Shown here: one piece after another, positions 1-43,184 of the stretch
How positions within the stretch are numbered: the stretch's first letter is position 1
How the letters are laid out: every line of letters begins with the position of its first letter
NCBI GenBank assembly: GCA_003215315.1
Contig: QCKO01000008.1
Span: 1 to 43,184, forward strand
Direction: 5' to 3'
Length of the DNA stretch: 43,184 nt
From: Prochlorococcus sp. AG-409-P19
Lineage (GTDB): Bacteria; Cyanobacteriota; Cyanobacteriia; PCC-6307; Cyanobiaceae
Translations under genes and position numbers: made by a program
Notes under the pieces: model-generated
Seen by the model: only the letters and a program-made list of their open reading frames with translations
Told to the model about the DNA's origin: nothing
Databases searched by the model: none

Positions 1-472
1 AAGGGTCTAAACGTGATGGTTTATAAGAAAGTAAAAATGGTCTTTGTTCGGTCTTAACTGCAACAATTACATCTTCTCCTGTATGCCAAATCCATTGCTG
101 TTGAGGAGAGCTACCGTCAATATCGACACTTGTACCAACTGGTGATCCAAAACGATGTCTTAACCCTGCCAATACTTCAGTCATATTTTCAAATTCCATT
201 TCATAAGCAAGTTGCTTTAATCCATTCTCATCCTCAACACGAACACGCAAACTATTCACAGGTATACCACTCATCTGAAAATCTCTTACCTCATATAAGC
301 CTCTGCTTGCTTCTTCATTTATAGGGTTCAAGGAAACGCCAAGATGTCTCTCTACAGTTGATAGATCCATTCCCCAAGACAACCCCTCAATACATGCCAT
401 CGCAGGTAATGGAGTTAGTTGTATAAGAAAAAGCGAAAGAGCAAAAACAATACTCAAGCAATTCTTACGCAT
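1..472 (-). CDS. Secreted protein of unknown function, C-terminus cut by window edge
   Basis: An open frame on the minus strand begins with ATG at 472-470 and stays open to base 1, so at least 157 residues are present and the C-terminus lies outside the window. The N-terminus is a classical Sec signal peptide: MRKN, a hydrophobic core of about 15 residues (IVFALSLFLIQL), then PLPAMA followed by Cys-28. Cleavage after AMA is likely; lipidation of that Cys is possible but the lipobox is poor. The mature part (CIEGLSWGMDLSTVERHLG onward) is soluble and of mixed character, with a recurring pattern of short beta-like stretches such as NSLRVRV and YEMEFENM. I do not recognise the family. It probably acts in the periplasm or thylakoid lumen. 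It is divergent from the P450 gene, and a strong hairpin (505-543) sits just upstream of its start. Confidence 0.8.
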   Translation of the reverse strand, partial: MRKNCLSIVFALSLFLIQLTPLPAMACIEGLSWGMDLSTVERHLGVSLNPINEEASRGLYEVRDFQMSGIPVNSLRVRVEDENGLKQLAYEMEFENMTEVLAGLRHRFGSPVGTSVDIDGSSPQQQWIWHTGEDVIVAVKTEQRPFLLSYKPSRLDP

Positions 473-817
473 ATAAATCTTTTCAAGTTCATTAATAAAG
501 AATAGTTAGCTCAAAGTCCAAAGTATATGTTTTGTGAGCTAACAAATTTAAAATCAATACGGTCTGTAGATTCATTCAATTCTTATTCTCTTCCAAGACT
601 AATTAGTTAGAGTAAACAAAAGAGATGAAAGAATGAAGTTCCATTCCAATCACCAAGAATCACTAAGGTTACAGGCTATGACTGACATTTATTATTGGCC
701 AATAATCAACAAGCCTTGAATTTAGATCATTGTTTTGCAGGAACCTACGTAATTTCTCTTGAAAAGCACTCGAACTTGTTGGACCTTATGTCCATCAGAT
801 ACAAACGTTTGATAACT
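473..817. other. Divergent intergenic region with one hairpin, no convincing gene
   Basis: This gap separates the secreted-protein gene (-) from the P450 gene (+) and must hold both promoters. It contains a 9-bp perfect inverted repeat (505-543) and a 16-bp palindrome at 691-706 centred on TTGGCCAA. The P450 reading frame stays open back to a TTG at 695, so part of this stretch could be coding if that start is used. Short ATG frames at 527-610 and 678 do not look protein-like. I see no tRNA or known riboswitch. Confidence 0.5.
505..543. repeat. Inverted repeat, 9-bp perfect arms
   Basis: GTTAGCTCA (505-513) is the exact reverse complement of TGAGCTAAC (535-543), with a 21-nt loop. It lies 33 bases before the start of the secreted-protein gene. 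In that transcript it would be a leader hairpin; as DNA it could be a regulator site. There is no T-run in either direction, so a terminator is unlikely. Confidence 0.5.
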
Positions 818-2104
818 ATGACTAAATTGCGACCTCTACCGACTACTGGTGCCCTAACTGGCATCCTTGAGGCCCTAGCGTTTTTCCGTGATCCTAACTT
901 CGCCAAAAGGCGATTTGATCGTCTTGGGAATGTCTTTGAGACATCAATGCTTGGGCAACCAATGGTGTTCATACAGGGAGATAAAGCTATTGCTGATTTA
1001 TTATCTCAACCAGAGGCAATTGAAGGTTGGTGGCCAGCGAGTGTACAACAACTTTTAGGTAGCCATTCACTCGCGAACCGCAATGGAGCCCCTCATAAAG
1101 CAAGAAGAAGAGCAGTAGCGCAATTATTCTCGTCTTCCGCACTTCAACGCTATAGCCCTAGCATTATCAACTTGATTGATGAGCTCAGCGAAGAACTAAA
1201 AACTGCAAAAGCCCCTCTCCCTTTAGCCGAGAAAATGCGACGTTTCGCTTTTTCCGTTATAGCTACAACTGTTCTGGGCCTAAAGGGTAATTATCGTGAC
1301 AAGTTGTTTTCTGATTTCGAAATCTGGACCAAGGCTCTCTTCTCAATCCCCATCGCTCTTCCAGGTAGTCCCTTTACCAAAGCTCTCAAGGCAAGAAAAC
1401 GTTTACTTGAAAAACTTCAAGAAATACTTAGCAGACCTATCAATAGCAAAGGTGGCTTGGATTTACTAACAGGGACTCTTGATGAAGCAGGCATTCCTTT
1501 CACAGATGAAGATTTAGGAGAACAACTACTGCTACTGTTATTTGCTGGATATGAAACCACCGCTTCTGCACTGAGCTGCCTAATGCGGGAATTACTTCTC
1601 AATCCACGAATGGAAACATGGCTTCGTGAAGAAATAGATACTCTTGATTGGCCTCCAACTCCTGAGCAGGCAACTATGGTCTATGGCCCTACAAATGCTC
1701 CAAGACTTGATGCACTCGTAAAGGAAGTAATGCGATTCACTCCTCCAGTAGGTGGTTTTTTTCGCCGGACCAAGCAATCGCTGATATTAGATGACATTGT
1801 CGTTCCTAATAATCGTGTAGTACAAGTAGCTTTAATGGCTTCTAACCGCCATGGGGTTGGTGATCTAGATATCTTTCGACCACAACGTCATCTAGAAAAC
1901 GAATGTTCTTTAAGTCTGATGCCTTTCGGTGGAGGAGAACGTGTATGCCTTGGCAAATCGTTAGCTGAACTTGAAATCAGACTAATGGTGGTTGGATTGT
2001 TTCGTAAATTGCAACTTGAAGTTATCTCAGATCAAGACTTCACCCTGCGACAAATTCCCAGCCCATCTCCCCGTGATGGGTTGTTAGTAAAAGTAAAAGA
2101 TTAA
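818..2104 (+). CDS. Cytochrome P450, CYP120-like
   Basis: A haem-thiolate monooxygenase. From the ATG at 818 the protein has 428 residues, the normal length for a soluble P450. Visible motifs: the I-helix oxygen-activation motif AGYETTAS (residues 243-250), the K-helix ExxR (E303, R306 in KEVMR), and the haem loop FGGGERVCLG (370-379) with Cys-377 as axial ligand. The proline-rich start LRPLPTTGALTG and the SIPIALPGSPF stretch resemble cyanobacterial CYP120, whose Synechocystis member hydroxylates retinoids; the substrate here is unknown. The frame is open back to a TTG at 695 and has another ATG at 788, but family alignment from memory places the N-terminus near 818. No ferredoxin or reductase gene is adjacent, so electrons probably come from general photosynthetic ferredoxin. 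Confidence 0.93.
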   Translation: MTKLRPLPTTGALTGILEALAFFRDPNFAKRRFDRLGNVFETSMLGQPMVFIQGDKAIADLLSQPEAIEGWWPASVQQLLGSHSLANRNGAPHKARRRAVAQLFSSSALQRYSPSIINLIDELSEELKTAKAPLPLAEKMRRFAFSVIATTVLGLKGNYRDKLFSDFEIWTKALFSIPIALPGSPFTKALKARKRLLEKLQEILSRPINSKGGLDLLTGTLDEAGIPFTDEDLGEQLLLLLFAGYETTASALSCLMRELLLNPRMETWLREEIDTLDWPPTPEQATMVYGPTNAPRLDALVKEVMRFTPPVGGFFRRTKQSLILDDIVVPNNRVVQVALMASNRHGVGDLDIFRPQRHLENECSLSLMPFGGGERVCLGKSLAELEIRLMVVGLFRKLQLEVISDQDFTLRQIPSPSPRDGLLVKVKD

Positions 2105-2118
2105 ATAAAATAAACGTT

Positions 2119-2283
2119 TCATAAATAATATCGATCACTCATTTCTTGAAGCATCTTGCGAATATGCTCATTTTGAGCATTTGTTTCTTCCTTGAGTTTC
2201 TCACAAGCTCCTTTGACTTGCATCCAAACAGTTTCCATTACTTCTCGTTCTTCTTCTGTTGGCTTCCACTTAGATATTTCCAT
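2119..2283 (-). CDS. Small charged protein of unknown function (54 residues)
   Basis: ATG at 2283-2281, TGA at 2121-2119, 54 codons without a stop. The product starts MEISKWKPTEEEREVMETVW and ends EMSDRYYL. It is rich in Glu, Lys and Met and is predicted to be one or two amphipathic helices with no membrane segment. The opposite strand has an open frame of 77 codons that translates to a low-complexity Phe/Leu/Ser string, as expected for a shadow. The gene is tail to tail with the P450 gene, 14 bases away. I do not know the family. Composition and start position argue for a real gene, but conservation would decide it. Confidence 0.55.
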   Translation of the reverse strand: MEISKWKPTEEEREVMETVWMQVKGACEKLKEETNAQNEHIRKMLQEMSDRYYL

Positions 2284-2613
2284 ATAAGAGATAATAGAAG
2301 TAAGAGTAATCTTAAAGTAGTTTATTCACGCCACTTATTTCCACTTGGATTCTTTTGTCTGACTGATATTTGGTACTAGATAATGAAAACTTACGTTTTT
2401 CAACCCTGGACTACCTTTTTAGTTAACCGTCAGGATTTACTCAAACTTTCTCTCACTTGTTTCTCTTAATCTTTTGTCAACACTCCTTAGCCGAATTTTC
2501 AATTCATAACTAGGATTTTCGATAGGAAATCTAAACAATCTATAAAAATGAATTGCATGAAAATACATAATAAGTGATTATTATCACAATAGTGCAGTTG
2601 CTCTAACATAAGA
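2284..2613. other. Intergenic region, no supported gene
   Basis: This 330-base AT-rich stretch lies between the divergent 54-residue gene and the ribbon-helix-helix gene. A 28-codon ATG frame at 2383-2469 (+) is too short and unremarkable to call. A small dyad, GTGAT-TATT-ATCAC at 2574-2587, lies 26 bases before the RHH start codon and could be an autoregulatory operator; this is inference only. Confidence 0.4.
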
Positions 2614-3165
2614 ATGACTCCTGACAGCACTCAACTCAATATAAAGATTGATCCAAAATTACTGTTAAAACTAAAGTCTGAAGCAATTAAGAATGGAATG
2701 ACATTAACCGAATTTGTCACTTCGAAACTATCGAATATAAATTCAACATCAACGAATGATGTTCTTGAGAAAAGGCTCGCAAAAATAGAGAGACATCTTA
2801 ATATAGATAATAATTCGCTTAATCCAAAAAGAACCATAGGGTCAATTTTTACAGACGATGGAGCAAAAAATTATGGTGAAGTTGCTAGAAAATTGTTTGA
2901 TGTTTTCCTAAAAAAGAAGGGACTTTCTAAAGAAGATGGCTTGCAACAACTAGCTGAAAATCTTGAGAAACTCCCATATAGCTCTCCCGAACTAGTCTTC
3001 CAAATCCTATTAGGTAATCATGATTTAACAGGTTTAGAAATGACAAATGCCTATAGGTATGGAGCTTGTGCAATGAGGACGGCGCTAGTTGAATGGTCCA
3101 ATGACCCTTTAGAAGAGTTAAACGAAGCTTTCCTAAATGCCGTAATCACAAAAAGTCTTAAATAA
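2614..3165 (+). CDS. Ribbon-helix-helix domain protein with helical C-terminal domain
   Basis: 183 residues. Residues about 7-41 (NIKIDPKLLLKLKSEAIKNG and TLTEFVTSKLS) fit the ribbon-helix-helix fold: a short beta strand, helix, turn with NGMT, second helix, as in CopG/Arc/MetJ DNA-binding dimers. A short Asn/Ser/Thr linker follows, then a heptad-like LEKRLAKIERHL segment, then about 100 residues of predicted helix (GAKNYGEVARKLFDVFLKKK and later ELNEAFLNAVI) that I do not recognise. No toxin-like partner lies beside it, so an antitoxin role is not supported; a stand-alone DNA-binding protein is more likely. A good terminator follows at 3214-3241. Confidence 0.7.
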   Translation: MTPDSTQLNIKIDPKLLLKLKSEAIKNGMTLTEFVTSKLSNINSTSTNDVLEKRLAKIERHLNIDNNSLNPKRTIGSIFTDDGAKNYGEVARKLFDVFLKKKGLSKEDGLQQLAENLEKLPYSSPELVFQILLGNHDLTGLEMTNAYRYGACAMRTALVEWSNDPLEELNEAFLNAVITKSLK

Positions 3166-3213
3166 AGAAATCGATTTAGCGTGACCTTCTTCAGAGAATT
3201 AGAGATGAAGTAA

Positions 3214-3241
3214 AGGAGGGGCTTGAACCCCTCTTGTTTTT
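3214..3241 (+). terminator. Rho-independent terminator after the RHH gene
   Basis: GAGGGG (3216-3221), loop CTTGAA, CCCCTC (3228-3233), then TTGTTTTT. Flanking G-U and A-T pairs extend the stem. It ends the plus-strand RHH transcript and, facing the convergent arsJ gene, may also act weakly on the minus strand. Confidence 0.8.
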
Positions 3242-3254
3242 GTCAATAATTGAT

Positions 3255-4529
3255 TTAGGCTTCTGCAGAATCCTTTTCAAAAAAGTCAAGGTTATTTATA
3301 GAAGGAAGTTCAAGACTGGTCAACCATGAGAAGAGTACGAACAAGCTTGAACACCATAAACAAACTTGCATTCCCATAGAGGCATTGCTCCCAAGCATAA
3401 ATAGGACACCAGATAAGAGCGTACCAATCAGCCTCCCTGCAGCATTTGCCATGTAATAGAAGCCCACGTTTAGACTTACGTTTTCCTTATCCGTATAAGC
3501 AAGAACCATATATGAATGTATAGATGAGTTCATTGCAAAAATGAATCCAAATATTATTAATCCAACTGTAATTGCTATTTCTGAATTGCTTTGTCGCCAT
3601 AGTGCTATAGCTATTAGAGCTGGTATTGCAGTTAAGATAGCGCTCCAGAATTGAACAGAAGAAACTCCTGGGCTTGCTTTATTTCCCCATAAATTTCTTA
3701 AAGATGGTGCAAACGCTTGGATAAAGCCATAACCAATAACCCACAATCCTAGAAACGCTCCAATCTCAGAAAAATTCCAATTTAGATACGTTTCAAGAAA
3801 AACTGGTAGTGCCACGACAAACCATACATCTCTTGCCCCAAAGAGAAAAAAGCGTGCAAAAGAAAGGACATTGATCCCTTGAGATTTAGAAAATAAGTCT
3901 TTGAAGATTGGTTTGCTTTTCATCTTCCCAATCTCTCCAGGCAAAATTAATGTCAATAAAAACGAAACACCTAAACCTATTGCCATATATCCGACAGCTT
4001 TATTAAAGCCAAAACTGGTCAGCAACAGTCCACCAAGAAAAAATCCAACTCCTTTGAGTGCATTTTTTGAACCAGTTAAGATAGCTACCCATTTAAATAA
4101 TTGATTATTTCCACCATCTTCTTCTGAGGAATCTGGAACGACAGTTTTGATGGCACTTTTGGCACTCATCTTATTGAGATCTTTTGCTATACCACTAATC
4201 GCTTGAGCAACCATGACATAAATGACACTCAATAGTTTCGGCCAACCACTCGAAACTGGTATCAACATCAATAAGGCCACTATTTGTAAAAGAGTCCCGA
4301 CCCATAGTGTTAGACGTAATCCATACCTTGCTCCTATCCAACCTCCATAGAGATTAGTGATAACTCCAAAGAACTCATAAAAAAGGAATAAGAATGCAAT
4401 TTCTAATGTTGTATATCCAAGACTATGAAAGTTAAAAATCACTAGCATTCTTAGAGCACCATCTGTCAGTGTGAATGCCCAATAGTTAGTCGTTACGATT
4501 CCATATTGCTGTAATGACGATAATTTCAT
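3255..4529 (-). CDS. arsJ: ArsJ, major-facilitator organoarsenical efflux permease
   Basis: 424 residues with about 12 hydrophobic spans, an MFS permease of the inner membrane. The N-terminal NYWAFTLTDGALRMLVIFNF and the cytoplasmic region with DLNKMSAKSAIK are typical of ArsJ, which exports 1-arseno-3-phosphoglycerate. The context is decisive: it lies 10 bases downstream of a GAPDH gene on the same strand, the known ArsJ partner, and an arsR gene is divergent from that pair. GAPDH forms the unstable arsenate ester; ArsJ expels it, and it then decays to arsenate outside the cell. Transcription should be controlled by ArsR at 5597-5623. Confidence 0.92.
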   Translation of the reverse strand: MKLSSLQQYGIVTTNYWAFTLTDGALRMLVIFNFHSLGYTTLEIAFLFLFYEFFGVITNLYGGWIGARYGLRLTLWVGTLLQIVALLMLIPVSSGWPKLLSVIYVMVAQAISGIAKDLNKMSAKSAIKTVVPDSSEEDGGNNQLFKWVAILTGSKNALKGVGFFLGGLLLTSFGFNKAVGYMAIGLGVSFLLTLILPGEIGKMKSKPIFKDLFSKSQGINVLSFARFFLFGARDVWFVVALPVFLETYLNWNFSEIGAFLGLWVIGYGFIQAFAPSLRNLWGNKASPGVSSVQFWSAILTAIPALIAIALWRQSNSEIAITVGLIIFGFIFAMNSSIHSYMVLAYTDKENVSLNVGFYYMANAAGRLIGTLLSGVLFMLGSNASMGMQVCLWCSSLFVLFSWLTSLELPSINNLDFFEKDSAEA

Positions 4530-4539
4530 GCTTTTATTT

Positions 4540-5565
4540 TTATTCTTTTTCTAGCTTTATTACATGTGATACGAGATCTGCCATTCGACAGCTATACCCC
4601 CATTCATTGTCATACCAAATATAGACTTTCAGTTGAGTTTTATTGACCACCATGGTTGAGGGTGCATCAATGATGGAACTCCTTGAGTCATTGACATAAT
4701 CAATTGAGACAAGTGGTTTTTCTTCGTAACCGAGTATTCCTTTTAGTTCTCCTTCTGAAGCTTCTTTGAACACATGATTGACTTCTTCTTCCGTTACCTC
4801 TTTATCTAATTCAAATACAGCATCAGTTAAAGATCCATTGAGTAGAGGGACTCTAACTGCGTGGCCATTTAATTTGCCCTGTAATTCTGGGAAAATCATC
4901 CCTATTGCTTTTGCTGAGCCTGTGGTTGTTGGTATTAAACTTTGTGATCCGCTCCTGGCTCTTCTTAAATCTGGCTTAAATGAATCAACTATTACCTGTG
5001 TATTGGTTAGATCATGAAGTGTTGTGATGCTTCCATGCTTGATACCAAATGCTTGATTAACAACTTTCACAACGGGAGCCAAGCAATTAGTTGTGCAGGA
5101 TGCAGCTGTTATTAAGCGATGTCTATTTGGTTCATATAAGTCATGGTTAATACCGTAGACGATATTCAGAGCACCCTCTCCCTGGATCTCACCTTTAACA
5201 GGACATGCAACGACAACTCTTTTCATTCCTAGAGTTTCGAAATAAGGATTTAATGTTTGAGGGGTTTTGAATTTTCCTGAGCATTCGAGAATTAGCTCTA
5301 CCCCTGTTTTATCCCATGGAACTTTTGTGAAATCGCTTTCTTGAGAAAAGGATATTGAGTGAGCTTCAATACTCAGTTCGCTCTGGTCGGAACTTATTGA
5401 TTTATCCCATCGGCCGTGTACGGAATCAAACTCAAGTAAATGTGCCGCTCCCTCTGCATCACCAAATGGATCGTTGATATGTGTAATCTCGATATTTTCT
5501 CTATCCCAGAGAGCTCTAAGAACAAGTCGTCCTATTCGACCAAAGCCATTAATACCAATGAGCAT
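4540..5565 (-). CDS. Glyceraldehyde-3-phosphate dehydrogenase, ArsJ-associated
   Basis: 341 residues. The NAD-binding start is [16 protein letters not shown], and the catalytic segment [10 protein letters not shown] has the nucleophile Cys-157 with His-184 in [10 protein letters not shown]. The C-terminal [14 protein letters not shown] is the family signature. INDPFGD after the first Rossmann unit and VACPVKGE in place of the usual SAPxK differ from housekeeping Gap proteins. In arsenic loci this enzyme uses arsenate instead of phosphate to make 1-arseno-3-phosphoglycerate for ArsJ. It is the first gene of the minus-strand pair and starts 31 bases from the ArsR-type dyad. A role in the Calvin cycle or glycolysis is unlikely given the context, though not excluded. 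Confidence 0.93.
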
Positions 5566-5596
5566 AAAACTCTGCAGGACAAATCACATGCATAGC

Positions 5597-5623
5597 ATAT
5601 ATCAAGAATAATTGATATATCAA
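5597..5623. promoter_or_regulatory. Putative ArsR operator with three half-sites
   Basis: ATATATCAA (5597-5605), 6-bp spacer, TTGATATAT (5612-5620) form a perfect inverted repeat, and the right arm merges with a third half-site to give TTGATATATCAA (5612-5623). The ATCAA-N6-TTGAT type dyad is the known recognition pattern of ArsR/SmtB repressors. It lies in the 121-bp gap between the GAPDH-arsJ pair and arsR, so one site could repress both directions. A second small dyad, TCTTGT-N6-ACAAGA, is at 5647-5664, closer to arsR. Confidence 0.72.
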
Positions 5624-5686
5624 TCTCTGTTCATGATTATGGCAATTCTTGTAAAATCACAAGATTACTCTTGGGCTGGTTAATTA

Positions 5687-5998
5687 ATGAGTTCTGGTGT
5701 CGCAAATGCAAAAGCAATAGATTCACTCAAAGCCTTAGCAGAACCTATCAGACTAGAGATAATTGAAGCCTTGTTCACTGGAGAAAAATGTGTTTGTGAC
5801 CTTATTCAAGAAACAGGTCTAGCTCAATCCAAAATCTCTTTTCATCTCAAGGTCCTCAAAGAGGCTGGGATTATCACAGATAGGCAAAGTGGGCGTTGGG
5901 TTTATTACCAACTCGATACAAGGACATTAAAGTCTTTGCAGAATTGGATCAAAAAACTAAGAAAAGGGTGCCTGAATGAAGCTTCTCCTTGTGAATAA
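5687..5998 (+). CDS. arsR: ArsR-family arsenite-responsive repressor
   Basis: 103 residues, a winged-helix protein of normal ArsR length. The recognition helix is in LAQSKISFHLKVLKEAG, followed by the wing GRWVYYQLD. The metalloid motif CVCDL places Cys-35 and Cys-37 in the alpha-3 position. Cys-95 and Cys-102 near the C-terminus could supply further arsenite ligands. It should bind the dyad at 5597-5623 and repress itself and GAPDH-arsJ until arsenite binds. The hairpin TTGTGA-N5-TCACAA (5989-6005) covers its stop codon but has no T-run. Confidence 0.9.
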   Translation: MSSGVANAKAIDSLKALAEPIRLEIIEALFTGEKCVCDLIQETGLAQSKISFHLKVLKEAGIITDRQSGRWVYYQLDTRTLKSLQNWIKKLRKGCLNEASPCE

Positions 5999-6066
5999 AT
6001 CACAAAGCATTGCTTAGGACCTTCCATCCACACACCATCAACACATTCCAATATCGCTGAGATCCC

Positions 6067-6546
6067 ATGGCACAACATGAACCTAGCTACTGGCTAATGA
6101 AGAGCGAGCCGGATGTTTATAGTATTGATGATTTAAAAAATGAAAAGGTAACTCTTTGGGATGGTATTAGAAATTATCAAGCCAGGAATTTCATGAGGTC
6201 AATGAGGATAGGAGATCAGGCCTTCTTTTATCACTCAAATTGCAAACCCCCTGGAATAATTGGCCTTATGGAAATTATCCAAACTAAGCTAATAGATCCA
6301 ACTCAATTTGATCAGCAATCTAAATATTACGACAAAAAATCTAAAAAAGATTCTCCCCGCTGGGATTGCGTCAAAGCAAAATATATAGGAAAATTTGAAA
6401 ATTTCTTATCGCTCCAGGAAATAGCAAGTCAATACACCTCAGAAGACCTAACTCTTGTAAGGAAAGGGAATAGACTCTCAATAATTCCTATCTCACCTGC
6501 AATCGCCAAGTCATTAAAAATTAAACTTGGGAATCTGAAACATTAA
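6067..6546 (+). CDS. EVE-domain protein
   Basis: 159 residues, almost entirely one EVE (PUA-like) domain: YWLMKSEPDVYSIDDL at the start, WDGIRNYQARNFMRSM, then GDQAFFYHSNCKPPGIIG, and WDCVKAKYI. This set matches the bacterial EVE/thymocyte nuclear protein 1 family, whose pocket binds modified bases in DNA or RNA; the ligand here is unknown. It is transcribed alone after arsR, 68 bases downstream, and faces the convergent DUF1818-rpoZ pair. Confidence 0.9.
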   Translation: MAQHEPSYWLMKSEPDVYSIDDLKNEKVTLWDGIRNYQARNFMRSMRIGDQAFFYHSNCKPPGIIGLMEIIQTKLIDPTQFDQQSKYYDKKSKKDSPRWDCVKAKYIGKFENFLSLQEIASQYTSEDLTLVRKGNRLSIIPISPAIAKSLKIKLGNLKH

Positions 6547-6624
6547 GAATGCTAAAGGCCTAAGAACCTCTATAAATGAATGTAATCAGAACATTTCAAA
6601 TATTAGTTTTGTTGAGAATAGAAA

Positions 6625-7017
6625 TTAATTTAACCGCTTAATTTGATCTGAATCCCATATCATTTTCATCGCATTTGTAACAGATTGGGCGACTATATCT
6701 GGCCAAAAAACTTCAGCACCTCGTTTATTTATACCATCACCCAATAAAATCAATTTAAGGCTCCATTTAGTCTTATCTCCTTTTAAAAAAACTCTCCACA
6801 TAGACTTCTCCATTTCTATGTTTATTGGCTCATCATCCATTAATTGAGATTCAATTAAATTAAGTTCAGCTATTATTTTCTGGATTACCTTAAACAATAT
6901 AGATCCTTCGTCTTCAGTAAGCTCTACAGCCCAATCGGCACCGGCTATTAGTACCGAATATTTCCCTCGAGAAGCATCCTTAGCCAATCTCCAGCCAAGG
7001 CCTTCTTTTTTTATCAT
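6625..7017 (-). CDS. DUF1818 family protein, cyanobacterial
   Basis: 130 residues. The pattern GLGWRLAKDASRGKYSVLI near the start, AGADWAVELTEDE, and a final EVFWPDIVAQSVTNAM segment match the cyanobacteria-specific DUF1818 family from memory; the function is unknown. It is soluble, with no signal or membrane span. It starts two bases after the rpoZ stop codon, so the two are surely co-transcribed, which suggests a link to transcription or only shared expression. Confidence 0.82.
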   Translation of the reverse strand: MIKKEGLGWRLAKDASRGKYSVLIAGADWAVELTEDEGSILFKVIQKIIAELNLIESQLMDDEPINIEMEKSMWRVFLKGDKTKWSLKLILLGDGINKRGAEVFWPDIVAQSVTNAMKMIWDSDQIKRLN

Positions 7018-7019
7018 TG

Positions 7020-7235
7020 CTAACCAGGCAATAAATCTGGCTGATCCTGCTCATCACTTAATTCAACAATTGCTCTTTGAACTGGCTTAACTGTAGATTC
7101 TTCAAGAAGTCCATCAAAATCATCGAAGCGTCGCTGTTTAGCTCTAAACGCAATACGAACAGTTGTGAGATAGCGATTACTAGCTTGCCTAATCAAACTT
7201 TCACCTCGTTTTGCTAAATCTTTTGAGTTAATCAC
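7020..7235 (-). CDS. rpoZ: RNA polymerase omega subunit, cyanobacterial type
   Basis: 71 residues. It reads [20 protein letters not shown] and then [18 protein letters not shown], the cyanobacterial RpoZ form. Omega helps fold and assemble the large beta' subunit and, in cyanobacteria, promotes association of the primary sigma factor. It is the first gene of the rpoZ-DUF1818 unit and is divergent from the Hsp70 gene, with 171 bp between. Confidence 0.93.
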
Positions 7236-7406
7236 AGTATTATTAAAGTTAATACCACTTTAAGGGAGATTTGCTCATTTCAGGTGAATTTAAAATATTT
7301 TTTTGAAGTACTGATTTTTCATCACATTTGCTGAAAATTATTTATTTTTGAAATTTTCCAGCTCATTGCCCCAATAAATCATCCTTAAATCACCAAAAGA
7401 CCTTTC

Positions 7407-9026
7407 ATGGAAATAAATATTGAAAAAACTGAATTTCAAGAAGCAATGTTAGAAAGAAATATTGGGACTTTGGCAATTGATCTTGGAAGTTCTACAACAG
7501 TAGTTGCATTTCAAAATGAAAAAGAAATATCTCCAAAAATGATAAATATTAAACCCTTATGCAGAGCACCTGGTCAAATACCCAGTATCGTATGGCATTG
7601 TGAAGAACAACATCCTTATATTTTAGTAGGTCAAGAAGTCCTCGATTCTCAAGTAATTCCAAAAGACAATCAACTGATCAGTAAAGATTTTAAAAGGTGG
7701 ATAGGTGCACCAAAAACGGATGAAATATATACCTCGAAGATCACCCCAGAGAAAGCAGGTGAGCTATTAATACAAAAGATATGGGAACAGATACCTAATC
7801 AGTTACATATCAAAAGGCTTGTACTAACTGCACCTGTCGATACATATCGATCTTACAAAAATTGGTTAACCAAAGTATGTAGCGATCTAAATGTAAGTGA
7901 AATAGCTCTTGTAGATGAACCAACTGCTGCTGCAATGGGGGCAGGCCTGCCCCCAGGTTCCAAATTGTTGGTTGTTGATATTGGTGGCAGCACAATTGAC
8001 ATGTCAATTGTTTATCTAGAGGGAGGAGAAGGAAGAGCTGCTCCAATAGCTGAATTAGTACGATTTGATGGGAAAGATTTAGGTCAGACAAGTAAGCAAG
8101 TCCTCCGAACTGCTAAAGTTCTTGGAAAATCAGGTCTTCGTCTAGGTGGACAAGATATTGATAGATGGATAGTTAATCATTTATTTCCAGATAGTAAACA
8201 ATCAAATACTTTATTAGATTGTGCTGAAAAATTAAAATGCAAATTAAGTCAGGATGACATAAAAGATACAAAGATAATTACACAAGAAGTAAATATTTCT
8301 AACAATGAAAAGTTTTATTTAAAACTTTCAAAGCAAAGCTTCGAACAGTTACTTATTGAGAAAGGTTTTCTTGAGAGTATTGAGACACTCTTTTGGCAAA
8401 CTATTAAAAGTGCCAAATCAAATTCTTGCAATATAGAGGATTTAAATAATGTGGTTTTAGTTGGTGGTGGAGCACAAATACCAATTGTAAAAAGCTTTTT
8501 AGAAAAACTCTGCAAACCTATACCTTTAATGACACCATCGCCAGTAGAGGCAGTTGCAGTTGGGGCCTTAATGCTTACCCCAGGTGTAAGCATTAAGGAC
8601 GTTTTACAAAAAGGTGTCTCTCTTAGATGCTGGAACCAAAAGAAGAAACAACATATCTGGCACCCTCTCTTTATGCCTGGACAGCCTTGGCCAACAAGCA
8701 AACCTTTAGAGATTATTCTTGGAGCAAGTGTTGAAGATCAGAAAGTTATAGAGTTAGTAATTGGTGAGGATAACAATGAAAACTCGCATGAAATTATCTA
8801 CGTCAATGGAATACCAACTATTAAAGATATTCCAATTCAAAACAGAATCAATACAGCAAAAGAAGGTAATTCAATTTTAATTAATTTAAGTCCTCCAGGC
8901 ATGTTAGGAGATGACTGCATTAAATTACAATTTAATATAAATGAAGATTGTGATCTTGAAATAGAAGGTACTGATCTAAGAACAAATGAGGAAATAAAAA
9001 AAATAATTATTGAGTTTATCCGATAA
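7407..9026 (+). CDS. Hsp70-family protein with short C-terminal region
   Basis: 539 residues, shorter than DnaK (about 635). The actin-like ATPase domain is complete: phosphate 1 AIDLGSSTTVVAF (23-35), DEPTAAA (170-176), phosphate 2 VVDIGGSTIDMS (189-200) and adenosine motif VLVGGGAQIP (350-359). The remaining 140 residues give only a reduced beta-rich substrate domain and no alpha-helical lid, so it is an Hsp70-like protein, not the general DnaK. Cyanobacteria carry several such proteins; clients are unknown. No dnaJ or grpE lies nearby. It is convergent with pyrR. The gene carries two strong perfect inverted repeats (7936-7955 and 8566-8598). Confidence 0.88.
   Translation: MEINIEKTEFQEAMLERNIGTLAIDLGSSTTVVAFQNEKEISPKMINIKPLCRAPGQIPSIVWHCEEQHPYILVGQEVLDSQVIPKDNQLISKDFKRWIGAPKTDEIYTSKITPEKAGELLIQKIWEQIPNQLHIKRLVLTAPVDTYRSYKNWLTKVCSDLNVSEIALVDEPTAAAMGAGLPPGSKLLVVDIGGSTIDMSIVYLEGGEGRAAPIAELVRFDGKDLGQTSKQVLRTAKVLGKSGLRLGGQDIDRWIVNHLFPDSKQSNTLLDCAEKLKCKLSQDDIKDTKIITQEVNISNNEKFYLKLSKQSFEQLLIEKGFLESIETLFWQTIKSAKSNSCNIEDLNNVVLVGGGAQIPIVKSFLEKLCKPIPLMTPSPVEAVAVGALMLTPGVSIKDVLQKGVSLRCWNQKKKQHIWHPLFMPGQPWPTSKPLEIILGASVEDQKVIELVIGEDNNENSHEIIYVNGIPTIKDIPIQNRINTAKEGNSILINLSPPGMLGDDCIKLQFNINEDCDLEIEGTDLRTNEEIKKIIIEFIR
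7936..7955. repeat. 20-bp perfect palindrome inside hsp70
   Basis: TGGGGGCAGG followed directly by CCTGCCCCCA. It encodes MGAGLPP in a loop of the ATPase domain. It has 16 G or C out of 20, far above its AT-rich surroundings. A perfect 20-bp palindrome is expected roughly 0.1 times in a window of this size and composition by my own estimate. Confidence 0.9.
8566..8598. repeat. Inverted repeat with 12-bp perfect arms inside hsp70
   Basis: CCTTAATGCTTA (8566-8577), 9-nt loop, TAAGCATTAAGG (8587-8598). Because of the symmetry, both strands encode the same ten residues, LMLTPGVSIK: residues 388-397 of the protein on the plus strand, and the same peptide in an open frame on the minus strand. Confidence 0.92.
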
Positions 9027-9051
9027 ATTCAATTCATGTGGCTATTAAACT

Positions 9052-9615
9052 TTAATTCATTTCAGGCGCATTTTTACACAAGAACACTCCTTCTTCATCA
9101 TCAACTTCCATTAATCGTAACTCTATATATTCATCCCTGCGGGTAGGAACTTTGCGACCACAAAAGTCTGGTTGGATTGGGACTTCTCTATGTCCTCTAT
9201 CAACCATGGCAAGTAACATTACTCTTCTTGCTCTACCCCAAGATTGCAATGCTTCCAAAGACGCCCTCACGGTTCTACCAGTAAAAATTACATCATCGAC
9301 TAAAACGACATCACGATCATCAACACTGCTGGCAAGAGATGTCCCCTGTCCTATTCTTGTTTTGCCTCTAAGTAAATCGTCTCTATGGAAAGTTGGATCT
9401 AAAGAGCCATTCTCAATAGGTTGCCCAGCTATTTCTTCAAGGTATTTCGCTAAAACCTTAGATAAATAAACTCCACGTGTTGGGATGCCCAACAAAAGCA
9501 AAGAACTATTGTCGGAAATATTTTCCAAAACTTGTGATGCCAATCTTTTCAAAGTCCTTTCTAACTCTTTCCCTGAAAGGATTTCGATTTTCTGATGTGT
9601 GCTTTGGTTAGCCAT
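9052..9615 (-). CDS. pyrR: PyrR, bifunctional pyrimidine regulator and uracil phosphoribosyltransferase
   Basis: 187 residues from ATG 9615. The PRPP loop VVLVDDVIFTGRT (103-115) and the upstream IPTRGVYLSKVLA and HRDDLLR segments identify PyrR. The family converts uracil plus PRPP to UMP and, in many bacteria, binds pyr mRNA when UMP is present. No pyr genes or attenuator are visible here, so the RNA role cannot be judged. The frame extends to an ATG at 9657, giving 14 extra Asn/Lys/Phe-rich residues; MANQSTHQKIEIL matches the usual start better. It is convergent with hsp70 and divergent from gpmI. Confidence 0.92.
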   Translation of the reverse strand: MANQSTHQKIEILSGKELERTLKRLASQVLENISDNSSLLLLGIPTRGVYLSKVLAKYLEEIAGQPIENGSLDPTFHRDDLLRGKTRIGQGTSLASSVDDRDVVLVDDVIFTGRTVRASLEALQSWGRARRVMLLAMVDRGHREVPIQPDFCGRKVPTRRDEYIELRLMEVDDEEGVFLCKNAPEMN

Positions 9616-9782
9616 TGGAAACTTTATTAAGAAAAAATTTTTATTTTGATGGGGCAATTACTCAAAACACCTATTGAATCTAATGGGGAAAAGCTAACGC
9701 AAACCATAAGGAATAGCCTGTTAGACTAATAGGAAGTAATTTGATACGAAAGAAAACAAACAAAGGACAATCCTTTTCTTTA

Positions 9783-11408
9783 ATGACAAACAGTACTTCA
9801 GCTGTTTCAGGCACCAAAAATCAAGTTGCGCCAGTAGTTCTAGCGATACTTGATGGATGGGGCTATAGCGAAGAAAGTGACCATAATGCCGTTAAAACAG
9901 CCTCAACCCCAATAATGGATGCATTATGGAATGCATATCCTCATACTCTTATCGAAGCCAGTGGTGCAGACGTAGGACTTCCTGATGATCAAATGGGAAA
10001 CTCTGAAGTTGGTCATCTAACAATTGGAGCTGGGAGAATTATTCAACAAGAGTTAGTTCGCATTAGCAATGCAGTTAAAAATGGAACCTTATCTAAAAAC
10101 CCAACGCTAAATAAACTATCAAATTCTCTGATAAAAAAACAAAGCACTCTTCATGTGATGGGTCTATGCTCTGATGGAGGGGTGCATAGCCATATTAATC
10201 ACCTATGCGGGCTTCTCGAGTGGGCTGCTGAAAAAGGCATTGCGAAAGTAGCTCTTCATGCTTTCACTGATGGACGAGATACTTCCGCAAAAAGTGCCGA
10301 CACTTATCTGAATATCATTAATCAAGCTATTAAATCAAATGGAGTAGGTGAATTAGCTTCAATATGTGGCAGGTATTGGGCAATGGATCGAGACAATAGA
10401 TGGGAGAGAACCAGTAAAGCTTATGAACTACTGACTGATCCAAGTTTACCGATTAGTAATTTACCAATAAAAGAAATCTTAGAAAAAAGTTATTCCAATG
10501 GAATTACAGATGAGTTTCTTGAACCAATTAGGCTTACTTCTTCTTATTTCAAAGAAGGGGATGGATTAATTATGTTTAATTTCCGTCCAGACAGAGCACG
10601 TCAACTTATTAAAGCCATTACTCTCAAAGAATTTGACGGATTTGAAAGAAAGAATAACCCTAATTTAAATGTTTTAACTTTCACTCAATATGAAGCAGGT
10701 CTACCTGTCAAAGTTGCTTTTCCACCAGAGCCATTAAATGATTTATTGGGTCAAGTTGTATCTAGCAATGGCCTACTACAATATCGAACAGCTGAAACGG
10801 AAAAATATCCACATGTTACATATTTTTTAAATGGTGGAATAGAAAAACCTTTACCAGGGGAAAAAAGGCATCTGGTTCCTTCACCAAGGGTTGCCACCTA
10901 TGATTTACAGCCAGAAATGTCTGCTGACTCTTTAACTGAAAGCTGTCAAAAAGCTATTGAAAGTGGTATTTATTCCTTAATCGTTATCAATTATGCAAAT
11001 CCAGATATGGTGGGGCATTCAGGAATAATGGAAGCAGCAGTAAAAGCTATAGAAAAAGTTGATGAATGTGTTGGCCAATTGCTCAATTCAATTGGCAAAA
11101 TGGGAGGGACCTTACTTGTAACAGCTGACCATGGGAATGCAGAATTAATGCAAGGTCCGGATGGTCAACCTTGGACCGCTCATACAACGAATCCAGTTCC
11201 AATTGTATTAATCGAAGGAGAAAAAAGGAAAATCTCCGGACAAGGTAATGACTTACAACTAAGACAAAAAGGCGGTGGCCTTTCTGATCTAGCGCCTACT
11301 CTTCTTCATCTTTTAGATTTGCCTAAACCAAACGCAATGACTGGAACATCATTAATTGAACCAGTAAACTCTTCTAAGATTCCTCCCCTATTATCTCAAC
11401 CCGCATAA
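9783..11408 (+). CDS. gpmI: 2,3-bisphosphoglycerate-independent phosphoglycerate mutase
   Basis: 541 residues from ATG 9783, normal for iPGM, which interconverts 3- and 2-phosphoglycerate using two Mn ions. ILDGWGY holds the metal Asp-24, MGNSEVGH the phosphorylated Ser-74, FRPDRARQL a substrate-binding Arg pair, and TADHGNAE further metal ligands. The frame is open upstream to a TTG at 9741 (14 more residues), which I reject because the extension is Lys/Asn-rich and family members start near MTNSTS. It is followed after 3 bases by secG, an arrangement I recall from other picocyanobacteria. Confidence 0.96.
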
Positions 11409-11411
11409 TTA

Positions 11412-11642
11412 ATGCTTATTTCAGTTCTAACTTGGGCATGGGTCATATCAGGCTTAACGCTTATTCTCCTGGTCCTTTTACACAGCCCAAAAGGCGATGG
11501 AATGGGAGGACTAGCAGCAAGCGGAAGTTCAATGTTCAGCAGTGCTAGCAGCGCTGAAGCTACACTTAATAGAGCAACTTGGATGATTCTTGCAATTTTT
11601 CTAAGTCTTGCAATAATTTTAAGTGCAGGATGGCTCTCCTAA
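11412..11642 (+). CDS. secG: SecG, protein translocase subunit
   Basis: 76 residues with two membrane spans: one at the N-terminus (ISGLTLILLVLLHSPKGDG) and one at the C-terminus (IFLSLAIILSAGWLS). The conserved linker HSPKGDGMGGLAASGSSMF lies between them. SecG is the small SecYEG subunit that aids preprotein translocation in the inner and thylakoid membranes. It starts 3 bases after gpmI stops, so the two form one transcript. Confidence 0.93.
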   Translation: MLISVLTWAWVISGLTLILLVLLHSPKGDGMGGLAASGSSMFSSASSAEATLNRATWMILAIFLSLAIILSAGWLS

Positions 11643-11947
11643 TTATTCAATTAACAATCAAAATTTCCCTACATAAGCAGATCCGATAACATTACTTAAG
11701 AATTGACATATGACACAATAAAAATTGGAACATTCCAAACCTTGCTCCAAACTTTTACTCTGGTAAATATAAATACTTTCAGATAAAATAAATAAATAAA
11801 TAAATAAATAAGAACTGCTCTATTAATCAATAGAGGGGAAATATATATTAATTTTTTGTAGCCAAATTACTTGTTAAAAATCTTTTCTGATCCTCTTAAT
11901 TTAATTAAATAATATACGTGATTATTCATTGTTAGGATCTCATTCGA
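11643..11947. other. Intergenic AT-rich region with a tetranucleotide tract and dyads
   Basis: No gene is supported in this 305-base stretch. It holds a run of about six AAAT units at about 11785-11811, a 14-bp palindrome TTGGAA-CA-TTCCAA (11725-11738), and a hairpin CTCTATT-AATC-AATAGAG (11818-11835) followed after about 15 bases by a TTTTTT run at the end of ATATATATTAATTTTTTG. The hairpin could end the gpmI-secG transcript, but the T-run is too far away for a normal terminator. The A/T tract is the sort that varies in length between strains. Confidence 0.45.
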
Positions 11948-12001
11948 TTATTTTTTTGCATAATCTAATGCTCCATCCATATCTTCAATGTAGTACTTCA
12001 T
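11948..12001 (-). CDS. Possible 17-residue peptide
   Basis: ATG at 12001 and TAA at 11950-11948 encode MKYYIEDMDGALDYAKK. AGG lies 4 bases before the ATG. It follows the 41-residue membrane-protein gene on the same strand after 20 bases. The peptide is hydrophilic and looks protein-like, perhaps the broken N-terminus of a once longer gene. Too short to be sure; function unknown. Confidence 0.25.
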   Translation of the reverse strand: MKYYIEDMDGALDYAKK

Positions 12002-12021
12002 GCTGCCTAACGGAGCAATCC

Positions 12022-12147
12022 TTATTTAAGGAATGGAAGAACGATACCAAAGGTCACTGGAAAAGATCCAACAATTAGTGCCAGTACTCCACGAACAATC
12101 GCCACAATTGCAGTATCTACTAATAGGTCTTTCCAGTTGTATTTCAT
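12022..12147 (-). CDS. Tiny membrane protein B (41 residues)
   Basis: ATG at 12147-12145, TAA at 12024-12022. The product begins MKYNWKDLLVDTAIVAIVRG and continues with a second hydrophobic stretch to a C-terminal LPFLK. It forms one long or two short membrane helices. Its start overlaps the stop of the upstream 46-residue gene in an ATGA, which indicates translational coupling. No family is recognised. The order on the minus strand is A (46 residues), B (41 residues), then possibly the 17-residue peptide. Confidence 0.5.
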   Translation of the reverse strand: MKYNWKDLLVDTAIVAIVRGVLALIVGSFPVTFGIVLPFLK

Positions 12148-12284
12148 CTCACAGAGAACATTTCTTGCGTTGTACATTCAGCTGGATATGAGATCACATT
12201 TTGAGCACCAAAACCAGCACTTATAGCAACTAATCCAATTACGAAGATCCATTTAGATCTTTCACTAAAGAGCAGTCTGTTCAT
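12144..12284 (-). CDS. Tiny membrane protein A (46 residues)
   Basis: ATG at 12284-12282, TGA at 12146-12144. It starts MNRLLFSERSKWIFVIGLVA, with a single hydrophobic span at about residues 11-26, then a polar tail with one Cys (SYPAECTTQEMFSVR). Basic residues precede the span, which favours an N-in orientation or an uncleaved signal anchor. It overlaps the 41-residue gene by four bases (ATGA). The pair sits in a 0.9-kb gap that longer-ORF gene finding leaves empty. No family is recognised. Confidence 0.5.
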   Translation of the reverse strand: MNRLLFSERSKWIFVIGLVAISAGFGAQNVISYPAECTTQEMFSVR

Positions 12285-12475
12285 AACATTAATTTGACGA
12301 AAGCGAAGTGCATGAGTCCTTCATAAATGCTAACAAGAATTACCAAAATCAAATGGCATTCATTACATATAGAGTGATGATTTTTTTTGCATCGCTGCCA
12401 CCCTCATAATCTTAAACGATCTACTCACGCTGCTTTCGGTCTTCAAGAATGTTCCAAGCTTTTGATAGGTAAGCA

Positions 12476-12507
12476 ACAAAAAAGGGACTGGGTAAAACCC
12501 AGTCCCT
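12476..12507 (-). terminator. Rho-independent terminator of groES-groEL
   Basis: On the minus strand the arms are AGGGACTGGG and CCCAGTCCCT (12507-12498 and 12492-12483) with a short TTTTA loop, followed by TTTTTT (12483-12478). The perfect 10-bp GC-rich stem 37 bases after the groEL stop is a textbook terminator. Confidence 0.93.
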
Positions 12508-12543
12508 GATTGAAATTAAAGTCAGAATTGATCTTGAAATAAA

Positions 12544-14229
<1,686 letters not shown>

Positions 14230-14258
14230 TTAGTCTTTAAATAAAAAGACTGAAAATT

Positions 14259-14570
14259 TTAATTGACGACAGCAAGTATGTCTTTTTCAGACAACAATAC
14301 ATATTCGTCACCGCCGAGCTTGATATCAGTTCCGGCATATTTGCTATAGAGAACTTTGTCACCAACGCTGACCTCAGGAGACTGGCGAGAGCCGTCTTCA
14401 TTTCTTTTACCTGGGCCAACTTGAGCGACTTCTCCAACCTGAGGTTTTTCCTTTGCGGTATCGGGTAGCAAAATCCCACCCGCTGTCTTCTCTTCAGATT
14501 CAGAGACTTTTACAAAAACACGATCTCCAAGTGGCTTTACTGTGGAGACGCTGAGGGAAACAGCTGCCAT
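14259..14570 (-). CDS. groS: Co-chaperonin GroES, 10 kDa subunit
   Basis: 103 residues. [20 protein letters not shown] leads into the mobile loop [18 protein letters not shown], and [19 protein letters not shown] follows; these are the GroES signatures. It caps the GroEL ring. It is first in the groES-groEL operon. The upstream region shared with atpD holds a direct repeat AGCGCCA-ATT-AGCGCCA (14599-14615) and the dyad at 14681-14695, but no TTAGCACTC-type CIRCE. Confidence 0.97.
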
Positions 14571-14680
14571 GGATTAATGCAGGAGCAATAAAAAACAAAG
14601 CGCCAATTAGCGCCACGACGGATAAAGAGTATTACTCATTACCGATGGGCTTAACTTATTCGTCTAGGTAGGTTAACGAC

Positions 14681-14695
14681 CACAGTGTGACTGTG
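14681..14695. promoter_or_regulatory. 15-bp perfect dyad between groES and atpD
   Basis: CACAGT-GTG-ACTGTG. It lies midway in the 229-bp divergent gap, 15 to 20 bases upstream of TATATAAAT (14711-14719), a plausible -10 box for atpD. It could be an operator for either direction; no known cyanobacterial factor is assigned to it by me. Confidence 0.4.
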
Positions 14696-14784
14696 CGGTT
14701 GACCGAACACTATATAAATCTACCGACGAAGTGGTAGTCTTGGCCGCTCACCAAGAAGTATGCGCATTAGCGCAATATTTCTAA

Positions 14785-16266
<1,482 letters not shown>

Positions 16267-16323
16267 TTATATATTTAAAATTAAAATTTCAATCTCAAAC
16301 CCTTAACAAAACGCCTTCAAGAA

Positions 16324-16731
16324 ATGTCTCTCACACTTAAAGTGCTAGCACCTGATCAGAGCGTATTTGATGGGACGGCAGATGAAATCATTCTTCCAAG
16401 TACAACAGGCCTACTTGGTATCCTTCCTGGACATATATCAATGGTAACAGCCATAGATATCGGTGTTCTAAGAGTTTTAAAGGATGGCAATTGGGACTCA
16501 ATTGCTTTAATGGGTGGTTTTGCTGAAGTTGAATCAAATGAGGTAACTGTCCTAGTAAATGGTGCTGAAATGGGACGCGACATAGATCCACCTTCAGCAG
16601 AAGCGGAATTAGAACAAGCTAAAACCCAATTAAGCCAATTAGACAGCCAAGGAAATTCCACTGAGAAGGTTAAAGCCCAAGAGAGCGTAAACAAAGCAAG
16701 GGCCAGGTTCCAGGCTACTAGATCTGACTAG
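16324..16731 (+). CDS. atpC: ATP synthase F1 subunit epsilon
   Basis: 135 residues. The N-terminal beta sandwich (LKVLAPDQSVFDGTADEIIL and GLLGILPGH) and the C-terminal two-helix region with repeated Gln/Ala/Lys match epsilon. It links gamma to the c-ring and inhibits ATP hydrolysis. It starts 57 bases after atpD and ends one base before the 61-bp palindrome that likely terminates the transcript. Confidence 0.96.
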   Translation: MSLTLKVLAPDQSVFDGTADEIILPSTTGLLGILPGHISMVTAIDIGVLRVLKDGNWDSIALMGGFAEVESNEVTVLVNGAEMGRDIDPPSAEAELEQAKTQLSQLDSQGNSTEKVKAQESVNKARARFQATRSD

Positions 16732-16732
16732 A

Positions 16733-16793
16733 AAAATTAACATATAACTAAGGTTTATCTAGACTAGATAAACCTTAGTTATATGTTAATTTT
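16733..16793. terminator. 61-bp palindrome with 30-bp perfect arms, probable bidirectional terminator
   Basis: The arms 16733-16762 and 16764-16793 are exact reverse complements around a single A at 16763. They start with AAAATTAACATATAAC on the left and end with the complement, so each strand has a T-run at the distal arm end. It lies between convergent atpC (+) and PSRP-3 (-). A transcript from either strand would form one uninterrupted helix, closed by only a few bases at the tip. An ordinary terminator stem is 7-12 bp. Confidence 0.85.
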
Positions 16794-16838
16794 AATAAAT
16801 AATTGATATATAAAATATTTACTAATATCTGACAGAAA

Positions 16839-17369
<531 letters not shown>

Positions 17370-17405
17370 TTAACAAGCAACTAACCTAACAGCCATTAGG
17401 ACTCT

Positions 17406-18212
17406 TTGAAATCTAATTCTTTGAAAACAAAAGGTTTTCTCTTATTTGATATCGATGGAGTAATCCGAGATGTCACTAATAGCTACCGTAAATCCATCTT
17501 GGACACGGTTTTCGAGCTGAGCGGATGGAAACCCTCAATAGAAGATATTGATAAATTGAAATCCGAAGGTTGCTGGAATAATGACTGGGATTTAAGTATG
17601 GAGTTAATTAAACGATCACCGCATTTGAAGGAAGGCCTCTTTAGATATCCTTCTCGCAATAGGGTCATAGAAAGATTTAATAACTTTTATTTTGGTTGTG
17701 ATCCAAGCGAATCAAGCTCTCGATGGAAAGGTTATATCAATAATGAAATACTGCTTGTGAAAAAATCATTCTTTAAAAACCTAAATAATCAAGGAATTTC
17801 ATATGGTTTTGTAAGCGGAGCTGAAGAGCCCTCTGCAAGATTTGTTTTAGAAAAAAAGCTTGGTTTGACAAGCCCACCTTTAGTGGCGATGGGGGATGCA
17901 CCTGACAAACCTGATCCAAGTGGTTTTATAACCTTATGCAAACAAATATGCAATCAACCACTTGGCAAACAAGTAGCACCAATTGGATATGTTGGAGATA
18001 CCGTCGCTGATATTCTTACAATAGAAAATGCAAAGAAAGAAGTTCCAGACCAATCATTCTTTAGCATCGGAATTTCACCCCCTCACTTACATTGCAGCCA
18101 TCAAATAAAAGCAAGAAAAGAATATGAAATTAGGCTCAAAAACACAGGTGCTGATTATATTATAAATAAATTAGAAGAGATACTCATTTTAAGTAGAGCT
18201 ATATGGAAATAG
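17406..18212 (+). CDS. HAD-superfamily IA phosphatase, TIGR01548-like
   Basis: 268 residues. Motif I is FDIDGVIRD (Asp-15 nucleophile, Asp-17); VSGAEEPSARFVL gives motif II, DKPDPSGF motif III, and GYVGDTVADI motif IV. The sequence resembles the cyanobacterial HAD group TIGR01548; the substrate is unknown. A stop codon lies at 17397-17399, so the start must be TTG at 17406 (or TTG at 17421); AGGA lies 4 bases before 17406. No ATG is available near the conserved N-terminus. Confidence 0.85.
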   Translation: MKSNSLKTKGFLLFDIDGVIRDVTNSYRKSILDTVFELSGWKPSIEDIDKLKSEGCWNNDWDLSMELIKRSPHLKEGLFRYPSRNRVIERFNNFYFGCDPSESSSRWKGYINNEILLVKKSFFKNLNNQGISYGFVSGAEEPSARFVLEKKLGLTSPPLVAMGDAPDKPDPSGFITLCKQICNQPLGKQVAPIGYVGDTVADILTIENAKKEVPDQSFFSIGISPPHLHCSHQIKARKEYEIRLKNTGADYIINKLEEILILSRAIWK

Positions 18213-18243
18213 CTTTAATTAAATATCAGAAAAAACTCTTATA

Positions 18244-19599
18244 TTATTTTTGCATAGATTCCAGAGACTTCAACGCATAACTCGTTAAAACATCTGGACC
18301 TTTTTCTGTTACTAGTACATCATCTTCAATTCTAATACCAATTCCTTTCCATCTAGCATTTATTTCAGGTTGTCCTTTAGGGATTGGCAAACGATCACTT
18401 ACATATATTCCTGGCTCAACTGTCAGAACCATTCCAGCTTCAAGACTGACATGAAAATCTCCCAGTCGATAAGCTCCTACGTCATGAACATCTAAACCAA
18501 GCCAATGTCCTGTTCGATGCATAAATAAATGTTTATAGGCTTCTTGCTCAATAATTGAATCGATGTCACCAACAAGCAAACCAAGATCAATCAAACCTTC
18601 AACAATTAAACGTAATGCTACAGAGTGAATATCTTCAGCATTATTCCCTGGACAGACCTTACTAATAGCAAACTTTTGAGCAGCCAAGACTATCTCATAT
18701 AAAGCCTTTTGCTCACTAGAAAATTTTCCATTAACAGGGAAAGTTCTTGTTATATCTCCGTTGTAATAATCAACCAAAGAACAACCAGCATCTACTAGCA
18801 ACAAATCACCGTCTTCTAAGTTTGAATTATTCGAAATATAATGAAGAATGCATGCATTATCTCCAGATGCAACTATGGACCCATAGGCAGGGCCTCTTGT
18901 CCCTTGTTGTAAAAAATATTGTTCAATTATGCCTTGCAGAAAACGCTCATTCATCCCTGGTCGAGCAGAAGCTCTAACAAGTTCATGAGCCTCTGCTGAA
19001 ATTTTGGATGCCAAACGAATTCGCTCAATCTCATGGCGATCTTTTCTCATCCGCATGTTATGCAGAATTGAACATGGCGCCATCATCAATAAAGGCTGAA
19101 ATCCAGTTCTAGGAAGCTTTTCCAAATAATCAGCCCAAATTTTTAAAACTAATGGTTCAATATGAGGATGCTTACCTATACGAAAAGCAATCCCATCCGC
19201 ACCTTGAAGGTAATACCCAAGTCGTTTAGGTAATTCCTCGATAGTATGTGCAATATCAACATCAAATGCATCTACAACGCCTTCAGTACCCCAACGAAAA
19301 CCACTCCAAACCTCAGAGTGAGTATCCTTAGGTAAGACAAACAAAATATATTGTTCTCCCTTAGGCCTATAAGGCAAGAAAAGTGCTACGGCACTAGGTT
19401 CATCAAAACCAGTTAAATACCAGAAATCACTATTTTGCCTAAATGGGTATTCACAATCAGCATGATGTGTAACAAGATTTGCAGCAGGGATAATCGCTGC
19501 GTGATTGCCTAGCCGCGAACAAAAAGTCTCACGGCGACGACTGAAAACATTGGACTCATTCACGAAGAACTTTCCTCCGTTGCTCTTTAAGGATGGCAA
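18244..19599 (-). CDS. pepP: Xaa-Pro aminopeptidase (aminopeptidase P)
   Basis: 451 residues in the pita-bread M24 family. Di-manganese ligands are visible: LLVDAGCSLVDYYNGDITRT (two Asp), HRTGHWLGLDVHDVG (His), VEPGIY (Glu) and IRIEDDVLV (Glu). The N-terminal HHADCEYPFRQNSDFWYLTG is typical of AmpP. It removes N-terminal residues before proline in the cytoplasm. I keep ATG 19599, but a GTG at 19563, ten bases after a strong GGAGG, gives a start nearer to the conserved FSRRRETFCSRLG and may be the real one. It is divergent from the CNNM/CorC gene by 64 bases. Confidence 0.95.
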   Translation of the reverse strand: MPSLKSNGGKFFVNESNVFSRRRETFCSRLGNHAAIIPAANLVTHHADCEYPFRQNSDFWYLTGFDEPSAVALFLPYRPKGEQYILFVLPKDTHSEVWSGFRWGTEGVVDAFDVDIAHTIEELPKRLGYYLQGADGIAFRIGKHPHIEPLVLKIWADYLEKLPRTGFQPLLMMAPCSILHNMRMRKDRHEIERIRLASKISAEAHELVRASARPGMNERFLQGIIEQYFLQQGTRGPAYGSIVASGDNACILHYISNNSNLEDGDLLLVDAGCSLVDYYNGDITRTFPVNGKFSSEQKALYEIVLAAQKFAISKVCPGNNAEDIHSVALRLIVEGLIDLGLLVGDIDSIIEQEAYKHLFMHRTGHWLGLDVHDVGAYRLGDFHVSLEAGMVLTVEPGIYVSDRLPIPKGQPEINARWKGIGIRIEDDVLVTEKGPDVLTSYALKSLESMQK

Positions 19600-19663
19600 G
19601 AGAACTAACTTAGTGGAAAAATAGGAGACAAGACCTCATAATTCATTTCAAAAGCATCCGAGC

Positions 19664-20656
19664 ATGGGACAAAACATTTTGTTACTTGCAATTTTTGTTT
19701 TAATTGTATTAGTCGGTTCAGCTATTTGCTCAGGCATTGAAGCAGCTCTACTTGCGGTAAACCCTCTGCATGTAAATGAACTTGCGACTAGACGACCAAA
19801 TGTCTTTGGAGCTCAAAGGCTAGAGAAACTCAGACATCGACTCGGCAGGACTTTAACAATAGTCACTATTGCAAATAACAGCTTTAATATTTTTGGAAGT
19901 CTAATGGTAGGAAGCTATGCAAGTTATGTATTTCAACACGGGCATGGCATTATCATGCCAATTTTTTCTATAGGGTTTACTGTTCTTGTATTAATTCTCG
20001 GTGAAATATTACCCAAAGCATTAGGAGCAAGGCTTTCATTAAAAATATCTCTCAGCAGTGCGCCAATACTTCATTTCTTAAGCATAATTATGAGACCATT
20101 ATTAATACTCCTAGAGCAATTATTACCTGTAATTACTGCTAAAAATGAAATCACAACTGACGAAGCAGAAATTCGGCAAATGACCAAATTAGGCTTGCAA
20201 ACAGGGCAAATAGAAGCTGATGAAGCAGAAATGATTGCAAAAGTATTTCAACTAAACGATCTTACTGCCAAAGATTTAATGACTCCACGAGTTGAAGCAC
20301 CAACTTTATCAGGAACAAAAACACTCGACAAAATAAAAGATATAGTAATCGCAAAAAATATCTCACAATGGATAGTATTAGGAGACGAAGTTGATAAAAT
20401 AATAGGAGTGGTTAGCCGTGACAAAATACTTACCGCTTTACTCAAAGGACATGCCAACCTCACGACGGCAGACCTTAGCGAAGAAGTAGAGTTTGTGCCG
20501 GAAATGGTAAAAGTAGATAGGCTACTGACAGGGTTTAACAATGATACAAACAGTGTTCGCGTCGTAGTCGATGAGTTTGGAGGCTTTGTTGGTTTAATCG
20601 GAGCTCAAGCCGTTCTTGCAGTATTAGCTGGATGGTCACAAAAGTCCAACACATGA
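19664..20656 (+). CDS. CNNM/CorC-type membrane protein with CBS domains
   Basis: 330 residues. A DUF21 (CNNM) membrane domain with four hydrophobic spans occupies about 1-150 (SAICSGIEAALLAVNPLHVN, then VLVLILGEILPKALGARLS). A CBS pair follows from about residue 185, starting near QLNDLTAKDLMTPRVE and ending at VVDEFGGFVGLIG. Such proteins are linked to Mg2+ or Na+ transport; the substrate here is not proven. The C-terminal CorC_HlyC domain is absent. Its TGA overlaps the next gene's ATG (ATGA at 20653), so it heads a coupled operon with the GTPase, nadD and nadE. Confidence 0.9.
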   Translation: MGQNILLLAIFVLIVLVGSAICSGIEAALLAVNPLHVNELATRRPNVFGAQRLEKLRHRLGRTLTIVTIANNSFNIFGSLMVGSYASYVFQHGHGIIMPIFSIGFTVLVLILGEILPKALGARLSLKISLSSAPILHFLSIIMRPLLILLEQLLPVITAKNEITTDEAEIRQMTKLGLQTGQIEADEAEMIAKVFQLNDLTAKDLMTPRVEAPTLSGTKTLDKIKDIVIAKNISQWIVLGDEVDKIIGVVSRDKILTALLKGHANLTTADLSEEVEFVPEMVKVDRLLTGFNNDTNSVRVVVDEFGGFVGLIGAQAVLAVLAGWSQKSNT

Positions 20657-21975
20657 CTCAAGATTTAGACACTATCAAAATATGTAAGTCTTTACTTACA
20701 GCATGGAAAAACGATTTAGATCTTACAAATTATGAAAAAGAAAAGCATTCGACATTTCTAAGCAATCTGGATATTCAACTTGAAAAGTTAAGAAATAGAG
20801 TGTTGCAAATATGTGTCTTCGGTAGAGTTGGTGTTGGGAAGTCAAGCTTATTAAATGCAATTATCAACAAAAATATTTTTGAAACTGATATAACTCATGG
20901 TTGTACACAAAAAATAAATAGTTATGAATGGGGGCCATCTTTTAAGACGATCGATAAAGTGGAATTCATAGATACACCTGGCATAGATGAAATTAGCGCA
21001 AAAGATATAGCTGATTTAAGTTATAGAACAGCCTTAAAAGCTGATTTAATTCTATTTGTCATTGACAGCGACCTTTCATTAACTGAACAATCAGCTCTTC
21101 AAAAACTTATAATGCTAAATAAACCCATTCTTTTAGTTCTTAATCGATGCGATCAATGGGTCAAAGATGAAATTAAGCTTCTTTTAAAAAGTATTAAAGA
21201 CAAGCTTCCAGCAACATGCAAAGACGTCGAAATTGCATTAGTAGCATCTGCGCCCAGACAACCTCAAGTAATGGAAGACGGCAGAGTCAGAAGTGAGCCA
21301 GAAGAACCAAAAATCAAAGCTCTATGCAAAGCATTAAAAGTCATTATTGATAGAAAAGGTGATTTCCTATTAGCTATTAACAGTCTTAAGCAAGCAGATG
21401 AATTACATCAAAGTCTGAAAGAGAAAAGACTCAAAAAAAATAAATTAGCGGCACAAAGTCTAATAGGTAAATTTGCCACAATCAAGGCTTCAGGAATTGC
21501 AATTAATCCAATATTAATGATTGATGTTGCGACAGGATTTGCTTGTGATACAGCACTGATCATTCAACTTAGTAAAGTTTATGGTTTAAAAATAGGTGGC
21601 AAAGGTGCAAGGGATTTAGTGAAAAAGATTTCTATCCACAATGCGTTTCTAGGTGGGACACAAATTGGCATAAATATGGCTTTAGATATATTAAAAAAAC
21701 TACTTTTAATTGCGTCACCTCTGACCGGTGGATTAAGTCTTGCATCTGCAGCACCAGTGGCTATTGCTCAAGCTGCATTAGCAGTTCATACTACACAATT
21801 AACCGGCAGGTTGGCAGCAAAAAAATTCTTAGAAAGTAGCAGTAAAAGCAATACTAAACCAAGTTTAATGTTAAAAGATCTATTGAGGAAAAATAGACAA
21901 TTTAAGGTATTAATTAACGAGTTTAGATATACGCCTTCATCTTCCAAAATAAATATCGAAATTCTCTTACCATGA
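20653..21975 (+). CDS. Era-like GTPase with C-terminal DUF697-like region
   Basis: 440 residues from ATG 20653. The G1 loop GRVGVGKSS is at 57-65, G3 DTPGIDE follows, and G4 NRCD. The N-terminal 50 residues are helical. The C-terminal third (PILMIDVATGFACDTALIIQ and later hydrophobic Ala/Gly stretches) is like DUF697/YcjF membrane-associated GTPases. Its role is unknown; a membrane-surface function is likely. A frame extension to 20632 exists, but 20653 overlaps the previous stop by ATGA, and it ends in another ATGA with nadD, so it is coupled on both sides. Confidence 0.88.
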   Translation: MTQDLDTIKICKSLLTAWKNDLDLTNYEKEKHSTFLSNLDIQLEKLRNRVLQICVFGRVGVGKSSLLNAIINKNIFETDITHGCTQKINSYEWGPSFKTIDKVEFIDTPGIDEISAKDIADLSYRTALKADLILFVIDSDLSLTEQSALQKLIMLNKPILLVLNRCDQWVKDEIKLLLKSIKDKLPATCKDVEIALVASAPRQPQVMEDGRVRSEPEEPKIKALCKALKVIIDRKGDFLLAINSLKQADELHQSLKEKRLKKNKLAAQSLIGKFATIKASGIAINPILMIDVATGFACDTALIIQLSKVYGLKIGGKGARDLVKKISIHNAFLGGTQIGINMALDILKKLLLIASPLTGGLSLASAAPVAIAQAALAVHTTQLTGRLAAKKFLESSSKSNTKPSLMLKDLLRKNRQFKVLINEFRYTPSSSKINIEILLP

Positions 21976-22556
21976 CAAGTCAGTTCATAACTACAGCTCT
22001 ATTGGGAACAAGTGCCGATCCTCCTACTTTAGGTCACAAGGCTCTATTAGAAGGGTTATTAAAACTTTTCCCAAAGGTTATTACTTGGGCCAGTGATAAT
22101 CCAGCAAAAGAACATGGTCTACCATTAAATAAAAGGACTGAACTTCTACAAATACTCGTAAAAAAAATCGATCATCCTAATCTAAAGCTTATACAAGATT
22201 TAAGCAGCCCAAGAACATTCAAGACTCTTGAGAAAGCGCAAACGATGCTTCCAAAAGAAAGTTTTACCTTTGTTATTGGAAGTGACCTCACTGGGCAAGT
22301 CCCACATTGGACAGATGCTAAAAAATTCTTAACTAGAACGCGCCTAGGAATAGCTCCCAGAGAGGGGTGGCCAATACAAAAAAAAGAATTAAAAGCCATC
22401 GAAGTACTTGGTGGTAAGATTCAATTGCTTCCATTAATTATTCCAGCGTCTTCAAGCTCAAACTTCCGTGAAAATCACAATAAATCGCACTTACCCTCTG
22501 AAGTCCTTAAGAAAATTTTAAAAGAAAATCTATATAAAATAGCAACTACAAATTAA
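21972..22556 (+). CDS. nadD: Nicotinate-nucleotide adenylyltransferase, divergent motif
   Basis: 194 residues, makes deamido-NAD from nicotinate mononucleotide and ATP. The nucleotidyltransferase start is TALLGTSADPPTLGH, where the usual GGxFDPxHxGH appears as GTSADPPTLGH with TLGH at 19-22; the catalytic Gly-His is kept. GSDLTGQVPHW and the end SSSSNFRE replace the common ISSTxIR. It is immediately upstream of nadE, which uses its product, and overlaps it by one base (TAATG), which strongly supports the call. Confidence 0.9.
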   Translation: MTSQFITTALLGTSADPPTLGHKALLEGLLKLFPKVITWASDNPAKEHGLPLNKRTELLQILVKKIDHPNLKLIQDLSSPRTFKTLEKAQTMLPKESFTFVIGSDLTGQVPHWTDAKKFLTRTRLGIAPREGWPIQKKELKAIEVLGGKIQLLPLIIPASSSSNFRENHNKSHLPSEVLKKILKENLYKIATTN

Positions 22557-24247
22557 TGAAATTTGCGCTGGCACAATTAAATCCAATTATTGGTGATATC
22601 AAAGGTAATGCAGGCAAAATCATATCAGCCTCTTTATCAGCTGCTGATTTAGGGGCTAATGTGATATTAACTCCAGAGCTTTCGCTATTAGGATATCCTC
22701 CCAAAGATCTTTTATTAAACCCTTCCATTTTCGACTACGAAAAAGAATTCTTAAATACTATTGCTGACAAAATTTACCAGAAAGATAATCAAATATCTCT
22801 TTTGGTAGGTATTGCAGAACCTACGGGTGATACACATATTCCAAATTTATTTAATTCAATTGTTTTAATCACAAAAAATAAATGGGAAGTAGTTGCCAGG
22901 AAACAACTACTTCCTACCTATGATATTTTTGATGAAAAAAGATATTTTCGCGCATACAACGATTCTAGTGTTATAGAAATCAAACTTAGGGAGAGAAAAC
23001 ATAGGCTAGGGATCACTATTTGTGAAGATTTATGGGTAGAAGAATCAATTCAAGGCAAGCGACTAATAGGTCCAGACCCTATAGCAAAATTAAAGGACCA
23101 AAATATTGACCATCTAATTAATCTATCAGCCTCTCCTTTTGTTGACTCAAAAGTCTCATTACGTCAAAAAATAGCAGCCAAAGCAGCTAGTCGTTTAAAT
23201 TGCAATGTTATATATGTCAACCAAGTAGGAGGCAATGATGAACTCATTTTCGATGGGTCAAGTTTTATTATAGATAATCAAGGCGCAATAGAGAAAAAAT
23301 TACCATCTTTTCAAGAGTCAATAGCTATTTGGGAGCCCTCATCTAAAAAAAAGCTACAAGCCATAGAAGGATCAGATCGATATGAAAAACTTTTTCAAGC
23401 ACTAGTACTAGGGGTAAAAGACTATGCAAGAAAATGCCATTTTAAAAGTGCACTAATTGGGCTCAGCGGAGGTATCGACTCTGCATTAGTGACAACTATT
23501 GCAACAGCGGCATTAGGGGCAGACAAAGTTCACACTATATTAATGCCCTCACCATGGAGTTCAGCTGACTCTATTAATGATTCCATAGCCTTAGCAAACA
23601 GACTCAAAATATCAACAACCGAAATTCCTATTTCAAGTCTCATGGATTGCTTTGATGCTGTATTAACTAATTCAACAGGAGAATCACCTCAAGGGATAAC
23701 AGCCGAAAACCTTCAATCTCGTATTCGTGGAACAATTCTTATGGCTCTGGCAAATCAAAACAAACATCTCCTTTTATCCACAGGGAACAAATCTGAATTA
23801 GCTGTTGGCTACTGCACTTTGTATGGAGATATGAATGGTGGCTTATCAGTCATAGGTGATTTATACAAAACTTCTGTATTTGAATTATCAGAATGGATTG
23901 ACAGTGAAAGGTCGTCGACCTGCCGCAAATTATTTTCCCTGGCTGAAAACTCTGAAATCATAGGAACGAAAATAAGAACCAAAGCTCCTAGTGCCGAACT
24001 TCGACCAAATCAATTAGATACAGATTCCTTACCAAACTATTCAGTCCTTGATCCCATACTAAAAAGCCTTATTGAAGATCATCTATCTGTGAAAAGCCTA
24101 ATTAAAGCTGGACATAACCCAGAATTAGTAATAAAGGTGGCAAATTTATTAAAACAGTCTGAGTTCAAAAGGAATCAGGCCCCACCCCTTTTAAAAGTAA
24201 GCAATCAGGCATTTGGTACTGGATGGAGAAGACCTATAGCTTCTTAA
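22556..24247 (+). CDS. nadE: Glutamine-dependent NAD synthetase
   Basis: 563 residues, two domains. The N-terminal carbon-nitrogen hydrolase glutaminase has the triad Glu-41 (TPELSLLGYP), Lys-116 (RKQLLPTYDIFDE) and Cys-156 (GITICEDLW). The C-terminal ATP-pyrophosphatase has SGGIDS (304-309) and STGNKSELAVGYCTLYGD. It amidates deamido-NAD using ammonia from glutamine, the last step of NAD synthesis. It ends the coupled operon, five bases from the convergent DUF3326 gene. Confidence 0.97.
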   Translation: MKFALAQLNPIIGDIKGNAGKIISASLSAADLGANVILTPELSLLGYPPKDLLLNPSIFDYEKEFLNTIADKIYQKDNQISLLVGIAEPTGDTHIPNLFNSIVLITKNKWEVVARKQLLPTYDIFDEKRYFRAYNDSSVIEIKLRERKHRLGITICEDLWVEESIQGKRLIGPDPIAKLKDQNIDHLINLSASPFVDSKVSLRQKIAAKAASRLNCNVIYVNQVGGNDELIFDGSSFIIDNQGAIEKKLPSFQESIAIWEPSSKKKLQAIEGSDRYEKLFQALVLGVKDYARKCHFKSALIGLSGGIDSALVTTIATAALGADKVHTILMPSPWSSADSINDSIALANRLKISTTEIPISSLMDCFDAVLTNSTGESPQGITAENLQSRIRGTILMALANQNKHLLLSTGNKSELAVGYCTLYGDMNGGLSVIGDLYKTSVFELSEWIDSERSSTCRKLFSLAENSEIIGTKIRTKAPSAELRPNQLDTDSLPNYSVLDPILKSLIEDHLSVKSLIKAGHNPELVIKVANLLKQSEFKRNQAPPLLKVSNQAFGTGWRRPIAS

Positions 24248-24252
24248 TATAT

Positions 24253-25356
24253 TCACCATTCTTGCTTTAATTTTTCAATTGGTCTCTCTAGAGCACAAAC
24301 ATTAATACCCTCACGTAGAGCCAAGATCAATCCAGCCGCCTCTACATAATTCCTAACTGAAAAACAACTCTTTTCTTTATATCTAAAAAGATCTTTGAGC
24401 CCCAGCTTCTCAGAAGTCACATTCTCAACATTAGGGTTGCAAACTGTGATTACCGGTATATGTCTCTCAATACAAGCCAAAACAGCTTCCCCACCTAGTG
24501 CTCCCTCAGGCACAACAATAGCCTCAACATCTTGAATAGTTAAATGATTTTTTGTTATCAACAATCCCTTTTGAGTTATAGGCAAATCTGACAGCAAGAT
24601 CAAATCTGGTGCCCGGCTCAATCCAACCAAAACGCTAGCCAAGAAAGTGTAACCAATTTCTTCCCCTGCAGCACGTGGATCTAAATTCAAGTTCACTCCT
24701 AATGGTTCTAATGCAGGTGCATGGGCACATGGAATCGCTAAGTGCTTAACTAATAAATGGCTAATAACAGCTTCAGCTCCAGCGATTAGATCTACACCAG
24801 TCCCTTCGCGATATAAATCCGTTTCCGAGATATCCTTTCCCTCAGGAAAATCAGTTACCACTGCAATTGCAGTAGCACCAGCTTCTTTCAATTTTTCTGC
24901 CGCTCGAATTAAGATGTCAACCTCTTGCACACCACCCCAACTTGAACCACTTGCCCCTTTCTTCAACTGCACTGATAGAGGTTGTTCAGTAATAATATAA
25001 GGCCCAATATCAAGTCCTAAAGAGGCTTTACACCCCTCAGCCACTTGAATATGTCTTTGTTTTAAATTATCATTAATCCCTTTATCTAATAGTAAGCCAA
25101 CCCTTTGTTGGCGTACATCCTTCAAACATAATTTACCTGCCGCAAATTGATCTAAAGAATACCCCTCAACATATTTGATCTTCTTATCAGGCCAATATAG
25201 TGAACCTCCATTCATGACATTTGGATGAGTAATCAAACAACCACTTGCTTCTGCTAACAACCTTGCAGTAGGCATTGCATCGCCAGCGAAACCACCAATA
25301 GAACAGCCAATTCCAGTTGGGATCACAAATATTGTAGGAAAAGATCGCTTCTTCAT
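24253..25356 (-). CDS. DUF3326 family protein
   Basis: 367 residues. Recognised from memory as DUF3326, conserved in cyanobacteria and plants: VIPTGIGCSIGGFAGDAMPT near the start, THPNVMNGGSLYW, GLDIGPYIITEQPL, and PCAHAPALEPL. It is soluble with no signal. The glycine-rich start suggests ligand binding, but the reaction is unknown. It is probably co-transcribed with a 51-residue protein gene whose stop lies 33 bases upstream. It is convergent with nadE. Confidence 0.88.
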   Translation of the reverse strand: MKKRSFPTIFVIPTGIGCSIGGFAGDAMPTARLLAEASGCLITHPNVMNGGSLYWPDKKIKYVEGYSLDQFAAGKLCLKDVRQQRVGLLLDKGINDNLKQRHIQVAEGCKASLGLDIGPYIITEQPLSVQLKKGASGSSWGGVQEVDILIRAAEKLKEAGATAIAVVTDFPEGKDISETDLYREGTGVDLIAGAEAVISHLLVKHLAIPCAHAPALEPLGVNLNLDPRAAGEEIGYTFLASVLVGLSRAPDLILLSDLPITQKGLLITKNHLTIQDVEAIVVPEGALGGEAVLACIERHIPVITVCNPNVENVTSEKLGLKDLFRYKEKSCFSVRNYVEAAGLILALREGINVCALERPIEKLKQEW

Positions 25357-25389
25357 AGCAAGTTCTTTTCGCTACTGAGTGAGTTAAAT

Positions 25390-25545
25390 CTAAGGAACAA
25401 GAACCATGGCCTCAACCTTTATATTTCGATGAAAATCTATAAAGGTAATTGACCAACGCAAAGGCTCACCTTTTAAACTTAATTTAGATAAAATATATTT
25501 CCTCAAACAATATACTGTCGAATCGGTGGGTAGCTTTAGATCCAT
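25390..25545 (-). CDS. Small protein of unknown function (51 residues)
   Basis: ATG at 25545-25543, TAG at 25392-25390. It begins MDLKLPTDSTVYCLRKYILS and ends VEAMVLVP. It is soluble, slightly basic, with a compact helix-strand look and one Trp. It lies in a 300-base gap between atpG and DUF3326 on the same strand, 33 bases before DUF3326, so it is likely its operon partner. No family is recognised. The coherent amino-acid pattern across 51 codons supports a real gene. Confidence 0.6.
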   Translation of the reverse strand: MDLKLPTDSTVYCLRKYILSKLSLKGEPLRWSITFIDFHRNIKVEAMVLVP

Positions 25546-25656
25546 CTCGATAAATTGAATGTTCACTAAAATACGATATTAATTTATATATGCTTAGGGT
25601 AAAGCATTTGTATATATAAATACTTTAAAAAGAGTGATATTACAAGTAAGTAATTA

Positions 25657-26607
25657 TTAAACTGCTGCACCACCTACTACTTCAAGGATTTCTTGAGTAA
25701 TTGCAGCCTGACGTGCTTTATTATAGTCAATTGTTAATGTCTTTGCTAATTCTTTAGCATTGTCACTAGCATTATTCATTGCAGTCATCCGACTAGCCAA
25801 TTCAGAAGCCGCAGCTTCTTGCAAAGCTCTTAAAAGTTGATTCTGTAGATAAAGAGGCAAAAGAGAATTCAATAGTTGTTCTGGACTCTGCTCAAAAACT
25901 ATGTCAGAAGGCAACTCAGCTTGTTCATTAGAAGGAGCAGAGTCCTTTTCAATAGTTAAACGGCTCTCTTTTGTAGTTAATCTAAAAATCTCATCTTCTG
26001 ATTCAGCTATGCCTTGTGGGTCTAATGGCAATAATGTCTGAACTGTTGGATTGCAACTAACCAAGCTAATAAATTTAGTATAAATCACTTCTACTCTATC
26101 TGTACTTTCGGAGAGAAATTCAGCCAAGACCTCACTAGTAATAGACCCTGCATCTTGAGCAGTTGGTACCTGCTCAAGATCTTTAAAAGTGGCTCTAATT
26201 GTATAAAGACTTGATCGGTTTTGGAAATATCCAATAGCCTTTTTACCAATTAGCACAAGGTCTGGGTTAAAACCTTGTGCCTTTAATTCTGCATAGCGCT
26301 TTTCAGTACGCTTAATAATATTTGCGTTATATCCACCACAAAGGCCTCTATCACCTGTTACTGCAACAAGTGTAATAGTTTGAACTTCTCTTTTCTTCAA
26401 TAAAGGAGCATCAGCAGCTTCAAATTGCATTCTTGTTTGAATATTTTCTAATACTCTTGCAAGACGATCAGCAAAAGGCCTGCTTCGCAAAACCTGATCT
26501 TGAGCCCTTCTAACTTTAGCAGCGGCTACTAACCGCATAGCTTCAGTTATTTTCCTTGTGTTTTTTACAGAGACAATTCTGTCTCTTATTTCCTTTAGGT
26601 TAGCCAT
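25657..26607 (-). CDS. atpG: ATP synthase F1 subunit gamma
   Basis: 316 residues, the rotor shaft of F1. The N-terminal helix [20 protein letters not shown] and the C-terminal helix [20 protein letters not shown]-type segment (reads [18 protein letters not shown]) are the signature. It is about 30 residues longer than the E. coli form because of the cyanobacterial/chloroplast insertion near [16 protein letters not shown]; the chloroplast redox Cys pair is absent. A 10-bp-arm inverted repeat ATCTTGAGCA-N9-TGCTCAAGAT lies inside at 26152-26180. It is the last gene of the minus-strand atp operon. Confidence 0.96.
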
Positions 26608-26644
26608 GAATCATTTTTTATGTGTTTACTGATTACTTACAGAT

Positions 26645-28174
<1,530 letters not shown>

Positions 28175-28219
28175 TTAAAAAGGTGGAAAAGAAAATGGTA
28201 GGGAAACTGTATCAGTGAG

Positions 28220-28768
28220 CTAACTCACCTTGGCCAGTGCAAGACCTAATCGTCGTACTTGACCAGCAATGCTGGAATCGATGACCTTTGAGCCAACATT
28301 GACGACAAAGCCGCCAATCAATTCAGAGTCAACCTGAAGATCAATCTCTAAATTATCTGTACCAGCTAGAGACTTGACCTTTTCAATCAAATCAGATTGC
28401 TGATCATCACTTAAAGCAGATGCTGACGTAACAGTTACAAGAGCAATATTTCTCTGCTCTCTATAAAGTTCTAATAATCTCTCAAGTACAGAATCCAAAA
28501 TTCCAATACGTTGACGATCGGCTAAAAGTTTTAGAAGATTCAAGAAGGAAGGTGTTACGTCTTTAGAAAAAATCTTTTCGAGAGCTTTTTTCTTCGCCTC
28601 TATTTCTAAAACTGGAGAAGCCATAGCAGAACTGAAGTCAGGACAACTGTTCCAAAGTTCCAAAATTGATTTAGATTGAGAAACTACTTCATCAATTTCA
28701 TTACGACTTTCAGCAACCTGTAAGAAAGCCTCTGCATAGGGGGTTGTGATTGTATTAAGAAGTGGCAT
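28220..28768 (-). CDS. atpH: ATP synthase F1 subunit delta (OSCP)
   Basis: 182 residues. Six-helix N-terminal domain (ITTPYAEAFLQVAESRNEID), then FLKLLADRQRIGILDSVLER-like segment (reads FLNLLKLLADRQRI) and the C-terminal DSELIGGFVVNVGSKVID. It joins the top of F1 to the b/b' stalk. Its ATG overlaps the atpF stop in TAATG, so the two are translationally coupled. Confidence 0.95.
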   Translation of the reverse strand: MPLLNTITTPYAEAFLQVAESRNEIDEVVSQSKSILELWNSCPDFSSAMASPVLEIEAKKKALEKIFSKDVTPSFLNLLKLLADRQRIGILDSVLERLLELYREQRNIALVTVTSASALSDDQQSDLIEKVKSLAGTDNLEIDLQVDSELIGGFVVNVGSKVIDSSIAGQVRRLGLALAKVS

Positions 28769-29283
28769 TAGTTCACTCCTATGTTTTTGATGGATTGCTT
28801 AAAAAATTTCTCTTGGGCTTTTTCATCCAATTTACCTGGAAGCATCGTCAAGGCTTTTTCAATAGCAATACGAGCAGCTTCCCTCCTTAATTGAGTAGTA
28901 ACTCTAGCGGCTTCAGCATTAAGATCAGAAGCTGCCCCCTGCTTAATTCGAGCCATTTCCTCAACTGTTCTTTTTTCACTCTCTAAGCGAATAGCTTCTG
29001 CTCGAGCTTGACAATCTTTTCTAATTTTCTCAGCTTTTTGCTGAGCAGATGCAAGTTCTTTTTTTGCTTGAGAAAGTGCTTCAGATGACTTAACCAAGCG
29101 ATCTTCTGCCTCTTCTAAATCAGACAAAATTGTTTGACGGCGTCTTTCTAAGATTTTCCCCAAGAAACCAGGTAAAAATTTATAAAGACCGAAAATAACA
29201 ACTGCTAGGTTAAGAATATTTGTCTCAAACAAATTGAAGTTGAGACCAAAACCTTCGGTTGCCAGAATTGATGGAGAAATCAT
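28768..29283 (-). CDS. atpF: ATP synthase Fo subunit b
   Basis: 171 residues. A single N-terminal membrane span ([18 protein letters not shown], about residues 25-42) is followed by a long charged coiled coil ([20 protein letters not shown] onward). It forms the peripheral stalk with b'. It overlaps b' by ATGA and atpH by TAATG. Confidence 0.95.
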
Positions 29284-29741
29284 TTTGCTGCCAGTAATCT
29301 TTCGATAATCAAATCGCCTAAATTATCAGCTTCTTTTTTGAGTTGATTCAGAGCATTCTCTCTCTGTGAATCAATCTCTCTCCTTGCCTCTTCCCTTGAG
29401 GCGTTTGCTTCAGAAGTAGCAAGTGATAACGCTTCTTTGTAAAGTTTCTCAGAATCTTGCTCTGCTTCATTTATAACTTTTTGAGCATCTAAGCGAGCAG
29501 CCTTAAGTTGATTTCTAAGATCAAGCTCAAGTTTTTCAACCTCTGCAAGCTTTTTCTTGGCTTCAGCCCTGCTAGTACTTACATAATCCTCTCTTTCTTC
29601 AACTACCCGACCTACGGGCTTAAAAAAAAGAGCATTCAAAATAAATGTAAGCACTACGACCTGAATAGCCATAAGTGGAAGGGTTGCATCGAAGTCAAAA
29701 AGACCTCCCTCAGAAGCACCAAAAAGAAGCAAACTTGTCAT
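29280..29741 (-). CDS. atpF2: ATP synthase Fo subunit b'
   Basis: 153 residues from ATG 29741. Starts [20 protein letters not shown], with a membrane span near [18 protein letters not shown], then a coiled coil ([20 protein letters not shown]). The b/b' heterodimer is typical of photosynthetic organisms. An upstream in-frame ATG at 29756 would add MHPFP; I prefer 29741 because family members begin MTSLLLFGA. It ends in ATGA overlap with atpF. Confidence 0.94.
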
Positions 29742-29769
29742 TGGGAATGGGTGCATGAAATTGAAGCAA

Positions 29770-29782
29770 GCCGCGAAGCGGC
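29770..29782. promoter_or_regulatory. Hairpin in atpE-atpF' intercistronic region
   Basis: GCCGC-TTC-GCGGC in the mRNA (minus) sense, 28 bases upstream of the b' start at 29741. It is a GC-only stem in an AT-rich spacer with no T-run. It could stabilise or process the mRNA end and so help keep c-subunit output high, as is known in principle for atp operons; the role here is inference. Confidence 0.55.
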
Positions 29783-29871
29783 GTATTAACTGGAAAGGAT
29801 GAAATTCATTAAGCTTGGAGGCAAATCAAAAATTATAAATTCAAGAAAAGCCCCCATTTTTTAAATGATTT

Positions 29872-30123
<252 letters not shown>

Positions 30124-30143
30124 TCAGCTAAAGATGAGTAACG

Positions 30144-30247
30144 CTTTTAATGCGTATTAAAGGGGTGGACCGGGAGTTTATACCTGCGAGGGGTGAATCT
30201 CATAATTCTTGAGACAAGACTGAAAGAATTTCAGCTAATTTCGCAGG
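30144..30247 (-). promoter_or_regulatory. Candidate structured RNA in the atpB-atpE gap
   Basis: In mRNA sense, P1 CCTGCGA pairs with TCGCAGG (30247-30241 with 30189-30183). Inside it are P2, CTGAAA-TTC-TTTCAG (30234-30220), and P3, TCTCA-N7-TGAGA (30214-30198), giving a three-way junction. TCTTG-TCT-CAAGA (30219-30207) is a perfect alternative that would disrupt P3. A further hairpin, CCTTTAAT-ACGC-ATTAAAAG (30163-30144, one G-U pair), lies 24 bases before the atpE start. No T-run follows. It may set atpE translation or processing; it does not match any riboswitch I know. Confidence 0.5.
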
Positions 30248-30290
30248 CAAATTGCTTCAGAAAATCAATTTCGTTAGCAAAAAATTGTGC

Positions 30291-31016
30291 TTAATGATGC
30301 TCTTCTACTGCTTCACCTATGTAGTAAGCAGCAAGAGTGGCAAAAATTAAAGCTTGAATCGCACTTGTAAACAAGCCTAAGAACATAACTGGAACTGGAA
30401 GAACAAGTGGGACAAGAAAAACAAGTACCGCTACAACTAGTTCATCAGCAAGAATGTTCCCGAATAAACGGAAAGAAAGCGAAAGAGGTTTAGTAAAATC
30501 TTCTACAATCTTGAACGGAAGCATTATCGGCGTAGGGTGAACGTAATACTCGAAGTACCGCAAACCTTTATTGCTTAAGCCAGCGTAGAAATATGAAAGA
30601 GATACTAAAAGCGCTAAAGCGACAGTTGTATTTATGTCAGCAGTGGGCGCACCTAATTCACCACTTGGTAGTTTTATTAACCTCCAAGGGACTAGAGCTC
30701 CACCCCAATTGCTTACAAAGATAAACAAAAAGAGTGTTCCGATAAATGGCATCCAATCTCGATAAACCTTTTCACCAATTTGAGTCCTAGCCAAATCACG
30801 AATGTAATCCCAAAGGAATTCCAAGAGATTCTGGACTCCCTTAGGGTCTCGTTCCATTTTCTTGGTACCAGTAACAACAAGTGCTAACAAAGCACCAATA
30901 AGGAGCCAAGAGGTCATAAAGACCTGACCGTGAATTCTTAAGTTGCCTATTTGCCAATAAAGGTGTTGACCCACCTCTAATTCGGCAAAAGGAAGAACAA
31001 ATGGCAATGAATCCAT
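30291..31016 (-). CDS. atpB: ATP synthase Fo subunit a
   Basis: 241 residues with about five or six membrane spans. [18 protein letters not shown] carries the essential stator Arg, and the C-terminal [20 protein letters not shown] is the family end. It forms the proton half-channels against the c-ring. It follows atp1 by 69 bases. Confidence 0.97.
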
Positions 31017-31085
31017 TGACCTGATTAAGTTTGGATGCGTTAGGACGAAATTTTGCAGCCAATAAATGTCAGAAAATCAATCTTA

Positions 31086-31613
31086 TTATTGAACTTTTGG
31101 TTCAAGAAGAAATTGAATAACTAATGACGGTTTATAGAGCAGAAACCCTAATAAAGCTGGTAATAACTGAAGTTCAGGTAATTTTGAAACCACCAAAACT
31201 AAAATTACAGGAATAATAAGCTGAATCTTTCCAACAATCTTTTGGGAACTACCAAGTTTTCCAATACCGCGAGCAAGCAAGCGGAGATACAAAATCCCTG
31301 ATAATGCTCCAACAAGAATACTTATTGAAGTGTTTTGCCCGAAAAGAAATGCTGCTAAGACAACAAAAATTGCTGCCAAAACAAAAGCAAGGCGATATAT
31401 CCGCAACTGAAGCTGCAAATACTCATCCTGCGAAATCTTAGATTGTTCATCTAAGGTTTCAGGATCCAGCAGGGTCTCGTGAATTGAGCTATCACCTAAC
31501 AATTCAGACTGCACTAAAAATCCTCCTGATGGAGACTCATCAATGAAGCCCTTATGAGGGGATGCATCAATATCACCAAAGGCTCTCTGCGAAAGGCCCG
31601 CGAAATCTATCAT
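31086..31613 (-). CDS. atp1: Atp1/AtpI-like ATP synthase accessory protein
   Basis: 175 residues. Four hydrophobic spans lie in the C-terminal two thirds (FVLAAIFVVLAAFLFG, then ISILVGALSGILYL and later). The position at the head of the atp operon is that of cyanobacterial atp1/atpI, thought to help c-ring assembly. The first 70 residues are acidic and polar, longer than in the typical 115-130-residue AtpI. It is the first gene; its promoter must lie in 31614-32109. Confidence 0.85.
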   Translation of the reverse strand: MIDFAGLSQRAFGDIDASPHKGFIDESPSGGFLVQSELLGDSSIHETLLDPETLDEQSKISQDEYLQLQLRIYRLAFVLAAIFVVLAAFLFGQNTSISILVGALSGILYLRLLARGIGKLGSSQKIVGKIQLIIPVILVLVVSKLPELQLLPALLGFLLYKPSLVIQFLLEPKVQ

Positions 31614-32109
31614 GCAGCTTGCCTACAAACAAAAGACTTAGTACTGATCACAAGGTCTTATATGAAGCTTTACAAAAACGACCTATATATGCTTTAAAAC
31701 GCCAGAAGCAATGTAAAGGCACTTCAATATGAATATTAAGGATGTCCCAAGATAAAGATAATTAATCAATCATAGGTGCATCAAAGTTAACATTCATTTA
31801 ATGCAATCATGAAAATTAAATAATGCTAAATCATTAATTTCCTGCAAGATAATTACCCTAGAAATCAAAAGATTCTTGTAGAAAGGTATTCATTGTTAAA
31901 CCTTGATAAGAAAAAAATTTTTTTGGTCTTTTTATCTTGGCATAATCTGATTTATACGGCTTTATAGGGAATAAATTGATTTAATCCTTGATAAGTGAAT
32001 TATTAGCCTTATAACTTGGACTAATAATTCAAATATAAAAGGACCAAACAGCATTATCGACTCTTCCAGCAAAAAATTCAAGCTATATTCAAGGCATAGG
32101 TTATTACCT
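31614..32109. other. 496-base divergent region between atp1 and ftsW, no gene seen
   Basis: Very AT-rich and should hold the promoters of the atp operon (-) and ftsW (+). It contains CCTTGATAAG twice (31901-31910 and 31986-31995), an A7T7 tract right after the first copy, and, at its right end, the hairpin over the ftsW start. ATG frames here are 11 codons or less. A non-coding RNA is possible but I cannot show one. Confidence 0.5.
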
Positions 32110-32117
32110 ATGCCTTG
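32090..32117 (+). promoter_or_regulatory. Hairpin containing the ftsW start codon
   Basis: CAAGGCATAGGT (32090-32101), loop TATT, ACCTATGCCTTG (32106-32117): 12 perfect base pairs, with two more G-U pairs possible below. The ftsW ATG (32110-32112) is fully within the right arm, and any ribosome-binding bases would be in the left arm or loop. In RNA it would block initiation unless melted or bound. Confidence 0.75.
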
Positions 32118-33234
32118 GGATCAATTACCAACAGAAGGTCGTTTACTTGTTGGATTAATTGCCTTTTGGAGCCTTGCAGGAATATTTATTCTTGGTTCTG
32201 CAAGTTGGTGGGTTGCCAATAGAGAAATGGGAGATGGTGCCTATTACATCAAAAGACAATTAATTTGGTTAATAGCAAGCTGGAGTATTTTTTATTTTGT
32301 AATCTCTATAAAACTGAAAAGCTGGTTAAAAATAGCAAGTCCATGCCTATTTATAGGAATAATAATGGTTGCAGCAACAGCTTTTTTCGGAAGCACCGTT
32401 AATGGTTCAACAAGATGGCTCATAATTGGTCCTCTACAAGTACAACCTTCCGAATTAATAAAGCCCTTTGTTATTCTTCAAGCCGCAAAACTTTTTGGCC
32501 AATGGGAAAGACTAAATGAAGAAAAAAAATTTTTTTGGTTAAGCATTTTTGCTTCTCTAATTTTATTAATCATTAAACAGCCAAATTTAAGTACAGCTGC
32601 ACTTACAGGGATTTTGCTTTGGATGATAGCGCTTGCAGCAGGGGTCAAACTTCGTTCTCTTCTAATGACAGCATTGTCAGGACTTACATTAGGTTTTACG
32701 AGTATTTTATCGAACGAATATCAAAAAATACGTGTCACGTCATTTCTAGATCCATGGCAAGACCCACAAGGCAATGGATATCAACTTATTCAAAGCCTTC
32801 TTGCAATTGGCTCAGGAGGTTGGTTTGGAGAAGGTTATGGTCTCTCAACACAAAAACTTCAATATCTTCCGATACAAAGTACTGATTTTATTTATGCTGT
32901 CTTTGCAGAAGAGTTTGGTTTCTTCGGCTCACTTATGCTATTAACCTTTCTCCTTTTAATAGCCTTCATTAGTCTTCGAATAGCACTTGCTTGCAATAAT
33001 AATTACTCCAAATTGATAGCAATAGGTTCAGGAACAATCTTAGTAGGCCAATCTATGATGCATATAGCTGTAGCAGCAGGGGCAATGCCAACTACAGGTT
33101 TACCCTTACCAATGATCAGTTATGGAGGTAATTCATTAATATCAAGTCTTTTAATTGCCGGTCTCCTGGTAAGGTCATCAATCGAATCACAAGAATTCCT
33201 AAATAAATTATCAATCCAAAAAACATTCAAATAG
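32110..33234 (+). CDS. ftsW: FtsW-type SEDS peptidoglycan polymerase
   Basis: 374 residues, about ten membrane spans. SEDS signatures include NGSTRWLIIGPLQVQPSELI, the loop STDFIYAVFAEEFGFFGS, and the C-terminal MPTTGLPLPMISYGGNSLIS. SEDS proteins polymerise lipid II together with a class B PBP, FtsW at the septum. I call FtsW and not RodA from length and ending, with some uncertainty. It is followed by ccdA and ccs1 on the same strand. Its start codon is in a strong hairpin (32090-32117). Confidence 0.9.
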   Translation: MPWDQLPTEGRLLVGLIAFWSLAGIFILGSASWWVANREMGDGAYYIKRQLIWLIASWSIFYFVISIKLKSWLKIASPCLFIGIIMVAATAFFGSTVNGSTRWLIIGPLQVQPSELIKPFVILQAAKLFGQWERLNEEKKFFWLSIFASLILLIIKQPNLSTAALTGILLWMIALAAGVKLRSLLMTALSGLTLGFTSILSNEYQKIRVTSFLDPWQDPQGNGYQLIQSLLAIGSGGWFGEGYGLSTQKLQYLPIQSTDFIYAVFAEEFGFFGSLMLLTFLLLIAFISLRIALACNNNYSKLIAIGSGTILVGQSMMHIAVAAGAMPTTGLPLPMISYGGNSLISSLLIAGLLVRSSIESQEFLNKLSIQKTFK

Positions 33235-33277
33235 AGAATATTTTACCTATATTTATTTCAAGTAAAAGGACACCGCT

Positions 33278-33997
33278 ATTAATTCTATTGCTCTAGCTAT
33301 CTCTGATTTAGCCCAAAATGGTGAGCTCTTGATTCGCAATGGTCTCAAAGAGCCAAGTGCAGCATCAATTTTAATAATTTTTACCGGTGGCTTATTAACC
33401 AGCCTTGGCCCCTGTTCTATATCTCTGCTACCAATCACCGTTGCTTATCTAGCTGGCTTCAAAGACAATCAAAATCCTTTCCAGAGAAGCATTAGCTTTT
33501 CCAGCGGAATTGTAATTGCATTGGTCATTCTTGGAAGCTTAAGTGGTTTTGTAGGAAAAATATACGGACAACTTCCCTCCTATTTCTCAAACATCGTTTC
33601 TTTAATAGCTATTTATATGGGATTAAATCTGCTAGGAATAATTAAAATTTCTTTACCTTCAGGGCCAGATCCAGACGTTTGGAAAAAAAGTGTTCCAGCT
33701 CCTTTGGCTCCTATTGCAACTGGTCTAGCTTTTGGACTCGCTTCTTCCCCATGCTCCACACCTGTATTAGCAGTATTACTTGCATGGATTGCTCAAAATG
33801 GGAATCCAATTACTGGCATAATATTTCTAGGTTGTTTTGGAATTGGCCAAGTATTTCCTTTATTAATAGCAGGTACATTTGCAGCAAGTATTCCAAATCT
33901 ATTAGTTTTAAGACCAATAAGCAGATGGATACCTCCAATTAGCGGTGCAATTTTATTTGGAATTGGCCTTTTAAGTCTTGCTTCATCTTGGTTATAA
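33278..33997 (+). CDS. ccdA: CcdA-like thiol-disulfide transporter, cytochrome c biogenesis
   Basis: A membrane protein of six hydrophobic spans that passes reducing power across the thylakoid membrane to apocytochrome haem-site cysteines. The paired Cys sites are in LTSLGPCSISLLPIT and ASSPCSTPVLAVLL. The only standard start in frame is TTG 33329, giving 222 residues but a very short N-terminus. The frame is open back to a stop at 33263, and ATT at 33278 lies 7 bases after AAAGGA, giving 239 residues (the extension reads NSIALAISDLAQNGELL). I chose 33278; 33329 is the conservative option. The ccs1 gene starts 3 bases downstream. Confidence 0.85.
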   Translation: MNSIALAISDLAQNGELLIRNGLKEPSAASILIIFTGGLLTSLGPCSISLLPITVAYLAGFKDNQNPFQRSISFSSGIVIALVILGSLSGFVGKIYGQLPSYFSNIVSLIAIYMGLNLLGIIKISLPSGPDPDVWKKSVPAPLAPIATGLAFGLASSPCSTPVLAVLLAWIAQNGNPITGIIFLGCFGIGQVFPLLIAGTFAASIPNLLVLRPISRWIPPISGAILFGIGLLSLASSWL

Positions 33998-34000
33998 ATT

Positions 34001-35302
34001 ATGCAAAAACTGGAGAAAGTTTTTAACTGGTTAACAAGCCTAAGAATTGCCATATTTTTAATGATAATTATAGCCATTTCTTGCGCATTAGGCACCTCTA
34101 TTCCACAAGGGGAACCAAGCGAAAGCTATATAAATATATATAATAAGAGTCCTCTAATAGGTTTTATCAGTGGAGAGCTTCTTCTATTCCTGCAGCTAGA
34201 TAAAGTATATACAAGTTATTGGTTTATTTTTTTACTTTCTTGGCTAGGCTTTGCCCTAACAACTTGCAGCTGGAGAAGACAATGGCCAATGCTAAAATCT
34301 GCTTTAACATGGATAGATTATAAACAACCACGTCAAATAGCAAAACTTGCCATTGCCCAAAGTGCGCAAACATCTTCGCCTAAAGACGCTATAAATAATT
34401 TAAGTTTACATTTAAAAAGCACGGGCTGGAGAATTAAGGAATCAGCAGGGAGAATCTCGGCAAGGAAAGGATTAGTTGGAAGAGTAGGGCCTTTACTTGT
34501 CCATCTAGGAATTATATTATTAATGATAGGTGCAACTTATGGTGCATTAACTGGTCAAAAAATTGAAGAGTTCTTAGTGCCAGGAAGATCAATCGAGATT
34601 ATAAATCCCGACAGAAAAAAACAACTCACTATTACCTTAGAAAAATTCCAAATCAAAAGGGATCCTAAGGGGAGAGCTGAGCAATTTATTTCCAATTTAA
34701 AATTGAATGACTCACAAAATATTCAAACGACGGAAAAAATAAGTGTAAACCATCCACTTAGATACAGAGGCATAACTATTTATCAAGCAGATTGGTCACT
34801 TTCGGCCATAACATTAACATTGAATGATCTCAGGGTTCAGCTGCCGTTGAAAGCCATACCTGAGCTAGGTGAACAAGTATGGGGGACATCAATACAAATA
34901 AATAAGGATAAGGATAAGGATAAGGATAAGGATAATCTTATTTTATTAACTCTTTCAAGCGAGGAAGGACCGATTAGCATTTACAACTTAAATGGTAAAG
35001 AGTTAGAAAAGTTAAGACCTGGTATCGAAAGTAAGAGTATAAATAATACTTACATAAAAATACTTAAAGTCATAACAAGCAGTGGAATCCTTATCAAATA
35101 TGATCCAGGCGTACCGATAGTTTATTTAAGTTTTTTAATTATTCTTATAGGCGGATCATTAAGTATTATATCGACCAAACAAATATGGGCATTAACAGAA
35201 GAGGACAAGTCGCTTATTCATATTGGTGGATTAAGCAATAGAAATCTTTCAGGATTATCCAAACAGATTCCAGAATTAATATCTAAAGCAATCGATAGTT
35301 AA
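34001..35302 (+). CDS. ccs1: Ccs1/CcsB (ResB-like), cytochrome c haem-attachment complex
   Basis: 433 residues. Spans near the N-terminus ([20 protein letters not shown]) and [18 protein letters not shown], then [19 protein letters not shown]; a large lumenal domain; and a last span at [15 protein letters not shown]. This matches Ccs1, which with CcsA delivers and attaches haem to c-type cytochromes. Residues 301-312 form an Asn-(Lys-Asp)5-Asn tract in the lumenal domain, coded by a six-base tandem repeat (34904-34933). It is directly after ccdA and convergent with queF, with overlapping stop codons. Confidence 0.94.
34904..34933 (+). repeat. Tandem hexanucleotide (AAGGAT)5 in ccs1
   Basis: Five exact AAGGAT units, coding (Lys-Asp)5. 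Changes in unit number keep the frame and would alter only the length of a charged loop. Confidence 0.95.
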
Positions 35303-35721
35303 CTTATTAAGTCTCTCCTTCCATGACAAACCACAATATTAGTATGAACATTCCCTCGAGGATTAAAGTCAGCTTCGATTCTCATCCAGTGTGGTTCAGA
35401 AGCAACAATGAAATCATCAAGGATTTGATTGGCTACAGCCTCATGTGAAATTTTCTGGTCACGAAATCGATTAATATAAAGTTTAAGTGATTTAAGTTCT
35501 AAAACTTTTTTATAAGGTTGATAAACCATTTTTATGGTAGCAAAATCAGGGTAACCAGAGAAAGGGCATTTACATGTAAATTCAGGTAATGTAATTGAGA
35601 TCTCATAACGCCTATTTTTATTTGGATTGTCAAAGCAATTCAAGGATGATTGATCAATCTCGCTCTCTCCATAAAGAACAGATTTATTATTCTTTGCGTT
35701 TTTAACACCCACCTGAGTCAA
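35299..35721 (-). CDS. queF: QueF, NADPH-dependent preQ0 reductase
   Basis: 140 residues, the short YkvM-type QueF. The nucleophile is Cys-52 in [10 protein letters not shown] with Asp-59 as acid, and [20 protein letters not shown] is the QueF signature. It reduces 7-cyano-7-deazaguanine to preQ1 for tRNA queuosine. No preQ1 riboswitch was seen upstream. Its stop codon overlaps that of ccs1 on the other strand (35299-35302). Confidence 0.96.
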
Positions 35722-35898
35722 ACCTATTATTTATATCCATATTAGTTAATTTTTTATAAACTGAGTTAATTGTTTTTCGAATTCTAGAGATATGAAAAAT
35801 ATTTAAACCCCTTTTAGGCTTTCAAAATTTGATTCTGTATCAATAATGACAATGGGGAAAGCTGATATCCCTCTTAATGGGTAGGAAATTAAAAAACT

Positions 35899-36129
35899 AT
35901 GGACATTTATCTTTTGGAGTTCAAAGGTCATGTGATTATCAATCCATGTAGTATTCATGGAATCCTATGGTTACAAACGCATTTCAAGGCTGAAAACTGG
36001 GACGCTATTCTTGGGAAAAATGCTTTAATTCCTTTAAACGAAGCCAAGTGCCTTATTAAGGATGCACATGAAGCAGGTTTAACTGTGAATTTGATACCTG
36101 CCCTTACAAAAGCAGAGAAATTTAAATAA
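35899..36129 (+). CDS. Conserved-looking small protein, unknown function (76 residues)
   Basis: 76 residues, soluble, starting MDIYLLEFKGHVIINPCSIH and ending LIPALTKAEKFK. Mixed alpha/beta pattern: LLEFKGHVII, GILWLQTHF, EAKCLIKDAHEAGLTVNLI. No domain is recognised. It lies 39 bases upstream of glnB on the same strand and may share its transcript. A site like TGTATCAATAATGAC (35837-35851) upstream only partly fits the NtcA pattern GTA-N8-TAC. Confidence 0.7.
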   Translation: MDIYLLEFKGHVIINPCSIHGILWLQTHFKAENWDAILGKNALIPLNEAKCLIKDAHEAGLTVNLIPALTKAEKFK

Positions 36130-36147
36130 AAGTAACTATCATAATAA

Positions 36148-37303
<1,156 letters not shown>

Positions 37304-37400
37304 TTCTTCATAAAAACAAACAGGAAACGGAACAAAAACCGATAAGTTAGGCAAAAAAGCCAAGTTCCATAGAAGATCTATACAAATAACCTTAAAGGGT

Positions 37401-37661
37401 GTGTCTAAAAAGTTCCTTCACCCAATTACTGCTCCTGAATCAATAAAGCAAGGGGCTTTACATCTGGGAACGCCAATCGAAGCTTGTGAAGTCCTGGAAC
37501 TTTTACAACCTGGTAGCTTCGCAAAACTAGAAAATCAACCAAGCGATCTACCACCTTTCCAAGTAATTAATTGCAAAGGTGGTAGATGCTGGGTCAGGCA
37601 ACAATCCTGGGGTAAACATGTTCATTGGGAAGTAGAACACAATAGACTTAAGTCAGCTTGA
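37401..37661 (+). CDS. Small protein of unknown function (86 residues), GTG start
   Basis: 86 residues starting with GTG at 37401 (SKKFLHPITAPESIKQGALH) and ending EHNRLKSA. It has a beta-rich pattern with CKGGRCWVRQQSWG near the end, and AAAGG lies 5-10 bases upstream. No domain recognised; the two-Cys CxxxxC patch could bind metal or be structural. It is 46 bases before purB on the same strand. A 13-bp-arm inverted repeat lies inside (37546-37587). Confidence 0.72.
   Translation: MSKKFLHPITAPESIKQGALHLGTPIEACEVLELLQPGSFAKLENQPSDLPPFQVINCKGGRCWVRQQSWGKHVHWEVEHNRLKSA
37546..37587. repeat. Inverted repeat, 13-bp perfect arms, inside the 86-residue gene
   Basis: ATCTACCACCTTT (37546-37558), 16-nt loop, AAAGGTGGTAGAT (37575-37587). 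It spans codons for residues about 49-62. With 26 paired bases in an AT-rich gene, chance occurrence is unlikely. Confidence 0.93.
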
Positions 37662-37707
37662 GCTCCTAGGGCCTAAGTTCAATAAATAACATTCAATCTG
37701 TAGCACT

Positions 37708-39003
37708 TTGATCGAGCGTTACACACTCCCAGAGATGGGACAACTATGGACTGATCAAGCCAAATACCAGACTTGGCTTGACGTTGAATTAGCTGCTTGT
37801 GAAGCCAACTGGAGACTGGGGAAAATCCCTAATGAAGCAATAGCTTCAATTAGACAAAATGCAGCCTTTGAGCCTAATCGTATTCTTGAAATAGAAGCTG
37901 AGGTACGACATGACGTAATAGCTTTTTTGACCAATGTGAATGAACACGTCGGCGATGCAGGACGTTTTATTCATGTTGGGATGACTAGTAGTGATGTGCT
38001 TGATACCGGTCTTGCTTTACAAATGAAAGCTTCAATCAAGCTTCTAAATAAGGAACTTATTAATCTTCAAGAAGCTATTAAAGTTTTAGCCCGAGAGCAT
38101 AAGAACACAGTGATGATTGGTCGATCACATGCAATACATGGAGAACCAATTACTTTTGGCTTCAAATTGGCTGGATGGCTCGCTGAAACGATAAGGAATA
38201 CTGAGAGATTAATAATCCTAGAAAAAGATATATCCGTTGGCCAAATAAGCGGAGCAATGGGGACCTATGCCAATACAAGCCCCGAAATCGAAGCAATCAC
38301 CTGCGAACTTTTAGGACTTAAGCCAGATACTGCAAGTACTCAAATAATTTCCAGAGATCGACATGCAAATTATGTTCAAACTCTTGCTTTAATCGGTTCT
38401 TCTTTGGATCGTTTCTCAACAGAAATCCGAAACCTTCAAAGAACTGATGTCCTTGAAGTAGAGGAAAATTTCGCAAAGGGACAAAAGGGAAGTTCTGCAA
38501 TGCCTCACAAACGAAACCCCATTAGAAGTGAACGTATCAGTGGCCTATCACGTGTCCTAAGAAGTTATGTAGTCGCAGCCCTTGAAAATGTAACTTTGTG
38601 GCACGAGCGTGACATCAGTCATAGCTCTAATGAAAGGCTTATGCTGCCTGATACTTCAATCACTCTGCATTTTATGCTCACAGAAATGACAGAGGTCATA
38701 AAAGGTCTAGGTGTTTACCCATTAAACATGCTCCAAAACATGAATGTTTATGGTGGAGTGGTTTTCAGTCAGAAAGTTTTATTGGCCCTTGTTGGCAAGG
38801 GAAAAAGCCGTGAGGACTCATATCGACTAGTACAAAAACATGCTCATGCAGCATGGAATAATCCAAAAGGGAATTTCAAAGCAAGCTTAGAAGCGGACAA
38901 TGAAGTGACACGTATTCTTAATCAAGAGGAACTCTCACAATGTTTCTCAACCGAACAACATCAATCCAATCTCAATACCATCTGGGAAAGATTAGGTATT
39001 TGA
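37708..39003 (+). CDS. purB: Adenylosuccinate lyase
   Basis: 431 residues. The family signature GSSAMPHKRNP, preceded by the catalytic TSSDVLDTGLALQM and GRSHAIHGEPITFGFK, is intact. It splits SAICAR and adenylosuccinate in purine synthesis. The start is TTG at 37708 (IERYTLPEMGQLWTDQ matches the usual N-terminus exactly); no ATG fits. Confidence 0.97.
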   Translation: MIERYTLPEMGQLWTDQAKYQTWLDVELAACEANWRLGKIPNEAIASIRQNAAFEPNRILEIEAEVRHDVIAFLTNVNEHVGDAGRFIHVGMTSSDVLDTGLALQMKASIKLLNKELINLQEAIKVLAREHKNTVMIGRSHAIHGEPITFGFKLAGWLAETIRNTERLIILEKDISVGQISGAMGTYANTSPEIEAITCELLGLKPDTASTQIISRDRHANYVQTLALIGSSLDRFSTEIRNLQRTDVLEVEENFAKGQKGSSAMPHKRNPIRSERISGLSRVLRSYVVAALENVTLWHERDISHSSNERLMLPDTSITLHFMLTEMTEVIKGLGVYPLNMLQNMNVYGGVVFSQKVLLALVGKGKSREDSYRLVQKHAHAAWNNPKGNFKASLEADNEVTRILNQEELSQCFSTEQHQSNLNTIWERLGI

Positions 39004-39100
39004 TGGCTTAACAGCTATTAAATACCTAAATGTTAAGATGAAGAAAATTACCTGAATATATTTCAGAGATTATTTCGACCTCTAAAACTTAGAGAATCTA

Positions 39101-39133
39101 ATGACTACCTTTATTCGTCAACAAAGCACATGA
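39101..39133 (+). other. Possible 10-residue leader peptide before fumC
   Basis: ATG ACT ACC encodes MTTFIRQQST, and its TGA (39131-39133) overlaps the fumC ATG (39130). ATGACTAC occurs at both starts. It could be a coupled leader or an accidental duplication of the start region. Confidence 0.3.
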
Positions 39134-40527
39134 CTACAGAAATGCGAGTTGAGCAAGACAGCATAGGGAACATTCAAGTTCCTAAAGATGCGCTATGGGG
39201 TGCACAAACCCAAAGGTCTTTAATTAATTTTGCAATAGGTAATGACAAAGTTCCACTCGACCTAATCTATGCGATAGCCGAAATTAAAAGTTCTGCAGCA
39301 GAAGTTAACAACCATTTGCAGATATTGGATGCGAAAAAAAAAGATTTAATAGTTAAAGCCTCGCGTCAAATAACTCAAGGCATCCATAATAAAGAATTCC
39401 CTCTAAGTGTCTGGCAAACAGGAAGTGGAACACAAACAAATATGAATGTCAATGAAGTAATTAGCAACATTGCTTCTAAAGAAACTGGTATGGAATTAGG
39501 TAGTCATAATCCATTACACCCAAATGACGATGTCAACAGATCGCAATCTACTAATGATGTTTTTCCAGCTGCTATACAAATAGCAACTGCGATAAATATC
39601 AAATCAAAGCTATTGCCAGAGTTAGAGCACTTAATAAAAGCATTGGAATTAAAAAGTAGAGATTGGTCAGACATTATAAAAATTGGGAGAACACATCTTC
39701 AAGATGCTGTGCCATTAACCCTTGGCCAAGAAGTTTCAGCATGGACTGAGCAACTTTCAAATGCATACAAGAGAATCAACCATGGTCTTGAAGAACTTTA
39801 CCTTCTTCCCCTTGGTGGAACAGCAGTTGGTACCGGCTTAAACGCTCCCAAAAATTTTGATAAAGAGATCACTTCAAATCTTGCTAATAAAATTAAATTA
39901 CCTTTTGTTAGTGCCAAGAATAAATTCTCAATAATGGCTAGTCATGATGGATTAGTCAATACCATGTCACAATTGAAACTTTTAGCCGTCTCATTATTAA
40001 AAATAGTCAATGACATACGTCTCTTAGCATGCGGGCCAAGAGCTGGACTGGCAGAGCTAAGGCTACCTGAAAACGAGCCAGGGAGTTCAATCATGCCGGG
40101 GAAAGTAAACCCTACTCAATGCGAGGCAATTGCAATGGTTTGTCTACAAGTCATGGCATTTGATAGTGCAATAACAATGGCAGGTAGTGGTGGTCACTTG
40201 CAAATGAATGTTTTTAAGCCAATAATTGCCTTGGACATCTTAAAAAGCATTAACTTACTCCATGGTTCTTGCCAAAGCTGCAGAAAAAACATGATCGAAG
40301 GGATGCAACCAAATAATCTCAAAATACAAAGTGATTTAGAGAACTCATTAATGCTAGTAACAGCACTAACTCCTTCAATAGGATATGAAAAAGCCAGTGA
40401 GATTGCTCAATTTGCACATAAACAAAACATCAGCCTGAGAAAGGCTGCGATTAAATTAAATTACATAACCGAACAAGATTTTAATCAAATTGTAGACCCT
40501 AAATTAATGATAGGTGATATAGATTAA
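39130..40527 (+). CDS. fumC: Class II fumarate hydratase
   Basis: 465 residues. The catalytic signature GSSIMPGKVNPTQCEA is intact, as are TGSGTQTNMNVNEVISN and IGRTHLQDAVPLTLGQE. It converts fumarate to malate and is the iron-free form. Start ATG 39130. It is 126 bases after purB; PurB releases fumarate, so their adjacency is metabolically logical. It is convergent with the helicase, 13 bases apart. Confidence 0.97.
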   Translation: MTTEMRVEQDSIGNIQVPKDALWGAQTQRSLINFAIGNDKVPLDLIYAIAEIKSSAAEVNNHLQILDAKKKDLIVKASRQITQGIHNKEFPLSVWQTGSGTQTNMNVNEVISNIASKETGMELGSHNPLHPNDDVNRSQSTNDVFPAAIQIATAINIKSKLLPELEHLIKALELKSRDWSDIIKIGRTHLQDAVPLTLGQEVSAWTEQLSNAYKRINHGLEELYLLPLGGTAVGTGLNAPKNFDKEITSNLANKIKLPFVSAKNKFSIMASHDGLVNTMSQLKLLAVSLLKIVNDIRLLACGPRAGLAELRLPENEPGSSIMPGKVNPTQCEAIAMVCLQVMAFDSAITMAGSGGHLQMNVFKPIIALDILKSINLLHGSCQSCRKNMIEGMQPNNLKIQSDLENSLMLVTALTPSIGYEKASEIAQFAHKQNISLRKAAIKLNYITEQDFNQIVDPKLMIGDID

Positions 40528-40551
40528 AAAAAAGACTAATCTAAAGTCTTT
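40526..40551 (-). terminator. Terminator of the helicase gene, overlapping its stop codon
   Basis: In minus-strand sense, AAAGACT (40551-40545), loop TTAGATT, AGTCTTT (40537-40531), then a T-run through 40526. The stop codon (40543-40541) is in the loop, so the hairpin includes the end of the coding region. Confidence 0.75.
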
Positions 40552-43184
40552 CAGAAGCAGGGTTTTGTGATTCTTCAGACTCATATATAGTTTTCGAAAT
40601 ATCATCTACCTCACAAACAGGAAAGCGATTAATTAATCTCAAAGCAGACCTCGCATTATTGCGCATTTGATTAGTGATGCATTCACAATGGGGGATCTGA
40701 GATAGCAAATCTATTGTCCTTCTCATAATACGAACAACATCTCCTTCATCAAGAGACGTATTCGAAATTAAATCACTCCAACTACATCCATCTGACCATG
40801 CTTCTACTAAACCTATTAGCTCAGAGTTCCAATAGATGGGGATAGCAATATTAAAACGCTCTTGAATAGTCTTCAATTCACGTCTAATACTGGACAGGTG
40901 ATTTAAAGCATCTTCAGCACTAGGACTAGGCATATATGCAGACCATAAATCGTGCCTATTAATTTCAGTACTAATCGCCTCAATAACACCAGCTAAAGCA
41001 GAAGGAGATAAGTCATCAAGATAACCACTTATCAAAGCCAAACCAATCCATAGTTCATTCTCCCCTCTAATAGAGCCAACACTTCTGCCAATCTCAGAGG
41101 GTTCTAAGCACTCTATACAACCAAAATGCTCAAGCACCTCTATCAATGAGAGGAAGGTATCCCAATGCCTATTAGATTTATAGTGCAGTCTCTGCTCACG
41201 CTGTGCTATTTCTAAATCTAAGTCATCCATTCTACGTCTATGCTTTTTCAGATTTTTACGATCTCCCCATTTATGGGCTGGCTGCTGTTCCAAATGATCT
41301 TCTAATGATTTAACTAACTTGGTCTGAGCTAGAACCTCACCTGCAAGATCATATTGAGGCGTATTCATATCATGCTGTTTCGACAATGTAGAAATGACAA
41401 TTGAATATTCTCTACTTTGCTCATCACCATGAACTAATTCGCCTAATCTAGACAATACAGGTGGATGCAAATGGTTTACTTCTAAGCAACTTAATTCAGC
41501 ATGAATACTTACCACTGCTTGGCACGCAACCAAAATCCAGACATTCTCAGATGTCAAGCATATGAGATAGGGAAACTTTCCATGACTATCAACTTTATCA
41601 ACAATAACAGCAGGAGTAACCTTACCAAGAAGTTGGGCAGACTTCAAGCTAACAAGTGTTCCTAAATTAGCAAACTTAAGAGCAAGCGTAAGCTCATTTT
41701 CTAATGTTTGAGCAGCTTGCCTTTTCAAGGTTTTAAGTAATCGTCTCTCTTCTCTTAGACGATTCTTATATTTCTCATAATATTCAAATTCTTCCCATGG
41801 TATATCTCCAGATGCTACACGTATTTTAGATAATTCCTCCCTTAATTCACATAACAATTCTTCTTCTTCTTCCAACTCTAAACCAACCAAGTAACGACCA
41901 AAGCTTCTTTCTATTAATTCACGAGATTTATCTAAATCATACCGCTGCAAAAGGTTAAGAACCATGCCATAACTAGGAGTAAACTGACTAATAAGGGGGT
42001 CGGATTTGCTTGTTGCCAATTGCCCAGCCTCTCTAACGCCTTCAAACCGAGTTTGCATTGTAATCACATAACCTCGTGGATCAAGACCTCGTCTACCCGC
42101 ACGACCAGCCATTTGAAGAAACTCACTACCCATTAATTGGCGATGTCCATTTTCTGTACGTTTCGAGAGAGTCGAGATCACCGTACTCCTTGCTGGCATA
42201 TTGATTCCAGCAGCGAGTGTCTCTGTAGCAAAAACCACTTTCACCAGGCCTTGCTGAAACAATTCCTCGATTAATTCTTTCCATGCGGGCAATACTCCTG
42301 CATGATGAGCAGCAACACCATTGAGTAATGCCTCAATGTGAACATGATCTCTCATTCCTTCAGGATTAACTTCTTGATAACTTGTTAAACGTTTCCCCAC
42401 TAATTCTTTTTGTTTAGGAGTTAAAAAAGAGTTTTTACCAGCAGTTTTCACAGCCTTATCACAACCTCTACGGCTAAAAATAAAATAAATTGCTGGGAGC
42501 ATATTCCTCTCAGCCATTTGTGCAAGCAAAAAATTAATCGTAGGAGACTCAGGTTGAGGAGGTTTTGAGTTACGCCCTCTTCGCTTATGACTCTTGCCAG
42601 GTCGCCAAATTTTACAATTAGAGTGCAATCCTGTTCCTTTCTCATTAAGCAATGGGTGTAATCCCTTTGCACTACAGAAACTAAATTCCAATGGAACTGG
42701 TCGATAATCACTAAAAATCAAATCAGCAGGTCCATGGACCTGCTGAATCCAATCAGTTAGTTGGCCAGCATTAGCAATCGTTGCAGATAAAGCTACAAAC
42801 TGAACAGATGTAGGACAATGAATAATCGATTCTTCCCATACAGTTCCACGTTGTGCATCATTCATATAGTGACATTCATCAAGTACAACTGTTTCCACAT
42901 CACTTAAAAGATCTTCTTTTTCGTTGGATTCGCGATAGAGCATGTTACGAAAAATCTCAGTGGTCATAACAAGAATCAAAGCCTCTCTGTTTAAACTCAA
43001 ATCACCAGTTAAGAGACCAACATTATTAGAACCAAATTGCTTTCTAAAATCCCTTAATTTTTGATTTGATAAAGCTTTAAGTGGAGTTGTATAGAAAACC
43101 TTATTACCATGTGCTATTGCTCGATGAATCGCATACTCACCAATCACAGTTTTACCTGAGCCAGTTGGTGCACTTACAACAACT
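40541..43184 (-). CDS. Ski2/Mtr4-like DEAD/DEAH-box RNA helicase, N-terminus outside window
   Basis: At least 880 residues; the frame is open through the right edge. Motif I APTGSGKT lies at 43171-43148, upstream of the first GTG in the window (43147), so the true start is outside. Motif II VLDECH, motif III SAT, and motif VI QMAGRAGRRG follow. About 400 residues come after, with the C-terminal DSHCT-like segment (LVEAWSDGCSWSDLISNTSL). This is the cyanobacterial and chloroplast (ISE2-like) Ski2 relative, thought to act on RNA. A 24-bp palindrome is inside (42723-42746). A terminator covers the stop codon. Confidence 0.93.
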   Translation of the reverse strand, partial: VVVSAPTGSGKTVIGEYAIHRAIAHGNKVFYTTPLKALSNQKLRDFRKQFGSNNVGLLTGDLSLNREALILVMTTEIFRNMLYRESNEKEDLLSDVETVVLDECHYMNDAQRGTVWEESIIHCPTSVQFVALSATIANAGQLTDWIQQVHGPADLIFSDYRPVPLEFSFCSAKGLHPLLNEKGTGLHSNCKIWRPGKSHKRRGRNSKPPQPESPTINFLLAQMAERNMLPAIYFIFSRRGCDKAVKTAGKNSFLTPKQKELVGKRLTSYQEVNPEGMRDHVHIEALLNGVAAHHAGVLPAWKELIEELFQQGLVKVVFATETLAAGINMPARSTVISTLSKRTENGHRQLMGSEFLQMAGRAGRRGLDPRGYVITMQTRFEGVREAGQLATSKSDPLISQFTPSYGMVLNLLQRYDLDKSRELIERSFGRYLVGLELEEEEELLCELREELSKIRVASGDIPWEEFEYYEKYKNRLREERRLLKTLKRQAAQTLENELTLALKFANLGTLVSLKSAQLLGKVTPAVIVDKVDSHGKFPYLICLTSENVWILVACQAVVSIHAELSCLEVNHLHPPVLSRLGELVHGDEQSREYSIVISTLSKQHDMNTPQYDLAGEVLAQTKLVKSLEDHLEQQPAHKWGDRKNLKKHRRRMDDLDLEIAQREQRLHYKSNRHWDTFLSLIEVLEHFGCIECLEPSEIGRSVGSIRGENELWIGLALISGYLDDLSPSALAGVIEAISTEINRHDLWSAYMPSPSAEDALNHLSSIRRELKTIQERFNIAIPIYWNSELIGLVEAWSDGCSWSDLISNTSLDEGDVVRIMRRTIDLLSQIPHCECITNQMRNNARSALRLINRFPVCEVDDISKTIYESEESQNPASERL
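42723..42746. repeat. 24-bp perfect palindrome inside helicase gene
   Basis: TCAGCAGGTCCA followed directly by TGGACCTGCTGA. It encodes QQVHGPAD just after motif III. By my estimate a spacer-free 24-bp palindrome is expected about 0.005 times in such a window. Confidence 0.95.

Follow-up and report, generated by a model that had tools for sequence, protein, structure and literature searches.

The closest described counterpart of the RNA considered here is ATPC (RF01067), which Rfam catalogues between the atpB and atpE genes, with a model of 92 positions and a gathering threshold of 45 bits. The family is said to have been described by Weinberg and others in 2007 (NAR). Our literature search found no mention of RF01067 itself, and the name ATPC does not occur in the passages of PMC2864571 that were available to us.

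Transcripts on the two sides of this boundary were measured in strain MED4 in a 2010 study (PMC2897979). In the parts of that paper available to us, the microarray signal is log2 10.5 for atpB and log2 13.0 for atpE, and the half-lives are 4.6 min and 13.5 min, respectively, or 8.0 and 15.6 min by qRT-PCR. A second decay measure gives 3.4 min for atpB and 24.8 min for atpE by microarray, and an equal value of 4.7 min for both by qRT-PCR. The same parts report that MED4 half-lives rise along operons in general, and that an alternative start site or promoter was mapped upstream of atpE, the authors' data not being shown (PMC2897979).

Two other systems bear comparison. In chloroplasts, the c-subunit gene is atpH. 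According to the parts of a review available to us, PPR10 bound at the 5′ end of the atpH mRNA blocks ribonucleases and activates translation ahead of the c-subunit gene; the determinant there is a PPR protein. In the atp (unc) operon of E. coli, where mRNA stability and translation are under segmental control, the message for the a subunit is the shortest-lived and the genes after it have longer half-lives, again as given in part of a review; no homologous RNA structure is claimed, and the likeness is one of outcome only.

The locus studied here lies in a window of 43,184 nucleotides (the whole stretch of DNA analysed) from Prochlorococcus sp. AG-409-P19, whose genome assembly holds 1,164,213 bases in 35 contigs and is 67% complete. 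Both genes are on the minus strand, and the gap between them is 170 nt long. The genes, the gap and the helices of its RNA are as follows.

30291 to 31016, minus strand: atpB (subunit a), the upstream gene, with its 3′ end at 30291; an open reading frame whose product shares 98% identity with its counterpart in Prochlorococcus sp. AG-402-K14.
30121 to 30290, minus strand: the atpB-atpE intergenic gap that bears the RNA element, taken from the list of open reading frames; 107 distinct orthologous gaps, the window's included, were extracted.
29872 to 30120, minus strand: atpE (subunit c), the downstream gene, with its start at 30120; an open reading frame; 34 of the 41 genomes of the genus have an AtpE match.
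30252 to 30280, minus strand: the 5′ hairpin P0, TTGCT...AGCAA in the window, a degenerate counterpart of the TTGCCAG...CTGGCAAA of relatives; seen in the minimum-energy fold.
30183 to 30247, minus strand: the three-way junction P1-P2-P3, 65 nt, very probably orthologous to the ATPC core, from folds, pair probabilities, covariation and a match to the covariance model R1.
30241 to 30247, minus strand: the P1 5′ strand, CCTGCGA, which pairs with TCGCAGG (30189-30183); pair probability 0.90-1.00.
30220 to 30234, minus strand: the P2 hairpin, CTGAAA-TTC-TTTCAG (30234-30229 with 30225-30220); pair probability 0.53-0.98.
30198 to 30214, minus strand: the P3 hairpin, TCTCA-AGAATTA-TGAGA (30214-30210 with 30202-30198); pair probability 0.84-0.96.

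An earlier note on this DNA, made from its letters, had placed the junction at these coordinates. It is indeed present on the minus strand and dominates the predicted ensemble: P1, P2 and P3 all occur in both the minimum-energy and the centroid folds of the window gap, so that the folding check which the note had set is passed, and P0 occurs in the minimum-energy fold and is absent from the centroid. Against shuffled sequences, the fold of the gap has a z-score of -2.46, and that of the 104 nt which the note had singled out has one of -2.70; in both tests, 3 of 200 shuffles equalled or bettered the native sequence. The z-score alone is modest support, and it is the comparison with relatives that decides. 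With that comparison, the presence of a structured RNA in the atpB-atpE gap is confirmed.

The 107 distinct gaps comprise 30 from the window's genus and 77 from outside it; one further locus (L078) was skipped, atpE not being found on it. Three of the 77 were dropped because P2 and AtpE indicate that they probably belong to the genus (L038, L042 and L063), as were two with a long insert in P3 (L079 and L080), one that lacks its 3′ tail (L002) and two rows with duplicate cores, which left 69. These were aligned with plain MAFFT, and the P1-P2-P3 structure was placed by hand on one of them (L012). One record among the relatives (L095), titled as a Bifidobacterium breve metagenome-assembled genome, holds a picocyanobacterial atpB-atpE region with an AtpB 87% identical to the window's, and its label looks wrong.

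In the alignment of 69 gaps, P1-P2-P3 is paired in 90.9% of 1365 cells, and 14 of 20 pairs have changed on both sides; this is the covariation among relatives that the earlier note had proposed to look for. Doubly changed cells number 99, against 27.5 in shuffles, and none of 500 shuffles reached any of five covariation measures. When the structure is slid along the alignment as a control, the shifted versions pair in at most 48.8% of cells. Given the size of the effect and the slide control, covariation by chance is unlikely, though relatedness among the sequences inflates the counts. P0, scored over the 107 aligned gaps, is paired in 78.0% of cells, with 37 doubly changed cells against 11.7 in shuffles.

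The three helices are not equally robust. P1 is the weakest, with 85.3% of its cells paired, and RNAalifold run on the 69-row alignment recovers P2 and P3 and leaves P1 out of the consensus. Its 5-bp core has a mean pair probability of 0.45 within the genus, where 12 of 30 gaps exceed 0.5, and of 0.46 among the gaps from outside it, where 39 of 77 do. The full 7-bp P1 of the window forms in 28 of the 106 other gaps and in 0 of the 29 others of the genus, which keep the 5-bp core as CCTGC/GCAGG or CTTGC/GCAGG. P2 is fully paired in 28 of those 29; P3 is fully paired in all 29, and in 69 of the 106 other gaps overall. Erosion of P2 is found in L038 and L129. In the first of these, a close relative (L038:1458-1542), P2 seems eroded and the match to R1 spans only 48 nt. 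In two loci (L079:2271-2370 and L080:2273-2372), an extra insert of about 30 nt sits in P3, and R1 nonetheless gives the junction more than 60 bits.

R1 is a covariance model built from the same 69 gaps of other genera and contains, as far as could be told, no member of the window's genus; among its training gaps are 25 loci that RF01067 matches at E <= 1.5e-4. The earlier note had suggested a model of this kind, from the atpB-atpE gaps of relatives, as a check. At E <= 10, R1 has a single match in the window, the junction itself (30183-30251, minus strand, 22.9 bits, E 0.0014), in a register that leaves two of the seven P2 pairs and one of the six P3 pairs non-standard. In the window's whole genome, R1 has two matches, of which the junction is the stronger (E 0.037); the second scores 16.2 bits with E 1.65. 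All 37 held-out loci (29 of the genus, together with L038, L042, L063, L002, L079, L080, L142 and L143) were matched at E <= 0.0092. A search of 291 genomes of the class at E <= 0.01 gave 35 genomes with a match, all 35 in the window's family; its filters were stricter, it missed the window's own genome at this E-value, and a within-family fraction is not derivable from it. Judged from these sequences, the element looks confined to this picocyanobacterial family.

How does the window RNA relate to ATPC as catalogued? Nothing in the window attains the threshold of any Rfam family, and ATPC has no match at E <= 10 in 29860-30400 or in the window's genome; the eight weak sub-threshold matches of other Rfam families near the locus include none to ATPC. 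Among 119 relatives, RF01067 matches 32 at E <= 1, of which 15 are over the cut-off, none of them within the window's genus. The two matches in the genus (G004 and G008, E about 0.93) lie on contigs other than the one with atpE and were set aside as noise. At E <= 1.5e-4, the model finds 26 loci (L002-L027), one each in 26 of the 32 other family genera sampled (g2-g33), and all 26 lie inside the atpB-atpE gap. Of the six sampled genera that have no ATPC match, four (G041, G059, G061 and G062) yield neither an AtpE nor an R1 match and are hence uninformative; the remaining two have AtpE, with an R1 match in the gap (L142, 60.8 bits; L143, 39.5 bits).

The best fit of the Rfam model is to one group of genomes, g18. 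We take this group to be of the high-light type, G225 being presumably MED4 and two others MIT 9301 and MIT 9312. G225 has an RF01067 match of 95.2 bits in its atpB-atpE gap, and ten further g18 genomes all score 94.0-99.7 bits, whereas none of the seven other loci in the same search passes the threshold. Because g18 scores high and the other loci fall below threshold, we conclude that the Rfam model fits the high-light type strains best.

The window RNA shares with ATPC its position between atpB and atpE, its strand, the order of a leading hairpin followed by P1-P2-P3, and the register of P1 and P3, and it is homologous to sequences that score as ATPC. It differs in that P2 is rebuilt, the leading hairpin is degenerate, the score of the window copy is below the 45-bit gathering threshold, and an invariant block 3′ of P1 lies partly beyond the end of the Rfam model. 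P2 has gone from the Rfam-type GGUCCGG/CCGGGCC to CUGAAA/UUUCAG in the window's genus, and GGUUCAA/UUGAACU, found in L067, L069 and L104, look like intermediates. In ATPC the leading hairpin is followed by UCUGGCAAAA; here the window has TTGCT...AAGCAATTT, at most a putative counterpart, in which the letters of the motif have drifted. We are highly confident that the window RNA is a diverged orthologue of ATPC, a structured element of the picocyanobacterial ATP synthase operon. The earlier note knew of no riboswitch class that it would fit, but novelty is not supported, ATPC having been catalogued by Rfam from this very gap. The extension of the family to the window's genus, the rebuilding of P2 and the invariant block are, as far as our searches show, new relative to Rfam and the literature. 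The block and two smaller features of the gap are as follows.

30171 to 30193, minus strand: the invariant 23-nt block CCCCTCGCAGGTATAAACTCCCG, which takes in a joining segment, the P1 3′ strand and the stretch that follows; the same in all 30 distinct gaps of the genus.
30141 to 30155, minus strand: a short hairpin of 4 bp before atpE, ACGC-ATTAAAA-GCGT (30155-30152 with 30144-30141), identified by eye in alignments.
30207 to 30219, minus strand: an alternative helix, TCTTG-TCT-CAAGA (30219-30215 with 30211-30207), pair probability 0.017-0.026, judged not functional.

Within the genus, CCCCTCGCAGGTATAAACTCCCG is the longest stretch that all 30 gaps share unchanged. The Rfam model stops at the P1 3′ strand, and the 3′ part of the block lies beyond it. 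Conservation of the block was judged by per-genus counts. Outside the genus, TATAAACTCC is found in 35 of 77 gaps, and in 1 of the 13 gaps of groups g18 and g68. A small open reading frame over the block (MRxxPRRYKLPV, open in many gaps) was considered and rejected: third codon positions do not carry most of the variability (0.107, 0.037 and 0.088 for positions 1, 2 and 3, in 67 gaps selected for holding TATAAACT), and many Synechococcus-like gaps lack a start in that frame. A search of the 67% complete genome for a second copy or a complementary partner of the block returned only the locus itself and one site with three mismatches, no more than a reversed-pattern control. The further hairpin before atpE that the earlier note had mentioned is there, and relatives have GCGC/GCGC or AGCG/CGCT in its place; in the alignment of 107 gaps it shows no covariation beyond shuffles. 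Just upstream of the atpE start, CATCTTTAGC (window 30127-30136, minus strand) is invariant in all 30 gaps of the genus.

Beyond its observed position, junction, covariation and orthology, what the element might do can be approached through the MED4 measurements. The ATPC gap is the very boundary between atpB and atpE at which abundance and half-life step up in that strain. Because atpE exceeds atpB in level and, by most measures, in half-life, we favour a cis-acting stability or processing element, and the suggestion of the earlier note that this spacer is a control point is plausible in the light of the published MED4 data. On whether the element has a role in stoichiometry and stability, keeping atpE above atpB, our judgement is evenly balanced. 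Taken as a whole, the explanation towards which we lean slightly is that of a diverged ATPC orthologue acting as a cis boundary for atpE over atpB. The RNA would be transcribed within the operon mRNA and act in cis, allowing atpE, whose product (subunit c) is needed in many copies per complex, to exceed atpB, whose product (subunit a) is needed in one. Once the operon RNA has been cleaved, or where a transcript begins close by, the folded 5′ element would stay ahead of atpE and make the atpE-distal message decay more slowly. A nuclease, a ribosome or another factor may make contact at the invariant block that surrounds the P1 3′ strand, and an internal start site would perhaps act together with differential stability or processing. 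This explanation proposes no ligand switch.

The main rival is an internal promoter, in which the conserved TATAAACT just 3′ of P1 would be the -10 element of a separate atpE transcript and the gap would be mainly a promoter region. The start mapped upstream of atpE in MED4 speaks for it, as does the occurrence of TATAAACT in all 30 gaps of the genus and in 37 of the 77 from outside it; however, this sequence is found in 0 of the 11 gaps of the high-light type group g18, the presumed MED4 genome included, and a sigma-70 scan, which requires a -35 box, reports no minus-strand site in 29850-30420. A promoter would also leave the covarying helices unexplained. We regard it as unlikely to be the main function of the gap, though a promoter and the RNA element could coexist. 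The structure might alternatively work in translation, as a standby or control element that holds the initiation region of atpE open or brings in ribosomes and leaves mRNA decay unaffected. This would suit the invariance of CATCTTTAGC and the fact that no Shine-Dalgarno sequence is evident by eye before atpE, but the junction ends 62 nt ahead of the start codon and the short hairpin in between lacks covariation above shuffles, and we consider a translational role doubtful, somewhat more so than a promoter.

A metabolite riboswitch, or another two-state switch acting on atpE, might be suspected from a compact conserved junction with a conserved block ahead of a heavily used gene, and short alternative stems are common in the gap (7 perfect 5-bp stems against 1.46 in shuffles, registers being counted apart). 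The earlier note had proposed TCTTG-TCT-CAAGA as a competing helix. Its letters are present and it does exclude P3, but as a switch it is rejected: it makes up about 2% of the predicted ensemble, and none of the 106 other gaps, the 29 others of the genus among them, can pair it in full. Among the gaps examined, it is private to the window sequence. It is on energy and conservation that this helix fails, and not on chance, because short stems exceed the shuffles. A terminator-like site was not found in 29850-30420, the P2 sequence and joining letters drift between genera, and neither a conserved mutually exclusive structure nor an expression platform was seen in the gap, so that a riboswitch is improbable. 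More improbable by far is a target site for a small RNA, Yfr2, pairing GGAGU with the ACUCC of the block. RF01701 (Cyano-1), which we take to be Yfr2, has matches in 4 of 5 genomes searched, the exception being the window's own incomplete genome. When six copies were tested, 7-24% of shuffled targets bound as well, and the duplex energy of the pairing with the block is not clearly above chance. Other regulatory RNAs have been reported for these genes, in the parts of the papers available to us: the antisense RNA as_atpF, from the atpF-atpH region of the NATL2A ATP synthase genes (PMC7368042), and the small RNA Yfr10 in MED4, which has atpA and atpC among its specific targets, the rest of the operon not being targeted (PMC6778093).

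A bolder reading is that ATPC is larger than catalogued, and that the fast-drifting junction together with CCCCTCGCAGGTATAAACTCCCG might be read by a putative dedicated trans factor in low-light Prochlorococcus, setting the dosage of the c subunit. We offer this as a long shot. High-light type strains keep the junction without the block, and the two halves could therefore be tested apart.

Finally, we note that the ATPC model of Rfam misses a whole genus of marine cyanobacteria, for which the present analysis supplies a broader model and a structure backed by covariation. It also locates the element at the point in the operon where published MED4 data show a rise in transcript level and half-life from atpB to atpE.
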